A stretch of DNA of 64,000 nt from a virus. Every line of letters begins with the position of its first letter. The first letter of the stretch is position 1. Under the pieces are notes generated by a model, which was not told the DNA's origin, ran no database searches, and was given only the letters and a program-made list of their open reading frames with translations. Shown piece by piece: positions 1 through 64,000 of the stretch. The stretch is from the IMG/VR virus record IMGVR_UViG_3300037882_001264, positions 1 through 64,000 of that record. The stretch is one strand, 5' to 3'. The position numbers and the translations under genes are program-made.

Positions 1-2770
1 CCGTCGTGCCAGTCGCGGGAGCCACGACTGGCACGACGGCCACTGCCGCGACCCCGCCACCCAGGCTCAGCGATCCAGTGATCGAGGGCACTACCGTGGC
101 AGCGGTACCACCCAGTGTGATCGACCCTACTGCGGCTGCGGTGGCCTGCGCAGTGGTGGTGCCGCCCAGCGTGATGGAGCCCGCGATGCTGGGCACGATC
201 GTCGTAGCCGATCCGCCGAGCGTGATCGAGCCAGTGACGGAGGGCACCGTCGTCGAGGCAGACCCACTGAGTGTGATCGAGCCGGTGGCAGACGCACGGG
301 CCTGGCCCGAGGTAGAGCCACCGAGTGTGATCGAGCCCGAGGCAGTGACTGGAGTCTGCGCAGCAGCCGACCCACCGAGGGTGATCGAGCCAGTGGCTGC
401 GGCTGCTGCCTGTGCGGAGACCGAGCCGCCGAGCGTGATCGAGCCAGCAGGGGTCGCGGCTGCGCGTGCAGTGGCCGACCCGCCGAGTGTGATGCTGCCC
501 GCGATGGCGGGGATGATGGTGGAGGCGCTGCCCCCGAGGGTGATTGATCCACTGACGGCAGGAACAATCGTCGCAGCGGACCCGCTGAGGGTGATCGATC
601 CACTGACAGCGGGGATGATCGTCGAGGCAGACCCACCGAGCGTGATCGACCCAGTGGCAGACGCACCACTCGTCTGGGCGGACCCACCGAGTGTGATGCT
701 GCCAGACGCAGTAGCGGGTGCCTGTGCAGTGACCGATCCGCTCAGTGCGATGGAGCCGGAGACTGCTGGCACAACCGTTGCAGCGGAGCCGCCGAGGGTG
801 ATCGATCCGGAGGCAGTGGCAGCACCTCGCGCTGTTGCTGATCCCGCAAGGGTGATCGAGCCAGAGGCGACAGCAGCAGCCTGGGCCGAGACTGTTCCGG
901 CAAGGGAAAGCGAACCGGACGCCGACGGCACGACCCAGTTCGCAGTTCCACTCAAGGTGATTGACCCAGCCGCGACTCCTGGCGCGCGGGCTGTTGCTCC
1001 ACCACTCAGTGCGATAGAGCCGGTGATCGTGGGGACCACCCACACCGTGGTGCCGCCAAGTGTGATGCTGCCGCTAGCCGTTGCTGCGGCCCGAGCCGTG
1101 ACCGTCCCGCCCAGGCTCAGTGACCCAGACGCAGTAGCCGCAGCCCTCCCAGTGACTGTGCCGCCAAGGGTGATCGATCCACTGACGGCCTGCACGCGCC
1201 AGTCGGCCGAGCCACCGAGGGAGATCGAGCCGGACGCAGTGATCGCTGCTCGGGCAGCGACAGATCCGCCGAGACCGATCGAGCCGGTCGGCTGCTGGAT
1301 AAGACCTGCGCCGAAGTAGGTGTCGTCAATGTAGTGCGTCGAGCCAGGGCCACTTACCGGGTAGTCGAACTTGAAGTATGGGATCGCCAGCGCAGCAGTC
1401 GCGGGTGCCGTTCCTGTGACGGTGATCCTCGTCCACCCGCCTGTCGTGCTGCTGACGACCGTCCCGGTGCTGGAGGAGATGTACGATCCGCCTGAGGTGT
1501 ACCAGTCGATCCACGCCCCCACGTCGGCGACATTGGTGCCAGCGCGCACATAGGATGTCAGCGTGTAGACAGTGTTCGCCGTGACCGAGTACCCGTCGAG
1601 GGAACCATCGATGCAGGTGTACATGTACATGATGGACGAGGAACTCAGGCCAGCGACAGAGTAGGTCCCGGTACGCGCCTGGGCAGAAGAGCGACTCAGG
1701 GATCCGTTCCCGACAGTCCACGCGCCCAGACTTTCCTCTAGGGTCTGGGTGTCGATGCCAAGTATGTTGCGGCCGACAGCCACGTTCCCTCGCGCGACCA
1801 CCGACCCGCCAAGGGTAATCGACCCAGCGACACTACTGATGCGCCAGTTCGCTGATCCACCGAGGGCGATGCTGCCGGACGCAGTGGCGCGGCCCCGGGC
1901 TGTCGCAGAGCCACCGAGCGTGATCGAGCCGGAGGCTGTCGCGGGAGCCCTGGCTGTAGTCGAGCCCCCAAGCGTGATGGACCCACTGGCAGTCGCAGCG
2001 GTGCTGCCCGCTGTCGCGGTGCCCGAGCCGCCGAGGGTGATCGATCCGTTGATGGCGGGGGTCTCTACCCGCACCATGAGATCATCGAAGTAGAAGCGGT
2101 CATTAGTGTCTGTGAGGGGGACGATTAGGGTGGGGGTGATGAATCGTGCGTTGACGTCAAGGGTGAACAGGCGAGAGTGATATGTCCACTCAGTAGTGGT
2201 GGGCGTGATGTTGTTGAAGTAGGAGTTCGACGCAACCGTTGTCTGGTTCTGCTCCCACTCCTTGATGCCGAACCCAACGCTCTTGCCACTGACATTGGCC
2301 CTTACCCAGCCGGTGAATCTAATCTGGCTCCCACCCACAACTGGGCGCTTGGCCATGGTGCTCGGGTCAATGGCAATCTCGGCGGCTCCGCCACCTGAGT
2401 ACAGCGGAGTAGCCATGATGGAGCCGGAGCCGCTCCGCGCTTGAGCCGTCGTCGTGGTGACGATGACGAGGCCGTCATAGGTCGGTGAGACGTACCAATC
2501 GTAGGGTACGTCGTTCTCGCCAGTAGCCTCATCATCGGTGAGGTAGTTACTTCCGTCCCGGATGTAGATAGACTGGCTAGATGACCCGCCAAGGGTGATG
2601 GACCCAGAGGCAGCGGCTGGCGCCTGTGCCGTGGTCGAGCCACCCAGGCTAAGTGATCCAGTGGGCGCTGCTTGAGCAGCAGCGTTGACCGACCCACCAA
2701 GCGTGATGGAGCCGCTCGCCGTGGCATAGGTGGTGCCACCGTGCGGGAAGCCAAACCTGAACGCGAACAC
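1..2770 (-). CDS. GSITLGG-repeat tail fibre or adhesin, 3' end outside window
   Basis: The frame is open from a GTG start, preceded by AAGGGGGG at suitable spacing, to the left edge, so 923 codons are visible. The protein consists of about 32 copies of a 17- or 18-residue unit centred on G-S-[IL]-[TSA]-L-[GSA]-G, in blocks of 3, 5 and 24. Two non-repetitive modules separate the blocks (codons about 65-237 and 338-488). Both modules are rich in Tyr, Trp, Ser and Thr and end in a strand carrying DD (YFDD, YIDD), the look of beta-sandwich carbohydrate-binding modules. Units with Val-Pro in the spacer are 17 residues; Ala/Arg-rich units are 18. It is the last gene of the fibre cluster in this window. 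A receptor-binding fibre is inferred from composition and position; no exact family was recognised. Confidence 0.85.
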   Translation of the reverse strand, partial: MFAFRFGFPHGGTTYATASGSITLGGSVNAAAQAAPTGSLSLGGSTTAQAPAAASGSITLGGSSSQSIYIRDGSNYLTDDEATGENDVPYDWYVSPTYDGLVIVTTTTAQARSGSGSIMATPLYSGGGAAEIAIDPSTMAKRPVVGGSQIRFTGWVRANVSGKSVGFGIKEWEQNQTTVASNSYFNNITPTTTEWTYHSRLFTLDVNARFITPTLIVPLTDTNDRFYFDDLMVRVETPAINGSITLGGSGTATAGSTAATASGSITLGGSTTARAPATASGSITLGGSATARGRATASGSIALGGSANWRISSVAGSITLGGSVVARGNVAVGRNILGIDTQTLEESLGAWTVGNGSLSRSSAQARTGTYSVAGLSSSSIMYMYTCIDGSLDGYSVTANTVYTLTSYVRAGTNVADVGAWIDWYTSGGSYISSSTGTVVSSTTGGWTRITVTGTAPATAALAIPYFKFDYPVSGPGSTHYIDDTYFGAGLIQQPTGSIGLGGSVAARAAITASGSISLGGSADWRVQAVSGSITLGGTVTGRAAATASGSLSLGGTVTARAAATASGSITLGGTTVWVVPTITGSIALSGGATARAPGVAAGSITLSGTANWVVPSASGSLSLAGTVSAQAAAVASGSITLAGSATARGAATASGSITLGGSAATVVPAVSGSIALSGSVTAQAPATASGSITLGGSAQTSGASATGSITLGGSASTIIPAVSGSITLSGSAATIVPAVSGSITLGGSASTIIPAIAGSITLGGSATARAAATPAGSITLGGSVSAQAAAAATGSITLGGSAAAQTPVTASGSITLGGSTSGQARASATGSITLSGSASTTVPSVTGSITLGGSATTIVPSIAGSITLGGTTTAQATAAAVGSITLGGTAATVVPSITGSLSLGGGVAAVAVVPVVAPATGTT
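55..1295 (-). repeat. Main GSITLGG coding repeat array, about 24 units
   Basis: In-frame tandem repeat of 51 or 54 nt. Successive GTGA landmarks on the plus strand fall at 117, 171, 222, 273, 327, 381, 435, 489, 540, 591 and 642. The core G-S-I-T-L-G-G is nearly invariant and the spacer varies between Ala-rich and Val-Pro types. Confidence 0.9.
1795..2058 (-). repeat. Second GSITLGG block, 5 units
   Basis: Five units of the same coding repeat lie between the two lectin-like modules of the fibre gene. Spacers are mainly Ala/Thr/Arg-rich. Confidence 0.85.
2580..2735 (-). repeat. N-terminal GSITLGG block, 3 units
   Basis: Three units (cores GSITLGG, GSLSLGG, GSITLGG) follow directly after a short N-terminal segment containing FAFRFGFP. 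Confidence 0.85.
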
Positions 2771-2785
2771 AGTTCGCCCCCCTTG

Positions 2786-3133
2786 TTAGTCGAGGGTGAC
2801 GACGTGCCAGTCGAAAGCGCGACCCGTGCCGACAGTCTGCTTCAGAGAGAACAGACATCCGTAAGCAACCGGGATCGGTACGGTCTGCACTACGGGATCG
2901 GCGACTGCCCCAGAGAAGGTGGCCAAGTACACGAGGTGTGTGGTAGTGCCTGTGATGAGTGAGTCGGTGCTGATGGTCTTGTTGTAGACGCGGATCTCAA
3001 CAACATCCGTCCCAGTAAGGTTCCTGAGATTGACAGTGAGCACACGAGTCTTGGCCGTCGTCGGCGTAAGAAGCGTGTGTTCAGTGCCGATCGTGGCAGT
3101 CTGGGTGTTGACCGACTCGACTACGGGCGCCAT
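2786..3133 (-). CDS. Probable small virion or fibre-associated protein
   Basis: 115 aa, starting MAPVVESVNT; AAGGA lies upstream of the ATG. It is predicted to be mostly beta strand (Thr/Val-rich) with no membrane segment or obvious catalytic motif. It sits between two fibre-type genes with gaps of about 15 nt, so a tail accessory role is inferred from position. No family recognised. Confidence 0.75.
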   Translation of the reverse strand: MAPVVESVNTQTATIGTEHTLLTPTTAKTRVLTVNLRNLTGTDVVEIRVYNKTISTDSLITGTTTHLVYLATFSGAVADPVVQTVPIPVAYGCLFSLKQTVGTGRAFDWHVVTLD

Positions 3134-3146
3134 GATCCAGATCCTT

Positions 3147-4004
3147 CTAGGTGAATGCGTGAACAGTAATGCCGAATCCTTGCGAAGCGACAGACGAAGC
3201 GATTCGTGCTGAGATACGCGACCCTGCGGGGATAGCCAGACCGTCAATCGGAACAGTCAGCCCCGGGCCCTGCTGGACGATGAACTCCGTAGCGTCAGTA
3301 GCGAAGAACATGTCGGGCCCTACCTGGGCCTCCGACGCTGCCGCCCCGATCCCGATCTGGACCCTTGCCGTGCTTGCTGTTATCGCCGCTGAGGAGTTGC
3401 CATCCACCCTCACGAGCAGGGCGCGAGTCACACCAGTGGATGATGCGACGATCTGCGTCCACGCACCGAGGGTGTTGATGGTCGCCGAAGCAGTGACGGA
3501 CGTCCCCCTCGAAGAGCCTGTGACTGCCCCATAGGTATTGCAGGTTCCGTAACTCCTCTGCCCCGGCCCCACCGCTCCCCGGTTTGAGGCTGGGACCCCG
3601 ACAACCCTGAGGATCTGCGTCTTAGACGCTACGACCGACTGTGTCCTCACTGCGATCCTAGTTCCGCTGGGTACCGTCAGCGGAATGTATATCCAGTGAA
3701 CTCCGGGACTCGCGCTGTTGTACCCGACGCTCATGTTGGCAAGTTGGACAACCTCAGAGGCAGCCGCGCCCGTCGCGACATCGATGAGCGTCGATGTGTT
3801 AGTGGCGGTGACAAAGTTGCTCGACACAAGTAGCCAGAATCCATCCCATGCGCTTGGGGTGGATGCCACTACCTGGATGTACGAGCCCTTGGTGTTGATG
3901 GTGGCTGATGCCGTAGCGGTGACAGAAGTCGGCCAGGAAGAAGCGAGCGTCCCCGGTTCATGAGGACGCTCGCCTGCCGTCTTGTGGAGCGGCCACCACG
4001 CCAT
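3147..4004 (-). CDS. Tail protein with two tandem beta-domains
   Basis: 285 aa. After a short N-terminal tail (MAWWPLHK) it contains two copies of one domain of roughly 115-120 residues. Each begins with SVTA-ASATIN and G-[SW]-x-QIVAS-like strands, carries a GAAASE motif, and ends with a P-[SA]-G-[ST]-R-I strand and a VAS segment. The duplication is visible by eye. Composition (Ser, Thr, Ala, Val) and neighbours suggest a fibre or baseplate decoration protein. The ATG chosen lies 2 nt after the TAA of the preceding gene. Confidence 0.8.
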   Translation of the reverse strand: MAWWPLHKTAGERPHEPGTLASSWPTSVTATASATINTKGSYIQVVASTPSAWDGFWLLVSSNFVTATNTSTLIDVATGAAASEVVQLANMSVGYNSASPGVHWIYIPLTVPSGTRIAVRTQSVVASKTQILRVVGVPASNRGAVGPGQRSYGTCNTYGAVTGSSRGTSVTASATINTLGAWTQIVASSTGVTRALLVRVDGNSSAAITASTARVQIGIGAAASEAQVGPDMFFATDATEFIVQQGPGLTVPIDGLAIPAGSRISARIASSVASQGFGITVHAFT

Positions 4005-4006
4005 GG

Positions 4007-4378
4007 TTACGACGCCGTGAGAGAGATGGCACCCGCAGCGATGGTGATGGAAGCAGCCGTGACCGAGGAGCCGAGCGCAGCGCCGATGGCGAACGTGCCA
4101 CCCGCGTAGGTGGCCGAGTTCCACAGACCGACGTGCGTGACCGCAACCGTGCCAGCAGTGGAGAACGTGAGCGCACCGGAGTTCGTGATCGCCGAGGAGG
4201 CGGCAGCGTTCCACGCCACGGCCTGGCGAGCATACGAGCCGGTGTTCGCGTTCTCGTTGGTGCCGGTGGTGCCAGTCGTCGCGGAGTGCAGCGCACAGTG
4301 CGTCATCTGGTTCGTGGAGCCGGTGCCAGCCAGGCCGTTGAGGGCCGCGTTGGCAGCGGTGGTAGAGGCGAGTGCCAT
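4007..4378 (-). CDS. Phage tail fibre protein
   Basis: 123 aa, rich in Ala, Thr and Gly, with a central THVGLWNSATYAGGTFAIGA-type segment of the kind common in small tail-fibre proteins of actinophages. The C-terminus alternates Ala/Ile/Thr as expected for beta structure. It lies in tight order with the neighbouring fibre genes. Confidence 0.75.
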   Translation of the reverse strand: MALASTTAANAALNGLAGTGSTNQMTHCALHSATTGTTGTNENANTGSYARQAVAWNAAASSAITNSGALTFSTAGTVAVTHVGLWNSATYAGGTFAIGAALGSSVTAASITIAAGAISLTAS

Positions 4379-4381
4379 GGG

Positions 4382-4687
4382 TCAGTCCTCCGTGGTGGCT
4401 GCGGGCCCAGCCGGGGTGTGAACGAAGTCATGCGGCTCGTTCTCGAACATGGGGTGTCCCTCGGCGACGTGGCGCACGGCGATGGCCTCGGCCACCGCGA
4501 GCGCTTCAGCCTCGGTGTCGACCTCGATGACCGCGTCGGTCACGTCGATGGTGGCACCTCCGGGGAGAGTGACGGTGCCGCTGATCGGCCCCGTGACGAC
4601 GACCGACTTGGTCGGGTCGTCCTGCGCGTAGTGGTACAGCGGGGTGCCGTCCTCGTTGGTGCCGAGGCGGGTCTTGATCAGGGTCAT
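4382..4687 (-). CDS. Small acidic protein in the tail cluster
   Basis: 101 aa from an ATG preceded by GAGGAG. It begins MTLIKTRLGTNEDGTPLYHY, has a beta-rich middle with a VTLPGG segment, then an Ala/Glu-rich helix. An upstream in-frame start would run into the intergenic promoter region and is rejected. No family recognised. Confidence 0.7.
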   Translation of the reverse strand: MTLIKTRLGTNEDGTPLYHYAQDDPTKSVVVTGPISGTVTLPGGATIDVTDAVIEVDTEAEALAVAEAIAVRHVAEGHPMFENEPHDFVHTPAGPAATTED

Positions 4688-4731
4688 GCGGTTCTCCTCA
4701 GGATGGTGCCGGAAGGGTGGAGGGCGGAAAC

Positions 4732-4760
4732 TTGACAAAGCAGCCTTGTCATGCTATAAC
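4732..4760 (+). promoter_or_regulatory. Rightward sigma70-type promoter, antisense to tail genes
   Basis: TTGACA, a 17-bp spacer and TATAAC on the plus strand, the only strong promoter seen in that orientation. It overlaps the 3' end of the collagen-like gene to its right, so a transcript would be antisense to tail genes. The same bases form an inverted repeat, TGACAA/TTGTCA. No convincing plus-strand gene follows. Confidence 0.5.
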
Positions 4761-5183
4761 CCACCGATACTGGATGGTAACGCTCTTCGGTGGGACGCTC
4801 CCCACCGGGGTCACACAGGCGAACTGAATGACGTCCCCGGCCGAGCATGGGTACGAGACGGGGAAGGCCTGGTAGGTGTTCCCCGAGAGCAGCGTCATGA
4901 CCGACCCCAGAGCAACCCCGTTGCGGATCGTCTGGAGCCCGACGTTGGCGTTGCCAGCCTCACAAGCGACTGCGACAGACACCAGGGTGCTGTCCTTGTC
5001 GATCGGGAGGCGTGCGCTGTAGGTCTTCTGCGCGAGCGTGGTGATGCCGCCGAGCACGGTCACGACCTCGTCAGCAGGAGCGGCGGGTCCAGGAGGGCCA
5101 GTGGGACCAGGAGGGCCGAACGCAGCGCCAGGGCCCCCAGTGGGGACTCTGACGAACGCGGTGATGGCCCTGTGGTCAGTCAT
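4749..5183 (-). CDS. Collagen-stalked tail protein, short paralogue
   Basis: 144 aa. An N-terminal Gly-X-Y stretch (about residues 18-36, PGPTGPPGP type) is followed by a beta-rich C-terminal head. The head matches that of the larger collagen-like fibre upstream: both contain a [VL]-x-GG-[VI]-[AT]-TL start, AG-[NS]-ANV, YQ-[AT]-F-[PA]-VS and SAGDVIQ. The two are therefore paralogues with stalks of different length. Probably part of the tail-tip fibre apparatus. Confidence 0.8.
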   Translation of the reverse strand: MTDHRAITAFVRVPTGGPGAAFGPPGPTGPPGPAAPADEVVTVLGGITTLAQKTYSARLPIDKDSTLVSVAVACEAGNANVGLQTIRNGVALGSVMTLLSGNTYQAFPVSYPCSAGDVIQFACVTPVGSVPPKSVTIQYRWVIA

Positions 5184-5189
5184 GGCGGA

Positions 5190-5447
5190 CTACTTCGCCG
5201 CCCAGCCGGTGTTGCCCACGCCGACTTCCTTGACGTAGAGCGTAGTGCCCACGCCACCATCAGTGCGGAGGAAGAGGGTGCCCACCGGAGCGGTGACAGC
5301 AGCCTCGGGCGAGCCATCGCCGAACAAGATCTTCCCGTTGGTCAGGGAAGCCTCCGCGATGCCAGCCTCCATGTGGTTCAGTTTCACGGCTGTGATCGGG
5401 GTAGCGCCGATAGGGTCATCGGCCCAGGTCTGCACGATGTAGGTCAT
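5190..5447 (-). CDS. Small tail-fibre protein
   Basis: 85 aa beginning MTYIVQTWADD, with the ATG directly behind AGGAGGTG. The segment GATPITAVKLNHMEAGI resembles N-terminal attachment segments of many phage fibre proteins. The C-terminus (GTLFLRTDGG) is a typical fibre beta segment. An upstream in-frame ATG lies inside the GGGTAGAGG element and is rejected. Confidence 0.75.
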   Translation of the reverse strand: MTYIVQTWADDPIGATPITAVKLNHMEAGIAEASLTNGKILFGDGSPEAAVTAPVGTLFLRTDGGVGTTLYVKEVGVGNTGWAAK

Positions 5448-5454
5448 GGCACCT

Positions 5455-5471
5455 CCTCTACCCATTACGGG
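5455..5471 (-). repeat. Late-gene leader element, copy 1
   Basis: Minus strand reads CCCGTAATGGGTAGAGG, immediately 5' of the AGGAGG of the following fibre gene. It is one of seven related elements. A second inverted repeat, AGGACT/AGTCCT, lies about 20 nt further upstream. Confidence 0.55.
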
Positions 5472-5501
5472 CAGCGAGGGGGCGTCCCACAGGACTGAGG
5501 G

Positions 5502-5603
5502 CTAGTCCTCGTCGGCGTCCATGGCCAGACCCCAGCGGGAGTCTGCACCGCTGGGTGGGGGAGTCGCCTCGGTGGCGACGATCCAGACAGGCCTACCCTC
5601 CAT
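5502..5603 (-). CDS. Possible 33-aa peptide
   Basis: ATG overlaps the stop of the preceding gene by 11 nt. It encodes a short peptide (MEGRPVWIVATEA... ending DADED) with a Pro/Ser middle and an acidic tail. There is no clear ribosome site, so expression would depend on translational coupling. No function can be inferred. Confidence 0.4.
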   Translation of the reverse strand: MEGRPVWIVATEATPPPSGADSRWGLAMDADED

Positions 5604-6045
5604 CGGACGCCAGCCTCTCTGTGATCCTGTTGGCAGCCTCGATTGTACGCAGAGAGGACTCGTACGTGTTACCCAGGCTGGCACTATCGTCGTAGTTCTT
5701 GGGGATGATCAGGTCGTAACGGCTCGCGAGGAGCCTCCCGAACGCTCCGATGCTGGCGACGTAGACTCGATCAATCCCCAACTGCCCCTTGGTCCAGAAG
5801 AACAGTTCCTTGAAGATGCCTTGCTGCTGGTAGTCAGCCCTGGTCCAGACAGCGGTCTCGCCACCGGCACACTTGCCTGTGCACGAATCGCACCAACTGC
5901 CCCTATCAGTCCATCGGAGGGACGCCAGTGAGACGCACTCGCCGTCCTCGTTGAGGGCGGCACCGATCGCCTGGTCCGGCGCGTAGAGGCCGACATCCCG
6001 AGTCTCCTGCTCGGTCAGGAGGCGGAAGGAGATCCCGTCTAGCAT
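5593..6045 (-). CDS. GNAT-like N-acetyltransferase, partner of the ANL enzyme
   Basis: 150 aa. A beta hairpin (IGAALNEDGE, SLASLRW) is followed by a Cys cluster (CDSCTGKC). Next comes a GNAT motif-A-like strand and helix (TRADYQQQGIFKELF, with Q-Q-x-G matching the acyl-CoA pyrophosphate loop), then a VYVAS strand and an ASRYDL ending typical of the C-terminal GNAT hairpin. The ATG overlaps the TAG of the adenylate-forming enzyme gene, so the two are translationally coupled. Acyl transfer is inferred; the substrate is unknown. The CxxCxxxC insertion is unusual and might bind a metal. Confidence 0.6.
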   Translation of the reverse strand: MLDGISFRLLTEQETRDVGLYAPDQAIGAALNEDGECVSLASLRWTDRGSWCDSCTGKCAGGETAVWTRADYQQQGIFKELFFWTKGQLGIDRVYVASIGAFGRLLASRYDLIIPKNYDDSASLGNTYESSLRTIEAANRITERLASDGG

Positions 6046-7328
6046 CGCGCTGCGCCCCACTCATCCATACTGACGAACTCGACCACCTTGGGCGCGTAGG
6101 CGAAGGGGAGCAGTTCGTTGAGCCGGGCGCGGACGACCTCGGGGTCTTCCTGCATGCCGGTGTAGCGCATCTTGATGGCTGCGGAGGCTTTGCCTGTCGA
6201 GGCCACGGTGATCTTGAAGTCGAGCACGCCATCGATTGAGCCCGCTGCGCGGTTGACCAACTCCAGGGGGACGGAGAAGCCGCTCACGCGGACCTTCTTC
6301 ACCTTGCGCCCCACGGGGGTGATGGCGTTGCCATCATGCTCGACGATGTCGTCGATGACGCGATCGGCGCCGTATTCGAGTCCACCCTCGCCATCGTAGA
6401 GCCCCATGATGAACGAGGAGCGCACTGTGAAGTTATCCCCCTCGCTGGAGACGATTGCGACTCCGGGGAGGATCTCGAAGGGGCCTCCGGCGAGCGCGTC
6501 CCTGATACCAATGAGCCCGGCCTCGGTGGTGGCGTAAGCATCCACGATGTGCTCGACGCGCATCGACTCGCGGGCGTAGGCCAACTGCTCCTCGGTGAGC
6601 GGAGCCCCAGAGGATAGGAGCGCTCTAATGCCGGGGATCTCCCCCACGCCTTGCGCCATGAAGCGCTCAAGCATCGAGGGGCGCGCACTGAGCATGGTGA
6701 TCCCATACTTCTGCGCCATAGCGCTAATGACCTCAGTCGAGGGGCGCTCGTTGGTCAGGTAGGTCTTGAATCCCAGCCCCGTCAAGCACAGGAAGACGCT
6801 CGCTGACGCCATCAGCGGGGGCGAGTAGAAGGCCTTGCGGGGGAGATCGCCCGTGACGGCGCTCATGGTCTCCCCCATGCTCTCTGCCGAGAAGGTGAAG
6901 GGGCTGACGAGGCTGACCTTCGGGAGGCCGGTGCTGCCCGACGATGACGACACGATCCCGCCGAAGACGCTCGCGAACTCTCCCTCGGGCCGGTCGAGGA
7001 ACAGGAGCGGGTCGGAGTGGTCGAACTCAGAGCCGTAGCCGATGAAGTCCTCGCACTTCGTCACACGGATCAGATAATCATTGGCCATCCCGTCCATCAG
7101 TGATGCGAGGGGTAGGACATTGCGTCCAGTCGCTGCGACCCCCACCACGAGCGCGAGCCCGTAGATGTTGTTGTCTCCGCGCACGCCGACGATGCCAGCA
7201 TCGGGGAAGGTCTCGTCCACGTAGCGCGCGGTCTTACGGACCAGCGTGAGGAACTCAGCCTTGGTCAGCAGGACGTCGTCCTGCCCGAACACCACCTCGT
7301 CGCTGGCGAACGGTTCGAGGATCTTCAC
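6039..7328 (-). CDS. Adenylate-forming (ANL superfamily) enzyme, AMP-binding
   Basis: 429 aa. It shows the ANL motifs in order: the Ser/Thr/Gly phosphate loop SSSSGSTGLPKVS (about residues 127-139), SSGAP (239-243), DAYATTEAG (263-271, the YxTTE adenine/carboxylate motif) and a hinge-region VGRKVKKVRVSG followed by PLELV (339-358). ANL enzymes activate a carboxylate as acyl-AMP. At 429 aa it is shorter than stand-alone acyl-CoA ligases (about 500-550). The C-terminal lobe ends MDEWGAARC, without a recognisable GK-[IV]-x-R catalytic-lysine motif. It is embedded between tail genes with 4- to 7-nt overlaps on both sides, so it is a native part of the operon. Tail-protein modification is one possible role. 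Confidence 0.85.
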   Translation of the reverse strand: MKILEPFASDEVVFGQDDVLLTKAEFLTLVRKTARYVDETFPDAGIVGVRGDNNIYGLALVVGVAATGRNVLPLASLMDGMANDYLIRVTKCEDFIGYGSEFDHSDPLLFLDRPEGEFASVFGGIVSSSSGSTGLPKVSLVSPFTFSAESMGETMSAVTGDLPRKAFYSPPLMASASVFLCLTGLGFKTYLTNERPSTEVISAMAQKYGITMLSARPSMLERFMAQGVGEIPGIRALLSSGAPLTEEQLAYARESMRVEHIVDAYATTEAGLIGIRDALAGGPFEILPGVAIVSSEGDNFTVRSSFIMGLYDGEGGLEYGADRVIDDIVEHDGNAITPVGRKVKKVRVSGFSVPLELVNRAAGSIDGVLDFKITVASTGKASAAIKMRYTGMQEDPEVVRARLNELLPFAYAPKVVEFVSMDEWGAARC

Positions 7329-7837
7329 AGGGCATCCAATCGTGCGGCGAGAGCCGAGAGCCTGGACTCCAATGCAGCGATCCGGATCTCGTAGTTCAGG
7401 ACTGTCGAGGCGAGGTTCGCCTGGTTGGCACCAGCGACAGACAGCAGCATGCTGTACGCATACGATACCTGCGATAGCACGAGGAAGGCAAGCCGATCGA
7501 TCTCAGGATGGTTGTACGGGTAGTCCCGGTAGGCCAGCAATGCAGTCTGCACCAGCGGGTTCGCGTCCCTGAACTCTGTCGCCGTGACGGCCGAGTCGGC
7601 CGTGGCGCTGCGCAGTGCAGTGAGCGCTGCGTACATCTTCGCGCCGATGTCGTTCCGTGCGTTGATCTCCTCCTGGCTGGCGTCAGGGAAGAAGGAGATG
7701 TACTCGGCGAGTTCGTCATCAGTGCAGGCGCGCGGTGTTCCGAGCGGCTCACCCGATGCGTCCAGGTACTGGATCAGCCTGGTGTTGGTGTCGAAGCGGG
7801 CCCTGTTGCCATCGACTCGTAGCCATTCCCTGATCAT
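7325..7837 (-). CDS. Tail-region protein of unknown function
   Basis: 170 aa beginning MIREWLRVDGNRARF; the ATG shares one base with the preceding TGA. It is mostly helical and ends in a heptad-like stretch (LNYEIRIAALESRLSALAARLDAL) suggesting a coiled-coil trimer. It directly precedes the ANL gene with an ATGA overlap. A fibre-connecting role is possible; no family recognised. Confidence 0.75.
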   Translation of the reverse strand: MIREWLRVDGNRARFDTNTRLIQYLDASGEPLGTPRACTDDELAEYISFFPDASQEEINARNDIGAKMYAALTALRSATADSAVTATEFRDANPLVQTALLAYRDYPYNHPEIDRLAFLVLSQVSYAYSMLLSVAGANQANLASTVLNYEIRIAALESRLSALAARLDAL

Positions 7838-8808
7838 CAGGCACCCGACCCCTTCTTGATGATGATGTTCGGGCCACAGACGGTGCTCCACGTTCCCGCT
7901 GATGCCCCGGAAGCGAACGACGTAGCGTTCTTGCACTGGCCGAGCGGGGAGTAGCCCTGCGCTCCACTAGCAGTGCAGGGAAAGTACGCGGGCTGCGTGA
8001 GCACGTAGTTGTCCCCATTGACGACGAGATCGGGGGAGGATGCCAACTGCCCAAAGACGTCATCCCCGATGTTGTAGTTGTCCCCGCCGAAGGCCACGTT
8101 CTTTAGCCGACCTCGTGCCCCCAGGGGCAGGGCCTCGAAGACGAGGAGCGGCCAGTAGCCCAGGCCGCCTGCAAGAGCCTTGCCAGGGAACAGGTCACCT
8201 AGCGCGACGACATCCTGCACTGCGGGGCGCATCGTGCCCAACTCGCACAACTTGTTCGTCGTCCCGTCAGTACCGCGCTTGACGACGACCGCAGCAGACA
8301 TGCCAGCGACGGGAGGGTTGCTAACGATGGAGTACGCAGCGAGCGAAGTCGCAGCAGCCCTGGTTGATGCCACCACTGCGACGAGGTCTGCCGCGACGTT
8401 GTCGGTCGTGACGTAGGGGATGATCGGAGTCAGCATGACGAACGAGGTCGGGCTTCCGTAGGCTGCATCGGTGGCGCCCACGCCCCCGCCAGCCGGGCCC
8501 TGCACGCGGATGTAGAGGAAGTCCGGCGCGGCCGACACCTCCAGCCCGACGAGGGCACCGTTGACGGTCGAGAGCGCAGTCAGGAGCGTGATGTCGACAC
8601 CCTGCACCACCATGCCGATGTTGCCACGCACGTCCGGGACGGTGTCGGTGAAAGTGATCGTATAGGTGACGCCGCCCGAGATGGACTGGTAGGTCTCCCC
8701 GCTCACCAGAGACCAGCCCGAGTCGGCAGCCGTGAGGATGCTCTTGATGGTCGTGACGATCTCAGAGCCAGTGGCTCCGAGCGTGAGGACCGACTTGCTG
8801 TAAGCCAC
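7837..8808 (-). CDS. Minor tail or virion protein
   Basis: 323 aa, rich in Gly, Ala, Val and Thr, with the beta-strand composition of tail proteins. It contains a Gly-rich loop (QGPAGGGVGATDAAYGSP) in the first half and several Cys near the C-terminus (FPCTASG, GQCKNA, VCGPN). Coupled to both neighbours. The exact structural role is unknown. Confidence 0.75.
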   Translation of the reverse strand: MAYSKSVLTLGATGSEIVTTIKSILTAADSGWSLVSGETYQSISGGVTYTITFTDTVPDVRGNIGMVVQGVDITLLTALSTVNGALVGLEVSAAPDFLYIRVQGPAGGGVGATDAAYGSPTSFVMLTPIIPYVTTDNVAADLVAVVASTRAAATSLAAYSIVSNPPVAGMSAAVVVKRGTDGTTNKLCELGTMRPAVQDVVALGDLFPGKALAGGLGYWPLLVFEALPLGARGRLKNVAFGGDNYNIGDDVFGQLASSPDLVVNGDNYVLTQPAYFPCTASGAQGYSPLGQCKNATSFASGASAGTWSTVCGPNIIIKKGSGA

Positions 8809-9269
8809 TACTGCTCAGCCCTCTCGTAGGAGTAGTCGGTCCCGAGGTAGACAGTTGCCACCTTAGCGGTGAGGCCGGGTGTGCCCGTATTCAGGGGGTC
8901 GCGACATGTTGCGCCGTACGACGATCCATTGTCGTAGGTCGACGGGATGTAGTTGTACCACGCCCCCGACCTGAGCGTGCTCAGCGGGGCAGACTCCAAC
9001 TTGAGGAAGTCGAGATACCCAGCGAAGCCAGACCGCGAGAACGGGGCGATCGAGGTGATGATCCCACTGCTTACCGCAGCCGCAGTCAGCACGGGCACGT
9101 CCCCCGACACTGGGCGCGCGGCCTGAACGTAGACCTCGATGGACGGCGAGTCCGTCACTGCCCCGGCCCAGTTGCTCACCGATACTCCGAGCCGGGGGAT
9201 GATCCACACCTTCTCGTACTGGACACCGCCAGCGGTGTACTCGTAGGTAGGTGTCGGTGCTCCGCTCAT
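8808..9269 (-). CDS. Minor tail or virion protein
   Basis: 153 aa beginning [15 protein letters not shown]; beta-rich with aromatic residues. A C-terminal WYNYIPSTYDNGSSYGATCRD stretch is consistent with a surface-exposed virion protein. Its ATG and TAG overlap the neighbours. No family recognised. Confidence 0.7.
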   Translation of the reverse strand: MSGAPTPTYEYTAGGVQYEKVWIIPRLGVSVSNWAGAVTDSPSIEVYVQAARPVSGDVPVLTAAAVSSGIITSIAPFSRSGFAGYLDFLKLESAPLSTLRSGAWYNYIPSTYDNGSSYGATCRDPLNTGTPGLTAKVATVYLGTDYSYERAEQ

Positions 9270-10300
9270 CAGGATGTCCCGTTGGTTTCGATGGTGACCG
9301 CGTGGAAGGTCCCTGGTGTGGCGATGTCCGAGTTTAGATAAATGTGCCGGGTCGCTCCCCCGATGGCCACCTTGATCGCAGGCTGCCCTCCCGAGGTAGT
9401 CTGCGTGGAGAGGATGTGCTGGGCCTGCTGCTCGAAAGCGGCCGAGCCTGCGGCGGGGCTCATGATCTCAAGCGAACCGGTGTTCGGTACGTAGAGGGCA
9501 CCCCCGTTCTTGTAGGGTCCGACCTGCGTGGAGAACGTCGCTTGAGTCGTGTTGGCTACTGCTGCGCCGTCGGGGATCGCGCCGTACTGTCCAGCGACCG
9601 CTGGACTGCCGACGAACTGGTCCTCGTAGATGGTCTTGAACCCCTGGCCACTGTCGCCACGGATCGGCACTGCGGCGACCATGAGCGTCGAACACGAGAC
9701 GCCGTTCTTGTTGGCGTAGAAGCCAGCGCTCACGTTCGCGGGGTTGTTGAGCAGCAGCGCGGGGATTCCGCTACCGCCCTGGTGTGGATCCACCGAAGAG
9801 TAGAGCGGGTGCACCAGTTCGAGCAGGGGCACGGGCGTCGAGCCACGGAGCGCAGACACGCACCATCCGTACTTGTTGACGTTGAGGAAGAAGGTGAAGG
9901 TCGCACCTCGGCTCATCCATGACGGGAGCAGCGCCTCGGCGACACCGATGGTCGCGCCGGACGGGCCGTTCACCGACGTGAGCGATGGGTTCCTGGCCCG
10001 CAGCGTAAGGAGCGTCTCGGCCCCGAAGTACTTGATCTCGAAGAAGATTCCCGAGGAGAAGATCCCCGAGGCTACGCTGTCGGTTGAGCAGAACAGGCCC
10101 GCGCCCTCTTGCACAGCCATCACACAACGCACAGCCTGGGCGGGTCTCGGGGTGTTGGCGCCAAGGAGGCCGCCGCTCCCGTCAGCCCCGCTGTAGACAG
10201 CCTTGGACGCAGAGATGGCGAAGTTGGTACGCAGGGGCGCGACCGTGATTGGGTCCGACGCCCAGTTGGCTGTCATCACTGGGGAGGGGGCGAGGGTCAT
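9269..10300 (-). CDS. Tail fibre or receptor-binding-type protein
   Basis: 343 aa, beta-rich. It starts [20 protein letters not shown] and contains strands such as [20 protein letters not shown] and [19 protein letters not shown], the pattern of lectin or jelly-roll folds. It follows the collagen-like fibre with an ATGA overlap and probably belongs to the same fibre complex. Role inferred from composition and order. Confidence 0.75.
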
Positions 10301-11556
10301 ACTCGGTATCCTACCGACACGGTGACGTTGGTCGGCGCTGTCACCCCTACGGGCCCGAAGCCGACCTGGATCACATCACCGGCCGAGCCCGCGAGCGACA
10401 CCGCGAACGTCTGGTACGAAGCCGACGACAGTCCGGTGACGGGCGACCCGAACGCGGCTTGCGATCCAGCGAGCGGAGTGCGGTACAACTGCGCATTGAC
10501 GTTGGCCGAGCCAGCGACCCACGCGATGGTGATGCTCTCGATCGTGTAGGCGCTGGGCATCGGGTAGAGCGCAGCGTAGATCTTGTTCTCCAGCGTGGCC
10601 ACTCCACCGAAGACGGCTTGCAGCAGGGGCGCAGGTCCAGTCGGGCCTGGCACAGTCGAGGCGGCACCCGTCATGCCGGTCGAGCCAGTGGGTCCGGCTA
10701 CCGTCGAGGCCGGACCAGTCGGGCCGGGCACCGTCGAGTCGAGCCCCTGGACACCCTGAGGGCCAGTGGGTCCGGCGACCGAGGAGACGGGTCCAGTCGG
10801 GCCCGTCACCGTCGAGGGTGCACCCTGAGGTCCCGTGGGGCCTGGGACGTACGAGTCGAGCCCATCGCTACCTCGCGGGCCGGTGTCCCCCTTCGGGCCC
10901 GTGACTGTCGATGGCGTGCCAGGGCTGCCGGGCGCACCAGTGTCGCCGACCGACCCTTGAGGACCTGTCGGCCCAGTGACTGTCGAGGGGGCGCCCTGCA
11001 TGCCAGTCGGGCCAGTCGGCCCAACGATGGCGGCTCCTGTGGGTCCAGTGACCGTTGAGGGGGCTCCAGTGTCTCCCGTGGCTCCGCGAGCACCAGTGGG
11101 GCCCGGCACCACCGAGGGGTCTCCAGGGGCGCCCTGGTCTCCAGTCGGGCCCACCGCTCCTCGGGCTCCTGTGGGGCCTGGGACGGACGAGGGGGCGCCT
11201 ACAGCCCCAGTGGCCCCAGTGGGCCCAGTGACGGTCGAGGGCGTCCCTGGGGTGCCCTGGTCGCCTGTGGGGCCGGTGACCATCGAGGGCGCTCCGGTGG
11301 GGCCGACAGCACCCGTGGGCCCCGGGATGGTCGAAGGGTCACCCTGATCACCAGTGGCACCGGTCGGGCCCATGGCTGTCGAGGCCGCACCGGTAGGGCC
11401 CGGCACGGTCGAGTCTTCGCCCTTGGGTCCGGTAGCACCAGTAGCGCCTGTGACCCCGCTCGTGTTGTCGATGTACGTCTTGGCATCAGCCCACGCCGTC
11501 GAGAAGGGGTCATACCACGGATCCTCCCCCAGTGGGGGCAGCGGGGGCCAACTCAT
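10297..11556 (-). CDS. Collagen-like tail fibre, long paralogue
   Basis: 419 aa. A short N-terminal anchor with many Pro/Trp ([18 protein letters not shown]) leads into about 275 residues of Gly-X-Y collagen-like repeats of the GPTG, GPKG and GAPSTV type, interrupted by short S-T-V motifs. A beta-rich C-terminal head of about 105 residues follows. The head is homologous to that of the short collagen-like gene near 5 kb. Collagen-like stalks trimerise, which fits a tail fibre shaft. Confidence 0.9.
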
Positions 11557-11559
11557 GGG

Positions 11560-11880
11560 CTATGCTCCTGCGCCATCTGGGAGTACGACCCAGGTGTCAC
11601 TGACGTCATCGTAGTAGTGGAGCGGGTGCGCGCTGACCCACCCGCGCCCGTTCCAGTAGCGCAGTGGGCGAGGCTCCCAGGAGTCACCATCCCAGACCTC
11701 GATGTTCTGGGGGATCTCCAGTTCGACGTCACCCACCAGGGTGAACTCAGATCCAGGCCATGGCCCTGTCTCGAAGAGCAGCCCTGTGTTGGAGACGGTG
11801 TACTCGACACCAGGCCATGCGCTCGTGTCGGGAGCGAGCCCTGTGTTGGAGACGGTGTACTCGAATCCTGAAGTCGGCAT
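11560..11880 (-). CDS. Repeat-containing tail protein with a tryptophan-rich C-terminus
   Basis: 106 aa. It starts with tandem 19-residue units (FEYTVSNTGL..., VEYTVSNTGL..., then a degenerate SEFTLV). The C-terminal half contains VWDGDSWEP, YWNGRGWV and DTWVVLP, the spacing seen in small binding modules on phage fibres. The ATG shares one base with the preceding TAA. Confidence 0.75.
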   Translation of the reverse strand: MPTSGFEYTVSNTGLAPDTSAWPGVEYTVSNTGLLFETGPWPGSEFTLVGDVELEIPQNIEVWDGDSWEPRPLRYWNGRGWVSAHPLHYYDDVSDTWVVLPDGAGA

Positions 11881-12740
11881 TACGTCCACGACCCTGGGAT
11901 GGCCTTGGTGATTGCCACATACGGCCCGAGGGGCTGGGAGATGGCCCAGGTCCGCCGCATGGTGATGACCGAGGAGATGGCCCCAGGAGCAAGGGCGCCG
12001 ATGTTCTGGGTTGAGGCGTACCCGCCACCCGTGCTGAAGTCAATGCCCGCAGCCATGGCACCCGACGGAAGCGAGTCCTCCGCACTGATCACCACGCTGT
12101 TGGCCGTCAGGGTGGCGGACTGGTTCTTGACCCGGAAGGTCCTGGTGGCCGAGGACGACCTTGGTGAGTTGCCCCAGTCCAGCGCGGCGGGCGCGATGCG
12201 CTGATCCAGCACCGGGTCCCAGAAGTCGAGCCGATCATTGGCTGATGAGACCCTGCCAAACAGGTGAATGTTGCCCATGTCTGCTTCGTTGTAGAAGTCA
12301 GTGTCAAGATAGAACTGTAGCCCCTTGATCCCGGTTCCCGCCGAAGTAATCGGGACGATGCCCGTCCGGTGGGTGGTGCTTGTGCCGCCCGTCGTGATCC
12401 CCGTCGCCCCCGTGTTGACCCAGGTGCCGTCGAGCCCATTGGTCGTGTCCACTGAGGTCCACACCTGGAATACATCGACGACGTCACCAACCGAGATGGT
12501 CTGGTAGAGGTAGTGGGTGATATCCCTGGGCTCGGGGAAGAGGAAGTAGGTGCGATGCACCTCGTTTCGATCCTGGCTGAATAGTTCGACTGTGTTCGCC
12601 TCATTGTTTAGGGCGGCCACAGTACCCCCGGAGTGAGGGTAAAGCACGCCCCCCAGGGCAAGGCTCGTGTAGTGCACCTGTGTGCCATCGAGGTGATAGG
12701 CGAGCCGATTGTTGGGGTAGTCGGGGTAGTTGCCAGCCAT
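11880..12740 (-). CDS. Minor tail protein
   Basis: 286 aa beginning MAGNYPDYPNNRLAYHLDG. It is beta-rich throughout, with a central region of aromatic strands and a C-terminal Ser/Thr/Ala-rich half. It opens the fibre cluster together with the small gene before it. No catalytic residues or membrane segments. Function inferred from position. Confidence 0.75.
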   Translation of the reverse strand: MAGNYPDYPNNRLAYHLDGTQVHYTSLALGGVLYPHSGGTVAALNNEANTVELFSQDRNEVHRTYFLFPEPRDITHYLYQTISVGDVVDVFQVWTSVDTTNGLDGTWVNTGATGITTGGTSTTHRTGIVPITSAGTGIKGLQFYLDTDFYNEADMGNIHLFGRVSSANDRLDFWDPVLDQRIAPAALDWGNSPRSSSATRTFRVKNQSATLTANSVVISAEDSLPSGAMAAGIDFSTGGGYASTQNIGALAPGAISSVITMRRTWAISQPLGPYVAITKAIPGSWT

Positions 12741-12946
12741 CAGGCAGTCCCCCCGAAGGGGCCTAGACCGAATGGGCCTAGACCGAACCCGGATCCCAGG
12801 GGGATCGAGACACGCACAGCAGGGACATCCACTTTGACCGCCTGACGTCGAATGACTGCCGATCGCTGGGCAGGTGCGACAGGCTTACCCGGCGAGGGGA
12901 ACTGGAGCAGGGCCATGTGGACACGGGCCGTGCGCTCATCTGACAT
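12740..12946 (-). CDS. Small basic protein ending in Gly-Phe repeats
   Basis: 68 aa from an ATG behind AGGAGGGG. The middle is basic (VIRRQAVKVDV) and the C-terminus repeats GLGPFG twice. It is the first gene after a leader element and precedes the minor tail gene with a 1-nt overlap. No family recognised. Confidence 0.7.
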   Translation of the reverse strand: MSDERTARVHMALLQFPSPGKPVAPAQRSAVIRRQAVKVDVPAVRVSIPLGSGFGLGPFGLGPFGGTA

Positions 12947-12967
12947 GGCCCCTCCTGTTCCGTCCCG

Positions 12968-12982
12968 CCTCTACCCTTTAGG
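12968..12982 (-). repeat. Late-gene leader element, copy 2
   Basis: Minus strand reads CCTAAAGGGTAGAGG, about 20 nt 5' of the ATG of the first tail-cluster gene. Confidence 0.5.
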
Positions 12983-13231
12983 TGGTAGCCCTGCGGGAGC
13001 GGACAGGTTGATCTGGGGCGGCACAGACGACGACAGGCCAGTGTTGATGGGGTTCATCCCGTACAGCACGGAGACCAGCACGTACCCGAGCAGCGTCTCG
13101 TCCTCATACGTGAGCCCCAGGACTCGCGCGGCCATGATGACGCGGTAGTGGAACTCAGCGTCGTGCTCAAACCGGTAGCGCGCATCAGCGATGATCTGGT
13201 CGCGCTCGGCCTCGAAGAGAGTGTCGTTCAC
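12971..13231 (-). CDS. Small protein of unknown function
   Basis: 86 aa from GTG (GTGA overlap with the preceding stop). The N-terminal half is helical and charged (RDQIIADARYRFEHDAEFHY), followed by an amphipathic segment and a Pro-rich tail (LSAPAGLPPKG). It resembles small connector-like proteins, but no family can be named. Confidence 0.7.
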   Translation of the reverse strand: MNDTLFEAERDQIIADARYRFEHDAEFHYRVIMAARVLGLTYEDETLLGYVLVSVLYGMNPINTGLSSSVPPQINLSAPAGLPPKG

Positions 13232-13899
13232 GGCAGCGACCCAGGGTTGACGATGGGGCCGGGGCCGGGGATGGCGAACACCGGCTGGCCATTCTCGTCT
13301 GGCACGACCTCTGCGCCATTCAGCACTTCGCGGGCAGCCTGCCTCCAGACCTCATCAACAGCAGCCCGCAGGAGTCGGTTCTCGGCCTCGATCAGGAGCA
13401 GTGGTCGGGCCTTGCCCTCCACTGCCGCCTTGACATACAGCCGGGCGAACCTCGCGTGGTCCTCCCAGTAGCCGGGAGTCTTGTCGTTCCCGTCATCCCC
13501 GAGGTAGGCGTCGGTGAGGAGCAGTTCGAGGCTCGCGCGCAGGTCAGTGACCTCAGCGTCCTTCCGGAGGATGATCTGCTGGTACTCAGTCTCGCGCGAG
13601 TTAGCCCTTCGGAGGTCCTCGTGCCAGCCCTCCACCTCGGCCTCCAACTCCGCGATGCGGTTGCCCCTGATGTTGATCTCAGCCTGAGCCTGGAGGATCA
13701 GCCGGTCGTGGTACTCAGTGGTGACGGTGCCGGGCAGCCGACTCGACTCCATGATGCGATTGGCAGCGAGCAGGCACCCCTGCCACTGAAGGACATCGAG
13801 GATCACCCCATCGTCGACAGTGCCGAACATCACGTCCGCGATGTCCCTGGCGATCGAGTTGCGCGCCAGGGTGGCATCGAGGCCGACCGGGTCGCTCAT
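13228..13899 (-). CDS. Coiled-coil protein of unknown function
   Basis: 223 aa. The central region (about residues 60-130) has clear heptads (ILQAQAEINIRGNRIAELEA) indicating a coiled coil. Helical C-terminal third, then a Pro/Gly tail (IPGPGPIVNPGSLP). ATGA overlaps both neighbours. Possibly a scaffold or tail-assembly factor; unproven. Confidence 0.7.
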   Translation of the reverse strand: MSDPVGLDATLARNSIARDIADVMFGTVDDGVILDVLQWQGCLLAANRIMESSRLPGTVTTEYHDRLILQAQAEINIRGNRIAELEAEVEGWHEDLRRANSRETEYQQIILRKDAEVTDLRASLELLLTDAYLGDDGNDKTPGYWEDHARFARLYVKAAVEGKARPLLLIEAENRLLRAAVDEVWRQAAREVLNGAEVVPDENGQPVFAIPGPGPIVNPGSLP

Positions 13900-14201
13900 G
13901 ATGCATCCTCGGGCTCGAAGATGATGGTGCCGTCGCTGACGTCATCCCAGTCGAGCGTCCGGCCGTTCCCTGGTGAGTACCACCTGGACGACATGCGCGA
14001 GCGCTGCCACGCCACGCCCTCCTTGACCACGACAGTGCCCACAGGGGGCTGGGGGCGGCCGATGCGGGTGAGGGCTTCGCGCTTGAACGCAAACGTCGGG
14101 CCGGAGTCGCCCTCGACAGTCACGTTCACGTACTCGCCGCCAATGCTGCGGACCCTTGCCTTCAGTTGCACGGTGTCGCCCTTGCGCAGTTCGCCGCTCA
14201 T
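13896..14201 (-). CDS. SH3/KOW-like small protein, paralogue A
   Basis: 101 aa. N-terminal beta barrel-like segment (LRKGDTVQLKARVRSIGGEY) resembling KOW/SH3 folds. The C-terminal block has PPVGTVVVKEGVAWQR and DDVSDGTIIFEPEDA. The latter recurs almost unchanged in the 109-aa protein near 27.5 kb, so the two are paralogues. Function unknown. Confidence 0.75.
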   Translation of the reverse strand: MSGELRKGDTVQLKARVRSIGGEYVNVTVEGDSGPTFAFKREALTRIGRPQPPVGTVVVKEGVAWQRSRMSSRWYSPGNGRTLDWDDVSDGTIIFEPEDAS

Positions 14202-14809
14202 GCCGACACCGTCTCTTCTGCCTTGAGGCGCTCGATCTCGTCCTTCAGGGTCTTCATCCAGGCCTCGCTCTTCCTGCGGCGCGCGGTGGCCTCTGCGAGG
14301 TCATCCGCAGCCAGGTCCAGGCGGCGCTGGGCGTCCTTGCGCTCGTCGTCGATCCACTCTTGCGGGTTCATGAACGGGAGCGACTCGGTGTCACGCTTCA
14401 GGACGCCGTAGCACGACGTCTCCAACTGCTGGATCATGAAGTCCTTGACGTTCGACAGGGCCTCGGGGGCATCCCATGCCATGACTTTGGCCTGCATCGC
14501 AAGGAAGGGCTCGTTGTTCCTCTCTCGCCACTCGACCGACTCGCGCTGAGCCCTGATCAGGCCCTCGTTATAGTTGCGGGCGCCAGCGACGATCTCCTCG
14601 TAGGAGAGGGTAGCCAGGGCAGCGACCTTGGCGCGAGCCTCGTCGACAGCCTGCTGGTAGCGGGGATTCATGGGCCGCATGTCAGGGATCGGGGATCCGA
14701 TCTTGGCCTCGCGCATGTCGATGATGAACGCGCTCGCGACGGTGTGGAGGAACTCGCTGAGGCTGTTGACCTCGCCGTCCGCGATGGGCGCTGTGTATCC
14801 AGTGGGCAT
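14198..14809 (-). CDS. Helical protein of unknown function
   Basis: 203 aa, largely alpha-helical, with a charged coiled-coil C-terminus (about residues 150-203, ERKDAQRRLDLAADDL and LKDEIERLKAEE). No membrane segment. Overlaps the next gene by 4 nt. No family recognised. Confidence 0.7.
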   Translation of the reverse strand: MPTGYTAPIADGEVNSLSEFLHTVASAFIIDMREAKIGSPIPDMRPMNPRYQQAVDEARAKVAALATLSYEEIVAGARNYNEGLIRAQRESVEWRERNNEPFLAMQAKVMAWDAPEALSNVKDFMIQQLETSCYGVLKRDTESLPFMNPQEWIDDERKDAQRRLDLAADDLAEATARRRKSEAWMKTLKDEIERLKAEETVSA

Positions 14810-14810
14810 C

Positions 14811-15230
14811 TCAGTTGCTCTCTCTCTCGAAGATGGTTTCGTTGGTGACCCGGTCGACGGCAGTCAACCAGAACTTGCTGCGGAGTTCCACCGGCACGAC
14901 GTACCAGGTGTCAGCCTTCTCGGGACCGCCACCAGCGGCGATCATGATCGAGCGCCACTCGGGATCCATCATGGCGGTGTACTGCCAGTCGGTCCACTTG
15001 ATGGCTAGGCGCTCGGAGACATCGACGGTGAACTGCACCTGGCGCTTCAGCGCGTAGACGCCATGCTCAATATCGTCGCTCAGAGACGCCTCCAGGTCGC
15101 TGGTGAGCCAAACGACGTCCGGCCCTTGGTGAGGGACCATCATGGACACGTTGCTCTCAGAGGTGCACAGGTAGCCGCACTCCAGGATCGCGGGGACGTG
15201 GAGGGGGCTGGTGTAGTGGGCGAGAATCAT
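14811..15230 (-). CDS. Putative ADP-ribosyltransferase-fold protein
   Basis: 139 aa from the ATG at the ATGA overlap. It begins MILAHYTSPLHVPAILECGY, a His-Tyr-Thr-Ser strand plus an I-L-x-x-G helix of the kind that opens ART/RNA 2'-phosphotransferase-like folds. An SESNVSM segment and GPDVVWLTSD follow, a strand common to these families. Catalytic assignment is uncertain because residues outside these motifs were not aligned. If active, it could modify host or phage protein or nucleic acid using NAD+. Confidence 0.5.
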   Translation of the reverse strand: MILAHYTSPLHVPAILECGYLCTSESNVSMMVPHQGPDVVWLTSDLEASLSDDIEHGVYALKRQVQFTVDVSERLAIKWTDWQYTAMMDPEWRSIMIAAGGGPEKADTWYVVPVELRSKFWLTAVDRVTNETIFERESN

Positions 15231-15472
15231 GGCGCGGACCCTACAGGCAGGGGCCACCAGCGGTCAAGCAACTCGACCGGCGTGGGGAAGCCGAACTTCG
15301 CTTGCCACATCGCTGCGTACTGCCTGCGGGCGTACTGGTTCGCGTGCCCCACCTCGATGAAGGTGGTCAGCACCCGGACACCGTTACGCTCTGTGACCAG
15401 TTTCCGGCTCTGGTAGTGACCGGAGATGTTCTCGATCATGTCTCCGCAGAACTCGTAGACCTCGCTACCCAC
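15227..15472 (-). CDS. Small protein of unknown function
   Basis: 81 aa from a GTG with GAGGTG six bases upstream; a second GTG three codons earlier is possible. It contains EVYEFCGDMIENISGHY and a central VLTTFIEVGHANQYARRQY stretch and ends in a Trp/Pro-rich tail. No family recognised. Confidence 0.6.
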   Translation of the reverse strand: MGSEVYEFCGDMIENISGHYQSRKLVTERNGVRVLTTFIEVGHANQYARRQYAAMWQAKFGFPTPVELLDRWWPLPVGSAP

Positions 15473-15770
15473 GGCACTCACCTCGGCACTCGGCGTCGAA
15501 CTGCCCTGTGAGCACGCAGGGGTGCCAGTCGGGGTCATCGGGCTCGTCGTCGAACTCGGTGATCAGGTCACGGATGCTCGGGCCCGACGGCCACTGCTTG
15601 ACCATGACGAGCAGGCAGTTCTTGCGGCACTCCTCATCGATCCATGAGGGGCGCCCGTTGATGGGGCGATCCAGCGAGGTGGGGCGCTCTTCCCTAGGCC
15701 AGTGCGGGGACTGGAGATGCAGCACGGCGTACTCCCATCCCACGGGAGGGGGCGGGTAGTACTCCATCAC
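15465..15770 (-). CDS. Small protein with C-terminal cysteines
   Basis: 101 aa beginning MMEYYPPPPVGWEYAV. Acidic second half with an EECRKNC pair and a CVLTGQFDAECRGEC ending that may bind metal. Overlaps both neighbours. No family recognised. Confidence 0.65.
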   Translation of the reverse strand: MMEYYPPPPVGWEYAVLHLQSPHWPREERPTSLDRPINGRPSWIDEECRKNCLLVMVKQWPSGPSIRDLITEFDDEPDDPDWHPCVLTGQFDAECRGECRG

Positions 15771-16078
15771 TCCACCCCCACAAGGCCGACTGGCCAGTGC
15801 GGCGAATGGTTGACGACGGGGGCCTCGACGAGCCGGTAGTGCGGCAGCCCCTCCATGGGCTCGTCACCATCCCACCAGAGATCGGCGTGCTGCTCGCACA
15901 CCAGGACGAACCTCAGGCCGTAGCGCTGAGGGGGGAGGGCCTGGGCATCGGGCCTCGCCCTGACGAGGGCGTCGACCTGGGGCAGTAGCCAGACAGCCGG
16001 GGACGCCAGTTGCGAGTCAGCACAGTTGCCGACCGCGCAGGGCGGGGTCTTGTCTGGGGCCGGGATCTTGTAGGTCAT
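15767..16078 (-). CDS. Small protein of unknown function
   Basis: 103 aa starting MTYKIPAPDKTPPCAVGNCADS. Contains C-x4-C near the start and LVCEQHADLWW in the middle, a C-x2-H pair, so zinc binding is plausible. ATG shares one base with the preceding stop. Confidence 0.65.
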   Translation of the reverse strand: MTYKIPAPDKTPPCAVGNCADSQLASPAVWLLPQVDALVRARPDAQALPPQRYGLRFVLVCEQHADLWWDGDEPMEGLPHYRLVEAPVVNHSPHWPVGLVGVE

Positions 16079-16545
16079 CAGAACCCCCTCGGGGCGCACA
16101 GGCCCGACTCGCCGATGTAGGTGGAGACGTAGCAGGAGACGTTGAAGTAGTCGGTCATCGAGTCGACGTCGCTGCGGACGTAGGCCTGGCCGATGCCGTC
16201 CACGATCGGGCTGAGGGTCAGGGCTTGCTCGGTCCACTCCCACTCGCCGATGCTCCGGCCGTAGTTGCGGTCGCCCGGCTCGGAGTCGCGGCGGGCCCAG
16301 CCCTCGCCATTCGACTGGCCCTCGGTGTTAGGGCCAACGATGTGGATCGAGACGCTCTGACCCATCGAGTAGCGCTTCGAGGTCACGCGGTAGGTGAAGC
16401 CCTCGGCCTTGCCGGGGATCGTGCCAGCAGCCTGCGCGGCCTTGAGGTCCTTGCGGATCGCGGCGGCGATCTGGGCGGAGGTGAGGCGAGCCTCGGGGTC
16501 GTACTTCTCCCCGACGGTCAGCGTGCCGTACGCGGTGGCGGTCAT
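16078..16545 (-). CDS. LPD29-like domain protein
   Basis: 155 aa. The segment LTSAQIAAAIRKDLKAAQ, then FTYRVTSKRYSMGQSVSI, matches the layout of large-polyvalent-protein associated domain 29: an IRKDLK helix, then a strand with S-x-S-x-G-x-S-I. In other phages such domains occur alone or in large multi-enzyme proteins; no activity is known. Well-formed promoter and GAGGAG site upstream. Confidence 0.65.
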   Translation of the reverse strand: MTATAYGTLTVGEKYDPEARLTSAQIAAAIRKDLKAAQAAGTIPGKAEGFTYRVTSKRYSMGQSVSIHIVGPNTEGQSNGEGWARRDSEPGDRNYGRSIGEWEWTEQALTLSPIVDGIGQAYVRSDVDSMTDYFNVSCYVSTYIGESGLCAPRGF

Positions 16546-16579
16546 GCGATCTCCTCGTGGTCTCTGGCGGTGTGGTGTC

Positions 16580-16608
16580 AGTCTAGGCCATCGAGCCCAG
16601 GATGTCAA
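16580..16608 (-). promoter_or_regulatory. Promoter for the LPD29-like gene
   Basis: TTGACA, 17-bp spacer, TAGACT. The leader (about 28 nt) contains CGCCAGAGAC followed by GAGGAG. The -35 overlaps the stop of the upstream gene. Confidence 0.75.
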
Positions 16609-16907
16609 GCAGACGCGGGGAAGGTGGCAGACGAGGTGGTGTAGTCGATCTCGACACCGGGCAGTTCCTCGAACTCCTCGGCGAGTTCCCAGAAGGTGTC
16701 TTCAGCAGCACCGTCGTAGGGGTGCGAGCCCTCGTCGTCGGGGCGGACGCGCTGAGCGACCACGCACTCGCGGAGGTTGTCGACCTTGTGGGCCAGGTAG
16801 GGGTCGAGCAGGCCCAGGCTCTGGATGTGGCTCGCGAGGGCGAAGGTGACGTTGGCGTCGTTGCGGTCCTGGATGATGAAGGTCTTGGTCTCGTTGGCTG
16901 TCGTCAT
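16605..16907 (-). CDS. Small acidic protein, probably from leaderless mRNA
   Basis: 100 aa beginning MTTANETKTFIIQDRNDANV; acidic C-terminus (ELAEEFEELPGVEID). The ATG lies only 6 nt from the promoter -10 box and there is no Shine-Dalgarno sequence, implying leaderless translation. No family recognised. Confidence 0.7.
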   Translation of the reverse strand: MTTANETKTFIIQDRNDANVTFALASHIQSLGLLDPYLAHKVDNLRECVVAQRVRPDDEGSHPYDGAAEDTFWELAEEFEELPGVEIDYTTSSATFPASA

Positions 16908-16913
16908 GGGAGA

Positions 16914-16942
16914 AGTGTACGCCCCTGAGCAAGGCTTGTCAA
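16914..16942 (-). promoter_or_regulatory. Promoter giving a leaderless transcript
   Basis: TTGACA, 17-bp spacer, TACACT. Six bases separate the -10 from the ATG, so the predicted transcription start coincides with the start codon. Confidence 0.75.
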
Positions 16943-16943
16943 G

Positions 16944-17288
16944 TCACGGCACGCACCCAGATCCGTTGGGGCCGCACAGCCCGCTATGAAGTCCGCAGGT
17001 GGGGACCGACTCCGCGTGGTCCATGCCGTCCTCGTCGATCCAGACCTTGCCGACGATGCCCGAGGCGCCCATGAGTTGCTCCAGGCTCCAGCCCTCGATG
17101 GTGTACCAGGCGTAGTTGGTGCGCATGCTCAGCGCCCACTCGCCACTGCCGCTGATGAGGTTGGCCGCCTTGATTACAGCATGGTCGGGGATCTGCGGGT
17201 TGTTCGCTCGGTAGGACAGGTAGTCGGCGCGCGCCTCATCGGCGCTCACCCACAAGGGGCTCGTGCGCCCCCACTCCTTGTCAGTCAC
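16944..17288 (-). CDS. Small protein of unknown function
   Basis: 114 aa from a GTG in a GTGA overlap (VTDKEWGRTSPLWVS). Mixed alpha/beta, with Trp-rich WALSMRTNYAWYTIEGW and a Cys-rich end (PTCGLHSGLCGPNGSGC). No family recognised. Confidence 0.65.
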   Translation of the reverse strand: MTDKEWGRTSPLWVSADEARADYLSYRANNPQIPDHAVIKAANLISGSGEWALSMRTNYAWYTIEGWSLEQLMGASGIVGKVWIDEDGMDHAESVPTCGLHSGLCGPNGSGCVP

Positions 17289-17494
17289 GGCAGTTCCCGC
17301 ACGCCGGTCGCATAGTCCCTGGTCGCAGACGGCCACGACTTGCCACCGGCCTCGCAGTATGCCCTCCATGCAACCCGCAAGGAGGCAAGTTGAGCCTCGG
17401 GGTGGTTAGAGCCAGCCATGAGCCAGAGCATGGGCTCGGACTCCATCACGTCGAGCGCAATGTCGATCGCCTCTTGAGTCGGCTTGTCAGTCAT
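17285..17494 (-). CDS. Small helical protein
   Basis: 69 aa starting MTDKPTQEAIDIALDVMESE. Helical, no membrane segment. The ATG overlaps the stop of the preceding membrane-protein gene by 8 nt, so translation is probably coupled. No family recognised. Confidence 0.65.
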   Translation of the reverse strand: MTDKPTQEAIDIALDVMESEPMLWLMAGSNHPEAQLASLRVAWRAYCEAGGKSWPSATRDYATGVRELP

Positions 17495-17732
17495 CGTCGT
17501 CCCCCTTCTTGCCACGCTGCACCAGGATGTGCCAGGTGAACCACCCGATGAAGGCGATGAAGCCGATGGCGCCCAGCGGGCTGTTGGTGACCCAGCGCAC
17601 CGACTCCGAGAGCGTGTCACCCTGGTCGGGGTTGACAATCGCCACCGCTTCTGGTACGGCGAACGCTAGCACTCCGAACACGGCAATCCAGTAGATCAGC
17701 CACGGCTTCTTGGGCGGCGGTACGTCGGTCAC
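17487..17732 (-). CDS. Two-helix membrane protein, holin candidate
   Basis: 81 aa. Two hydrophobic segments (WLIYWIAVFGVLAFAVPEAV and GAIGFIAFIGWFTWHILV) separated by a short polar loop, with a charged C-terminus (KKGDDDD). This is the size and topology of class II holins, but it is not next to the endolysin. It forms a pair with the following small membrane protein. Confidence 0.65.
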   Translation of the reverse strand: MTDVPPPKKPWLIYWIAVFGVLAFAVPEAVAIVNPDQGDTLSESVRWVTNSPLGAIGFIAFIGWFTWHILVQRGKKGDDDD

Positions 17733-17932
17733 AGTCTCCTCCAGATCACGGATGCCATCCAGGATATCGCCAAGCCTGCCACCGATGCAGTGAGCACCCC
17801 TGCGAGCAGCCCCTTGCTGTTGTCGAGCGCCAGCGCCGAGGTGAAGTAGCGGATCGAGAGCGACTCAGCGACCAGCGCGACCAGCATCAGGCCTCCCACC
17901 AGGAGGACGTCGCCTTGCTTGGCTCTCACCAT
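17729..17932 (-). CDS. Two-helix membrane protein
   Basis: 67 aa with hydrophobic segments DVLLVGGLMLVALVAES and AGVLTASVAGLAISWMAS and basic ends. It overlaps the start of the 81-aa membrane protein by 4 nt. Holin/antiholin-type roles are possible but unproven. Confidence 0.65.
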   Translation of the reverse strand: MVRAKQGDVLLVGGLMLVALVAESLSIRYFTSALALDNSKGLLAGVLTASVAGLAISWMASVIWRRL

Positions 17933-18144
17933 GGACCGCCGATACCTCTGCCGCGTTGTGGTCGGTTGAGGGCGCGCTCGATGCCCTGGAGCGACTGGGC
18001 GATCGAGACCAGCGCGTAGAGTTGCGCCTCATTGATCGAGTCGTCGAGCGACACATCCGTGGTGACGGGGTCGCCCCGGTAGATGCCGCCAGCGATCTCG
18101 GTGGCGATCTTCAGAGGGTCGACCCTCTCCTCGACGGTGGCCAT
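17926..18144 (-). CDS. Small protein of unknown function
   Basis: 72 aa beginning MATVEERVDPLKIATEIAGG, ending in a basic Gly/Arg tail (RPQRGRGIGG). Helical middle (EAQLYALVSIAQSLQGIERAL). No family recognised. Confidence 0.65.
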   Translation of the reverse strand: MATVEERVDPLKIATEIAGGIYRGDPVTTDVSLDDSINEAQLYALVSIAQSLQGIERALNRPQRGRGIGGPW

Positions 18145-18617
18145 CAGTGCTCCTCCTGGTTCGGCGGGACGACATGGGTGCCGCAGTTGGTGCAGATCGG
18201 GTTCGAGATGCGCTGTCGGATGACCTCAGCGATGTCGACGAGCGCGTCGGCATAGATCAGCGCATTGCGGCGCTGCTTCTTGCCCAACTCGCGCTTCTTC
18301 TTCTTGCGCTGGTCGTCCTCGTAGACGATCTGCCAGATGGTGCGGGCGTCGTCCTCCACCCCCAGCGCGATGTCGAGCATGAGGTTGTCGCCGAACATGA
18401 AGCGCTCAGCGACCAGGGGAGGGGCGATGTCCGAGGCCAGCGACATGGCGCCCTGCTGCACGGCATGGTCGGTGTCGACGCCAGCGGTCACCATGGTCTC
18501 GGAGTCGACGATGGCGGTGAGCACCACCTCGCGGTACTGGTCCATGACGTCGTGAGTCGCCGAGAGGATCCGCATGTGCTCGACCATCTCCGGATCGATT
18601 TCTTCTGGCTCGGTCAT
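18144..18617 (-). CDS. Helical protein with a basic stretch and C-terminal CxxC
   Basis: 157 aa. Mostly helical, with a very basic segment (DDQRKKKKRELGKKQRRN) near residue 110 and a final ICTNCGTHV pair. The basic stretch could contact nucleic acid. No family recognised. Confidence 0.65.
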   Translation of the reverse strand: MTEPEEIDPEMVEHMRILSATHDVMDQYREVVLTAIVDSETMVTAGVDTDHAVQQGAMSLASDIAPPLVAERFMFGDNLMLDIALGVEDDARTIWQIVYEDDQRKKKKRELGKKQRRNALIYADALVDIAEVIRQRISNPICTNCGTHVVPPNQEEH

Positions 18618-18985
18618 GACGTCTCCTCGATGATGGGGGTGACCTTGACATCGTAGGGATGCAGGTGGCTCTTGCTGTGGCCATCGGGCAGGATGCAGGG
18701 CTTGGGCGGGCCGAACTCGTAGTGCCTGCCCTTGTGGTCGTAGGGCTCACGAGCGCCTTCCTCGGATGGCCTGGCGCACGGCTCTCGCTCGCCGTCGTCA
18801 CCGTCAAACACGCTGATCGCGCCGTCCTCGATGTTGTCCCAGCGCAGCAGGCAGTTGTTGCAGTAGGCCACCCCGTCCTCGATCTCGACATCTGCGCGGC
18901 ACTTCGAGCAGAACGCAGAGGAGAAGACCAGTTCGGGCAAGTGCTTGTGGGTGGTGTACGAGAACGCCTCCTTGAGTTCGGTCAT
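18614..18985 (-). CDS. Zinc-ribbon protein
   Basis: 123 aa. FCSKCRADVEIEDGVAYCNNC forms a clear CxxC-x14-CxxC zinc ribbon. Later Cys/His residues (EPCARPS, PCILPDGHSKSHLH) follow a pattern seen in many small actinophage proteins. ATGA overlaps both sides. Confidence 0.7.
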   Translation of the reverse strand: MTELKEAFSYTTHKHLPELVFSSAFCSKCRADVEIEDGVAYCNNCLLRWDNIEDGAISVFDGDDGEREPCARPSEEGAREPYDHKGRHYEFGPPKPCILPDGHSKSHLHPYDVKVTPIIEETS

Positions 18986-19167
18986 CGCTCCACCCCTATC
19001 TCCTCGAAGAACCTGTCCATGCCCTCGGGGGTCATCTCGAACGTGACCTTGACACCGAGGGACTCGATGATCACCGAGGTCTTACCCTCGGCGGCTGGTG
19101 GGATGGGCACCGGCTGGCCGTCGGCAATGATCTGGAGACGTGGCTGTGATGGATCTGGTGCGGTCAT
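18982..19167 (-). CDS. Small protein of unknown function
   Basis: 61 aa starting MTAPDPSQPRLQIIADGQPV, with one beta-rich core (SVIIESLGVKVTFEM) and an acidic helix. No family recognised. Confidence 0.6.
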   Translation of the reverse strand: MTAPDPSQPRLQIIADGQPVPIPPAAEGKTSVIIESLGVKVTFEMTPEGMDRFFEEIGVER

Positions 19168-19460
19168 GAGTTCTTCTCCACAACGTCGAGGATGAGCGGG
19201 GCCTTGGGTCGGTACACGAGGTTCGCGCCCACACCGAAGATAGCCTGGCTGGTCCAGCGGTGCAACTCCTCAGAGGACTGGAGGTAGACACGGGCCCACT
19301 TGGCCTGGCTGTTCCTGTCCATCGTGGGGAGCCCCTCCGCGATCACCTTGTAGCCCTGCTCGCGGTAGTACTCCTGCATGGCCTCGATCGAGACGGTGCG
19401 ATCCGCCTCGTAGACGGTTGGGTCTGTCCACCTCACGGTGACGTCGATGGTGTCGGTCAT
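19164..19460 (-). CDS. Small protein of unknown function
   Basis: 98 aa from the ATG that shares one base with the preceding TGA (MTDTIDVTVRWTDPTVYEAD). Alpha/beta composition, no motif recognised. Confidence 0.65.
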   Translation of the reverse strand: MTDTIDVTVRWTDPTVYEADRTVSIEAMQEYYREQGYKVIAEGLPTMDRNSQAKWARVYLQSSEELHRWTSQAIFGVGANLVYRPKAPLILDVVEKNS

Positions 19461-19933
19461 CACCCCTCCTTGACCAGGGTCAGGGCATCGTGAGGAGTGT
19501 AGAACTCGTCGCGACCGATTCCGTCTCGGGGGTCGCGGCTGATGGCGTAGGCGAGCACCTCGTTGCCAGCCGTCCATCCCCTCCACTGGGGGTCGACGAC
19601 GACGTACACAGCCTTGGACTCACGCCGCGTAGCCCACGCGCCGATGCCGCTGCCGGTGTAGGTGACGAGGTCTCCAGCCTTCAACGGGCGGGTGGGCTCC
19701 AGCCCCAGGTCCTGAAGGATCGGCGAGGGCTCACCCCTGGCGTACTGCTCCGCAAGAGCGTCCAGGCGTTCCAGGGCGTTGAGGGCGCGCTCTAGCGAGA
19801 TGTGGGCATTGTTCTGCCCCACTGCCGATCCGTCCAACTGGCCCAAGGCGACACGCAGGCTGGACAGTTCCAGCCCCAGGATGGCCATCGGCTCCCGGAT
19901 ATCAGCCACGAAGTCGCGGCGAGTGGTGGTCAT
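19460..19933 (-). CDS. Protein with helical N-terminus and SH3-like C-terminus
   Basis: 157 aa. The N-terminal half is helical with leucine heptads. After PTRPLKAGDLVTYTGSGIGA the C-terminal half looks like a small SH3/KOW barrel (SKAVYVVVDPQWRGWTAG). Function unknown. Confidence 0.65.
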   Translation of the reverse strand: MTTTRRDFVADIREPMAILGLELSSLRVALGQLDGSAVGQNNAHISLERALNALERLDALAEQYARGEPSPILQDLGLEPTRPLKAGDLVTYTGSGIGAWATRRESKAVYVVVDPQWRGWTAGNEVLAYAISRDPRDGIGRDEFYTPHDALTLVKEG

Positions 19934-20577
19934 GGGATGTCCTCTCCAGCATCGAGCATCAGGGGCGAGGTAAAGGTGGCTGGGTCGAGCGCCAGGTGCT
20001 CGGAATGGCGAGCCACCATCGCCTCCAGGTCAGCACGAGCCTTGGTCACGGTGTTCTCGACGTGCTCAGCCACCGTCTTGGCAGCGTAGTCGACGTTGGG
20101 GGCCGAGTTGTCCAGGGCGATCCGCAGGGCCCTGATGTTGGCCTTGGTCGGCTTCTCCTCGACAGCAGCCAGCGCCTCCTTGGCACGCTCGAACATCTTG
20201 CCCGCAGTCTCGTGCGCGTAGTCGAATGACTGCTGGAGCCGGGGCTCGTACGGGATGTAGGGCAGAGACTTGTTGTCGATGGCAGAGATGGTCACGGGCA
20301 CGCCACTGGTGTTCGTCGAGGACACGAGCGCAGCCCACTGGGCCTCGCTCAGGTTGATCTCGATGAGTTCACGCCCACCGTGGATCCAGTCGTGGTTGAG
20401 TTCACGCATGCGCGTGGCTCGCTGGATAGTGAGGGTGACGTAGTGCCGGTGCTGGATCTCCGAGTCGAACATCACCTGCCCATGGCTGGCTGAGGTCCTG
20501 TGCACGGCGGCCATGCCGAAGGCTGGGTGGGTCTCGGAGCCGTCCTCGTTGACCTCGATCGGCTGAGTGTCACGCAT
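19930..20577 (-). CDS. Protein of unknown function
   Basis: 215 aa. Beta-rich N-terminus (RHYVTLTIQRATRMRELNHD) followed by a helical region (ERAKEALAAVEEKPTKANIR) and a long C-terminal helix. It resembles small uncharacterised actinophage proteins; no catalytic motif seen. Confidence 0.65.
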   Translation of the reverse strand: MRDTQPIEVNEDGSETHPAFGMAAVHRTSASHGQVMFDSEIQHRHYVTLTIQRATRMRELNHDWIHGGRELIEINLSEAQWAALVSSTNTSGVPVTISAIDNKSLPYIPYEPRLQQSFDYAHETAGKMFERAKEALAAVEEKPTKANIRALRIALDNSAPNVDYAAKTVAEHVENTVTKARADLEAMVARHSEHLALDPATFTSPLMLDAGEDIP

Positions 20578-20788
20578 AGTCGATCAGCCCCATGAGATTC
20601 TCGCCGACTGCGAGTGGGACAGCGATGAACATCTGGTCCCCCTCCTCGCGGAAGAGGACGTCCCCCTCGGGGATGTCCAGCAACTGCTCGATCTGCACGC
20701 ACACCTTGACGGCGCGCTCGCGGCGATCACGGCGGTCCTTCTCCTGCTGCTCGATGCGCTTCTGCGCGACAGTCTTGCGTGGCTTCAT
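20570..20788 (-). CDS. Small basic coiled-coil protein
   Basis: 72 aa beginning MKPRKTVAQKRIEQQEKDRR, behind GGGAGAA. A strongly basic helical N-terminus is followed by a compact acidic domain with EGDVLFREEGDQMFIAVPLA. An upstream in-frame start would cover the micropeptide gene and is rejected. Confidence 0.65.
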   Translation of the reverse strand: MKPRKTVAQKRIEQQEKDRRDRRERAVKVCVQIEQLLDIPEGDVLFREEGDQMFIAVPLAVGENLMGLIDYA

Positions 20789-20790
20789 GA

Positions 20791-20889
20791 TCAGATTCTC
20801 CCTAGCAGGCGGATGACGGGCATGGGCAGGATGGGCAGGATGGGGTAGAGGGCCATGAAGAGCAGGCCGCGCAGGTAGGAGAGGATCAT
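20791..20889 (-). CDS. 32-aa hydrophobic micropeptide
   Basis: Encodes MILSYLRGLLFMALYPILPI then LPMPVIRLLGRI. Its ATG overlaps the previous stop (ATGA) and its TGA lies 2 nt before the next ATG, so it fits the operon exactly. A single Pro-broken hydrophobic helix with Arg at both ends suggests membrane insertion. The pattern LPILPILPMP comes from a 9-nt direct repeat in the DNA. Function unknown. Confidence 0.55.
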   Translation of the reverse strand: MILSYLRGLLFMALYPILPILPMPVIRLLGRI

Positions 20890-21152
20890 CGCACACCCCA
20901 GTACCGGACTGACTCCATCTTCCAGTCTGCCACACGCTCGATGAATCGTCGACCCTCACGCAAACCGCCGTCGCTGACAAACTCGACGTCAGCGTGGCGA
21001 GTCATGATGTAGAAGTCTTCGAGCCCGAGGTCGACCCGGTGACCCTCCCAGCGGAGGAGCCAGTCACCTGAGTCATCGGACTCGTAGATGCCCAGCCAGT
21101 CCTGGTCAGGGTCAACGACGACGACGTCTCCGTAGAGGTGCTCGGTGGCCAT
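20886..21152 (-). CDS. Small protein of unknown function
   Basis: 88 aa starting MATEHLYGDVVVVDPDQDWL, beta-rich and acidic with many Trp, ending in a VADWKMESVRYWGVR strand. SH3-like appearance; no family recognised. Confidence 0.65.
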   Translation of the reverse strand: MATEHLYGDVVVVDPDQDWLGIYESDDSGDWLLRWEGHRVDLGLEDFYIMTRHADVEFVSDGGLREGRRFIERVADWKMESVRYWGVR

Positions 21153-21382
21153 CAGATCGTCGCCTCCTGCACGTACTCGTGCGCCTCGGCTTCGAGGTAC
21201 TCGGCCAAGCGCACGGCCTCGCGAGCAGCGGCGAGGATGCTCTCGCGGAGCAGGGCTGCGATCCGGTCGTTGGTCAGGCCATCCTGCTTCTCGGTCTCGT
21301 AGGTCGCGATGGTGTTGGCGACCTTGCTCATGCCCTTGCGGGCCTTGATGGTGGCCTGGGCGATGCTCGTCATGGTCGCCAT
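21152..21382 (-). CDS. Small helical protein
   Basis: 76 aa, entirely helical (RIAALLRESILAAAREAVRL), with a basic N-terminal third. ATG shares one base with the preceding stop. No family recognised. Confidence 0.65.
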   Translation of the reverse strand: MATMTSIAQATIKARKGMSKVANTIATYETEKQDGLTNDRIAALLRESILAAAREAVRLAEYLEAEAHEYVQEATI

Positions 21383-21735
21383 CAGACAGCCACCACTTCG
21401 GCGATGTACTTCGGGTTCAGACGGAAGGTCTTGTAGCCAGCCTTCTGCGTGAGGATCCGAGCGAGGGGCTGGCCACCACCGGAGAAGCCGGTCACCTGGA
21501 CGACTGCTCCCGAGAGGTACTTGGGGCTGATGCCCTCGACCAGGCGGACCTTGTCGTTGATCGCGACGTCGATGCCGATCGGGATGGGGTTGCGGACGGG
21601 GCGCGGGTTGGGGAAGGGCGCGTCGTCGTTCTCCGGGTACGTGTCCTGGCTGTTGGCGATCGTGGCGTCGATCTGGTCGCGCGCCTGGATCAGCGCTGCG
21701 GTCGACATCCTGTCGAGCATGGCCTGGTCGAGCAT
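21382..21735 (-). CDS. Small protein of unknown function, promoter-proximal
   Basis: 117 aa from an ATG behind GAGGAG (MLDQAMLDRMSTAALIQAR). Helical N-terminus, Pro/Asn-rich linker (NPRPVRNPIPI), then a beta domain with NDKVRLVEGISPKYLSGAVV that looks KOW/SH3-like. First gene of a promoter-driven transcript. Confidence 0.7.
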   Translation of the reverse strand: MLDQAMLDRMSTAALIQARDQIDATIANSQDTYPENDDAPFPNPRPVRNPIPIGIDVAINDKVRLVEGISPKYLSGAVVQVTGFSGGGQPLARILTQKAGYKTFRLNPKYIAEVVAV

Positions 21736-21775
21736 GGTGGCTCCTCGTGTCTCGTGGTCTCTGGCGTGTGGCATC

Positions 21776-21804
21776 AGTCTAGGGCATCAGCGAGGGCGTG
21801 TCAA
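21776..21804 (-). promoter_or_regulatory. Promoter for the 117-aa gene
   Basis: TTGACA, 17-bp spacer, TAGACT. The leader carries CGCCAGAGAC and GAGGAG. The promoter overlaps the end of the upstream coding region. Confidence 0.75.
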
Positions 21805-22063
21805 GTCCATCAGCGGCCTCCTGGTCCTTGACTGGAGTGTGCTGCTCGATGGCGCTCTCGGTGATGATGGTCTGGGTCTTCACGACGCGCCAGGCCTTGT
21901 CGGGCTGCTTTCCCACAGCCTCAGCGTAGTGACCCCTGATGTACTCCTCGTCCTGGCTGGGGAAGGTCAGGTCGCTCCATACCCCCTCACCCTCAGCCCA
22001 CCAGGGCTCTTTCCAGACCTGGAGGCGGTACTCGTTGCGGTAGACGTTCCTCAGGTCGGGCAT
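21779..22063 (-). CDS. Small protein of unknown function
   Basis: 94 aa beginning MPDLRNVYRNEYRLQVWKEP. The start ATG shares one base with the preceding TGA. Charged, with a Trp-rich N-terminal third. No family recognised. Confidence 0.65.
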   Translation of the reverse strand: MPDLRNVYRNEYRLQVWKEPWWAEGEGVWSDLTFPSQDEEYIRGHYAEAVGKQPDKAWRVVKTQTIITESAIEQHTPVKDQEAADGLDTPSLMP

Positions 22064-22260
22064 CACGCGGTCGCCTTCGAGGCGTTCAGGTCGGCTGCGG
22101 AGAGGGCGGCCATGACCATGGGCAGGTCGACGACCAGGATGTCGAGGTAGGAGATGCGACCGGTGCTCGACTCCAGGCGGAGCGAGACTTCCTTGTCGCT
22201 CATGCTGTAGACGGTGGCCTTGGCGGAGGTGGTGGTCTCTTCGGCGATGATGCTGGCCAT
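22063..22260 (-). CDS. Small protein, first gene of a promoter-driven unit
   Basis: 65 aa, MASIIAEETTTSAKATVYSM, a beta strand pair (KEVSLRLESSTGRISYLDIL) then a helix. GAGGAG site. Transcribed from a TATTGT-type promoter about 40 nt upstream. No family recognised. Confidence 0.7.
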   Translation of the reverse strand: MASIIAEETTTSAKATVYSMSDKEVSLRLESSTGRISYLDILVVDLPMVMAALSAADLNASKATA

Positions 22261-22297
22261 GGTGTGCTCCTCGTATCTCTGGCGGCTGATGGGTAGA

Positions 22298-22326
22298 ACA
22301 ATACGCTACCCCGAGCAGCATGTCAA
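22298..22326 (-). promoter_or_regulatory. TATTGT-type promoter, copy 1
   Basis: TTGACA, 17-bp spacer, TATTGT followed by TCTAC. The leader contains CGCCAGAGA before GAGGAG. Unlike the other copies it lacks the long conserved tract upstream of the -35. Confidence 0.8.
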
Positions 22327-22339
22327 GTCCTTGAGGCAA

Positions 22340-22576
22340 TCAATCTTGCACCTCGCATCGTGCATAGCAGTGCTCAGTCCAGTGGCCCTCACCGGCAGGG
22401 CAGAGATCGAGGCTGCGCCGGGCCTCCTCCAGACTGAGGAATGTCCCTGGCGACCGGACCCACATGGCGATGTCGTTCATGTTGTCGCGCACCCAGCGAC
22501 CATCGACGTTGCCCCAGTCAAGCCGGAAGGCGCTCCCGTACTCGGTGACTACCTGAGCGATCTCCTGTGCACTCAT
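22340..22576 (-). CDS. Small protein of unknown function
   Basis: 78 aa, MSAQEIAQVVTEYGSAFRLD, from the ATGA overlap. Cys/His residues near the end (LCPAGEGHWTEHCYARCEV) could bind zinc. No family recognised. Confidence 0.65.
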   Translation of the reverse strand: MSAQEIAQVVTEYGSAFRLDWGNVDGRWVRDNMNDIAMWVRSPGTFLSLEEARRSLDLCPAGEGHWTEHCYARCEVQD

Positions 22577-22911
22577 ACTGCCCTCGATCCTCTCAGGGTC
22601 CACCGGTTTGCATCCTCGTGCTGGCACTTGGTGAGCCTGTCGTCGAACGTGTTGCTACCGCAGACGAACTCGAACAGGCCAGGGTGCTCATCGTGCTGGC
22701 CCTGGGGTGGCATGCGCCCATGCTCGCCGTACTGCTTCGCGAGGCGCTTGTGCCTCCTCTTGGCCCGGCGTTCCTCGCGACGCCACTTGCCCTGGTATCG
22801 CCAGTCGGTGTTCCAGTACAGGATCCATGCCATGCGCAGGCTCGCGAGCAGGGGGAGCAGCAGCATGCCCATGAGTAGCCAGAGCAACTGGTCGGGGATG
22901 GTGACGGTCAT
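22573..22911 (-). CDS. Single-pass membrane protein with basic tail
   Basis: 112 aa. The N-terminal hydrophobic helix IPDQLLWLLMGMLLLPLLAS is followed by a very basic segment (KWRREERRAKRRHKRLAK), so the C-terminal part should face the cytoplasm. The C-terminus carries FVCGSNTFDDRLTKCQHE, a possible metal site. No family recognised. Confidence 0.65.
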   Translation of the reverse strand: MTVTIPDQLLWLLMGMLLLPLLASLRMAWILYWNTDWRYQGKWRREERRAKRRHKRLAKQYGEHGRMPPQGQHDEHPGLFEFVCGSNTFDDRLTKCQHEDANRWTLRGSRAV

Positions 22912-23126
22912 GCGACACCCCATGGGTCGTGCGGCTCGAATCCAGAGACGGTGCGCAGGCAGGTCTCTTCGTGCCCTGGAAGGAGGAAGCAGAACAGTTG
23001 GCGACCAAGGAACTCTCCTCGCGACCCGCACTTGTCATGCGCCTCTCGCAGGTGCGCGGAGAAGTCGTCGTCGCTCGTCTCACGGCTACGCATCTCGGGG
23101 TGGTCGCACTCATGCAACTCGGTCAT
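22908..23126 (-). CDS. Small Cys/His protein
   Basis: 72 aa, MTELHECDHPEMRSRETSDD. Cys and His are spread in pairs (ECDH, HDKCG, HEETC), consistent with a small zinc-bound fold. No family recognised. Confidence 0.6.
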   Translation of the reverse strand: MTELHECDHPEMRSRETSDDDFSAHLREAHDKCGSRGEFLGRQLFCFLLPGHEETCLRTVSGFEPHDPWGVA

Positions 23127-23341
23127 GCGACCCCCTCGAACAGTTCGGGGTGGACGTTGCGCCCATCGGACTCGCAGAGTGCTCCGCGCTGCCAGTGGCC
23201 TGTGCCGACGTCGCCATCGTTCGGCGTGGCCCTGACCTCGACGTAGGTCATGCCGGGCCAGATGCGATGGTCAGCAGCCCAGGTGCCATCGTTGAGGCAG
23301 TGGTGGCTCTTGCGAGCACGACGCAGGTTGGCGATGATCAT
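23123..23341 (-). CDS. Small RRARKSHHC-type protein
   Basis: 72 aa, MIIANLRRARKSHHCLNDGT. The basic start, a His-His-Cys cluster, IWPGMTYVEVRATP and a later ALCESDGRN recall a small protein type common in actinophages that probably binds zinc. No function known. Confidence 0.6.
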   Translation of the reverse strand: MIIANLRRARKSHHCLNDGTWAADHRIWPGMTYVEVRATPNDGDVGTGHWQRGALCESDGRNVHPELFEGVA

Positions 23342-23838
23342 GCCTCCCCCAGGGCCTCGTCGAGCGCGTCCGCCAGCACCAGGTAGTCGCCATCGCGGTT
23401 GTACCGAGCCAGAGCCGCCCTCACTGCGCCGAGCGTGGCTCGATCAGCAAAGCGATCCCGATGCTCCTCCTGGGCCAGGATGCGGGTCTGTCGTTCCCAC
23501 TCGGCCTTCTCGGCAGCGTGAGCGGCCACCAACTCATCGACGGCCTCGTTGGCCATCCGCAGTTGGTCGATGTAGCCGTCGAGCAGGGCGGCGTGACGGA
23601 CAGCCATGGGGTCGATGACCTCTCGACGCAGATCAGACACGGCCTCGGCCTTGTCCGCATCGCTGCACGGCGGCATCCACCACGAGATCGTCTCGTCGCT
23701 CACGTCGGCGGTCGGGAGCACCGCGACCACAGCGCGGGCGAGCGTCAACGCCTCTGTCGATGTCAGCGAAGGTGTTGCCGGGTCGTCCCATGCGCCGTCA
23801 ATCAGCGCCTCAGCGATCCGTTCTTCCAGCGTGGTCAC
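23338..23838 (-). CDS. Helical protein of unknown function
   Basis: 166 aa. Helical throughout, with a coiled-coil-like middle (IDQLRMANEAVDELVAAHAA) and a C-terminal helix pair. ATGA overlaps both neighbours. No family recognised. Confidence 0.65.
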   Translation of the reverse strand: MTTLEERIAEALIDGAWDDPATPSLTSTEALTLARAVVAVLPTADVSDETISWWMPPCSDADKAEAVSDLRREVIDPMAVRHAALLDGYIDQLRMANEAVDELVAAHAAEKAEWERQTRILAQEEHRDRFADRATLGAVRAALARYNRDGDYLVLADALDEALGEA

Positions 23839-24068
23839 ACCGCACCTCCATCTGGCTGGCCATCGTTGACGACCTCGTTGTCTTCATCGTCCAGATGCCA
23901 GCAGCCCGAGCAGTAGTCCCCAGAACCAATGGCCGTCCAGCCCGAGTCGTCAGCCTCATCGCGAGCGCTTGCTGGCTCGGCCCAGGCACTGAACTCGCTA
24001 GCCTCCGTAGACTTGGCCCCGCAGCGGTTGCACTCCAGCCAGTAGTACGGCGCGCTCTTGATGCTCAT
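23835..24068 (-). CDS. Small zinc-ribbon protein
   Basis: 77 aa, with LECNRCGAK and DYCSGCWHL forming a CxxC...CxxC ribbon and an acidic C-terminus (DDEDNEVVNDG). No family recognised. Confidence 0.65.
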   Translation of the reverse strand: MSIKSAPYYWLECNRCGAKSTEASEFSAWAEPASARDEADDSGWTAIGSGDYCSGCWHLDDEDNEVVNDGQPDGGAV

Positions 24069-24655
24069 GCCTCACCTCTCTGGGGGACCTGGAACTGGGT
24101 GAAGAAGGGCTTGCGCATCTCAGCGAACCACATCTGGTTGCCGTTGCGCGACCCGATGGTGATGGGCAAGTTCGGCACTCCCCCGTCGAACCAGCGCTCA
24201 TCGACGTAGATGTCCTCCACCGACAACTCGATGTACGTCGCACGCTCAGTCGAGGAGTGGTCGAGGTAGAGGCACCGAATGGCCTGCACGGCCTCCTGAA
24301 TGGCCCCATCCTCGGCGTAGGTGAAGGGGTTGAGCGCATTGCGCTCGTCAGCGCTCAGGAACGGGTTGCCCAACTGGGTAATGGCCTCGATGCGCTCGCG
24401 ACTGTCGAACTCGACGTAGTTGAGTGTGCAAGAGCCTTGGTAGATGATGTTGTCGGCCGTGGCAGCGTTCAGCCTGGTGACCAGGGTGATGGTGGGGTTG
24501 CTGCCCTCGATGTCCTGGGGCATCACCAACTGGTAGGGGCGCAGGATCCTCTTGCCGCTCCAGTGATGCTGGCTCGACACCAGGGCGAACGAGGAGGCGA
24601 AGAAGGAGTCGCGCTGGTACCAGTTGTTCCGGATGCGCTCTCGTCTCTTGAGCAT
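24065..24655 (-). CDS. Protein of unknown function
   Basis: 196 aa beginning MLKRRERIRNNWYQRDSFFA. Beta-rich with a middle helix; no catalytic motif seen. A promoter within the preceding gene lies at the right distance to drive it. No family recognised. Confidence 0.65.
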   Translation of the reverse strand: MLKRRERIRNNWYQRDSFFASSFALVSSQHHWSGKRILRPYQLVMPQDIEGSNPTITLVTRLNAATADNIIYQGSCTLNYVEFDSRERIEAITQLGNPFLSADERNALNPFTYAEDGAIQEAVQAIRCLYLDHSSTERATYIELSVEDIYVDERWFDGGVPNLPITIGSRNGNQMWFAEMRKPFFTQFQVPQRGEA

Positions 24656-24658
24656 CAG

Positions 24659-24886
24659 TCAGTTCTCTCTCTCGGGGTGCCAGCCGATAGTATCGATCCC
24701 CAGCAGGTCTGTCAAGGCGTGCCCACAGGCGTGGCACAGGTCGACGTAGAGCAGCCCCTCCAGCGAGTCGTAGAACTCACCGTAGGAGCCGCTGAGCGCC
24801 ACGGTGAGCCCCCTGTCGCTGTTGAAGGGGTGCAGGTAGGGGATCGGCTCCTTGCAGCGCCTGCAAGGCGTCAGGGCGCTAGGCAT
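24659..24886 (-). CDS. Small zinc-ribbon protein
   Basis: 75 aa. TPCRRCKEP and LCHACGHAL form two CxxC pairs about 40 residues apart. The C-terminus contains LLGIDTIGWHPER. No family recognised. Confidence 0.65.
   Translation of the reverse strand: MPSALTPCRRCKEPIPYLHPFNSDRGLTVALSGSYGEFYDSLEGLLYVDLCHACGHALTDLLGIDTIGWHPEREN
24687..24715 (-). promoter_or_regulatory. Intragenic promoter
   Basis: TTGACA, 17-bp spacer, TACTAT inside the 3' end of the 75-aa zinc-protein gene, about 32 nt before the next ATG. It lacks the CGCCAGAGAC leader box, so it may be weaker or fortuitous. Confidence 0.5.
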
Positions 24887-25250
24887 TGCTCCCCTTCGCG
24901 TCCTGGTACTTAGCGGCGAAGTCGGAGTGCGACATGCGCTCCTTGAGGACCGTGAAGCCGTACGCGCCAGGCTTCGTGTTCTCGATGACCAGGACTTCGT
25001 GATCGTATACTGACTGCGAGGCTAGGAGTTCGCCCTCCAGATACGCCTCCAGCGTGAGGCATTGGGCCACCGTGGATTCCGGGTAGAACGATACCGTGAG
25101 GACGAAGTTGTACGGAGTCTCTTCGTTCAGGTCGATCGGCATCTTGGGTTCCAGCAGGCGGCGGAGTCCGTCCAGGGTTTCGTCGAAATGGATGTGACCG
25201 AGGGCGCGGAACGGGACGGCCTCCAGGGTGGACCGGGGCTCAATCTTCAC
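24879..25250 (-). CDS. Protein of unknown function
   Basis: 123 aa from GTG (VKIEPRSTLEAVPF). Alternating beta strands (YNFVLTVSFYP) and acidic helices. The start overlaps the preceding gene by 11 nt. No family recognised. Confidence 0.65.
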   Translation of the reverse strand: MKIEPRSTLEAVPFRALGHIHFDETLDGLRRLLEPKMPIDLNEETPYNFVLTVSFYPESTVAQCLTLEAYLEGELLASQSVYDHEVLVIENTKPGAYGFTVLKERMSHSDFAAKYQDAKGSNA

Positions 25251-25521
25251 TGCTCTCCTCCTTTGAGTACTTCTGGCGGACCTCGTCGAGCCTGGTGGCT
25301 ACCTGCTCGAATGGGATGGTGAACTGAGCATACGCTCGGCGGGGGTCCTCGTCCACCAGATCGATCATCATCCCTGCCGTCCCGCGAGCGTCTCGTGCAG
25401 CCACCTCGGCGAAGTAGTCGACGACCTCCTCGCGATCAGCGTCGTACACGATGATGTCATCCACGATCGTCGACCAGATGAGGTAGCGCCCATCAGGCTG
25501 CTTGATGATCTGGTGAGCCAT
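25240..25521 (-). CDS. Small protein of unknown function
   Basis: 93 aa, MAHQIIKQPDGRYLIWSTIV. A beta start resembling small phage domains with G-R-Y-L-I-W, then a helix and an acidic tail. ATG shares one base with the preceding TGA. No family recognised. Confidence 0.65.
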   Translation of the reverse strand: MAHQIIKQPDGRYLIWSTIVDDIIVYDADREEVVDYFAEVAARDARGTAGMMIDLVDEDPRRAYAQFTIPFEQVATRLDEVRQKYSKEESSED

Positions 25522-25928
25522 CAGATCCTCCACTGAGCGGTGATGGTCCACCCGAGGATGAGGTCGACCCCGCTGGTGGGGGTGCCGCTGCTCGGGTTGA
25601 GGTTGACCGGCTCGAAGGCGACCTCAGCGGTGTCAGGCATGCCGTAGCGCTCCGCGAACATCCCCAGGGCGTAGTTGATGCCACGGGCGTCCAGGGCAGC
25701 CACGGTCAGGCGAGCGGTGTGGATCTGCCGCTCCTTGTGATCTGCTGTGGCCTTCAGGGCGGCCTCTGCTGCCTCACGGTCGCTGACGGCCTGCCTGATG
25801 ATGGCACGAGCGTCCTCGACAGCCTTCAACATCCCGGGCCCCTGCCCTTCCAGGATGTTGCTGACCCCGCTCAGGCGGTGGTCGAGTTCCCAGGTGGCTA
25901 GTGGGGTGGTGGGGGCTTGACTGGTCAC
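25521..25928 (-). CDS. Helical protein of unknown function behind a structured leader
   Basis: 135 aa from GTG behind GAGGAG (VTSQAPTTPLATWELD). Long central helices (ARAIIRQAVSDREAAEAALK) are followed by a beta-rich C-terminal domain. It follows a 117-nt gap with strong hairpins that may control its expression. Confidence 0.65.
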   Translation of the reverse strand: MTSQAPTTPLATWELDHRLSGVSNILEGQGPGMLKAVEDARAIIRQAVSDREAAEAALKATADHKERQIHTARLTVAALDARGINYALGMFAERYGMPDTAEVAFEPVNLNPSSGTPTSGVDLILGWTITAQWRI

Positions 25929-25992
25929 GGTGGGCTCCTCAGTGTGTGAGTATGCAGGGTAGTGCATGGGTATGCAGTTCGTCGAGTTATCT

Positions 25993-26037
25993 GTAGGTTT
26001 GCCTAAACCCTACCTGTAGTTTGGTGATAGGTAGGGT
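25993..26037 (-). promoter_or_regulatory. Mutually exclusive hairpins in a leader
   Basis: A perfect 9-bp inverted repeat (ACCCTACCT / AGGTAGGGT, 13-nt loop) overlaps a second stem (GTAGGTTT paired with AAACCCTAC, one bulge, 4-nt loop). Both use the same middle strand, so only one can form. This is attenuator- or riboswitch-like, but there is no U tract. The rest of the 117-nt gap (25929-26045) holds a short GCAT/ATGC hairpin; no other signal seen. Confidence 0.5.
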
Positions 26038-26045
26038 GTAGGTGA

Positions 26046-26516
26046 CTAGCCCAGGTAGTCCGAGATGATCTTGGCTACCCCGTACATCGCCAGACCGACG
26101 AAGATGGCTGACCCCCAGATGGTGGCCATGGCCTTGATGGTGCGATTGCGCTGGGACCTCTTGATGGCCTTCAGGCGCTTGTTTGCCTGCCTCTCGAACT
26201 CCTGCTGGTACAGGTGGTCGATCTGCCCTGCGAGGTTCGGGTAGCGGTCAGAGAGGTACTGGACCTGCTGTGCGATCCCCTGCTGCATCTCGATCATGAT
26301 CTGGTACTGGGTCAGGATGATCTCGCGAGACTCCTGCGCGTAGAGGCCTGCCTTCCTGAGACGATCCTTGACGTCGTCCAGGGTGGAGGTGACTCCCGAG
26401 GATCCTGAGATGGAGGGTGCCCATACGGGGCCCACTTCACCCCCGCGATCCCCGTGAGATCCTGGCAGCCCCTGGGCCCCCTGGAAGTCATGCTCGCTGC
26501 TTGTGCCTACACCCAT
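26046..26516 (-). CDS. Tail-anchored membrane protein with coiled coil
   Basis: 156 aa. A Gly/Pro-rich N-terminus (QGLPGSHGDRGG), then a long coiled-coil stretch (about residues 45-120). A C-terminal transmembrane helix (TIWGSAIFVGLAMYGVAKII) is preceded by basic residues (KRLKAIKRSQRNR). Layout similar to the 106-aa protein near 36.5 kb. A lysis or membrane-attachment role is possible. Confidence 0.65.
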   Translation of the reverse strand: MGVGTSSEHDFQGAQGLPGSHGDRGGEVGPVWAPSISGSSGVTSTLDDVKDRLRKAGLYAQESREIILTQYQIMIEMQQGIAQQVQYLSDRYPNLAGQIDHLYQQEFERQANKRLKAIKRSQRNRTIKAMATIWGSAIFVGLAMYGVAKIISDYLG

Positions 26517-26902
26517 GATGCGTCCCCTCCCTGGGGCTCGGCGACTTGCTCGTCTGTGGTGATGGTGACTCCAGCCAACTGGGCCCCCAGGAGGGCGCTG
26601 AGGACCATGTCCGCGTTGTCGACCATGACCTGGACCCCCTCGCGCGGGAGGACCTGCTCAGGGCTGAACCTGACGTCGACAACGCTGACCACGGGGATCC
26701 CATAGCGCTGGAAGTTCTCGTAGCGCAGGAGGCCGAAGGCCTTACCCCTGACGATCTCCCTGACGCGCCTGGACTCGGACTCATTGGCGACCAGGAGGGC
26801 TCGTGTCCATCCTAGGCTGTTCGAGGCCCTGTCGCCCTCCAGGAGCCACTCGATGGCCTCAGTGGTCTTACCACCCCCTCGGGGGCGGGTGACGATCTTC
26901 AT
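26507..26902 (-). CDS. Small P-loop protein
   Basis: 131 aa beginning MKIVTRPRGGGKTTEAIEWL: a Walker A motif (GGGKTT) sits directly at the N-terminus, followed by ALLVANESESRR and VMVDNADMVL, a plausible Walker B-like strand. Size and layout fit a minimal P-loop NTPase related to helicase or terminase cores, perhaps regulatory. Start ATG behind GGGAGGAAG. Confidence 0.65.
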   Translation of the reverse strand: MKIVTRPRGGGKTTEAIEWLLEGDRASNSLGWTRALLVANESESRRVREIVRGKAFGLLRYENFQRYGIPVVSVVDVRFSPEQVLPREGVQVMVDNADMVLSALLGAQLAGVTITTDEQVAEPQGGDASWV

Positions 26903-27114
26903 GCTTCCTCCCAGGAGCACTCCATGTCGACCCCGCCATTGCCAGGCGAGGAGTCTTTGCTCACCTCGATGTCGACGCGAGCCCCGGGTGTCGCCCCGTG
27001 ACCCCGGCAGAACTCGAAGAAGCCCTCGATCTCAGCGATCGTCGGCAGGGACGGCAGAGTCCGCGAGATGCTGATCGTTGCCTTGCGCACGGGGCGAGTC
27101 GCTGCGGGGCTCAC
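26899..27114 (-). CDS. Small protein of unknown function
   Basis: 71 aa from a GTG in a GTGA overlap (VSPAATRPVRKATISISRTL). One strand-helix unit (IAEIEGFFEFCRGHGATPGA) then an acidic tail with two Cys. No family recognised. Confidence 0.6.
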   Translation of the reverse strand: MSPAATRPVRKATISISRTLPSLPTIAEIEGFFEFCRGHGATPGARVDIEVSKDSSPGNGGVDMECSWEEA

Positions 27115-27323
27115 AACTTGCCATCCAATCCGAGGCCGAAGCCCCCGGCAACCAGCCCGACGATGACCAGCACCACGCCGGTCTCGCCTAGGTTCTGTCC
27201 CAGGCTGGGCGAGATGCTGTCCATCCAGATGCCGACAAACGACATGATTAGGATGGCGCTGGCACAGAGGGCAGCGATGGTGAGCAGCGCGATGCGCGCC
27301 ACTCGGCGCGATGCGGGACTCAT
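27111..27323 (-). CDS. Two-helix membrane protein, holin candidate
   Basis: 70 aa with a basic N-terminus (MSPASRRVAR) and two hydrophobic helices (IALLTIAALCASAILIMSFV and GVVLVIVGLVAGGFGLGL). Size and topology suit a class II holin. It lies about 2 kb downstream of the endolysin within the same leftward gene run. Confidence 0.6.
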   Translation of the reverse strand: MSPASRRVARIALLTIAALCASAILIMSFVGIWMDSISPSLGQNLGETGVVLVIVGLVAGGFGLGLDGKL

Positions 27324-27649
27324 GCGTCACCACCGGGGATGAAGATGATCTTGCCGTCGCTGATGTCGCCCCAGGTCGCGTATTCCGGCTGCATGTAGTG
27401 GTCCCAGCAGCGCACGTCGCTGTCAGTGAATCGCGTGTACGCCAACCCGTCCTTGACGACGACGCTGCCCACAGGGGGCTCAGTGGGTTCGACACGGGTG
27501 AGGTCGGAGACGAACTCCCAGACGATCTCCCGCGTGGCAGTCTCCCAAGCGACCTCGACAGCGGGCGCGTCGACCCCGACGCCCGAGGTGACGACAGTCC
27601 CCAAGGAGGCTCGCGCGACTCGGTCACCAACGCGGAGCGGGCGGTTCAT
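27320..27649 (-). CDS. SH3/KOW-like small protein, paralogue B
   Basis: 109 aa. LRVGDRVARASLGTVV at the start and PPVGSVVVKDGLAYTR plus GDISDGKIIFIPGGDA at the end match the 101-aa protein near 14 kb. Function unknown. Confidence 0.75.
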   Translation of the reverse strand: MNRPLRVGDRVARASLGTVVTSGVGVDAPAVEVAWETATREIVWEFVSDLTRVEPTEPPVGSVVVKDGLAYTRFTDSDVRCWDHYMQPEYATWGDISDGKIIFIPGGDA

Positions 27650-27924
27650 GTCAGCACCTTTCCGGTCGAGCCGTGGGGCAGGAGGGCCGTGGGATCGTCC
27701 AGGTCGACGATGTCCTTGAACGTGTCGGGATCCGGGATGAACCAGTAGGCGTCGTCGATGCGCCGGATCTCTCCGACTTTGCCACCGCCCTCGTCAGTGA
27801 GGACGACAGGGCCATCGACGAAGACGATCCCGCTGTGCCCCTGCTCTTCGAGGCGCTTGTCCTGCTTCTCCAGGTCCTTGAGGATCAGGGCGATGTCGTT
27901 GAGGTAGTACGAGGACATCATCAT
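27646..27924 (-). CDS. Small protein of unknown function
   Basis: 92 aa starting with consecutive ATG codons (MMMSSYYLNDIALILKDLEK). Acidic, helix then beta strands. No family recognised. Confidence 0.65.
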   Translation of the reverse strand: MMMSSYYLNDIALILKDLEKQDKRLEEQGHSGIVFVDGPVVLTDEGGGKVGEIRRIDDAYWFIPDPDTFKDIVDLDDPTALLPHGSTGKVLT

Positions 27925-28139
27925 GAGATCTCCCCGCGATCTAGCAACTCCCCGAGAGCCTCCTGGAGGGCCCTGACGTCTCGGTGGTCGACCTGCATGT
28001 CGGCGACCATGGACCCGTTGACGATGATGGTGAACATGGCCATGCAGTCTTCCTGCTGCGCCTGACTGACGACCAGCGCGAAGGTGGCGCCCGATCGATC
28101 AGACTTCTCCGAGATCACCAACTGCTTCTCATTGGCCAT
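27921..28139 (-). CDS. Small protein of unknown function
   Basis: 72 aa, MANEKQLVISEKSDRSGATF, a small alpha/beta fold with a final acidic helix (REVRALQEALGEL-like). No family recognised. Confidence 0.65.
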   Translation of the reverse strand: MANEKQLVISEKSDRSGATFALVVSQAQQEDCMAMFTIIVNGSMVADMQVDHRDVRALQEALGELLDRGEIS

Positions 28140-28141
28140 GA

Positions 28142-28915
28142 TCAGTTACCCGCCCAGGGCTTGCGGTGCCTGGCCGAGGTGGGCCAGGGGTCGTTCGGGA
28201 AAGCGACGTCATCCGCTGTCAGCGGGCGGTTGGGGAACCGGTCACGCTGGTCGAGGTCGGCCGTGGACCACTGCGCAGGCTCGGTGCTGGCAACTGCGTC
28301 ATCCAGCCAGGACAGGAACTCATCGAGCGTGAGCGTGGGCTGCTCCGGAGGGGGCACCAGGGTGGCCCAGGGCACCTCCGGCAGGCTGTCGAGCACGAAC
28401 TCGTGGCGCCCACCGCTGAGGGTCTGCAACTCGATCTTGCTGAGGGCGAACTCACCGGCCTCGGCGTATGTGAAGGGGCCGTACGAGCGGACGTACTTGC
28501 CCTTGCGCGTGGTCTCGATGACCAGCGTGTCCTCGGCGACCTTCACCACAGGAGCGGGCTCAGGCTCGGGCTCAGGCGTGCGGTACTCGTCGATGGTCGC
28601 GTGGTACTTGTCGCGCCACCGAATGGCGGCCTCGATCCACTGAGTGGTGCCCTTCACGTCGGCATCGTGGTTGATCCAGTCCGAAGCGTTGGCGATGATG
28701 CCCCAGGCCACCTCCAGTTGTTCGAGGAGTGGGCTGATCTGCTCGATGAAGATATCCCCCAACTCCTCACCGATCTGCTTGGCGAGGGCATCCATGAAGA
28801 CGCCATCCTTGTCCCAGCAGACGCTGGCAGCCCCTAGGGCCTGGTAGATCATGTCCTGGACGGTGTCATCGTCACCGGGGACGAGGATGCGCTCGGTGAT
28901 CTGGTCGGTGGTCAC
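28142..28915 (-). CDS. Protein of unknown function
   Basis: 257 aa from a GTG in a GTGA overlap. Helical N-terminal half, an EPEPEPAP linker at about residue 115, then a beta domain (DTLVIETTRKGKYVRSYGPF) and an acidic C-terminus. No family recognised. Confidence 0.65.
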   Translation of the reverse strand: MTTDQITERILVPGDDDTVQDMIYQALGAASVCWDKDGVFMDALAKQIGEELGDIFIEQISPLLEQLEVAWGIIANASDWINHDADVKGTTQWIEAAIRWRDKYHATIDEYRTPEPEPEPAPVVKVAEDTLVIETTRKGKYVRSYGPFTYAEAGEFALSKIELQTLSGGRHEFVLDSLPEVPWATLVPPPEQPTLTLDEFLSWLDDAVASTEPAQWSTADLDQRDRFPNRPLTADDVAFPNDPWPTSARHRKPWAGN

Positions 28916-29193
28916 TTCTTCCTCCGGTTGATCTTGCGGGACTGCTTGGCGGACTTGCTCTTGGCGCGGCGCTTGGCCAGTTGCTCCGGGCGAGCACGCA
29001 TCGCATGGTTGTGAGTACCCGCGAGAAACGGCTCAGTGGCCCCCGTGGGACCGAGGAGTACTGGCGGGCCGTTGAGGAGAAGCGAGATCGCCTCGGCCTC
29101 AGTGAGACCAGCGCCCTCGATGAGGTCGGCAATCATCTCCTCATCAGTGGCTAACTCTCCTGGCTGGAATACCAGGTCGTTATCCCCGTTCAC
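28912..29193 (-). CDS. Small protein with lysine-rich tail
   Basis: 93 aa from a GTG that overlaps the endolysin stop (GTGA). Acidic N-terminal helix (ATDEEMIADLIEGAGLTEAE) and a very basic C-terminus (KRRAKSKSAKQSRKINRRKK). The charge asymmetry suggests nucleic-acid or peptidoglycan contact. Coupled translation with the endolysin is likely, because no ribosome site is present. Confidence 0.65.
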   Translation of the reverse strand: MNGDNDLVFQPGELATDEEMIADLIEGAGLTEAEAISLLLNGPPVLLGPTGATEPFLAGTHNHAMRARPEQLAKRRAKSKSAKQSRKINRRKK

Positions 29194-29888
29194 GGGTGAC
29201 CGCAGATGGATGCGTAGGACTTGGGACCGACGATGCCGTCCGGAGTCCAGAGCCACGGGCGGGCCTTCTGGTAGTTCCGAACCCACTGGACCGGGTTGCC
29301 CCCCTCGGAGGTGGAGGACACGTCGGTGTACCACTTGTGGCCGAGCGTCGAGTTGATCGGGTCGTAGCCGCGACGTCGGTTGATGGAGCGAAGCAGTTCA
29401 TCGACGTCCTCGCCCACCATGCCGGGCTTGATCGTGCGGTACCACTTGACCGGCACGGACGGGTACGAGTTACCCATCGGGCGCGGACGGGGATCGTAGG
29501 TGAGGACTTCGAGCGTCAGCGCGCCAGTCCCCCACGGCGAGTTCTTCAGCGCGATGGCCGTGTCCTTGGCCGACTGGCCCAGGCGGATCTGGCGCAGCAG
29601 TTCGGGGTACTTGCCGTTCTGGAGCGTCTTGGACGTCGCGGCGACTCCGTCCTGCCACGTCGCGTAGTTGTAGACGCTCATCTCGGCACCGTTGCCAGCA
29701 GTGAACAGGTTGAACTTGGTGGCGTTCGGGAGCGGCAGGGTCGTGGCGAACGGGTTGAACGTCGCCATGCAGCCCTCAGCCTGCGCCCATGCGCGGAGGT
29801 AGAGGTCGTTCTGCTTGTTGAACGGGGCGTCGAGCGCGTAGCACAAGCGCTTGGCCCAGGATGTGGTGTAGACGGTGCGGGCGGTCAT
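29190..29888 (-). CDS. Endolysin: lysozyme-like domain plus peptidoglycan-binding domain
   Basis: 232 aa from an ATG behind GGAGGAGA. The N-terminal domain (about residues 1-130) contains LRAWAQAEGCMATFNPFATT and a later AIALKNSPWGTG, the pattern of lysozyme/transglycosylase-like actinophage lysins; the Glu in QAEG is the likely catalytic acid. The C-terminal region (IKPGMVGEDVDELLRSINRR ... DGIVGP) matches a PG_binding_1-type domain. It would cut the host wall at lysis. Several small membrane proteins in the region could provide the holin. Confidence 0.75.
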   Translation of the reverse strand: MTARTVYTTSWAKRLCYALDAPFNKQNDLYLRAWAQAEGCMATFNPFATTLPLPNATKFNLFTAGNGAEMSVYNYATWQDGVAATSKTLQNGKYPELLRQIRLGQSAKDTAIALKNSPWGTGALTLEVLTYDPRPRPMGNSYPSVPVKWYRTIKPGMVGEDVDELLRSINRRRGYDPINSTLGHKWYTDVSSTSEGGNPVQWVRNYQKARPWLWTPDGIVGPKSYASICGHP

Positions 29889-29916
29889 TGGGTCTCCTCC
29901 GGGAGAGTGGGTGTGA

Positions 29917-30108
29917 TCACGGGGCGATCTTGCCAGATGCCTGGGCGGATCGCAACCCGGTTCCGAGATACTTGCCCAACTCACCGAGGGTGGTGAACCG
30001 GGGGCGCTCGTCTGATGCGTTGTGGCCGACAGCCAGCAGGAAGCCGAGGTGGTCCATCATCTCTGCTGGACTGTCGTACCGCCTGGCGATGACGATGGTC
30101 TTCATCAT
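29917..30108 (-). CDS. Small protein of unknown function
   Basis: 63 aa, MMKTIVIARRYDSPAEMMDH. Basic, with a single strand-helix pattern. ATGATG start overlapping the preceding stop. No family recognised. Confidence 0.6.
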   Translation of the reverse strand: MMKTIVIARRYDSPAEMMDHLGFLLAVGHNASDERPRFTTLGELGKYLGTGLRSAQASGKIAP

Positions 30109-30308
30109 GCGTCACGCACCGGGTAGATCATGCCTGAGGCCAGGCGCGGGAGGACGTAGTCATCCATGGTCCAGCCGTGCGAGTCGACGCCCTCGATGGT
30201 GACGACACCACTGGGGTGCTCGGCGACAACCTTGTAGTTCTCGGGCAGGTAGCGCGCGACGGTGCTCGCCTTTGCGCCCTTGACGTTGGCGGTCTTGACT
30301 TCGGCCAT
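30105..30308 (-). CDS. Small protein of unknown function
   Basis: 67 aa, MAEVKTANVKGAKASTVARY, with a beta-rich middle (YKVVAEHPSGVVTIEGVD). It lies between the promoter-driven 192-aa gene and a small basic gene. No family recognised. Confidence 0.65.
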   Translation of the reverse strand: MAEVKTANVKGAKASTVARYLPENYKVVAEHPSGVVTIEGVDSHGWTMDDYVLPRLASGMIYPVRDA

Positions 30309-30313
30309 GATGA

Positions 30314-30892
30314 TCAGTTCTCCTTCGCGGCGGTGTAGTTCAGGGACAGGTCGATGTGGCTGGTGACGACGCCGTTGAAGTGCATGTCGACCCAGGAGCC
30401 GTCGATGGCCTTCTCAAGGCGCAGCGCAGAGGGGCTGTGAGCCTCGGTGCCGATGCTCGGCGTGATGCAGGTGCCAGCGGGGAGTGCGTTGAGGTCCTCG
30501 ATCGACTTGATCTCCACGGTGGGCTTGCGGACGGCGGCGTAGTAGTGGAACTGGTCGGTGGTCACGGCCTGGATCCAGAGGGCGTCGGCAGCCTCGCGGT
30601 CCCCATCAGTCTCGATCATGAGGACGGCCAGGGCCATCTCCTGGAGGGCGGCGAGGGATGACGAGTGGGCAGCGACCTCGTTACCCTCTTGCCCGAGCAC
30701 GTCCACGTAGGAGATCGTGCGGCCCGGGGCGACGCCCTGCTTCAGCGACTCGCGGGCATCCTTGACGCGGCCCTCGACACCAGCGAGTGCACGGCCCAGG
30801 CTGGAGGCAATGCGGTTGGCCTGGTTGAGCAGAACGGCGGCGGCCTGGGTGTTGACCAGGGCCTGGCGGTTGGCTGCGTGGGTGGTAGTCAC
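30314..30892 (-). CDS. Promoter-proximal protein of unknown function
   Basis: 192 aa from GTG behind AGGAGA (VTTTHAANRQALVNTQAAAV). The N-terminal half is helical (NQANRIASSLGRALAGVEGR), the C-terminal half mixed. First gene of a TATTGT-type promoter unit. Confidence 0.7.
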   Translation of the reverse strand: MTTTHAANRQALVNTQAAAVLLNQANRIASSLGRALAGVEGRVKDARESLKQGVAPGRTISYVDVLGQEGNEVAAHSSSLAALQEMALAVLMIETDGDREAADALWIQAVTTDQFHYYAAVRKPTVEIKSIEDLNALPAGTCITPSIGTEAHSPSALRLEKAIDGSWVDMHFNGVVTSHIDLSLNYTAAKEN

Positions 30893-30929
30893 GGTGTCTC
30901 CTGAGTGTCTCTGGCGGCTGATGGGTAGA

Positions 30930-30958
30930 ACAATACGCTTATGCTGAGCAGGTGTCAA
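30930..30958 (-). promoter_or_regulatory. TATTGT-type promoter, copy 2
   Basis: TTGACA, 17-bp spacer, TATTGT, then TCTAC. Upstream tract GAAACTTCGCTCAGGTGC is shared with other copies; the leader has CGCCAGAGAC and AGGAGA. Confidence 0.85.
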
Positions 30959-30978
30959 GCACCTGAGCGAAGTTTCTT

Positions 30979-31233
30979 TCAGACGCCAGCGATGTCCCTA
31001 GCCTCAACCGCCTGACATCGGAAGACGATAGAGATCAGGTCGAGGAGGGCCTCCTCGCGGGTACGGACGAATCGCGTGTGGCCAATGCCGAACTTCACCA
31101 TGTCACGGACTGCGGCCCACTGGTTAGACCTGCCCTCGATGAAGCCGATGCTTTCGCCATTCAGGAAGACCTCCTGCTTCGAGGTCTCCATCGTGCGGTT
31201 CTTGCTGACAGTCACAAGGCGGACGTTGCTCAC
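30979..31233 (-). CDS. Promoter-proximal small protein
   Basis: 84 aa from GTG behind AGGAGA (VSNVRLVTVSKNRTMETS). Beta-rich start, then a helical end (EEALLDLISIVFRCQAVEAR). Unit of its own between two TATTGT promoters. No family recognised. Confidence 0.7.
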   Translation of the reverse strand: MSNVRLVTVSKNRTMETSKQEVFLNGESIGFIEGRSNQWAAVRDMVKFGIGHTRFVRTREEALLDLISIVFRCQAVEARDIAGV

Positions 31234-31268
31234 GATGTCTCCTAGAGTCTCTGGCGGGTACGAGTAGA

Positions 31269-31297
31269 ACAATACACGCCCGCCAGATGCGCGTCAA
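31269..31297 (-). promoter_or_regulatory. TATTGT-type promoter, copy 3
   Basis: TTGACG, 17-bp spacer, TATTGT, then TCTAC. Upstream tract GAAACTTCGCTCAGGTAC; leader has CGCCAGAGAC. Confidence 0.85.
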
Positions 31298-31317
31298 GTA
31301 CCTGAGCGAAGTTTCTT

Positions 31318-31599
31318 TCAGCGATCTTCGATCTCGCTGGCCTGCTTCTCCCAGCGCCGGATCGAGTCGTCGAGGTAGTCGTGCATGGCGTCCTCGGGGT
31401 ACAGGCCATCCTTCTCGGTGCGATCGATCTCAGCGGAGCGCAGACAGCCATCCTTGCCGACGCCCACGTAGGGCTCACGACGAGCGAAGCCCTGCTCCAT
31501 CTCCACGATGCGCCGGACCTCCTTGGCCATCTCGGTGTAGTGCTCGTCGTTGCCCTGCGGATCGATGCGATCACGCAGGTAGCGAGTCAGCAGGCTCAT
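31318..31599 (-). CDS. Small protein of unknown function
   Basis: 93 aa, MSLLTRYLRDRIDPQGNDEH. Helical and charged, one Cys (GKDGCLRS). Start ATG overlaps the preceding stop by 4 nt. No family recognised. Confidence 0.65.
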   Translation of the reverse strand: MSLLTRYLRDRIDPQGNDEHYTEMAKEVRRIVEMEQGFARREPYVGVGKDGCLRSAEIDRTEKDGLYPEDAMHDYLDDSIRRWEKQASEIEDR

Positions 31600-31847
31600 G
31601 ACTTGTCCTCCACTTCGATGAAGCCGATGATGAACTCACGCACGCCGAGGTAGGTCCAGGTCAGGGGCCAGATGACCGCTCCGGCGACACCGATCATGAT
31701 CGACTCATCACGGTCAAAGTCCTTGGTGTCTTGCCTCGTGTATTGGTCCCACGAGCGCTTGCTGTCGGCGTAGAGCCTCAGGGCGAACCTGGGGGCAGAC
31801 CAGGCCACCCCACAGCAGTAGATGAGGAGGAACAGCCAGGCGCTCAT
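31596..31847 (-). CDS. Two-helix membrane protein
   Basis: 83 aa. An N-terminal hydrophobic helix (MSAWLFLLIYCCGVAWSA) and a second (IMIGVAGAVIWPLTWTYLGV) flank a charged loop (DSKRSWDQYTRQDTKDFDRD). The ATG lies just after the DUF2786 gene stop. Role unknown. Confidence 0.6.
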   Translation of the reverse strand: MSAWLFLLIYCCGVAWSAPRFALRLYADSKRSWDQYTRQDTKDFDRDESIMIGVAGAVIWPLTWTYLGVREFIIGFIEVEDKS

Positions 31848-31848
31848 G

Positions 31849-32748
31849 TCAGGCCCCCAATGCCGTGCGTGAGCCGGAGATGGCGCCCTGCGAGCCGATG
31901 CGGGCGTTGGCGCCAGCAGTGTGGCCAGCAGAGCGAGCGGCGCTGGAGGAGGAACTGGAGCGCCCACCCTTCCAAGAACCACGGGCGGTCGAGGCGCTCT
32001 TGTAGAAGTCCTTGACCTCCAGGTCGCGGCTGACCAGTGCCAGCGCGGTGCCGGTCTGAGCCTGCTCGGCGTCCTGGGACTCGACGGCACTGGTGCCGAC
32101 GATCAGGTCCTCGGCCTGCTCGGCCTCCTCGCGAGCGTTGCGGACGATCTCGCGGATGCGGTCCTCGATCTTCGAGGTGAAGCCCCGGTAGAACGAGCGA
32201 CGAGCCACAGCGCCGTGCACGGGGGCCTCGACGGTCTCGTAGTGGGAGAAGTAGCGCTGGGGGCGCCCGTAGTAGTTCTCCTCGGTGACGTAGATGGCCT
32301 TGCGCTTGCGGACGGTCTCCTGCTTGAAGACGCCGGACTTGATGTAGTCGTCGCCATCACGGGTCATCTGGATGACCAGCGAGGAGTACAGGGCCGAGAC
32401 CATGTCGATGTCGCTGGGGAAGCCGTAGGCGATGACGTAGGTGGAGTTGTGAGCGATGTCGATCTTGACCCCGTTCGGGCCAGCGATGGCGCTGAACAGG
32501 TTGACGCGGTCGGCGAGGTAGCGCTCGCGGTACTTGCCGGGGGTCGAGAGGCTGATGCGACGACGCTCGGGGGTCTCGCGGACCTCCTTGGTCTTCTGGT
32601 GCATGCGAGCCACGGCGAGGTCGATCGAGTTGGTCGCGGCGAGGTGCTGGGCCTTCGCGAAGTAGGCCTCGGCCTCAGCGGCGTTGTCGGTGTTCTCGGC
32701 CTTGCTCAGGAGGGCGCTGATCTTGTCGAGCGTCTTGCTGGCGGACAT
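31849..32748 (-). CDS. DUF2786 domain protein
   Basis: 299 aa. The N-terminus SKTLDKISALLSKAENTDNAA then EAEAYFAKAQHLA is the signature of DUF2786, common in actinomycetes and their phages. A middle alpha/beta domain resembles the DUF7168 region that usually follows. The C-terminal 70 residues are Ser/Gly/Ala-rich and probably disordered. No biochemical activity is known for the family. Driven by its own promoter. Confidence 0.8.
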   Translation of the reverse strand: MSASKTLDKISALLSKAENTDNAAEAEAYFAKAQHLAATNSIDLAVARMHQKTKEVRETPERRRISLSTPGKYRERYLADRVNLFSAIAGPNGVKIDIAHNSTYVIAYGFPSDIDMVSALYSSLVIQMTRDGDDYIKSGVFKQETVRKRKAIYVTEENYYGRPQRYFSHYETVEAPVHGAVARRSFYRGFTSKIEDRIREIVRNAREEAEQAEDLIVGTSAVESQDAEQAQTGTALALVSRDLEVKDFYKSASTARGSWKGGRSSSSSSAARSAGHTAGANARIGSQGAISGSRTALGA

Positions 32749-32784
32749 CTGATGCTCCTAGTTGTCTCGTGGTGTGATGAGAGA

Positions 32785-32813
32785 AGTGTACGGGATGGAT
32801 GGGTGGGTGTCAA
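32785..32813 (-). promoter_or_regulatory. Promoter for the DUF2786 gene
   Basis: TTGACA, 17-bp spacer, TACACT; leader of about 30 nt with CCACGAGACAACTAGGAGC, a looser form of the shared leader box. Confidence 0.75.
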
Positions 32814-32818
32814 GCAGG

Positions 32819-33544
32819 TCAGGCGGTCTTCTCGACCGGCTCTCCGAAGCGCACGGCCTTGTCTTCACCGTAGACCTGGCAGTAGAGCGCGATGTAGTCG
32901 AGGACCTCCTGCTTGGTCTCGAAGCCAAGAGGCTTGCGGGCACCGTCGAAGTAGACCTCCCAGGTGGTGCGCACGGGGTACGCAGCCTGGATGGCAGCGA
33001 TCTTCTCGGCAACGATCCGGGCCTTCTCCACTGCGATCTCTGAGGCGTAGCGAGCCAGGATGATGTCGGTGGCCTCAGACTTGGCCTCCCAGTCAGAGCG
33101 CTCAATGAGGTAGGCGCGAGTGGCAGCGTGCGCACCGAGGGCCGAGGCAGCAGTGCGGACGGCCTCCAGGCGGGTGGCCACGGCCTGGCGCTCATCGTTG
33201 CGCTGCTTGATCTCGGCGACCGTGGCGGCGTCGGTGACGTACACACCCTTCTTGGTGTAGCGGTAGGAGCCGCTCGACTCACGGTCGGCGATGTTTGTGA
33301 GATCGATGTCGGGCAGGGCGCTGAGGTTCAGGCGCGACTTCTTGCCATAGCGGGCGTTACCCGTGATGGACTTGTCGGAGATCTTGACGACCGTGGCGGT
33401 CACCCCGACCGAGCCATTCCAGCCATCAGTGACGCTGTACTCGATGCGGTCGCCGACCTCAAGGGGGCGGAAGGAGTGGTCATCGTTGAGGACAACGGGG
33501 ATCTCGCTGTTGACATCGAAGTAGAGTTGGCCCTTGGCGGTCAT
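32819..33544 (-). CDS. Promoter-proximal protein of unknown function
   Basis: 241 aa. N-terminal beta domain (LEVGDRIEYSVTDGWNGSVG) with SH3-like features, a central Ala-rich helical region (about residues 105-175) and a C-terminal WEVYFDGARKPLGFETKQEV domain. Good AGGAGA site. No family recognised. Confidence 0.7.
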   Translation of the reverse strand: MTAKGQLYFDVNSEIPVVLNDDHSFRPLEVGDRIEYSVTDGWNGSVGVTATVVKISDKSITGNARYGKKSRLNLSALPDIDLTNIADRESSGSYRYTKKGVYVTDAATVAEIKQRNDERQAVATRLEAVRTAASALGAHAATRAYLIERSDWEAKSEATDIILARYASEIAVEKARIVAEKIAAIQAAYPVRTTWEVYFDGARKPLGFETKQEVLDYIALYCQVYGEDKAVRFGEPVEKTA

Positions 33545-33584
33545 GGTGTCTCCTAGAGTCTTGGCTGGCGGGCTGACAGGTAGA

Positions 33585-33613
33585 ACAATACGCGCTCGTC
33601 AAGCAGGTGTCAA
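33585..33613 (-). promoter_or_regulatory. TATTGT-type promoter, copy 4
   Basis: TTGACA, 17-bp spacer, TATTGT, then TCTAC. Upstream tract GAAACTTCGCTCAGGTAC shared with copies 2 and 3; leader contains CGCCAG and AGGAGA. Confidence 0.85.
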
Positions 33614-33642
33614 GTACCTGAGCGAAGTTTCTTTGGCGAGTT

Positions 33643-34149
33643 TCAGGCGGCGCATCCGCAGTGCTCGACCTTGACACCGTCGAGGTGGCAGTGGTAGGCG
33701 AAGATCAGCGCGGCCTCGGGGCCCATGAAGGTGCGGAGCAGGAACTCCAGCGCGCCGACGAACTTGGGCCCGTGCTGCTCGCCGAACGCGAGGTGGTGGG
33801 CGATCTCGTGGAGAACGACGATCTCACGCATGGCCCAGTTCTCACCGAGCCGGTGGGCGACGTGGATCGCGATCTCACCGGCCTGGTAGTGAGCGAACTT
33901 GTTGGCCTTGCGCTGGCGGACCCGGATCGGGCGGCTCGCCATGGTGTAGGCGGCCTGGACGTCCTCATGGGCCAGCACACGGTCGACGTAGACCTGGACG
34001 GCTGCGAGGTTGCCGAAGCGCTTCTCGGTCGAGGGCACCACGACGGTGCTGCCGAAGGCCTCGTACATCGGGTAGTCGAGGGCCTCATCGAAGATCTTGC
34101 GCACGGCCTGCTCGGCGGCGTAGACCTTGGACTTCTGGTAGTCCCTCAC
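33643..34149 (-). CDS. HExxH zinc metalloprotease, TIGR04338-like
   Basis: 168 aa from a GTG in a GTGA overlap (VRDYQKSKVYAAEQAVRKIF). The catalytic motif HEIAHH is at about residue 115, followed by HGPKF, a candidate third zinc ligand. Family TIGR04338 (putative metallohydrolase) of actinomycetes and phages has this form. The C-terminus carries HCHLDGVKVEHCGCAA, a Cys/His cluster. Substrate unknown. Confidence 0.75.
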   Translation of the reverse strand: MRDYQKSKVYAAEQAVRKIFDEALDYPMYEAFGSTVVVPSTEKRFGNLAAVQVYVDRVLAHEDVQAAYTMASRPIRVRQRKANKFAHYQAGEIAIHVAHRLGENWAMREIVVLHEIAHHLAFGEQHGPKFVGALEFLLRTFMGPEAALIFAYHCHLDGVKVEHCGCAA

Positions 34150-34325
34150 TTGGCACCCCGCTCGATATTGGCGGGACCGGCCGGATGGCAGGGGCACTGG
34201 CAGGTCCACTGCGAGTAGATGCCCATGCTGAAGGTGTAGACGTGCTTGCAGTTGCCGTGCGACTTGGACTTGGGGTCTGCGTTGCAGAAGCCAGTGATGC
34301 TGCTGGCGGTTCGTTCCTTGCTCAT
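34146..34325 (-). CDS. Small Cys/His-rich protein
   Basis: 59 aa, MSKERTASSITGFCNADPKS, from an ATG behind AGGAGT. Cysteines at FCNAD, NCKHV, WTCQCPCHPAG suggest a small zinc-binding fold. First gene of a promoter unit that continues into the metalloprotease. Confidence 0.7.
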   Translation of the reverse strand: MSKERTASSITGFCNADPKSKSHGNCKHVYTFSMGIYSQWTCQCPCHPAGPANIERGAK

Positions 34326-34361
34326 GAGCGACTCCTGGGTGTCTCCGGCGGGTACCAGGGA

Positions 34362-34391
34362 AGTGTACCCGATGAGACACCCAAGAGTCAA
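34362..34391 (-). promoter_or_regulatory. Promoter upstream of the metalloprotease unit
   Basis: TTGACT, 18-bp spacer, TACACT. Leader contains CGCCGGAGACAC, close to the shared leader box, then AGGAGT. Confidence 0.7.
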
Positions 34392-34408
34392 GCCTTCGGC
34401 GTGTCGGT

Positions 34409-34690
34409 CTAGTAGCCGAACCCCTGAATGGCCTCGATGTGCAGGGCCACCCTGCTACCCACTGTGTAGATATCGGTCTCGGCGAGATCGAAGTGGACGT
34501 AGGGCCCGCTGATCACCGGCTTGCTCTTCAGGCTGGTGAGGTACTTCCCCGTAGCGGTAACGAACCACCGGATCTGGTTGGCCTCGATCACCTCGGCTAG
34601 CGGAGTGGTGAACGGGGACCAGAGGTCCTCCTGGACATGCACGATCTCAGGCTCTTCGCCATTCAGCGGGTTGACAACTTGCTCGGTCAT
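34409..34690 (-). CDS. Small protein of unknown function
   Basis: 93 aa, MTEQVVNPLNGEEPEIVHVQ, behind GGGAG. Mixed alpha/beta with IRWFVTATGKYLTSLKSKPV. No family recognised. Confidence 0.65.
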   Translation of the reverse strand: MTEQVVNPLNGEEPEIVHVQEDLWSPFTTPLAEVIEANQIRWFVTATGKYLTSLKSKPVISGPYVHFDLAETDIYTVGSRVALHIEAIQGFGY

Positions 34691-34908
34691 GCGGATTGCT
34701 CCCTCTTGGTGTTGGTGATAACCCAGTGCCGTGTTTGGCCCAGGCGGGCTTGAATGTCGACTACCTTCATACCGTGCTCCCAGCGAAGGTGGCGGGCCTG
34801 CTCGACCAGCAGGCGGTGGATGCCTTCCACGCACCCCTGGATCGTGTTGAAGGTGTTCGCCGAGGCGTACGGATCAGTCCAACTTAGAGGGCGGGGGAGT
34901 TCATACAT
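34687..34908 (-). CDS. Small protein with helix-turn-helix-like C-terminus
   Basis: 73 aa, MYELPRPLSWTDPYASANTF. The second half (HGMKVVDIQARLGQTRHWVI) has the spacing of a short helix-turn-helix (V-x-x-I-x-x-x-LG), so DNA binding is possible. Weak evidence. Confidence 0.6.
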   Translation of the reverse strand: MYELPRPLSWTDPYASANTFNTIQGCVEGIHRLLVEQARHLRWEHGMKVVDIQARLGQTRHWVITNTKREQSA

Positions 34909-35254
34909 CGTCCCCACCGGCCCCGATCTCGACCTCGGGCTTGATCTTGGGTGACGGCGCGTCGAAGATGGTGAAGAGGTCGTCGTACCCAGAGAGGTAC
35001 GACCAGTCGACACCGGAGCCCCCAAGCGGCACTGAACTGGCTGCATACCACCAACCGTCCGTGCCGCGCACGTAGGGCTGGCCGCCTGCGAGCACAACCG
35101 ACTTGGGGTGGGGTTGTCGAGGCATCACTACCTCGAAGGAGTGCACCTTGCAGGGCACGCCCTCGAAGAGCAGCGGGCGCTCTTCATCACCGAGGATGCG
35201 GACGCGATCGTCCTCCTCGATCTCCATCTCCAGTGTGACGTGGTAGGTCCTCAT
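34901..35254 (-). CDS. Small beta-rich protein of unknown function
   Basis: 117 aa, MRTYHVTLEMEIEEDDRVRI. Beta-rich with WWYAASSVPLGG and an acidic C-terminus. Overlaps both neighbours. No family recognised. Confidence 0.65.
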   Translation of the reverse strand: MRTYHVTLEMEIEEDDRVRILGDEERPLLFEGVPCKVHSFEVVMPRQPHPKSVVLAGGQPYVRGTDGWWYAASSVPLGGSGVDWSYLSGYDDLFTIFDAPSPKIKPEVEIGAGGDDV

Positions 35255-35484
35255 GCTGCGACCCCGCAGTTGATTCGGCCGAGGTGGTCGACGTAGGTGA
35301 CGGTGCGCTCGGCGTCATTGAGCACCACGGGGAAGACGACGTGATGGCATGAGGGGCACTTGGAGTGCTTGATGTCGCGGGGCTCGATGCCGAGCGAGCG
35401 CAGGTAGCGCGAGCGGTTGTAGGGCTCACGCTTGGGCCTAGCGACCTGCTGAGCGCGCTTGGCGGGATTGCCTGACCTACCCAT
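35251..35484 (-). CDS. Small zinc-binding protein
   Basis: 77 aa. A basic N-terminal half (RPKREPYNRSRYLRSLG) then SKCPSCHHVVFPVVLND with a CxxCH motif, and RINCGVAA at the end. Resembles small RNA- or DNA-binding zinc proteins; unproven. Confidence 0.65.
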   Translation of the reverse strand: MGRSGNPAKRAQQVARPKREPYNRSRYLRSLGIEPRDIKHSKCPSCHHVVFPVVLNDAERTVTYVDHLGRINCGVAA

Positions 35485-35779
35485 TGATGATCGGCTTGTT
35501 CAGGTCGTCATCGACGTGAGTGACGCCGTGCTCAGCGTCGATCTCAAGGTGGACGTCGCGGCGGATGTCGCTGCGGATCTTGGGCAGCAGGACCTTCTTG
35601 AAGAAGAGTCCCCAGACCAGGAACAGCAGGACGAAGTCGATGAAGACCGTGAAGGTCAGTTCGGCAAGGATGTGGGCGGGATCGAAGGCGACACCGAGGT
35701 AGTCCTCCCAGAGGGGGATCCCTTCAGCATGCTCTTCCGCTTGCTCTGCGCTGGCGCTCAGGGCGCTGGTGAATGTCAT
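35477..35779 (-). CDS. Single-pass membrane protein, probably leaderless
   Basis: 100 aa. Acidic N-terminal region, one strong transmembrane helix (FTVFIDFVLLFLVWGLFF), then a basic stretch (KKVLLPKIRSDIRRD) and an acidic end. The ATG lies 7 nt from a promoter -10 with no ribosome site. Lysis-related or superinfection-related roles are possible. Confidence 0.65.
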   Translation of the reverse strand: MTFTSALSASAEQAEEHAEGIPLWEDYLGVAFDPAHILAELTFTVFIDFVLLFLVWGLFFKKVLLPKIRSDIRRDVHLEIDAEHGVTHVDDDLNKPIING

Positions 35780-35786
35780 GCGCCAC

Positions 35787-35815
35787 AGCGTAGTCCACTG
35801 CGGCTAGGGTGTCAA
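35787..35815 (-). promoter_or_regulatory. Promoter giving a probable leaderless transcript
   Basis: TTGACA, 17-bp spacer, TACGCT, ending 7 nt from the ATG of the 100-aa membrane protein. Confidence 0.7.
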
Positions 35816-35816
35816 C

Positions 35817-36308
35817 TCAGAACGGCTGACCCTTGACGGTGAAGAGCGGGCCCTTCACTGGTCCTACGCATTCGGGGAACGGCGTCGGATTCTCGGTGCA
35901 TGCCGTCACAGTGATCTGGTACTTACCGTTCGGCAGGTTCGACGGGATGATGATCCGCGTGCGGTCGGGCTCGCCGCAATAGGGCTCAGTGAGCACGTAG
36001 GAGCGAGACTGCAAGGTCGTGGACACTGAGCCCAGGACTGTGCCGTCCTCGCCCGTGGGGAAGATGAAGGTGGCCTTGATCTCGGCGGTCGTCTTGCCCA
36101 CGGGGATGCAGACCTTAGGCAGCGACCAGGAGACTTCCGTACCGACCTCCTGCGGGGCCAGCAGTGGGAGGTCCTGCGGGGCCTCGATCACGCTCACCTT
36201 GGGGTAGGGCTTGTTCAGCCAGATCCCGAAGGCGACCACGAGCAGGAGGAAGACTACTCCCGAAACGAGAGTGGCCCACTTCTTGGCGCTATCGAGGCGG
36301 TCCATCAT
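35817..36308 (-). CDS. Membrane-anchored extracytoplasmic protein
   Basis: 163 aa. N-terminal signal anchor (WATLVSGVVFLLLVVAFGIW), then a beta-rich domain with four Cys (KVCIPVG, EPYCGEPD, VTACTEN, FPECVGP) that could form two disulfides outside the membrane. Next to the coiled-coil membrane protein, it may work in lysis or exclusion. No family recognised. Confidence 0.65.
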   Translation of the reverse strand: MMDRLDSAKKWATLVSGVVFLLLVVAFGIWLNKPYPKVSVIEAPQDLPLLAPQEVGTEVSWSLPKVCIPVGKTTAEIKATFIFPTGEDGTVLGSVSTTLQSRSYVLTEPYCGEPDRTRIIIPSNLPNGKYQITVTACTENPTPFPECVGPVKGPLFTVKGQPF

Positions 36309-36629
36309 CTACTTACCCAATCCCTGTTGTACCAGCCATACAATGATGCTGAAGAGGGCTGTGACTGCGGCACCGACAAATAGCCGGTAGGTCCAGACGG
36401 CAGAGGGGTTCTTGGAGACCTTGTCCTCTTCGAGTTGGTCGATCCGGTCGTGGAGCGCCCGGACCTGCTGGATCCGCTGGCGCTCGATGAACAGCAGATC
36501 GTCTCGGACTGTGGCGAGTTCCCGAAGAGCCTCTTCAGGGTTGGCCTCACCGCCGCTGACGATCCTTTGCCAGCGGTCCCGGGCATCGTCAAGCCGGGCA
36601 ATGGTCGGATCGACCGAGTAGTCTGCCAT
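36309..36629 (-). CDS. Coiled-coil tail-anchored membrane protein
   Basis: 106 aa. Helical coiled coil (about residues 35-72, ERQRIQQVRALHDRIDQLEE) and a C-terminal transmembrane helix (LFVGAAVTALFSIIVWLVQQ). Similar in layout to the 156-aa protein near 26.3 kb. Holin- or spanin-like function is possible because an endolysin is encoded downstream. Confidence 0.65.
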   Translation of the reverse strand: MADYSVDPTIARLDDARDRWQRIVSGGEANPEEALRELATVRDDLLFIERQRIQQVRALHDRIDQLEEDKVSKNPSAVWTYRLFVGAAVTALFSIIVWLVQQGLGK

Positions 36630-36657
36630 CTGAGCCCCTGCTTCGATCGGAGTGCCG

Positions 36658-36671
36658 CTCTACCCATTAGG
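36658..36671 (-). repeat. Late-gene leader element, copy 3
   Basis: Minus strand reads CCTAATGGGTAGAG, about 28 nt 5' of the ATG of the coiled-coil membrane gene, in a 112-nt gap that otherwise shows nothing recognisable. Confidence 0.45.
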
Positions 36672-36741
36672 TGCGGTTCGTGTGGGGGAGGACATGATCG
36701 ATTCAGGCGATTCGCCCGGTTCGGTGCCTGCCCCTCCATGA

Positions 36742-37416
36742 TCATTCCCCGGATCCTGCCCTCTTATGCGGCGGCCCGGGATCTTCATCAGTCCAGCCGT
36801 GCTCCAGGGTGTGGTCGGCTGGGAATCCGTGCTTGTCAGCGTCGTAGACCTTGCCCTCGATGTGGCTGTCTCCGCGCATCAGCGCAGCGGCCACGCGGTG
36901 GTGGCCGTCCACGACGTGCATGCGCCCCTGGTACTTGATGAAGCCAGGGTGATGAGTGAAGGGGTAGTGGTCGATCGCCTTCCGCGTCTGCTCATCGGCC
37001 CCGGAGTACTTCTCCTTGGTCTCGGTGTCAGCGTGCGGGTCGTCGAGGTACTTCTCCAGGTGGTACTTGTGCACGAACGGCTGCATGGCGTGGATCGGCT
37101 GGGAGAGGTCGACCTTCTCCTTGTCCATGTCATGCCAGCGCTGTGGGAAGAGGGGGATCCTCCGGCCGAACGTGTACATCTCCGGGGTGGCCGCGACCGG
37201 GCGGTACTTCTTTGAGGCGCTCGCATGATCTTCGCCGTCGTCGTATGCGCCCTCGTGCAGTCGACCTGTGTCCATCATCCCATCGGGGAAGGGGTGCACG
37301 CGACCAGCAAACCCAGCCTTGGTGACAGCGATCTCGCTGGGCCAGTGGCGGATCTTCGAGAGGGGGTCGCGCTCGTCGGCAGCGGCGCTACGCCAGAATG
37401 CTAGGACAGTGTTCAT
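36742..37416 (-). CDS. ParB-like domain protein
   Basis: 224 aa. The central motif MHVVDGHHRVAAAL (about residue 170) is the ParB/sulfiredoxin-fold signature (GHHR). The N-terminal half is rich in His and charged residues. In phages, such single ParB-like domains occur near portal genes and in virion proteins; NTPase, nuclease or kinase activity has been reported in the fold. A second ParB-like domain ends the 1163-aa protein near 56.5 kb. Confidence 0.75.
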   Translation of the reverse strand: MNTVLAFWRSAAADERDPLSKIRHWPSEIAVTKAGFAGRVHPFPDGMMDTGRLHEGAYDDGEDHASASKKYRPVAATPEMYTFGRRIPLFPQRWHDMDKEKVDLSQPIHAMQPFVHKYHLEKYLDDPHADTETKEKYSGADEQTRKAIDHYPFTHHPGFIKYQGRMHVVDGHHRVAAALMRGDSHIEGKVYDADKHGFPADHTLEHGWTDEDPGPPHKRAGSGE

Positions 37417-40262
37417 GACCAGAGTTGGTCGTCGTCCTCGGCATCACTGAGTGAGGCCTCGACTTGCTCGTAGTGGGTCCCAGCGATGTCGAGGCGGTCG
37501 AGGTTCGCGGCCTTCTGGTCGGCGCCCTCGTTGATGATGGCGGCCTGCTCAGCGGGGCTGAAGGTCTTGACCGATTCCTTGGCCAGGAACTCGCGAGCAG
37601 CCGCAGCGATGTCACTGCTGTCCGCGCTGACTGCGCCATCGACTGCAAGGTGCCCAGCGCTCTTCTGGAACTCGGCGACGATGTCGTCGACCGAGCCCAT
37701 GGTGGCGATGCTCAGGTCCTCAGGAGTCAGTTCCTCGTCGTTGCTGAGGTCCTGCCAGGGGCTCTTGCCGTTGGGCATGCCTGAACTCTCCGCAGGCATG
37801 ACGTTCTCATCGTGCCGGGGCAAGTCGATGGTGACACCGTCAGTAGACGGGAGCGCTGCCTCGGGCTCATCGTGCAGGATGGCCTCGGCGCCCTCTTCGT
37901 TGTCAGAGGCCTCGAAGAGGAACTCGTCATTGAGGCTGGCCGAGACTCCGCCCATCCCCTCGGCGTTGTTCATGCTGGGGTTCATCATGCCCCAGCCCTG
38001 GGGGTCAGGAGCAGACGCGAAGCCCATCGAGCCAGGGTTGTCGTTCGGGTTATGCGGCTTGGTCGCGCCGGGCGCCTTGGGCTGCACATCGGAGATGGGC
38101 TCACCCCACGGCGAGTTGACGGCAGCCGTCATGTCGATGCCCATCGCGAGGATCAGGTCACCATCGAGGACTCCTTCGCGAACGAGCGTGATGGCGGGCG
38201 CCTCTGCGCTCATGTCGAGCAGCGAGGAGCGAGCCTTGAGGCTCTTGTCCGCGTCGATGTCGTACTTGACGACGACCTTGCGCGGCACCCACTTCGGCTT
38301 GTCGTTGTCCTCGTACACACTCTTGCCGAACATGCCACGCGACTGCGCCTCAAACTTCAGCGCGAGGACGTGCGAGCACATACGGCCCGCGAAGCGCGAG
38401 TTGTCGTCAGCAGCACCCCAGTGGTACGCGCCCCACTTGCAGCCGCAGGACCATGCCTGGATCGACTGCTTGCCGGGCATGCGCTGGAGGCCGCTCTCGT
38501 AGACGTTGGTGTCACCCTTGACGTTGCCGACGACCATGCCCTCGGTAGCGAGCGTGACGTGCACGCCGCCCTCGGCACGGATGCGCTTGGCCTTGCGCTG
38601 CACGTCACTCCATGCAGCCGTCAGTTGGAAGCGGAAGTCGACGTCACTGACTGCGGTGACCAGGAGTGCATCGACGTCGAGCGAGGAGTACTTGCTCGGC
38701 CCCTGCTCCTGCTGGTCGAGCAGCCAGTCCGAGTCCTCGGGCATCGCAGAGTTGATCGCCTCGTTGGCGTTCTTAGCATCGCCGATGCGGCGCTCAGAGC
38801 GCTCAACCTGCTCGCGAGGAGCGTCAGGGTGGTGGTCGTAGACGTTCTCGTAGTACTCGCGCGAGTAGGGCGCATCCTTCGGATCGTCACCGTCGTGCAG
38901 CACCTGGATCTTGTTCGACTTGCCCGGGTGGCCAGAGTCGCGCACTGAGTGGACCGTGCCAGCCTCGCCACGGAAGTCGATGACTCGATCGCCCACCTCG
39001 AACTTGGGCGGGAGGTGGCCCATGCCAGCGGTGTGTGGGTTGACACAGAAGCCACAGTCAGGATCCGGGTCTTCCCACGAGTGCTGCTCATGGGCGCGCA
39101 ACTGCTGCTGCACCTTGGCCTTGGAGAGGTCGTCCATGTCGTCCCAGGCGTAGGCGACCTTCGCAGCGGTGGTGGAACTAGAGTCCCCAGAACTGTCGCT
39201 CGACTCGGATCCTTCCGAATCGGCGTCGCTGTCCACGTCGCTGTCGGTGAAGTCCGAGGGATCGTGTACCTGGTTGGCTACGTCGCTGGGACTTCCCGCG
39301 ACCATCTGGCTTCCGCAAAGAGGGCAACTCATACCTCCCCGGTAGTTGACGCCCCAGTACCTGCACCGCGAGCAGTGCGCACCGAGTTCGTCCTTCTCGT
39401 CCTGCTCCTCCTTGGCCGAGTACTTCGTTGGGCCTGTGGGGTTGCTGTCGAGGAACTTGGCTTGCTCGGGGGATGCGTGCACGGCGTCATCGACGCGACT
39501 GGTGAGGTCGTCAGCATTCAGCACTGCGTGAGACTTGGGATCGTGCTTCGCGAGCCAAGCGCTGTTGTCATGCTCCCAGAGGTGCCTGTCCTGGCGGACG
39601 TCCTCGCGTCGATCGACCTTCTCGTTGACGTCGCGATGCACTACCTCGCCCGAGTCATCTCCGGCCTCGTGCATCGTGTGGTAGAGGTGGTGGCGCGCGA
39701 CAGCCTCACTGGGGTAGTAGCCGAGGTAGTGGCCCTTCCAGGTAGCCATGTGGCCATCTGCGTGCTCGCCCGCAGGGGACGCTTGCAGTTCGGCTGCGTC
39801 AGCCTGACCCTCGTGCAGTTCACTCGGATCTAGCGGAGTCTTGATGGTGCGGGTCGAGTCGTACCAGGAGCGGATGTCTGCCTCGCTGGCTGCGACCTTC
39901 GAGCCGAGCCGGGTGTTCGGGGCGATGTCAGGCCGGTCCACGAGGATGGTCCCGAGTTCGGGGTAGTCATCGGCAGCGGTGTGGATCGAGGAGGCCTCAG
40001 CGACCTGCGCAGACGTCGAGGACACCGTCGAGATCTGGGTCTCGGTGTACTCGCCGCCACCCAGACCGCCGTCCAGGGCGACGTGGTAGACATCGCTGCC
40101 CGGGGAGAAGCCCGAGGAGATGGCCTCGATGGTCCCTGGGAAGCCGTCCAGCGTCATGACCTGCTGGCCCACGCTGTAGCCCCCAGATTCGCCTGGGGCG
40201 GCGCTGAAGGACTGGATGGCCGCAGTGTCGTGACGGCGAGCGTCGCGTCGTCCTAGCCCCAC
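37413..40262 (-). CDS. Large SWIM zinc-finger protein next to portal
   Basis: 949 aa from GTG behind AGGAGG. Regions in order: a short beta domain (VGQQVMTLDGFPGTIEAI), a four-Cys ribbon (HCSRCRYWG ... CPLCGSQM, about 296-318), a Ser/Asp-rich linker (SDSDVDSDADSEGS), a KOW-like FEVGDRVIDFRGEAGTVHSV, a SWIM finger (CGCKWGAY ... CSHVLALKF, about 605-630) and an acidic C-terminus. SWIM domains bind DNA or protein. Position after the portal suggests a head or ejection protein. Confidence 0.75.
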   Translation of the reverse strand: MGLGRRDARRHDTAAIQSFSAAPGESGGYSVGQQVMTLDGFPGTIEAISSGFSPGSDVYHVALDGGLGGGEYTETQISTVSSTSAQVAEASSIHTAADDYPELGTILVDRPDIAPNTRLGSKVAASEADIRSWYDSTRTIKTPLDPSELHEGQADAAELQASPAGEHADGHMATWKGHYLGYYPSEAVARHHLYHTMHEAGDDSGEVVHRDVNEKVDRREDVRQDRHLWEHDNSAWLAKHDPKSHAVLNADDLTSRVDDAVHASPEQAKFLDSNPTGPTKYSAKEEQDEKDELGAHCSRCRYWGVNYRGGMSCPLCGSQMVAGSPSDVANQVHDPSDFTDSDVDSDADSEGSESSDSSGDSSSTTAAKVAYAWDDMDDLSKAKVQQQLRAHEQHSWEDPDPDCGFCVNPHTAGMGHLPPKFEVGDRVIDFRGEAGTVHSVRDSGHPGKSNKIQVLHDGDDPKDAPYSREYYENVYDHHPDAPREQVERSERRIGDAKNANEAINSAMPEDSDWLLDQQEQGPSKYSSLDVDALLVTAVSDVDFRFQLTAAWSDVQRKAKRIRAEGGVHVTLATEGMVVGNVKGDTNVYESGLQRMPGKQSIQAWSCGCKWGAYHWGAADDNSRFAGRMCSHVLALKFEAQSRGMFGKSVYEDNDKPKWVPRKVVVKYDIDADKSLKARSSLLDMSAEAPAITLVREGVLDGDLILAMGIDMTAAVNSPWGEPISDVQPKAPGATKPHNPNDNPGSMGFASAPDPQGWGMMNPSMNNAEGMGGVSASLNDEFLFEASDNEEGAEAILHDEPEAALPSTDGVTIDLPRHDENVMPAESSGMPNGKSPWQDLSNDEELTPEDLSIATMGSVDDIVAEFQKSAGHLAVDGAVSADSSDIAAAAREFLAKESVKTFSPAEQAAIINEGADQKAANLDRLDIAGTHYEQVEASLSDAEDDDQLWS

Positions 40263-40280
40263 AGCAGCCTCCTGGTCGTT

Positions 40281-40300
40281 CCTCTACCCCTTCGGGGCCC
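40281..40300 (-). repeat. Late-gene leader element, copy 4
   Basis: Minus strand reads GGGCCCCGAAGGGGTAGAGG, 5' of the AGGAGG of the SWIM protein gene. The CCCC-GAA-GGGG core can form a tight hairpin. Confidence 0.6.
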
Positions 40301-40322
40301 TGGCACCTGGCAAGACAGGCCC

Positions 40323-42443
40323 TCAGGCGTCTCCCAGGGGCACCTTGGGATCGAGAGCGAGGTGCTTGCGCATCCCGACATGCTTCGGGGTGGCGAAGGT
40401 TCCACGCGGGATGCCGTCGGGAATGGCCTCCTCCCGGATGACTTCCTGGTCCTCGTTGAGGATCGAGGTGGTCTTCAGTTCCGGCGGAGCCTCGTAGTGA
40501 GACTTGGCGATGGTCCTCATGCGACCGGCCTGCTGGAACAGGGCTGCGGGCTTGGGCATGCTGGACCTCATCTCGTCCGAAGGAGCGATCTCCTCACCTG
40601 GCTGCTCACCGAAGGGCTGCGTCTCCATGCCAGGCATGGGGGTGCCACCTTCCGGCGGAGTCATCATCATGTCCTCAGGCGTCGGCGCGAAGTTAGGCGT
40701 CGCAGGGTCGGGCGCAGTACCGAGCATCGGGAGCATCATCTGCTGGCCGCCCATGCCGGGCTCAGCCAGGATGACGGCACCGAAGTCTGCGGTGAGGTCG
40801 GGCGGAATCGGGAGCCCCTTGTCACGCAGGGACTCGAAGATGGCCTTACGAGTCTCCTGCTCGGCGACGGCTAGTTGCACCTGCTCATCCTTGGTTCGCT
40901 CCATCTCCTCGTCGAGATCGATGGGAGCGTTGACCAGGCGAGTCTTCATCGAGATCGGGACACCGGCTGCACGCAGGGCCTCGAAGAACTGGCGCTGCCC
41001 TTCGTCGTCGGAGAGGTTCATGGTCTTGAAGCGCAGTTCAGGGATGAGCAACTTGGGCTGCTCGACGATACGCTCCTCGCCGGTCTCCTCGTCGACTTCG
41101 AGGATCTCCTCCATGATGACGTAGCGCTTGCCGTCACGCACCTCGTAGTCGAAGTGCTCTTGTGCCTCGGCGACGATGAGTGCACGCTGACGGTAGTGGT
41201 TGGCGATCTCGTCCTGGTAGGTCGTGAGCAACTGGCTCACCAGGTCGCGGTTGAGTGCATCAGCCGCGTACGTCTCGCCAGAGGATGCGCCAGTGAGCAT
41301 CGTGCGGCTCAGCCCGAAGGACTGGAGCATGCGGTCCTCAAGGCGCTCGAAGTCGGCGCCCATGTCGGGCATGTTCTCGCGGCCGAACACCGACTCCATC
41401 TGGATGCCGAAGTGGTGGACCAGCACGCGGAAGTCGGCGGCGAGAGCCTGGTCGAGCGCTTCCTCGAAGGAGGCCAAGTCATCGTCGTTAGGGATCCAGG
41501 GCACGTCGGTGCCGAGGTCTGTGGCACTGGCTCCGAGCCGGGCCAGGATGAGCGGGGTGTAGAGGCGGTCGGCGATGGCGTCCTGGGCGGCGTTGAGCAT
41601 CTCCTCCTGCATGACAGCACGCATCGCACGCATGAGGATCGGGATGCCGCGCTTGTTGAACGTGTCGGCGGTGAACTTGATCTGCTGGAGCAGCACGTTG
41701 CTGACCGGCATGAGCGCGCCGTCGGCTGCGTAGTGGATCAGTTCGGGGTAGGTGCTGACCAGGCGCTCATAGTCGTACGCCGGGGTGCGCTTGGTGATGA
41801 CCTCGCGCAGCGTCTCGGGCAACTTGATGAAGAAGCGGGGCTCGCGAAGGAACGGGCTCCGCTCGACCTCGACGTCGTCGGGGTTGATCAGTTCGTCGTC
41901 TTCCCACACACCGAGGGCCTCGTTGAACGAGCCGAGCGGCCAGGCCTCACCGACGGTCCAGTACTCGCGGCCGATGTCGCGCAGGAACTTGTCGTAGTTC
42001 AGGCCCTCGGGGCTGAAGAAGAGATCGGTGTAGAAGTCGGTCAGTTGCTCGTCCTTGCAGACCAACTCGGAGCCGAGCAGCGGGTACTTCGAGTAGATGT
42101 CGACGCACGAGGCGATGATCGGGTGGGTCAGGTAGAGCAGTCGGCAGAAGGCGCGGATCTTCTTGATCTCATCGTGCTTCTCGACGTCGTAGGGGAGGTT
42201 GTTCTGCTTCCAGTAGAACATCGGGTCGCGAGGGCGACCAGTAGCAAACGAGAGGGACGAGCCACCGCCCCCAGCACCATTGGCGGCAGCGGTCTTGGCA
42301 GCGACCTTGCGGTTCCTGCGCATCTCGACGAGAGCGGGGTCGTCTTCTCCGGGCCCCTCGGCGCGACGGCCGAACGGCCCGCCCGTGCCCAACTTCGCGG
42401 CAATCTTGTCGAAGGCGCTGGCGCCCTCATTAGTGTCAGCCAC
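40323..42443 (-). CDS. Portal protein
   Basis: 706 aa from GTG (VADTNEGASAF). The core (about residues 75-480) has the helical stem and crown pattern of actinophage portals, e.g. PMFYWKQNNLPYDV, then GREYWTVGEAWPLG and SRTMLTGASSGETYAADALN. The latter resembles the conserved tunnel-loop region. A C-terminal Pro/Met/Glu-rich tail of about 150 residues (TPPEGGTPMPGMETQPFGEQ) is probably disordered. Dodecameric portals form the DNA entry vertex. GTG overlaps the preceding stop by 8 nt. Confidence 0.85.
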   Translation of the reverse strand: MADTNEGASAFDKIAAKLGTGGPFGRRAEGPGEDDPALVEMRRNRKVAAKTAAANGAGGGGSSLSFATGRPRDPMFYWKQNNLPYDVEKHDEIKKIRAFCRLLYLTHPIIASCVDIYSKYPLLGSELVCKDEQLTDFYTDLFFSPEGLNYDKFLRDIGREYWTVGEAWPLGSFNEALGVWEDDELINPDDVEVERSPFLREPRFFIKLPETLREVITKRTPAYDYERLVSTYPELIHYAADGALMPVSNVLLQQIKFTADTFNKRGIPILMRAMRAVMQEEMLNAAQDAIADRLYTPLILARLGASATDLGTDVPWIPNDDDLASFEEALDQALAADFRVLVHHFGIQMESVFGRENMPDMGADFERLEDRMLQSFGLSRTMLTGASSGETYAADALNRDLVSQLLTTYQDEIANHYRQRALIVAEAQEHFDYEVRDGKRYVIMEEILEVDEETGEERIVEQPKLLIPELRFKTMNLSDDEGQRQFFEALRAAGVPISMKTRLVNAPIDLDEEMERTKDEQVQLAVAEQETRKAIFESLRDKGLPIPPDLTADFGAVILAEPGMGGQQMMLPMLGTAPDPATPNFAPTPEDMMMTPPEGGTPMPGMETQPFGEQPGEEIAPSDEMRSSMPKPAALFQQAGRMRTIAKSHYEAPPELKTTSILNEDQEVIREEAIPDGIPRGTFATPKHVGMRKHLALDPKVPLGDA

Positions 42444-42741
42444 GAGACATCTCCCTGCTTGCTACATGAAAGTCCCAGGCCCGCTGGCCTAGGGCGCGAA
42501 TGAGATTGCCGTACATGCGACGCTCGGGCCACTCCATGCAGCCATCCGTTGCACTCATCCTTACCAGATACGCATTGAGGTTGTCAACACAAACTCCGCA
42601 CAGGGTGACCGTCTCCCCTGTGGGCCGGGCGAGAACTTCCACTGCATCCCCGAAGACGGCGCGCATGACGGCGATGTCGAGGCGGTACGGGTAGACCACC
42701 AGAGGGGTCGGGGAGTGGAACTTCGAGCCAAGACACTGCAC
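42436..42741 (-). CDS. Small protein of unknown function
   Basis: 101 aa from GTG (VQCLGSKFHSPTPLVV). Alpha/beta with TVTLCGVCVDNLNAYLVRMS, a CxxC pair. The ribosome site is weak, so coupling with the upstream gene is likely. No family recognised. Confidence 0.6.
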   Translation of the reverse strand: MQCLGSKFHSPTPLVVYPYRLDIAVMRAVFGDAVEVLARPTGETVTLCGVCVDNLNAYLVRMSATDGCMEWPERRMYGNLIRALGQRAWDFHVASREMSRG

Positions 42742-42746
42742 TGAGA

Positions 42747-43415
42747 TCAGCCCCGCGAGTCGCGTACTGCTGCCAGCGTTTCGGGTGCACGGTTGGCTGC
42801 CTTGAGGGCCAGGTAGCGCGCGTAGTTCTCCCGGTCCAGGATCGCGCCCGTCGAGGTCTTGAGGCTGGAGCCCTTGGCGAAGGGGTTGCCATCATCCTCA
42901 GCGGGCGGCCCCTCCTGCTCCGGGCCCTCTTCATCCTCATCCGGCAGGGCATCTGGATCCATCGGGTCGCCCTCGTCGAAGGGGACGGAGCCCATGGGGG
43001 CGCCACCCTGCTGCACGCCCTGGGCTGGGTCAGCGTCAGGGACGCCGGGCACGTTGACAGGCATGCCGTCCTGGGTCTGGGGCATGGCCGGGTAGGCGGG
43101 CTGCACACGGACGGTGAAGACGGCACCACAGAAGGCGCACTCTGCTCCACCGTCAGAGCGGGAGGTCAACTGGCCGGAGCCGCAGAAGGGGCAATGGAAG
43201 ACTCGGAACTGGTCGCCACTGTCGTGGGCGACCTTGTCAATCGGGGCCTTGCTCATGCCTTGCTCCATTCGCGATGCGGTCCATGGCTGGGCGGAGACGA
43301 GACCGCCTCGGGGCGTCTCGACGCATGCTGGGCATAGCATCTTGCCGCCGACTTGCTTGCGGGGAACGTACCTATCCATCGAGCGTCCGCAGTCGTGGCA
43401 CTGACGGCTAGTCAT
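42747..43415 (-). CDS. Zinc-ribbon protein in the head module
   Basis: 222 aa from ATG behind GGGAGG (MTSRQCHDCGRSMDRYVPRK). Two zinc ribbons: CHDCG ... CPACV at the N-terminus and FHCPFCGSGQ ... CAFCGAVF at about residue 65. The rest is a Pro/Gly/Asp/Glu-rich stretch (DEEGPEQEGPPAEDDG) and a helical C-terminus. Similar ribbons occur in the 360-aa and 874-aa proteins upstream. Confidence 0.7.
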   Translation of the reverse strand: MTSRQCHDCGRSMDRYVPRKQVGGKMLCPACVETPRGGLVSAQPWTASRMEQGMSKAPIDKVAHDSGDQFRVFHCPFCGSGQLTSRSDGGAECAFCGAVFTVRVQPAYPAMPQTQDGMPVNVPGVPDADPAQGVQQGGAPMGSVPFDEGDPMDPDALPDEDEEGPEQEGPPAEDDGNPFAKGSSLKTSTGAILDRENYARYLALKAANRAPETLAAVRDSRG

Positions 43416-43424
43416 AGGCACCTC

Positions 43425-43443
43425 CCTCTACCTCTTCGGGGGC
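43425..43443 (-). repeat. Late-gene leader element, copy 5
   Basis: Minus strand reads CCCCCGAAGAGGTAGAGG, overlapping the GGGAGG of the zinc-ribbon gene. Confidence 0.55.
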
Positions 43444-43466
43444 CGTTTGAGGTGGCTCGACAGGGG

Positions 43467-44363
43467 CTAGTAGGCCGAGGCGGTGAGCCGGAGGACCGGG
43501 TCCAGGGGGACCACAGCCAGCATCGCTAGCCGGTCCTCTAGGCCGAAGGAGGCCACGAGTCGGCCGTCCCACATGGTCAGTCCTGCCGCGAACTCGATGG
43601 TGGGGCGCTCGAAGTAGAACGGCGGGGTCGTGGACAAGGCGCCACGGTGCCTCCGAACGAAGCGGTTGACGTACTGCCTCTCGCCTCGATCGTAGTGGAC
43701 CTCATGGACCAGGGCGAGCCAGCCGTCGAGCATCCGGATCGCCTGAGACCCACCCCGGAGATCGGTGGTGGGGTCCAGGAGGCGGTACGGGATCCGGCCA
43801 TCCTCGTACAGTATCCCGTCCGCTGGGTCGTAGATGGCGAGCGGGGATGCCTTGTAGATGAACCGGCCGTCCTGCATCGGCATCCAGTTCTTCTCATGCA
43901 CCAACTCTGGGGCTCGCGACGGCATGATCTCTCGCTCGACCGATCGCCAGTCCTCAAGGCGATCAACAGCGATGCGGCAGACACCGTCGGCACGGTGCTC
44001 GCGCAACGTCCCGGAGACCTGCCAGTACCCATCGTCATGCCAGATAAGGCGAGCGTCCTCCATGTTCCTGACGTCGCCGTAGAGCATGGGGCCACGCACC
44101 GCGCTCTGGTCGATCTCCTGCATCCCCGTGACCCGGAGGTCATCATCGAGGTGCGCGACCCAGTTGCGTGTGTCGATGTAGCCGGGGTACTCGTACTGCC
44201 CGCGCGTGATGACGTAGTTCGAGGAGCGGACGATGCACTTGTACCCCTCGGTCGGGGAGTAGGCGATCGAGGGGTTGAACGAGGACCAACCAGGCCGCGC
44301 CGACATCGCGATGGGCCTGGTGGTGCACCAGCCGAAGAGTTCGGCGGCGGACTGCACTTCCAT
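43467..44363 (-). CDS. Beta-propeller glycosidase/phosphorylase-like protein
   Basis: 298 aa. Strand repeats containing YPGYIDTRNWV, VRNMEDARLIWHDDGYWQVS, HEKNWMPMQDG and RGGSQAIRMLDGWLALVHEV fit the five-bladed beta-propeller of GH43/GH130-type enzymes (the E-D-A-R-L and E-K-N-W motifs are characteristic). Its ATG shares one base with the glycosyltransferase stop, so the pair acts together. It could trim or transfer sugars on a virion protein; catalytic residues are not assigned with certainty. Confidence 0.65.
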   Translation of the reverse strand: MEVQSAAELFGWCTTRPIAMSARPGWSSFNPSIAYSPTEGYKCIVRSSNYVITRGQYEYPGYIDTRNWVAHLDDDLRVTGMQEIDQSAVRGPMLYGDVRNMEDARLIWHDDGYWQVSGTLREHRADGVCRIAVDRLEDWRSVEREIMPSRAPELVHEKNWMPMQDGRFIYKASPLAIYDPADGILYEDGRIPYRLLDPTTDLRGGSQAIRMLDGWLALVHEVHYDRGERQYVNRFVRRHRGALSTTPPFYFERPTIEFAAGLTMWDGRLVASFGLEDRLAMLAVVPLDPVLRLTASAY

Positions 44364-45412
44364 CAGAAGGCCAGGTTGGCAGTCGCCTGGTCCCGCTTGT
44401 ACTGGTCGAGCGACTCATCATTCGCGAGTTGGCGGAAGATCGAGCGGGCGGTCTCCTTGTCGTCGCCCCACCAGAGGGCCACGCCGACCTCCATGAGCAT
44501 GTCGAACGACTCGATGTCACGGTGCACGAAGAGGATGTCGGTGGAGGGCTCACGGGGCGCCTGGAGCGCGAGCACTTGGGCGGCGAGCCGGGCCTTACTC
44601 TGGTTGAGGATCTTGATCGCCTCGGTGAAGGCCTCCGCACGCGACGGCCGGTACGACCAGGCGACCAGGTAGTCCCCAAGGGAGCCCGTCAGTTTGGCGA
44701 TCTGGTAGTAGGCCCAGTAGATCTCCTGGTCCCAGTGGCCGATCTCCAGGTAGCGCCGGTAGGTGCGCAGAGAGTCCTCGTTGCGCCCCAGATCCTTGTA
44801 GGTCTGGGCGAGGTAGAACGCAGTGCGTGGGTCGTTCGGGTTCCTCTCGAACTCCCCCTCCAGCAGCGCCATGTCGCGAGTGAACTTCTCCGGCCGCGTG
44901 CCACCGTCGCCGTGGTGGTAGATGGTGAAGGTCGGGTGGTTCTCCGTCTTGTACGGCACTTCAGCCGACAGAAACTCGTGAGTGACTCCGTGGTAGCGCC
45001 ACGGCAGGGCTGCACTGACCAGGTAGGGCATCCACCACTCGAAGCCCCCGCCGATCTTGACCATGTAGCAGTCGGAGGTCAGTTCGCCGAGGTCGCCCGA
45101 CAACTCCATGTCGGCATCGACCAGCAGGAAGTAGGCGTTGTCCGCGTCCCAATCGAAGTCCTCAACGACCTCCTGGAGTTCGTCGAGCAGCGCGTTGCGG
45201 TTGTGGGCGAAGTTCACCCACTCTTGATTCAGCAGCGCGTACTCGACCGTGCTGTCCGCCATGAGGTCGTGGACCTTGCGCTTGGTGTTGTCAGTCGAGC
45301 CGGTGTCGATCACCACTAGGTAGTCGGCGTAGGGGAGGGCAGAGCGTAGGCAGCGCTCGATGACCTCGGATTCGTTCTTGACGATCATGCCGACAATGAC
45401 CTTGGGCATCAT
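44363..45412 (-). CDS. GT2-family glycosyltransferase with TPR-like C-terminus
   Basis: 349 aa. The N-terminal GT-A domain has VGMIVKNESEVIERCL, VIDTGSTDNTK and the DxD-type metal motif LLVDADMEL (about residue 100). The C-terminal region (from about residue 195) carries tetratricopeptide-like repeats (FYLAQTYKDLGRNEDSLRTY). Such GT2-TPR proteins transfer nucleotide-sugars to protein or carbohydrate acceptors. Placement among virion genes suggests glycosylation of a virion protein, as shown for some mycobacteriophages. Confidence 0.8.
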   Translation of the reverse strand: MMPKVIVGMIVKNESEVIERCLRSALPYADYLVVIDTGSTDNTKRKVHDLMADSTVEYALLNQEWVNFAHNRNALLDELQEVVEDFDWDADNAYFLLVDADMELSGDLGELTSDCYMVKIGGGFEWWMPYLVSAALPWRYHGVTHEFLSAEVPYKTENHPTFTIYHHGDGGTRPEKFTRDMALLEGEFERNPNDPRTAFYLAQTYKDLGRNEDSLRTYRRYLEIGHWDQEIYWAYYQIAKLTGSLGDYLVAWSYRPSRAEAFTEAIKILNQSKARLAAQVLALQAPREPSTDILFVHRDIESFDMLMEVGVALWWGDDKETARSIFRQLANDESLDQYKRDQATANLAF

Positions 45413-45484
45413 GCGGTGGCTCTCTTCGTTAGGGGGCTACGAGGCCACGCTAGCAGAGCCAGTTGAAACGGTCCAGCCGGTGGG

Positions 45485-45715
45485 TCAGCCGCCCAGCGCA
45501 GTCAGCCGCTGCGAGATCGTGAGCCCGCTGTTGTTCACCGGCCGGGTAGGGTCGGCCACGGTACTGGGGGTACCCAGGAGGGCTGTCTGTGCGGCAGAGC
45601 CGAGTGCGGTCCACTCTGCCTCGGTGAGCGTCGCGGTCTGGCCAGCCTGGAACACGCCATTGCGGTAGAGCCACACGTTGGTCAGCCCGGCCTTGACGAC
45701 TGCTTGCTTACCCAT
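45485..45715 (-). CDS. Small protein of unknown function in the head module
   Basis: 76 aa, MGKQAVVKAGLTNVWLYRNG, with a beta start (VWLYRNGVFQAGQTATLTEA) and a Pro/Asn-rich C-terminus. Its position between virion genes suggests a decoration or head-fibre protein. The 72-nt gap after it shows no recognisable signal. Confidence 0.65.
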   Translation of the reverse strand: MGKQAVVKAGLTNVWLYRNGVFQAGQTATLTEAEWTALGSAAQTALLGTPSTVADPTRPVNNSGLTISQRLTALGG

Positions 45716-46196
45716 CTTCGTTCACTCCAAACGCATCGCGGATCAGACAGGCTGAGGCGAAGCGGATGACCCGCTCGCCCTCTTCGTCATCGAGTTGGCT
45801 GAGCACCTCGCGAAAGGAGACGTCGTTGCGGACGCGGCTGGCGACCAGCGCAAGCGCATCCTCGGCGATGTCCTGGAACGCGGCCAGGTGGCCTGTGTCG
45901 GCCATGGCATTGATGACCCCCGCCTCGCCAGCAGCGTCGTAGAGGTCGCGAGCGGCCACTGTCGAGATGCCAGACATCTCCAGCGAGTCATCGAGGTCGG
46001 AGTGCACCGTCATGACCGATCGTGCGGGAGCCAGGTCGTAGAGGGCCACAGGGACGATCTGACCGGCGAGCGTGCCGGTCTCCCAGGAGACGTGTGCTGA
46101 GCCCGATGCGAGCACGAGCAGGCGCCCATGGTCACCAAGGACCAGTCCCTCGTTGGCGGGACCGGTATAGGCGACCTTCTGGCCTTCCTTCAGCAT
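45708..46196 (-). CDS. SH3-like plus helical protein in the head module
   Basis: 162 aa. N-terminal barrel-like segment (LKEGQKVAYTGPANEGLVLG, HVSWETG), then helical repeats and an acidic end. ATGGGTAA overlap with the next gene. No family recognised. Confidence 0.65.
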   Translation of the reverse strand: MLKEGQKVAYTGPANEGLVLGDHGRLLVLASGSAHVSWETGTLAGQIVPVALYDLAPARSVMTVHSDLDDSLEMSGISTVAARDLYDAAGEAGVINAMADTGHLAAFQDIAEDALALVASRVRNDVSFREVLSQLDDEEGERVIRFASACLIRDAFGVNEDG

Positions 46197-46204
46197 CTGA
46201 TCTC

Positions 46205-48829
46205 CTACTTCTTCGGGATCATCTTGTAGACGTCGACCATGGTCTCCGCGAAGTCCATGCCGTTCTTCAACTTCTGCTTGGGTGACCTACCCTCTTCACC
46301 CTCGCCCTTGGCGGGAGCAGTACCGGGGACGTGCATTGGGTTCTTCTTGACTTCGTCGATGACCTTCTTGGGGCCGTCTTCGATCGCCTTCTCAGTCAAG
46401 TGCGTGAGCGGGCCATCACCGCTGTGCTGCGGCGGCGCGAAGGATAGCGGGTTCCACTCAGCGACCACCGAGGGGAACCGGTCTACGGTCTCCCCCGCGA
46501 GCGCGAGTGCGGAGGTCACCGAGAGGCTCGGGTTCTCCTCGATCACACGGCTGGCCATCGCTGCGACAACCTGCTCGCGACGGCTGGCTTGCGTGCCGCT
46601 CGTGGGCTCGAAGTCGAGGTCGCTACCACCCTGCGCCTTGGGCGCGTTGCCGCCAGCGACAGCCGGGCCGCCCTCACGAGCCTCGGCCTTGGGCTGGGGG
46701 ACGTTGGGGTTCTCGTTCTGCGCGACGACGTCGAAGGCACCCTCGGCGACCATCTTGCGGAGGGAGGCCAGCGCCTCGCCGCCAGTGGCATCCTCGACGG
46801 CCTTCTTGGGCTTCGGCTTGAGGCCAGACCCCTTGCACTTCGGGCAGGCCTTCGAGGCATCCCACGGGTGCGTTCCGCCACCCTTGCAGGCGCCGCAGTA
46901 AGGAGAGTCGTCGACAGCGCCGTTGTGGTGCTGCGGGCGCTTCTTCAGCCAGGCCTCCTGCTCGGGGGTCAGTTCACCGCGCAAGGGAACTCCGCCCTCC
47001 GGGAAGAGGTCCTTGGGGACGCCGCTCTTGGGGGCGCCAGGATGCGCCTGGCGGTCCCACTGCCACGAGGTGGGGTCGTCCTTCGGGTCGTAGGCGTTGG
47101 CAGCGAGAGCATCGAATGCGCCCTCGCGCACCATGGCACGGACCTGGTCGAGCGAGTAGGTCCGGTAGCGATCCATCGCGTCAGCGTGACGGTCGTAGGG
47201 GTCCGACTCGTGGGCGCGGTTCGAGCGCTCATCGTCCCCATAGGTCTCGCGATGCTCAGCATCAGAGTTCTCGGCCTCCTGCTGGCAGTCGTCACAGAGG
47301 TGGTGGCCATAGGGGGCCTCGTCTCCGCAACCCTCGCACTCCCCAGCGGGGGGATTCGAGTGACCGTTCGCGACCTCGCTGGAGTACTGCGACATCTCGG
47401 CGTCGTTGATCGCGGTCTTGCCAGCAGCAGAAGCCAGCCCGTGCTCGCTCGCCATCGACTTCTGGCAGTTGGTGCAGGTCTCGTTGCCGTAGGCGTTGGC
47501 GAAGCCGCAGGACTTGCACTCCTGGCGATCGTTGGCGGTCTTGACCGAGGACTCCTTCATCGGAGCACTCTTGTCCCACTGGGACTGCCGGTAGACGTCC
47601 CAGACGTCCTTGCCGTACGTCGAGATGGCCCAGGTCTTGTGGGCGTCGTAGTCGGCCTGAGTCGGCTGAGTGCTGCCGCCGTCGGGGTCCTTGCTGCGGA
47701 TGTCGACGAGCGCGAAGCGACTCGACTCAGACTTCAGCGAGGCGTAGCGGTCGCTGTGGTCGGTGTGGTTGGCGCAGTACTCAGTGCCGGGCACCACGTC
47801 GTTCTCGCAGTACTCCGGGGGATTGATCGCAGTCGGGCCGTAACCCTCGCTGTGCACGATCGCATTGCACTGCGTGTCCTCATCGCCAGAGGCAGTCTTC
47901 GAGGAGGTCTTCAGGCTGACGGTTCCATCCCCACGACACGTCTGGCATCCAGTGTCGAACTTCCCGTCAGGCGAGACGACTCGACCGTGGCCGCTGCACT
48001 CAGGGCAGATGCCCCGCTGCTCCGGCGGCGAGTAGGGCTTGCCGTTCTGGGTGAGCGTCTTGCCACTGGAGTCGAACGTCTCGTCGCCGTGGTAGCCGCT
48101 GTAACCGTAGGAGCCGTCGTCGTTGACCGTGACGTGCCGGGGCCCGTCCCAGAAGTTGTTCGGGTCGTGGACCAGCGTGTTCGGCTTGGTGGGGTGCCAC
48201 ACGACCGGGCCTGAACCGTGCTCGAAGCGAGCGTTGAGCGCGTCGGCATGCTCCTTCGGAGCGACCGTGTACTCGCTGCCCTCGGGGTCATCGATCGTGT
48301 GCGAGCGCCAGGTGTCGCCCCCAGCAGTTACCTGGCTACCCTCGAAAGGGAGGCGGCTCCCAGACTTGCCGAAGGGGTTGCCCGAGTCGTCGTCCGAGTC
48401 GTCGTCATCGTCATCCGAGTCATCGTCGCCCGAGTCATCCGAGTCCGAGTCATCGTCTTGATCGTCCGAACCGGAGTCGTCAGCATCGTCGCTGCTGTCG
48501 TCATCGCTGTCATCGGAGTCGTCGGAGTCCGAGTCGTCAGCGTCGCCATCCGAGTCGGTCTCCCACGGCTTTCCGCTGGCCTCCATGAGGAGCGCCCACT
48601 GCGAGCGGAGGTGGGCCTCGACGTCAGAAGGACCCACTCCAGCCGAGGCTGCGACCGTGCTGATGGCGTCCTCCGCCAGGGCAAGGCGATGCCCCAACTC
48701 GGCCTCGGTGCGAGCCAGCGCCACGTAGGGCATCAGGTCTCGCGAGGCCACGCGGGTGCTCGCCTGCGTACGGAGGGAAGCCTCTTCGTTGATGTCACGA
48801 GCGGCTTCGTCCCAGAGTGAGTACGTCAT
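46205..48829 (-). CDS. Aspartate/serine-rich protein with many zinc-ribbon pairs
   Basis: 874 aa. Helical N-terminus, a long (SD)n stretch (about residues 92-150), then several Cys pairs: DnaJ-like CPECSGHG ... CQTCRGDG, CKSCGFA ... CTNCQKS, CEGCGDE ... CDDCQQE and CGACKGGG ... CPKCKGSG. Two copies of a R-x-MV-x-EGAFD-x-[LV]-A motif occur (about 560-580 and 685-705). It is large and acidic and may be a scaffold-like or packaged protein. No family recognised. Confidence 0.7.
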   Translation of the reverse strand: MTYSLWDEAARDINEEASLRTQASTRVASRDLMPYVALARTEAELGHRLALAEDAISTVAASAGVGPSDVEAHLRSQWALLMEASGKPWETDSDGDADDSDSDDSDDSDDDSSDDADDSGSDDQDDDSDSDDSGDDDSDDDDDDSDDDSGNPFGKSGSRLPFEGSQVTAGGDTWRSHTIDDPEGSEYTVAPKEHADALNARFEHGSGPVVWHPTKPNTLVHDPNNFWDGPRHVTVNDDGSYGYSGYHGDETFDSSGKTLTQNGKPYSPPEQRGICPECSGHGRVVSPDGKFDTGCQTCRGDGTVSLKTSSKTASGDEDTQCNAIVHSEGYGPTAINPPEYCENDVVPGTEYCANHTDHSDRYASLKSESSRFALVDIRSKDPDGGSTQPTQADYDAHKTWAISTYGKDVWDVYRQSQWDKSAPMKESSVKTANDRQECKSCGFANAYGNETCTNCQKSMASEHGLASAAGKTAINDAEMSQYSSEVANGHSNPPAGECEGCGDEAPYGHHLCDDCQQEAENSDAEHRETYGDDERSNRAHESDPYDRHADAMDRYRTYSLDQVRAMVREGAFDALAANAYDPKDDPTSWQWDRQAHPGAPKSGVPKDLFPEGGVPLRGELTPEQEAWLKKRPQHHNGAVDDSPYCGACKGGGTHPWDASKACPKCKGSGLKPKPKKAVEDATGGEALASLRKMVAEGAFDVVAQNENPNVPQPKAEAREGGPAVAGGNAPKAQGGSDLDFEPTSGTQASRREQVVAAMASRVIEENPSLSVTSALALAGETVDRFPSVVAEWNPLSFAPPQHSGDGPLTHLTEKAIEDGPKKVIDEVKKNPMHVPGTAPAKGEGEEGRSPKQKLKNGMDFAETMVDVYKMIPKK

Positions 48830-48838
48830 GTCGATCCT

Positions 48839-51091
48839 TCAGTTGCCGATGGCCGCGAGGCCAGCCTGGACGCGCTTGCGGAAAGCCAGCGTGCGGTCTG
48901 CACTCTGGAGGTTCCCCGAGTCGTCGATGGGGGCTTGCAGTTGCGATGTGCCAGTCGGCTCCGTGGGAACACCGGTCGGGACGACCGGGCTACCGAAGGG
49001 CTCGGTGCCGTTGTACGGGGCAGGTCCGCCAGGAGCAGCGGCGTCTGCCTGACCGGCCAGCGGGCCCGGACGACCGGGACCGTTGATCGGGGTCTCTCCA
49101 ACCGGGGAGGCGGTGCCGGAGGGGTTGGAGATATCGAGGTCGGTTGAGGTTGCAGACTCAGTCCGGATATACGGACCCTCGACGACACCTCCTTGGCTAG
49201 CCACCACTTTGCCGGAGAATGAAGCATGCAGCGAGATGCGCTCGCTGAAGTCGGGGTACTTGGCCGCCTGCACGGCGTGCGCCTGGACCCAGGCCGACTG
49301 CGCCGGAGCGTTGTCGGAGATGCCTGCGTAAAGACCGGCCTCGAACTCAGCCGAACCCTTCTTCACCAGCGGCTTGCTGGCGTTCCACTTGCTGGCGAAC
49401 CGGTAGGCCTTGCGGAAGTCCTCACCCTCGCGCGTGTCAGCGGTAACGAAGAGATCCGACACCTTAGTCAGCGCGGCGGTCTTGACGGAACCAGTCATCT
49501 GCGACTGGCCATTGTCGCCGCCGAGCGAGGAAGGCACGCTCTGCGGCTGGGCCGAGGAGACCTCGCCCATACCCTTGCCGTAGCCCTCGACGTAGCCAGC
49601 CGAGAAGGGCAGGCCAGCCGAGTTGTCGGCGTAGGTGGCAGCCTGCCCCGTCTTGGCATCAGCCAGACCGGCAGCGAAGCCAGCGGTGTACGAGCCACCC
49701 TGCTGCGGCTGCGGCGTGGTCGCCGGGGAGTTGGCGACACCAGGCTGGGGCACGGCGTGCGGAGCGTCCGATGCACCGAACATGTCGGCGGTCTTCTGCG
49801 TCTCGGCACTACCGAACGAGCGGAAGGAACTGAAGCCGCTGTTGCCACGACCATCGTCGTAGCGACCGTCATCGGTTGCGTGCATGGTGTCGCCGTAGTC
49901 GATGCGACCATCGCGCTTGGCGGCGACATCCTTGACGAACTTGGTGATGGTGTCGTGGTTGTCCTCGCCGAAGCGGTCGACGAGTTCGTCGTGCATCGCC
50001 GGGGGCACGTTGTGCTTGCGGTAGGCGGCCAACTGGGCACGCGACACGGTGCCGTAGGACTCGTGGAAGATCGGGGCAGCAGCGGCCTCAACCTCAAGCG
50101 AGGCCTCCTTCTTGTCCTCCTCATCGTCCCCACCGAGGACGCTGCCCGCAACCTCAGCCGCAAGCGGCAGGGCGCGGACGAGGAGCGGGAGGATGGCTTC
50201 CTTCTTGTCAGCCGTCACGGGGACGGCCTTGTTAGGGGAGCCTCCGGGAACGGCCTCCGGGTCAACCTCAGGGCCACCCAGCAGCCACGGGAAGGCCACC
50301 TCGCCAGGGAGCGGGGTGGGGCGCTCAGTCACGCCATCAGGTGCGGTAGTCTGCTCGATCTGATCCAGACCAGAGGCAGCCTGACGGCTCAGAAACTCGT
50401 CCATGTTGTAGAGGTAGCCCAGCGCGACGCTGCCTTCCTGGTGGTAGTCCTGGACCTCGCCCTGGCTCTGGCCACCGCCGCCCTGCACGATCTCCTGAAG
50501 GAGAGGATTGCGCTCGGAGGTCTCGGTGCCGACAACGCCCTGGTTGATCGGGTGGACCTCATCCGCGAAGTTGTCGAAGACCTCCGGGGGCACCGGGGTG
50601 GGCTTGTTCGTGACACCATCGGGCGCAACGGTCTGATCGATCTGGTCGAGACCAGAGGCCGCCTCACGGCGGTAGAGGAAGCCGACGTAGGAGAGGAAGT
50701 CGGCCTGGGCGTCGAGCGCGTCTGCGCCGTAGACACCGGCAGTGCGGCGGGCCATGCCCTCCGCCTGCGCACCGAACTCGTGGACGTCGGCCTTGACCTC
50801 GGGGGAGACCCGGCCGTACCAGAGGGCCGCTTCAGCCATGATCGGCTGGTGGTACTCGACACGGTCCTCATCGGAGCCGAGCCAGTCCGTCGCAGCGGTG
50901 TGCGGGACGAAGGTCGGAACCGAGGCCATGGTGGGAGTGATCACCGCGTCAGCGAGGTCGATCGCCCGAGCGTCACGGGAGGCCTGCGCCTGCTTGCGGT
51001 CAAAGTCGTCCAGTGCTTCGACGAGCGACATCTGCTCGCTGAGGCTGGACGCCTTGTTGATGGCAGCGATGATCTCTGCACGAGTGTTCAC
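48839..51091 (-). CDS. Large virion-associated protein with internal duplication
   Basis: 750 aa from GTG (VNTRAEIIAAINKASS), which overlaps the previous TGA (GTGA) behind GGAGA; a longer in-frame start is rejected. A 27-residue unit is duplicated: ASGLDQIDQTVAPDGVTNKP and ASGLDQIEQTTAPDGVTERP (about residues 142-170 and 235-262). It is Gly/Ala-rich with a helical middle, then a Pro/Gly-rich C-terminus (NGPGRPGPLAGQ). Candidate internal head protein or scaffold; unproven. Confidence 0.7.
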   Translation of the reverse strand: MNTRAEIIAAINKASSLSEQMSLVEALDDFDRKQAQASRDARAIDLADAVITPTMASVPTFVPHTAATDWLGSDEDRVEYHQPIMAEAALWYGRVSPEVKADVHEFGAQAEGMARRTAGVYGADALDAQADFLSYVGFLYRREAASGLDQIDQTVAPDGVTNKPTPVPPEVFDNFADEVHPINQGVVGTETSERNPLLQEIVQGGGGQSQGEVQDYHQEGSVALGYLYNMDEFLSRQAASGLDQIEQTTAPDGVTERPTPLPGEVAFPWLLGGPEVDPEAVPGGSPNKAVPVTADKKEAILPLLVRALPLAAEVAGSVLGGDDEEDKKEASLEVEAAAAPIFHESYGTVSRAQLAAYRKHNVPPAMHDELVDRFGEDNHDTITKFVKDVAAKRDGRIDYGDTMHATDDGRYDDGRGNSGFSSFRSFGSAETQKTADMFGASDAPHAVPQPGVANSPATTPQPQQGGSYTAGFAAGLADAKTGQAATYADNSAGLPFSAGYVEGYGKGMGEVSSAQPQSVPSSLGGDNGQSQMTGSVKTAALTKVSDLFVTADTREGEDFRKAYRFASKWNASKPLVKKGSAEFEAGLYAGISDNAPAQSAWVQAHAVQAAKYPDFSERISLHASFSGKVVASQGGVVEGPYIRTESATSTDLDISNPSGTASPVGETPINGPGRPGPLAGQADAAAPGGPAPYNGTEPFGSPVVPTGVPTEPTGTSQLQAPIDDSGNLQSADRTLAFRKRVQAGLAAIGN

Positions 51092-52170
51092 TGGGTCTCC
51101 TCTGAGTCGAGCACATTCCGGGCTCGTTGGGCGATAGCGGATCCTTGCCGCCAATCGCGGGGCTGCAAACTGGTGAATACGCGCCTCGAACCTTGGTCCT
51201 GATCGAAGGCCTTGAGCGTTGTCGGTGATGTCGTCGCGTTCGACGCGCCACCCGTGGGGTCGACGGCAGAGCCTGCCCCCACGTTCTCAGCATAGCCACA
51301 GCGCACGCAGGAGTAGTGATCGCCCTGCCTACGGAGTGACCCGTGCGCCCCACATACAGGGCAGTTCGTCGACTGGGCCTGGTTACTTCCCCCAGGTCCA
51401 TGCGGGTCGAACGGAAGTCGGTTGCTGTTCGCCCCAGGGGTCCCGTAGCCGGGGATCTCCTGCTGACGCTGGTTGTCAGGCACGACCTGGAACTGGCGGG
51501 TCCGGTCTTCGAGGTGCGTGCCCTGGTCGGTCTCGATGTAGACGTGCCGACCACTCGACTCGTGGTTGCGGACCTTCTTGACCTTCAGCGTCTGGCCCGT
51601 GGGGGTCCGGATGCTGTCGCCCGGGTTGAGGCGGTCGGCGCGCGTCTCGAACTGAGTTGCCTCAGCGGACAGGCTCGACTGCTTCTCGTGAAGGTCATCG
51701 TTGACAGTGTCGCAGGTGGGGACCCAGTCGTCCTTGTCCTCAGGCTTGTCCATTCCGCAGGCCGGGCAGTAGTCCAGGCTAGGACGCCAGTCGTGCGTGT
51801 TCTGGTTGGGGCCCGTGCGGGCAGAGCGCTTCTGGTCGAAGACCTCGTCGGGATCGTAGGTCTTGCGAGCGGGGGAGGGCGCCGAGGCGTACTGGTCGAA
51901 CGGCGAGTCCTGGCTGTTCTCGTAGGCCTCTTGGCGGTCGCCGTCCACGCAGGTCGGGCACTTCGGCGAGCGGGTGTTCTTCGGGACAACCATCGGCGTG
52001 CCACAGCCGACACACGAACCGCGCTCGGCCTTCTTGGTCATGCTGCGGCGGACCTTCTTCTGGTCCGTCGAGGGGTTACGGCGAATGCTGGAGGTGCTAC
52101 CACGCATGGGCTCGCGCTGAGGCTTATCCTCAGCGGCCTGAGCCTTGCTCTTCGCACTCTCGTGCTGCAT
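51088..52170 (-). CDS. Multi-zinc-ribbon protein
   Basis: 360 aa behind GGAGGG. Cys pairs at SCVGCGTPM ... CPTCVDG, CPACGMD ... CDTVND and CPVCGAHG ... CVRCGYAEN give three ribbons, separated by Gln/Ser/Asp-rich linkers and a small beta domain (NPGDSIRTPTGQTLKVKKVR). Ribbons with this spacing recur in three nearby genes. Role unknown. Confidence 0.7.
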   Translation of the reverse strand: MQHESAKSKAQAAEDKPQREPMRGSTSSIRRNPSTDQKKVRRSMTKKAERGSCVGCGTPMVVPKNTRSPKCPTCVDGDRQEAYENSQDSPFDQYASAPSPARKTYDPDEVFDQKRSARTGPNQNTHDWRPSLDYCPACGMDKPEDKDDWVPTCDTVNDDLHEKQSSLSAEATQFETRADRLNPGDSIRTPTGQTLKVKKVRNHESSGRHVYIETDQGTHLEDRTRQFQVVPDNQRQQEIPGYGTPGANSNRLPFDPHGPGGSNQAQSTNCPVCGAHGSLRRQGDHYSCVRCGYAENVGAGSAVDPTGGASNATTSPTTLKAFDQDQGSRRVFTSLQPRDWRQGSAIAQRARNVLDSEETQ

Positions 52171-52366
52171 TCGACCCTCCAGAGTCCCGTCCTACCCCTT
52201 CGGGGGCATCTACAACGGGGGGACAGGGGTCATCCAACAGAGAATCTCCGAGACCCTCCTCGATCGCCTCGCGCTCCGTCAGCGGCTCGCGAGGGTCGCG
52301 CCCCTTATGCGGCCCAGCCGCACCGCTAGAGCGGAGGCCCTGGACACGCTGCACGCGGTCACCCAT
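52130..52366 (-). CDS. Possible 78-aa protein overlapping a leader element
   Basis: Starts MGDRVQRVQGLRSSGAAG with an 8-nt overlap of the preceding stop and ends 41 nt inside the next gene. Charged and Gly-rich, and it contains the leader element, so it may be spurious. Confidence 0.35.
   Translation of the reverse strand: MGDRVQRVQGLRSSGAAGPHKGRDPREPLTEREAIEEGLGDSLLDDPCPPVVDAPEGVGRDSGGSNAARECEEQGSGR
52191..52206 (-). repeat. Late-gene leader element, copy 6
   Basis: Minus strand reads CCCCCGAAGGGGTAGG, about 20 nt 5' of the ATG of the multi-ribbon gene. It lies inside the possible 78-aa gene. Confidence 0.5.
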
Positions 52367-52973
52367 GGGCGCGTAGATCGCTCACGGCCTGGGCGTAGCC
52401 AGCCTCGTACCCCTCGGCGTAGGTGCGTGTGTCGCGACCTCCGTGGTCCTCGGTCTCCCGCCCCTCAAGGTGGTCCGGGTGCACGTAGATGCGACAGCCC
52501 GCTCGGCTCTGCGCGAGACGGTAGATCATGCCCGCCTTGTGGAGGCCACTGAGGACTCCGGACGACTGGCCGTGGTGCCACTCGGTCGACATGGAGAGGT
52601 CCTTCCACGTCATACCTCTGGCTCCAGCCTTGAGCAGGCGAGACAGGGTCTCTTCCTGACGCTCCGAGGTCTTCCCCGAGGAGTCGGCACTGTGGGCTCG
52701 ATCCCGGCTCGTCACCGATCCGGACCAACCCGAGGTACCTGCGTACTCCAGGGCAGGTACCTGTGACTTGGGCGCGGGCGAAACCGTAACCCCTGCGGCG
52801 AGGACGATCTCCTCCATCAGAGCCTGGTTCCTCTTGTGGTCCTGGGGGCTCGGGATCGGGATCCCTTCCCAGAAGATAGAGAGGGGGTCGTTAGCGTGCA
52901 TGCCGAATGGGTGCTCCGGCTTCGTGCAGAGCATCGAGGGGGTCTCGGGATTGGGTGCCCCACAGATGCCCAT
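52359..52973 (-). CDS. Winged-helix-like protein
   Basis: 204 aa. N-terminal GICGAPNPETPSMLCTKPEH carries Cys/His pairs of a small zinc motif. A region near residue 115 (LSRLLKAGARGMTWKDLSMS ... SSGVLSGLHKAGMIYR) has the pattern of a winged helix, suggesting DNA binding. The tail repeats short helices. No family recognised. Confidence 0.65.
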   Translation of the reverse strand: MGICGAPNPETPSMLCTKPEHPFGMHANDPLSIFWEGIPIPSPQDHKRNQALMEEIVLAAGVTVSPAPKSQVPALEYAGTSGWSGSVTSRDRAHSADSSGKTSERQEETLSRLLKAGARGMTWKDLSMSTEWHHGQSSGVLSGLHKAGMIYRLAQSRAGCRIYVHPDHLEGRETEDHGGRDTRTYAEGYEAGYAQAVSDLRAHG

Positions 52974-53413
52974 CAGTCCACCTCGGGGAACCGAGGCGCC
53001 CCCTGGAGGTAGCCAGCGATCTTGGTCAGCGACTCGTAGTAGATCGAGTCCTCGGGCACCCCGACGAGGGCGGCACGGATCTCCATGATTACGGTGTCGA
53101 TGCGCGACTCCAACTCACCGTGGTCGTTGACCAGGCCAGAGATCAGCATCGTCAACGGTGCGCCGCTCATCCCGTCATAGACCGGGACCTTGTCGAGCAT
53201 GCCCCTGATGACTGCGCGCTCGCGCCCCTCAGCGTCCAACTGCTGGCTCAGCGACTCGATCTTCAGCCGGAGGTCTGCTGCCTCGCTGTGGGCAGTGGTC
53301 GCCTGGCGTTGCAGCGCATCCTCGACAGCGTGCTGCTTGAGGACCGATTCCTCCCAGTAGCGGAGCATCGCCGTCACTCGACTGCGACGGATGAGGGGCC
53401 AACGGATGTTCAT
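52973..53413 (-). CDS. Coiled-coil protein of unknown function
   Basis: 146 aa, MNIRWPLIRRSRVTAMLRYW. The region EDALQRQATTAHSEAADLRL is helical with heptads; the C-terminal third is mixed. No family recognised. Confidence 0.65.
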   Translation of the reverse strand: MNIRWPLIRRSRVTAMLRYWEESVLKQHAVEDALQRQATTAHSEAADLRLKIESLSQQLDAEGRERAVIRGMLDKVPVYDGMSGAPLTMLISGLVNDHGELESRIDTVIMEIRAALVGVPEDSIYYESLTKIAGYLQGAPRFPEVD

Positions 53414-53667
53414 ACCCGGCCGCCCATCCGCTCGGCAGCAGACTTGCAGGGCGGGCATACCGGAAGCCCCTGGGGGTCTCGGGAGGGGATCCAGACATGG
53501 CCGCAGAGGGCCTCGACCTCATGGCCGAAGACCATCGCCTCGGTCACCCGGGTCTGTCCGGACTTGCCTCCGCTGGGGCCGACGATGTGCGAGCAGGCAG
53601 GGCGGTCCCCACTGCCCGTGGTGGTCTTCGTCATGACGTCGGTGTCATGTTCAAGGAGGAGGGTCAT
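53410..53667 (-). CDS. DUF3039-like zinc protein
   Basis: 85 aa. The pattern EALCGHVWIPSRDPQGLPVC then PPCK is close to DUF3039, a small zinc-binding family widespread in actinomycetes. An upstream CSH may supply further ligands. Function of the family is unknown. Confidence 0.7.
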   Translation of the reverse strand: MTLLLEHDTDVMTKTTTGSGDRPACSHIVGPSGGKSGQTRVTEAMVFGHEVEALCGHVWIPSRDPQGLPVCPPCKSAAERMGGRV

Positions 53668-53676
53668 GATGCCATC

Positions 53677-53958
53677 CTAGCGGGCCGCAGCCAGGTTGGC
53701 CAACCTGGCTGAGTCGTAGAGGGCAAGCGCAGGGCTCGTCATCCCTTCGCGCAGCACCTTGAGGTGGACGCGCTTGACGTTGCGACCGTGCTCGACCATG
53801 TGCTGGTCCCAGCGCTCGTCGGGGATGTCCATGGGGTTCGCGCACCGGCACTCAACAACGACCCAGAGGCCGCAGGTGCACTCGACGATCGTCTGTCCGT
53901 TCTGCGCCTCCGTCACGTCTACGTCGTGCCCTGGCACTTGGTTCTTCGGGGGTGTCAT
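53677..53958 (-). CDS. Small Cys/His protein
   Basis: 93 aa. VECTCGLWVVVECRCANPMD has four Cys in two pairs and HMVEHGRNV supplies His, so a zinc site is likely. Helical C-terminus. No family recognised. Confidence 0.65.
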   Translation of the reverse strand: MTPPKNQVPGHDVDVTEAQNGQTIVECTCGLWVVVECRCANPMDIPDERWDQHMVEHGRNVKRVHLKVLREGMTSPALALYDSARLANLAAAR

Positions 53959-54245
53959 GCGGCGTTCTCCTGGCTCTCTCGGGTCTTGGCGATGCGGTGG
54001 ACGCGCTTGACGCGATCCTCCTTGAACGAGCGGATCATCTTGTGGGGTTCGGGAGCCAGCGCGTCGATCCAGGTCGCACCGGTCTCATCGTTGGTGACCT
54101 TGCGGATGAAGAGCACCCTCCCCGGGATCCCCCGGACAGACAACTCTGTGCCTCGCGTGACGTTGCGCCCGTTGATCTGGATCTCGCCCTCGATGGAGCA
54201 CCCCAGTGGCGCGAGGTCATACATGGTGACCTTCTGCTTTGCCAT
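53955..54245 (-). CDS. Small beta-rich protein of unknown function
   Basis: 96 aa behind GAGGAAG, MAKQKVTMYDLAPLGCSIEG. Beta strands and a basic helical C-terminus (MIRSFKEDRVKRVHRIAK). No family recognised. Confidence 0.65.
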   Translation of the reverse strand: MAKQKVTMYDLAPLGCSIEGEIQINGRNVTRGTELSVRGIPGRVLFIRKVTNDETGATWIDALAPEPHKMIRSFKEDRVKRVHRIAKTRESQENAA

Positions 54246-54247
54246 GA

Positions 54248-55108
54248 TCACTTCCTCTTCTTCGCTCTGGCCTTGGCCTCTTCGATGACCTGTGCCTCGG
54301 TCTTGCCTTCCTTCCACGCGATGGCCGGAACCAGGGCGTCGATGACGGCCTGATTGCTCCTGCCGCCATACACAGCGCCCTCGTACTGGTCCGTCAGTAG
54401 CGTGCGCGCCGTGCGGAGAGTCTTGACTGTCTCTCTGCGGCGGTAGGCCTTGCCACGCGAGGCGACGTGCCAGTAGTCCTCGCCGTAGACACCCTCCTCG
54501 ATGACGATAACCAGCGGCTCTCCGTTGGGGGTGATGCCCTTGGCGACCTTGGCAGCCTGGCGCTCAGCCTTGGCAGCCTCGCGGGCCTCACGCTCAGCCT
54601 TACGGGCAGGCAGTTCGAGGCGGCCCGGGTTGTTCAGCACCTCAGCCGGGGCCGAGGGGTAGCAGATGGTGCAGGCATCCTGGCCAGCGAGGGCGACGAT
54701 CTCGTCCTCGTCCATTCCAGAGACCTGGGGGAGCCAGCCGAAGCGGGTGGTCGCGAAGCAGGTGTTGCACTCCATCGACTTGTGGACGTGGCCACCAGTG
54801 TTGTCGACGAGCCACGCACGGGTCCAGCCACCCCGGCGGAGGAACTCCTCGGTGAAGGGCTGGGTCTCCTGCTGCTTGGCCGAGATCTCATCACGCAGCG
54901 CGTCGAGAGCGAGCGTGGAGCGCTCGACATCCTTCTGGCTGTACTGCGACCAGCGAACCTCGCCGCTCTCCAGTGCCGCCACCTGTCGCTCGATGTACGC
55001 GAGGTGCTTCAGGCTGCGGTCGAAGTTGAGGTTGAGTTCCCAGAGTTCGTCATAGATGCGGGCAAGTTCGGTGTCGATCTCGGCGGGGGTCTGAGTGGTG
55101 AGGTCCAT
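54248..55108 (-). CDS. Widespread actinophage protein with Cys/His cluster
   Basis: 286 aa. N-terminal coiled coil (LARIYDELWELNLNFDRSLK), then HVHKSMECNTCFATTRFGWL and DACTICYPSAP, which form a probable zinc site (H-x-H ... CxxC ... CxxC). An Ala/Glu/Lys-rich helix follows, then a C-terminal domain. The layout recalls unnamed proteins seen in many actinophages. Expressed from its own TATTGT-type promoter. Confidence 0.7.
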   Translation of the reverse strand: MDLTTQTPAEIDTELARIYDELWELNLNFDRSLKHLAYIERQVAALESGEVRWSQYSQKDVERSTLALDALRDEISAKQQETQPFTEEFLRRGGWTRAWLVDNTGGHVHKSMECNTCFATTRFGWLPQVSGMDEDEIVALAGQDACTICYPSAPAEVLNNPGRLELPARKAEREAREAAKAERQAAKVAKGITPNGEPLVIVIEEGVYGEDYWHVASRGKAYRRRETVKTLRTARTLLTDQYEGAVYGGRSNQAVIDALVPAIAWKEGKTEAQVIEEAKARAKKRK

Positions 55109-55150
55109 CTTGGCGCTCCTCTGGCGGTAGGGGCTGGGCTGCTGAGTGAA

Positions 55151-55179
55151 ACAATACAGGAGCCTGGGGCTCAGGTCAA
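55151..55179 (-). promoter_or_regulatory. TATTGT-type promoter, copy 5
   Basis: TTGACC, 17-bp spacer, TATTGT. The upstream tract (GAAAGTCTGCTCAGGTAC) matches copies 2-4 with a few changes. The leader has CGCCAGAGGAG. Confidence 0.8.
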
Positions 55180-55197
55180 GTACCTGAGCAGACTTTC

Positions 55198-55428
55198 TCA
55201 GGACTTCTCGACCACGCCCTTGGAGTCCACGACGATGTCGATCGAGCCCAACTTGGTCCGCCACTCCGGGTTCTCGGCCTCGTAGCGGTCGCGGATCTCT
55301 TCACTCATCCGGACGGAGAACGAGGCGCAGGGGCCCGGGTGTGTCAGGGGCAACTCGCAGTAGTACACCTGGTGCTCGCCACCGACGGGCTCGCGACAGG
55401 TCTTCTCGGGGTAGGCGGCCTTCTGCAT
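55198..55428 (-). CDS. Small Cys/His protein
   Basis: 76 aa. KTCREPVGGEHQVYYCELPL with LTHPGPC forms a C...C...H...C cluster seen in many small actinophage proteins; zinc binding likely. No function known. Confidence 0.65.
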   Translation of the reverse strand: MQKAAYPEKTCREPVGGEHQVYYCELPLTHPGPCASFSVRMSEEIRDRYEAENPEWRTKLGSIDIVVDSKGVVEKS

Positions 55429-55447
55429 GGGATCTCCGATCTTGGAT

Positions 55448-55705
55448 TCAGGACTGGTCTGAGGGGCGGCCGTTGTACTTCATGACGACCTCGATCGCCT
55501 TGTTCAGCAGTTCGGGCGAGTAGTGCGTAGCGACCAGTTCAGACCCGGCTGGCTCGCTGATGACGACCAGAACAGGTCGACCGTTGACGGGGGTGACGAA
55601 CTCCGGCGCCGAGCAGTCGTACCAGATGTCGATCTGCCGGACTGCCATCTGGGCTTCGCGCGTCGAGTAGAAGTAGGCGTACAGGACCGGCTTGGTCTCC
55701 ATCAT
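55448..55705 (-). CDS. Small protein of unknown function
   Basis: 85 aa from ATG in an ATGA overlap (MMETKPVLYAYFYSTREAQM). Alpha/beta with VNGRPVLVVISEPAG. No family recognised. Confidence 0.65.
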   Translation of the reverse strand: MMETKPVLYAYFYSTREAQMAVRQIDIWYDCSAPEFVTPVNGRPVLVVISEPAGSELVATHYSPELLNKAIEVVMKYNGRPSDQS

Positions 55706-56067
55706 CGGAATCCCTGCTCCTTGGCATCTTGGCGCGACTCGAACCAGAGCGCGATGACGGCGGCCTGGACGACCAGAGCGATCTTCGGGGACTTTCGCCA
55801 CAAGACCTGCCACATCGCCTGGGCGAACAGCAGGCCAGTCAGCGCCAACTGCAAGATCATGGTCCCCAGGGCGTCCTCGGAACGCTGGAACTCGTCGAGG
55901 CCAGGCGGAGGGTTGATCAGAGCAGGCACCATGATGAAGGCGATGAGGGCTGCGGCTGCCCAGCCACCGAACCACATCCAGTCGATCTCGCGCATGGGGC
56001 GGCGCCAATCGGTGGACCAGTCGAAGGTGGCTTCGTCCGCTGTGTCTTGCTGGACGATGGTCTTCAC
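55702..56067 (-). CDS. Three-helix membrane protein
   Basis: 121 aa from GTG (VKTIVQQDTADEATFD). Hydrophobic helices WFGGWAAAALIAFIMVPALI, TMILQLALTGLLFAQAMW and IALVVQAAVIALWF. Size and topology allow a class I holin role, but nothing specific supports it. Confidence 0.6.
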   Translation of the reverse strand: MKTIVQQDTADEATFDWSTDWRRPMREIDWMWFGGWAAAALIAFIMVPALINPPPGLDEFQRSEDALGTMILQLALTGLLFAQAMWQVLWRKSPKIALVVQAAVIALWFESRQDAKEQGFR

Positions 56068-56306
56068 AGCAGTACCTCTATCTCTTCATCGGCTAGGTGT
56101 GATACTGAGTAGTCTTGGTCATTCGCCACGTATCGTAGCATCACGAGGGCGTCGTGTCCAGTCTTCCCTTGCTGGGTGCGCACATGGGTGATGTAGCCAC
56201 GCCCCTCCTGGACGCGGATCACGCGACCGCGCTCAAGGTTTGAGGCGGGCAGGGTCCATGCAACGGGCTCGGGCTCTTCCTCGGGAGTCAGCGGAGCCTC
56301 AGACAT
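56064..56306 (-). CDS. Small protein of unknown function
   Basis: 80 aa, MSEAPLTPEEEPEPVAWTLP, with a beta domain (ERGRVIRVQEGRGYITHVRT). A longer form starting upstream would add a membrane helix (KILLAAALGSLAYAYV) but overlaps the preceding gene by 98 nt; the short form is preferred. No family recognised. Confidence 0.6.
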   Translation of the reverse strand: MSEAPLTPEEEPEPVAWTLPASNLERGRVIRVQEGRGYITHVRTQQGKTGHDALVMLRYVANDQDYSVSHLADEEIEVLL

Positions 56307-59300
56307 TGCGACCCTCACGTATGCGTAGGCGAGCGAGCCGAGGGCTGCTGCGAGGAGGATCTTCCTTGCCCTCACTGAGTACCTCATCAGACGCAAAGAT
56401 GTGGGACGGGTGGATGTCGCTGGGCCAGTAGTCCTCGCCCAGGTTGCCCCGGTAGGGGGTCTCAGCGTGCTCCATGTGCTGTGCGGCTGGGTTGTTGACG
56501 CTACCCCTCACGACGCGCACCGGTACATGGCTGACGCCCTCCTCGTGAGCAGCCTGGACTCGGTGGTTGCCTTCGCCGAGGTAGGCATGGTGGGTCTTCG
56601 GATCGAAGATTACCATGGCCGGATCCTTGAACCCCTCGCCGTTGCGGAGGGACTCGCGGTAGTGCTCTACGCCGGAGCGCTCAGTCTCGTTGCCGTGCAT
56701 CTTGCGCAGCGCGTCGGTGCTGACATAGCCGATGACAGATCGGTCCTCGCCCTGACCGCCCATGCCGCTGTCACGGTAGTGGTTCATGTTCGGGTGCAGC
56801 GTCGTGGGGTCGACCTTCGAGGCGATCTTCTGACCGTGCTGGTCGCGCTTGATGAACATCCCCTCCTCGTCGAAGTCTTCATCCTTGGGCTCGGCCAGGG
56901 TCTGCTTGACGTCGTCGAACTCGTTGTGACCGAAGCCCCGGTCGCCAGTCATGTACCCCTTCCAGCGATTGTAGTGCTGGGTGTGCTGCTCGGGTGTCAT
57001 GTCGCGGACGTCAGGACCGTCGTAGTGGTAGCCCTCGCCGAAGTGATGGCGCGGGGGCTGATCCCAGCCGTCCCGCTCGATCGGCTTTCCAGAGTCAAAC
57101 TCGCTGCCGTGGTGGCTCTCGATGCGGCCATGCTCACCGAATGCCTCGCGCTCGTGCGCGTCGAGGGGGATGACTCGATGCACCTTCACCTTGTCGAAGT
57201 GCTCGGCGGGTATGAACTTCTCTCCGCCCCATCGCTCGTCGGTAGCGACTCCCTTGGGGGAGTGGATCTCTGCCACGTATGGGCGAACGTAGCCCTGCGT
57301 TCCAGTCCAGTCGCTAGGGCGCTCAGCCGTGTAGAGGCCCTTGTGCTCGCGAGGACGGATGGACAATGCGTTGTCCTCCGGCTGGTGGTCCGGGTTCAGC
57401 GCGAAGTGGGGGTTATCAGTAAGGTGGTAGGTCACCTCGTGATCCTGAGACGACGTCTTCTGGTCGGGGAAGCGAGCATCGACCAACTGCTGCCACAGCC
57501 CCGCCTGGTCGAGGTACTTCTCGACGGCGTTGCGGTAGTCGAACACACCCTGGCCATGCGGGCCGAATGCCCCCGAGCGCGAGGAGTGGATGTGCTCCCA
57601 GATGCGCTTGGCACGGTTCGAGCGCGCTGGCTCCGGGAGGGCGAGCGCACCCTTGACCTGCTGCGCGACGCCCTCGAAGTAGTACCACTCCGTCGGCGAG
57701 AACTTGTGGCCCTTCGGCTCGCTGACGGGGCGCACGGCCCACTCGTCGTCGGAGAGGTTGTACGCGGCGTAGGGCTTGATCACGCGGATGTCGTAGGAGT
57801 TCGGGTTGACGTAGAAGGTGCTCGACCAGGGGCCGACACGCACCTTGCCACCCTCGGGGTCGCCAGCCCATTCCCACTCGGGGACTTCGCTGGAGGGCAC
57901 GTTGAGGTAGACACCTTCGAGGTTGCAGTGCTCACGCAGTTCAGCGTTGAGGTGAGCCGACACCATCTTGGGGCTCATGCCAGCGAACTGCGGATTGGCC
58001 TCGACCAGCCCCTTGTACTCGACGCCGATCAGTGTGTCGAGGTCATCGTTGAGCCGGTACTTCGGGTCGACTTCGCGATCGGCTGCATGAGCCTGGATGG
58101 CGTTCTTGTCAGCCCACCACTCGGAGATGCTGGAGCCAGCGATGTAGACCTTGCTCCAGGTGCGCCAGTTGGAGTAGCGACCGTCCCACCATGCAGCCAG
58201 TCGCCCCATGGCGTAGTCGCGGACCTCGGGGCGGATCCTGTCGCCGTCGAACAGGCGCGGGTCAAGGCTACCGTTCGTCGGGGCGAAGAGGCGGTCGGTC
58301 GGTTGCCAGGTGTCGAGGACGTGAGACTCGCGAAGAAGCGCCTGCTTTATCGTCTTCCATGGGGTGTGCTTGACCTCCTTGCGGAGCGCGGGCATGTCGG
58401 GTAGATCAGCGATGTCCCACCAGGCCACGACCTCAATGTCATCACCCTTGGGGTCATCGGGATTGCGGACGTGACGGTCTTCGTGGTCGGGATTGAGGTC
58501 GATGTCATCCTCGGTGGGGATCGTCAGGACAAACCCCTGGTAGATCCCGTTCGGGCTGACCCAGTTCGCCGTGACCTCAGCGTCGCTGGGGATCTTCAGC
58601 CCGGTCTCCTCGGAGAACTCACGGCGTGCAGCGGCGAGGGGGTCCTCACCCTCATCGATATGACCTCCGGGGAACTCCCAGGTGCCACGAGCCGGGTCCG
58701 ACTCGTCCTCGTTGGAGCGCTGGATTAGCAGGATGCGACCGGAGTCCTTGGCCTTGAGGCACAGCCCCGCAACCTCGATGCTCTTCGCCTCAGCAAAGTG
58801 CTGGAGGATCGACACCGGCTGGAAGTCCTTCTTGCGGAGCCGAGGCCTTGCCTTGGTAGCGTCCTCGTATGCGACTTCGTGCTGGTCCCAGTCGTGCGGC
58901 TCGTACACGTCGCTGCCGTCAGAAACACTCTTGACGAATCCCCTGCCATCGCGGGTGAGGTCGTCAGAGTGCATTGGCAGGGTGTCGACGTGACCGGCGT
59001 CGTGCAGTTGCTGGGCGTGCTCCAGCATCTTGCGCGCGACACCCTTGCCGTCGTACCCCCGGCCCACCTGCACCCAGGTGATCTCACCGGGCTTGTACTG
59101 GCGGCTGCCGTCCTTGCCGACCCACGAGAGGCTCCCGACAGGAGCACCGCGATCTGGCAGCCGGGCGTGGATAACGTGCTTCTCCCCACCGAGGGTGGGC
59201 TGCTTCTCGTAGTGGAGTTTCAGACCATCGAGCGAGTAGTCATCGCCGAATCCACCAAAGTGCTGGAGAACCCCGAGAGTGTAGTCATGCTTGGTCCCCT

Positions 59301-59790
59301 TGGGGTCGGCCACCTCATCGTGGAACGCCCCGGGGTCCTTTCCGGACTCTTCGCCGTCCTCCCAGTTGCTGTCATCCCACCCTCTGGTGTTCATCCAGGT
59401 CCGACCGTCCTCAGACAACTCAGGAGAGTGGATGGGAAACGAATCGGCCTGGCCACTGGTGTAACGCTCCTTGGCGTGTTCCATCATGGCGCTGGCAATG
59501 CCCTTGCGACGATGGTCCTCATGAACCCACACATTGGAGATCTCACCCGGGTAGTGCCCATCGGACTCCGAGTACCTCTCCGATTCGCGAGGAGCCCAGG
59601 TCATGCTGCCCACGAGCCCACCCGAGGATGGGCTGTGAGCCTCAACAGCATGGTGGGGAGTTATGTAGTGGGGCGTTCCGTCACCCTTCCTGCGCCCCGG
59701 GAAGAAGCGGAACTTCAAGTCTGAGGGCAGATCTCCGCTGGAGCCGCCAAAGTGCTGAAGCAGGGAGGCACCATCGGGCTGCTGGCTCAC
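56299..59790 (-). CDS. Multi-enzyme fusion: GNAT-GNAT-Nudix-NTase-like-ART-like-ParB-like
   Basis: 1163 aa from GTG behind GGAGG. Domains in order: GNAT (motif HRRKGIA, about 93-99); second GNAT (YDGKGVA, 246-252); Nudix hydrolase with a perfect GX5EX7REUXEEXGU box (376-398); nucleotidyltransferase-like (GSS at 552, DDLD at 582); ART-like (YHLTDNPHF to about 880); C-terminal ParB-like (GEGNHRVQAA, 1072-1081). The first three modules each begin with an L-Q-H-F motif (11-14, 175-178, 329-332), as in a modular polyprotein. It follows the terminase, so it may be packaged or act early after ejection. GNAT and Nudix calls are firm; the nucleotidyltransferase and ART calls are tentative. Confidence 0.75.
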   Translation of the reverse strand: MSQQPDGASLLQHFGGSSGDLPSDLKFRFFPGRRKGDGTPHYITPHHAVEAHSPSSGGLVGSMTWAPRESERYSESDGHYPGEISNVWVHEDHRRKGIASAMMEHAKERYTSGQADSFPIHSPELSEDGRTWMNTRGWDDSNWEDGEESGKDPGAFHDEVADPKGTKHDYTLGVLQHFGGFGDDYSLDGLKLHYEKQPTLGGEKHVIHARLPDRGAPVGSLSWVGKDGSRQYKPGEITWVQVGRGYDGKGVARKMLEHAQQLHDAGHVDTLPMHSDDLTRDGRGFVKSVSDGSDVYEPHDWDQHEVAYEDATKARPRLRKKDFQPVSILQHFAEAKSIEVAGLCLKAKDSGRILLIQRSNEDESDPARGTWEFPGGHIDEGEDPLAAARREFSEETGLKIPSDAEVTANWVSPNGIYQGFVLTIPTEDDIDLNPDHEDRHVRNPDDPKGDDIEVVAWWDIADLPDMPALRKEVKHTPWKTIKQALLRESHVLDTWQPTDRLFAPTNGSLDPRLFDGDRIRPEVRDYAMGRLAAWWDGRYSNWRTWSKVYIAGSSISEWWADKNAIQAHAADREVDPKYRLNDDLDTLIGVEYKGLVEANPQFAGMSPKMVSAHLNAELREHCNLEGVYLNVPSSEVPEWEWAGDPEGGKVRVGPWSSTFYVNPNSYDIRVIKPYAAYNLSDDEWAVRPVSEPKGHKFSPTEWYYFEGVAQQVKGALALPEPARSNRAKRIWEHIHSSRSGAFGPHGQGVFDYRNAVEKYLDQAGLWQQLVDARFPDQKTSSQDHEVTYHLTDNPHFALNPDHQPEDNALSIRPREHKGLYTAERPSDWTGTQGYVRPYVAEIHSPKGVATDERWGGEKFIPAEHFDKVKVHRVIPLDAHEREAFGEHGRIESHHGSEFDSGKPIERDGWDQPPRHHFGEGYHYDGPDVRDMTPEQHTQHYNRWKGYMTGDRGFGHNEFDDVKQTLAEPKDEDFDEEGMFIKRDQHGQKIASKVDPTTLHPNMNHYRDSGMGGQGEDRSVIGYVSTDALRKMHGNETERSGVEHYRESLRNGEGFKDPAMVIFDPKTHHAYLGEGNHRVQAAHEEGVSHVPVRVVRGSVNNPAAQHMEHAETPYRGNLGEDYWPSDIHPSHIFASDEVLSEGKEDPPRSSPRLARLRIREGRNV

Positions 59791-60008
59791 GGTCACCTCC
59801 ACACCCTTTCGGGGCCCCCACGCTGAGAGCGACAGCAATGACTGAGGGGCCCCTCCCGGAACTCAGTCCAGGTCGGGGCCCCTCTGCGTGCCGATCCTGC
59901 CACAGCAACCCGCCAGAGACGCTGGGCGGACCTTGCACGCTTGGAGGGGGTTACCCTCCGTCGGCCATAGTATGGCACAACCGACCCAAGTGGTGCAACC
60001 CGGGTCGG
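59791..60008 (-). promoter_or_regulatory. Structured leader of the multi-enzyme gene, with leader element copy 7
   Basis: 218-nt gap between terminase and multi-enzyme gene. It contains CCGACCC/GGGTCGG and GGAGGG/CCCTCC hairpins and three GGGGCCCC palindromes, two of which pair as a perfect 10-bp stem (GAGGGGCCCC / GGGGCCCCTC). The last palindrome is followed by CCGAAAGGG, the seventh leader element (59797-59819). No U-run terminator and no clear -35/-10 pair is visible. Confidence 0.5.
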
Positions 60009-62048
60009 CTAGAAGCGGTGCCTCTTAGCGCCCCTGCGCTGCGGGGCCCAGTCGGGCCGATCGGGGTCTCCTCGACGAGCGCCGTTCCCGAAGTTCGAGA
60101 GCGCATCGCCCGGGTCTTCGCGCATGCCCGGGAAGGGGTCCGCTCCGCCCTGGAGCGCGCCACGCGGGCGGAAGTTCGACAGGTCCGCGTGCATGAAGTT
60201 GTTGACCTGCTCGCCGATGAGGACGTGAATGACTTCCATCATGCAGTCGGCGATGTCCTTGGACTGCACCGGCCCAGCGGAGGGGTGGTCGACCCGGCCG
60301 TTCTTCATCTGGAGGAACCGCAGTTCGAGGTCGGCGCGCTCGTTGTATGGGGCGTGCACGAGCCCGAGGTTGATCGCGGCCTTGGCGCTCTCCTTGACGG
60401 TCCAGTCGTACTGGCGGGTCGTGGTCTTCTCGAAGACGGTGACACGCTTGGGCATCGAGGTGTTGCGGATGCGCTTCTGCAACTTCTGCACCGACGCCGG
60501 GGAGTTGTACTGGTCGTAGGTGAACTCCTCTGGGTAGAACTTCGTGATGACGTTCTCCCAGATCCAGTCGTCGACCTGCTCGTAGTCGATGATGCCGTCC
60601 GGGTAGTCGGCGGGATCGAAGTGCCGGACCAGGTCGAAGACGCAGTGCAGTCGCCCTGCCTCATCAGTCTCAGTGTGGGCAACGGCGAGGCCGTACTTGT
60701 CGTTCACCTTCGAGGGGTCAGCGTGCCCCTTGTAGGCGTACATGAGGAGCCCGCCGGTCTGGGTCGTGATGGCAGGAGGACCGTACTGCTGCGGGCGCTC
60801 CGTCCACGGTGCGAAGATGCCCGCGACCTTCTCGCTGTTGAGATAGGCATCGATCGCTGTAGCAAAGCGCGACTCGCGCTCGACGGCGAAGGTCTCGGGG
60901 TTGGCTCGCTTGAGCCTCTCCATCGACTCGTCGTAGGTCTGGATCGCGCCCTTGAGTGGCTCGAAGGTCGGGGGCATGCTCTCGCGGTACTCGCCCAGGT
61001 CGCCGTCGAACTCCGGCGGGAAGAGGGGGATCTGGTCAGCCTTCTCCCAGTCCTTGTAGATGTCCCATGAGGCCAACTGGAACATGGCGATCTCGGGGTA
61101 CAGCGCAGTGCCGTGCTCGTTCAGTTCGAGGGAGTGCTGGTAGTTCTCGTAGAACTGGCCCATCATCTGCCAGGGGCTCGACGGCTCGACGATGAAGGCG
61201 TCCTTGCCGAACTGGTCGAGGGCCGGAGTGGCGGCCTGGTAGACCTCTTCAGCAGAGCGGTTGGCGCCAGAGGCCACAACGTGAGCCATCTCGTCGTAGG
61301 CCTGCATGAACGACGTCGGACCACGACCGGCCATCAGGGTCGACTCCTTCGGCACGATGCCGAAGGATGCCATGTCCTGCTCAGCGTTGATGCCCTTGCG
61401 TTCCATCTCCTTCATTCGGACCCAGTCCGAGGGGGCGTAGATCGTCAGGCTCTCGCCGAGCAAGCGCGAGATGTAGGGAGCGAAGCACGTCGATCCGGAG
61501 ATGACGTTGACGAGGTCCTGCCACACCTGAGCCTTGGCCTGCTCGCGCTTACCGGCGAACACCATGGCCATCAACTTCTTGTCGCGGTCGACACCGTAGT
61601 AGGCCTGCGGGCCTCCGGGGCGCGACATGTAGTTCCAGAGCACGTAGGACATCATGAGAGCGGTCATGTGCCCCTTACCGGCACGTCGACCCATGACCAG
61701 CAGCACCTCGCGGAACCACGGGTAGCCCCGCGCCTTGAGGTAGCGCATGCGTTCGAGGATGTCTCCTGCGACGCCGTTATAGTTGGTCTGGCGGAACGAC
61801 TCCTGCCACTCGGCCACGACCGCGTAGTCGTAGTCGGTGAAGAGGTCTTCCCGGAGGAAGACGATCTTCATCAGCGTGGCCTGGCGCGGGTAGAGGCTAG
61901 GTCGGTTCAGATACTCCGGACTGACGATCCATGTGATCGGGTCGGGCACCTCGATGATGGAGCCGGATACGATCCGGTGCATGTCCTGGGGCGCGATCCC
62001 CTTGAGACCATCAGGAAGGATCAGGCCGCCGCGACTGGCGAATGCCAT
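60009..62048 (-). CDS. Terminase large subunit
   Basis: 679 aa. Walker A-like GRRAGKG (about 120-126) and Walker B FMQAYDEMAH (247-256) mark the ATPase. The C-terminal nuclease half has GHADPSKVNDKYGLAVAH (about residue 442) and SKDIADCMMEVIH near the end, fitting the RNase H-like fold with acidic ligands. It pumps DNA into the prohead through the portal and cuts concatemers. The ATG lies 3 nt after the preceding stop. Confidence 0.9.
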   Translation of the reverse strand: MAFASRGGLILPDGLKGIAPQDMHRIVSGSIIEVPDPITWIVSPEYLNRPSLYPRQATLMKIVFLREDLFTDYDYAVVAEWQESFRQTNYNGVAGDILERMRYLKARGYPWFREVLLVMGRRAGKGHMTALMMSYVLWNYMSRPGGPQAYYGVDRDKKLMAMVFAGKREQAKAQVWQDLVNVISGSTCFAPYISRLLGESLTIYAPSDWVRMKEMERKGINAEQDMASFGIVPKESTLMAGRGPTSFMQAYDEMAHVVASGANRSAEEVYQAATPALDQFGKDAFIVEPSSPWQMMGQFYENYQHSLELNEHGTALYPEIAMFQLASWDIYKDWEKADQIPLFPPEFDGDLGEYRESMPPTFEPLKGAIQTYDESMERLKRANPETFAVERESRFATAIDAYLNSEKVAGIFAPWTERPQQYGPPAITTQTGGLLMYAYKGHADPSKVNDKYGLAVAHTETDEAGRLHCVFDLVRHFDPADYPDGIIDYEQVDDWIWENVITKFYPEEFTYDQYNSPASVQKLQKRIRNTSMPKRVTVFEKTTTRQYDWTVKESAKAAINLGLVHAPYNERADLELRFLQMKNGRVDHPSAGPVQSKDIADCMMEVIHVLIGEQVNNFMHADLSNFRPRGALQGGADPFPGMREDPGDALSNFGNGARRGDPDRPDWAPQRRGAKRHRF

Positions 62049-62051
62049 TGG

Positions 62052-62303
62052 CTAGATACCGTCCTCGGAATGGGCCATCTCTTCGAGCATGAGCCCGATT
62101 GCGGAAGGGGACGCCGTCGCGTTCGGGACTCGATGGCCGCATACCTGGAACCGGACGACGGCCTGGATCCCGAGGAACTCACCCCGGTCAGTGACGACGG
62201 CCTCCAGGCTGGTGGCAATCTCGTTGTAGTCGGCCACGCAGACCGGACACTTGACCTGACGCGGGACTCGCATGAGTACCGCAGTGCCCGGCTCGAACGT
62301 CAT
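62052..62303 (-). CDS. Small zinc-binding protein before terminase
   Basis: 83 aa. VKCPVCVADYNEIATSLEAV then FQVCGHRVP gives CxxC...CxH, a probable zinc site. Mixed alpha/beta. No family recognised. Confidence 0.65.
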   Translation of the reverse strand: MTFEPGTAVLMRVPRQVKCPVCVADYNEIATSLEAVVTDRGEFLGIQAVVRFQVCGHRVPNATASPSAIGLMLEEMAHSEDGI

Positions 62304-62311
62304 GGATCCCC

Positions 62312-62734
62312 CTAGTGGCTGTGCCCCTGAGCACGAGCCTCCAGAGCACGGATGTCTTCCGCGCTCGTCTTGATGACTCCGCCCTCGTCGAGGCCGAGCA
62401 GGTTGTTCGTAACCTCGTGGACCTGCTGGTCCCGGTCGAACGTGAAGCCTGAATCTGCGCGGTCCTTGATGACGATCTCGGGGATGATGACATCCTTGAC
62501 GTTCGTGTCGTACCAGACGACGTCAACGATGAAGCCGATCGCGTGGAAGCGGTCTTTGATCTCACGCTGGAAGGAGTCGTAGTCCTGGGGGGACTGGGCC
62601 TTGTCCTGGAAGTACTTGAGCAGCCCCTCGATCGACTCGATCTCGGAGTCGTAGATGTCGAGGGTCTTGGTCAGATCGCTCTGGGGCGCAGCAGACCCGT
62701 AGGTGCTGGGTTGCCCGATGATCGGAACGCTCAC
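62312..62734 (-). CDS. Protein of unknown function in the packaging module
   Basis: 140 aa from GTG (VSVPIIGQPSTYGS) in a GTGA overlap with a short upstream ORF. Helical middle (TLDIYDSEIESIEGLLKYFQ), beta/helical end. No family recognised. Confidence 0.65.
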   Translation of the reverse strand: MSVPIIGQPSTYGSAAPQSDLTKTLDIYDSEIESIEGLLKYFQDKAQSPQDYDSFQREIKDRFHAIGFIVDVVWYDTNVKDVIIPEIVIKDRADSGFTFDRDQQVHEVTNNLLGLDEGGVIKTSAEDIRALEARAQGHSH

Positions 62735-62826
62735 TGTGTTGCCGCCGTTCGGTAGTAGTTCTGGAACAAGGGTAATGCAGGGGTTGACTTCTCCGCATTC
62801 AGGGTGTATTGCGGGCTATTCCGCAA
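62731..62826 (-). CDS. Possible 31-aa peptide
   Basis: TTG start, ending ...YYRTAATQ, with its TGA overlapping the next gene's GTG (GTGA). That overlap pattern is used throughout the window, but the start codon is weak. Confidence 0.3.
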   Translation of the reverse strand: MRNSPQYTLNAEKSTPALPLFQNYYRTAATQ

Positions 62827-63514
62827 TCTCTAGCGGGGTCTCCTGGATGACTACAGCCTGCCGCCGGGCCGACTCAGCGTAGAGCGCCTTGAGGATCGGG
62901 TGCTGCTCGATGGCCTTGCCGTACTCCTCACGCAGGTGCAGCGGGATGAACTGCTGGGCCAAGGTCAGGTGCACCAGCATGACGTCGCGCCAGACCTGCT
63001 CGTCGATGCCGCCACCAGTGGCTTGCTCGAACTGGTGGAGCAGCGCGGCTGCCCGAAGGACGTCGGGGATGTCCGGCTCAAGGTCTCCGGACTGGAGGCG
63101 CTCGAACCCACGCTGGACGATCAACTGTGCGACGAGGACCTTGTCTGCCTCAGCACCGACAGCGGCCTCGATGTCGACACCGAGGTCCTCCTGCCGACGC
63201 TCGATGACGGCACGCTGGACTGCCGCGCTCGCACCGCTGTGGCCAGACTTCGCGTGGGTGGCGATGCTGCGAACGCTCGGGTGGTCCCACTCATCGCCGT
63301 TCGGCTGGTGGGTGGGCAGGTCGGCCAGGATGCCGGTGTAGGACCTGCCGCCCAGGAGGGCAGCCTCGATCTCCATGCGGAAGGGGCTCTGGCAGACATC
63401 GCATGTGGCGACGGCCTTGCCGTTGTAGATCCGGTTGCCGACCTTGAACCCGACCGCCGCCTGAGGGACGACCTCGGCAGGGAGCGAATCGTCGTCTGTT
63501 GCCATGACGGTCAT
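62816..63514 (-). CDS. Candidate small terminase subunit or zinc-finger DNA-binding protein
   Basis: 232 aa. An N-terminal ATCDVCQSPFRMEIEAALLG segment with CxxC and a later THAKSGHSG could chelate zinc. A helical recognition-like region (RSYTGILADLPTH) follows, then a long helical C-terminus. Its place upstream of the large terminase and the DNA-binding look suggest a packaging role; not proven. Confidence 0.55.
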   Translation of the reverse strand: MTVMATDDDSLPAEVVPQAAVGFKVGNRIYNGKAVATCDVCQSPFRMEIEAALLGGRSYTGILADLPTHQPNGDEWDHPSVRSIATHAKSGHSGASAAVQRAVIERRQEDLGVDIEAAVGAEADKVLVAQLIVQRGFERLQSGDLEPDIPDVLRAAALLHQFEQATGGGIDEQVWRDVMLVHLTLAQQFIPLHLREEYGKAIEQHPILKALYAESARRQAVVIQETPLEIAE

Positions 63515-63515
63515 C

Positions 63516-63845
63516 TCAGGTGGGGTCCCAGGGGTCTAGGCCCGCAGCCCGCCCTCTGGTGTAGTCGACAGCAGTGCTCCGCTTGCCGCCCCCAGGAACC
63601 CCGTCCACGCTGTTCAGGTGAGGGGAGGTGCGGTTGATCTCGCGGTGGTACATGCCCTGGCGGATGGAGGAGTCCGGCGAGCCGCTGGCCGGGTAGACCT
63701 CGCGGGAGCGTCGGTTCTGCTCCTTCCACGGGGTCAGGATGTCGCTCTTGGCGGCCTGACTGGTCACTCCTTCGAGCGACTCCCGGATGAGCCTGTCGGC
63801 CTCTGCCTCAAGTTGGGGGTGGACCCCCGATCGCACGTATCCCAT
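63516..63845 (-). CDS. Protein of unknown function in the packaging module
   Basis: 109 aa, MGYVRSGVHPQLEAEADRLI. Charged, Ser/Arg/Gly-rich and likely partly disordered. Starts one base into the preceding TGA. No family recognised. Confidence 0.65.
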   Translation of the reverse strand: MGYVRSGVHPQLEAEADRLIRESLEGVTSQAAKSDILTPWKEQNRRSREVYPASGSPDSSIRQGMYHREINRTSPHLNSVDGVPGGGKRSTAVDYTRGRAAGLDPWDPT

Positions 63846-64000
63846 CAGACGGCCTGCTCGATTCTGTCGTCGTAGCGCTCCAGCATCCCAGAGTCGATCA
63901 TGAAGCAGAGTCGCTTCAGGCCGTCTGTGGCATACATGGCGACTGGGTTGGTACTGGAGACACCCATCCTCTCGGCGACGGCCTTCTCACGGATGTTCTC
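63845..64000 (-). CDS. C-terminal end of a protein, start outside window
   Basis: The open frame ends with TGA and continues past the right edge. The visible residues (EKAVAERMGVSSTNPVAMYA ... ERYDDRIEQAV) include an ERMGVSSTNP segment resembling part of a helix-turn-helix, so it may be a DNA-binding protein. Confidence 0.6.
   Translation of the reverse strand, partial: ENIREKAVAERMGVSSTNPVAMYATDGLKRLCFMIDSGMLERYDDRIEQAV

Follow-up and report, generated by a model that had tools for sequence, protein, structure and literature searches.

A derived ANL homologue ending without the adenylation lysine among the fibre genes of a probable actinophage

Introduction

Does a gene of the adenylate-forming (ANL) superfamily that lies among phage fibre genes, and is coupled to a second small gene, form an acyl-modifying pathway with it? 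The question was raised by a 64,000-nucleotide stretch of viral DNA (positions 1 to 64,000 of record IMGVR_UViG_3300037882_001264; here called the window, to which all coordinates without another label refer). A sequence-only reading of the window had proposed that an ANL enzyme and a GNAT-like acyltransferase together acylate a tail protein or a host envelope molecule. Viral contigs seldom carry ANL genes (one scan of 2.9 million contigs with a P-loop pattern yielded 40 confirmed loci), and it is odd to meet one that lies among fibre genes and has its adenylation lysine replaced. An active protein would bear on how far ANL catalysis depends on the A10 motif, and would point to acyl chemistry encoded by a phage close to its receptor-binding genes; an inert one would be the product of an ordinary capture whose catalytic end is gone.

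Results

Genomic setting

The record is 102,809 bp long and carries a Baseplate_J gene near the end opposite the fibre cassette. Its portal protein shares 42% identity with the portals of Rhodococcus phage E3 and Mycobacterium phage Myrna; the record is related to Ceeclamvirinae-like actinophages, with actinobacteria as probable hosts. The genes at the locus are listed below, with the evidence for each in parentheses.

4749-5465 (-): two short virion-type genes downstream of the 150-aa ORF (PHROG)
5593-6045 (-): 150-aa ORF, its start overlapping the ANL stop (ORF list, codon adaptation)
6039-7328 (-): ANL protein, 429 aa, GTG start (PF00501, Foldseek, codon adaptation)
7325-7837 (-): small gene directly before the ANL gene, no family assignment, overlapping both neighbours (TGATG, GTGA)
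7837-10300 (-): three overlapping cassette genes, 7837-8808, 8808-9269 and 9269-10300, no family match (Pfam, PHROG)
10297-11556 (-): collagen-like fibre protein (PF01391, E=4.9e-13; PHROG tail fibre, E=1.4e-26)

The GTG start of the ANL gene overlaps the TGA of the preceding gene (GTGA). At its other end the ATG of the 150-aa ORF (6045-6043) overlaps the ANL stop TAG (6041-6039) in ATGCTAG, as the sequence-only reading had described. A gap of about 130 bases separates the 150-aa ORF from the downstream fibre/tail-type gene (5190-5465), which matches head-fibre and minor-tail PHROGs (phrog_5711, E=3.2e-9; phrog_2012, E=1.9e-5). Because the genes overlap on one strand, with a collagen-like fibre gene upstream and a head-fibre/minor-tail PHROG gene downstream, the placement in a tail-fibre operon was correct. 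Synteny of the fibre region with two relatives is almost nil, as expected for fibre cassettes. No relative was found for 7325-7837 in IMG/VR, nor for 7837-8808 and 9269-10300 in IMG/VR and phages.

Farther along the cassette, a 286-aa protein (11880-12740, -) is related at 31% to a gene that the Streptomyces phages phiCAM and Speedwell carry between their portal and scaffold genes. The record runs into collagen-like sequence at each end (window 1-1350; L003:17716-18774), and the two ends do not overlap, as if a circular or permuted genome had broken inside the repeat. A family 2 glycosyltransferase gene (44363-45412, -; PF00535, E=2.5e-8; PHROG beta-1,4-glycosyltransferase) lies about 2 kb upstream of the portal gene.

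Coding evidence and family of the ANL gene

The ANL ORF is a real gene. Its codon adaptation, measured against seven large ORFs of the same phage (portal and terminase among them), is 0.64, with 0.57-0.65 for its neighbours and 0.35 for decoy ORFs in the region's other frames. The sole Pfam match of the protein is PF00501 (AMP-binding; aa 129-275, E=2e-12, 47 bits, cut-off 29.9); the C-terminal domain PF13193 found no Pfam match in it, and PHROGs gave none for the protein. Several NCBIfam acyl-CoA ligase and adenylation models match weakly, all far under their cut-offs. With phmmer against the PDB, the best matches were to the amide bond synthetase McbA (6sq8, 6h1b; E about 0.005), and aa 332-415 matched the CmnG C-domain weakly (E 0.0065).

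An AlphaFold2 model of the protein (pLDDT 69, pTM 0.67) took an alignment of 18 viral ANLs as its input; since that alignment contains other ANL proteins, the model is pushed towards the ANL fold. Foldseek matched it to 619 PDB chains at E<=0.001, led by Staphylococcus aureus MenE (3ipl, E=2.6e-25) and followed by McbA, DltA and NRPS adenylation domains. The Pfam match and the order of the motifs support ANL identity independently of the model. The 429-aa protein is a genuine but derived ANL homologue, and the identity first claimed for it is upheld by the PF00501 match and the fold matches. The three motifs on which that claim had been built, SSSSGSTGLPKVS (aa 127-139), DAYATTEAG (aa 263-271) and VGRKVKKVRVSG (aa 339-350), are all present in 7328-6039 (-).

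Motifs kept and lost

The protein was aligned with 17 viral ANLs and with E. coli MenE and EntE; a FadD row, being out of frame, was left out of account. The motif positions read from the alignments are as follows.

6915-6953 (-): A3 P-loop, VSSSSGSTGLPKV, aa 126-138, Lys137 kept
6519-6545 (-): A5 motif, VDAYATTEA, Glu269 kept
6336-6362 (-): A7 region, RVIDDIVEH
6279-6311 (-): A8 motif, GRKVKKVRVSG
6042-6092 (-): A10 region, PKVVEFVSMDEWGAARC, C-terminal end of the protein

The A3 signature (S/T)(S/T/G)G(S/T)TGxPK is satisfied by SSSGSTGLPK, and Glu269 of A5 is invariant (18/18 aligned viral ANLs). In A7, Asp327 aligns with the ribose-binding Asp; the (S/T)GD signature is lost and VIDD stands in its place. 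In A8 (R-x-(D/K)-x6-G, as defined in PMC8388817), Arg341 and Gly350 are kept at the right spacing, and the hinge Asp/Lys is replaced by Val343; this change by itself may mean little, since McbA has Gln there (PMC6282839).

In the column of the adenylation lysine (A10, Px4GK) the protein has Arg428, and Cys429, its last residue, is followed by the stop. The lysine is present in 17/17 of the other aligned viral ANLs (one column earlier in L108) and in E. coli MenE and EntE. No GK-type motif was found in any frame across the ANL stop, and a sequencing shift or frameshift therefore does not explain the missing motif. Judged from the alignment, this ending without the adenylation lysine is new relative to the sequence-only reading, which had overlooked it. 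The A10 lysine is the key catalytic residue of the adenylation step in the ANL family (PMC8388817). Since it is missing, and the A7 TGD and the A8 hinge are altered, acyl-AMP synthesis by the protein is doubtful.

The coupled 150-aa ORF

The codon adaptation of the 150-aa ORF (0.57 vs 0.35 for decoys) fits the phage. Its identification as a GNAT, on which the proposed pathway depended, found no support: there was no match in Pfam, NCBIfam or the PDB, and PHROG gave a chance-level E=0.23 at best. A profile of 27 GNAT stretches from the same phage and its relatives aligned at the motif-A position with a non-significant E=2, fourth among decoys. A single-sequence fold was uninformative (pLDDT 37.6). 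The sole GNAT-like feature is a motif-A-like stretch, YQQQGIFKEL (aa 71-80): set against (Q/R)xxGx(G/A), QQQGIF has the Q and the G, and F in the last position. A GNAT is possible. Two candidate relatives were rejected as chance matches, namely L004, a helicase sharing TEQETRDV and a Cys-rich stretch, and L089, 37 aa on the opposite strand in a portal region.

GNAT domains occur elsewhere in the window, where a 1179-aa ORF (56299-59838, -) has a GNAT domain at its N terminus (PF13508, E=6.8e-11) and, besides a further weak GNAT stretch, a NUDIX domain (PF00293, E=4.7e-19). In related phages, large ORFs carry GNAT-like domains in tandem, as many as four of them (G001, 62.7-64.4 kb; G008, 15.7-17.1 kb).

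Distribution

A portal-based scan gave 80 related viral loci, and the 47 longest records were tested, 20 of them over 100 kb. None of the 47 had a PF00501 match; the same search recovered the ANL gene in the window's own record. The 150-aa ORF was likewise absent from the related records, one chance match aside, and no sister phage carrying the pair was found. Absence of the pair from relatives was half of one outcome that the sequence-only reading had said would count against it; this half, on distribution, is what was found, in 47/47 related records. No close relative of the ANL protein was found in IMG/VR, phages or plasmids, nor in GTDB pattern scans, which reach close relatives only and of which the second used patterns outside the P-loop. 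The phage collection gave no ANL relative even at E<=10, chance matches apart. Among viral ANLs, the closest shares 26% identity with the protein over 170 aa. GenBank 'phage' ANL matches of E. coli MenE look mostly like bacterial sequence deposited under a phage name; one example is Acinetobacter phage MD-2021a, which carries fadD, fadK and entE.

Other viral contigs show ANL genes in different company. In L111 (2487-4528) an ANL gene overlaps a hexapeptide acyltransferase gene by 7 bases; in L096 such a pair is convergent (5635-7158, 7066-7710), the ANL gene being set with sugar-type acyltransferase and aminotransferase-like genes. A 316-kb viral record (L128:5629-8022) has an ANL gene, a carrier-protein-like gene and a holo-ACP synthase gene in a row. 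A 98-kb record (L126:273-8031) has three short ANL-like ORFs amid TctA/TctC-like genes, with an aspartyl/asparaginyl hydroxylase-like and a tail-fibre-like gene; the TctA/TctC and fibre assignments were made by eye. As the ANL gene adjoins a hexapeptide acyltransferase gene in two lineages (L111, L096), the pairing of ANL and acyltransferase is real in other phages; there it involves full-length ANLs in sugar-type or metabolic clusters.

Discussion

A two-enzyme acyl pathway, as first proposed, does not follow from these results: the partner's GNAT identity is unsupported, the ANL protein lacks the A10 lysine, a search of the record found no acyl carrier protein, and the pair is absent from 47/47 relatives. 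We tentatively prefer to regard the ANL gene and the 150-aa ORF as lineage-specific accessory genes with reduced or altered acyl-activating activity, while giving this somewhat less than an even chance. The variable fibre cassette of an actinophage would carry the pair as such. The ANL protein retains the ATP site of its N-domain (A3 and the A5 Glu), together with the A7 Asp and the A8 Arg, while its C-domain is cut off at A10. It may bind ATP together with a carboxylic acid and, its activity being low or altered, activate or hold an acyl group, which could then be linked to an amine or handed on to the 150-aa protein; a small molecule or a surface glycan would in this way be decorated during infection. 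The catalysis, the substrate, the partner's role and the target are all what we infer. The accessory-gene reading is favoured by the PF00501 match, the ANL fold and the kept K137, E269, D327 and R341, as well as by the codon usage of both ORFs and by the lack of ANL genes in 47 relatives, in a search whose positive control worked. It is also favoured by the PDB sequence matches to McbA, an ANL that makes amides with neither CoA nor carrier, by the lack of a carrier protein in the record, and by the hexapeptide acyltransferase neighbours of ANL genes in L111 and L096. Against it stand the missing A10 lysine, because of which activity may be nil, a partner of no supported family, a structural model that its ANL alignment draws towards that fold, and a search for sister phages that found none.

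Following closely behind, and still a serious contender at somewhat over one chance in three, is a pseudo-enzyme or decaying gene: an acquired ANL whose C-terminal catalytic loop is gone and which has ceased to make acyl-AMP, being either on the way out or retained as an ATP- or acyl-binding protein. Arg428 in place of the lysine, with the protein ending one residue later, the altered TGD and hinge positions, and a nearest viral relative just 26% identical, with no close relatives in the IMG/VR, phage, plasmid and GTDB scans, all fit it. Simple decay is harder to reconcile with 429 open codons in phage-adapted usage (0.64 vs 0.35 for decoys), a P-loop and Glu that are still in place, and the neat way in which the gene overlaps its neighbour on either side. 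An auxiliary metabolic enzyme, which would supply the lipid or envelope metabolism of the host with an acyl-CoA or acyl-amide and have no connection with the virion, is improbable: ANLs of other environmental phages do occur in metabolic clusters (L128, L096, L126), whereas this one stands alone among fibre genes, with no metabolic neighbour, no carrier protein in the record and no A10 lysine.

Acylation of a tail protein by the ANL protein and a GNAT partner, altering adsorption or stability, is speculation and we think it less likely again. The genes do sit inside the fibre cassette and the two ORFs are translationally coupled, but variable fibre cassettes commonly house accessory genes, and location alone is therefore a weak argument; the GNAT identity is unsupported, the A10 lysine is missing, and none of the relatives tested has the pair. 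Among the papers searched, none on acylated phage tail proteins was found. Least likely of all, in our estimate, is that the ANL, its C-terminus remodelled, can do without the A10 lysine and transfers an acyl group directly to an amine of a fibre protein or, via the small protein, to a surface molecule; if true, this would be a previously undescribed system for acylating the virion or the envelope.

Comparison with known systems

The Ceeclamvirinae-like actinophages (Myrna, Rhodococcus phage E3) resemble the present phage in their portal (42%) and as large-genome actinophages; they differ in that the phage collection has no ANL relative, and neither do the 47 environmental relatives. Other environmental phage ANLs (L096/L113, L111, L128; BFVD A0A6J5L563) are likewise phage-borne and some lie beside an acyltransferase gene, whereas those of L096/L113, L111 and L128 are full-length, have the A10 Lys, belong to metabolic or sugar-type clusters and are <=26% identical to the protein described here.

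MenE (o-succinylbenzoate-CoA ligase) is the best fold match (3ipl), shares the motif order and, at 451 aa in E. coli, is short like the 429-aa phage protein; identity is 15% in the fold match (3ipl) and 24% in the alignment (E. coli MenE). Unlike the phage protein, it has the A10 lysine and ordinary A7 and A8 motifs. McbA, an ATP-dependent amide bond synthetase of Marinactinospora, gave the best phmmer matches in the PDB and also lacks the usual hinge Asp/Lys, its hinge residue being Q394; it is an ANL that joins an acid and an amine without CoA or a carrier (PMC6282839). Its similarity to the phage ANL is weak (E about 0.005), and it differs in having about 495 aa and a complete C-domain, in which K483, mutated in 6h1b, would by its position be the A10 lysine.
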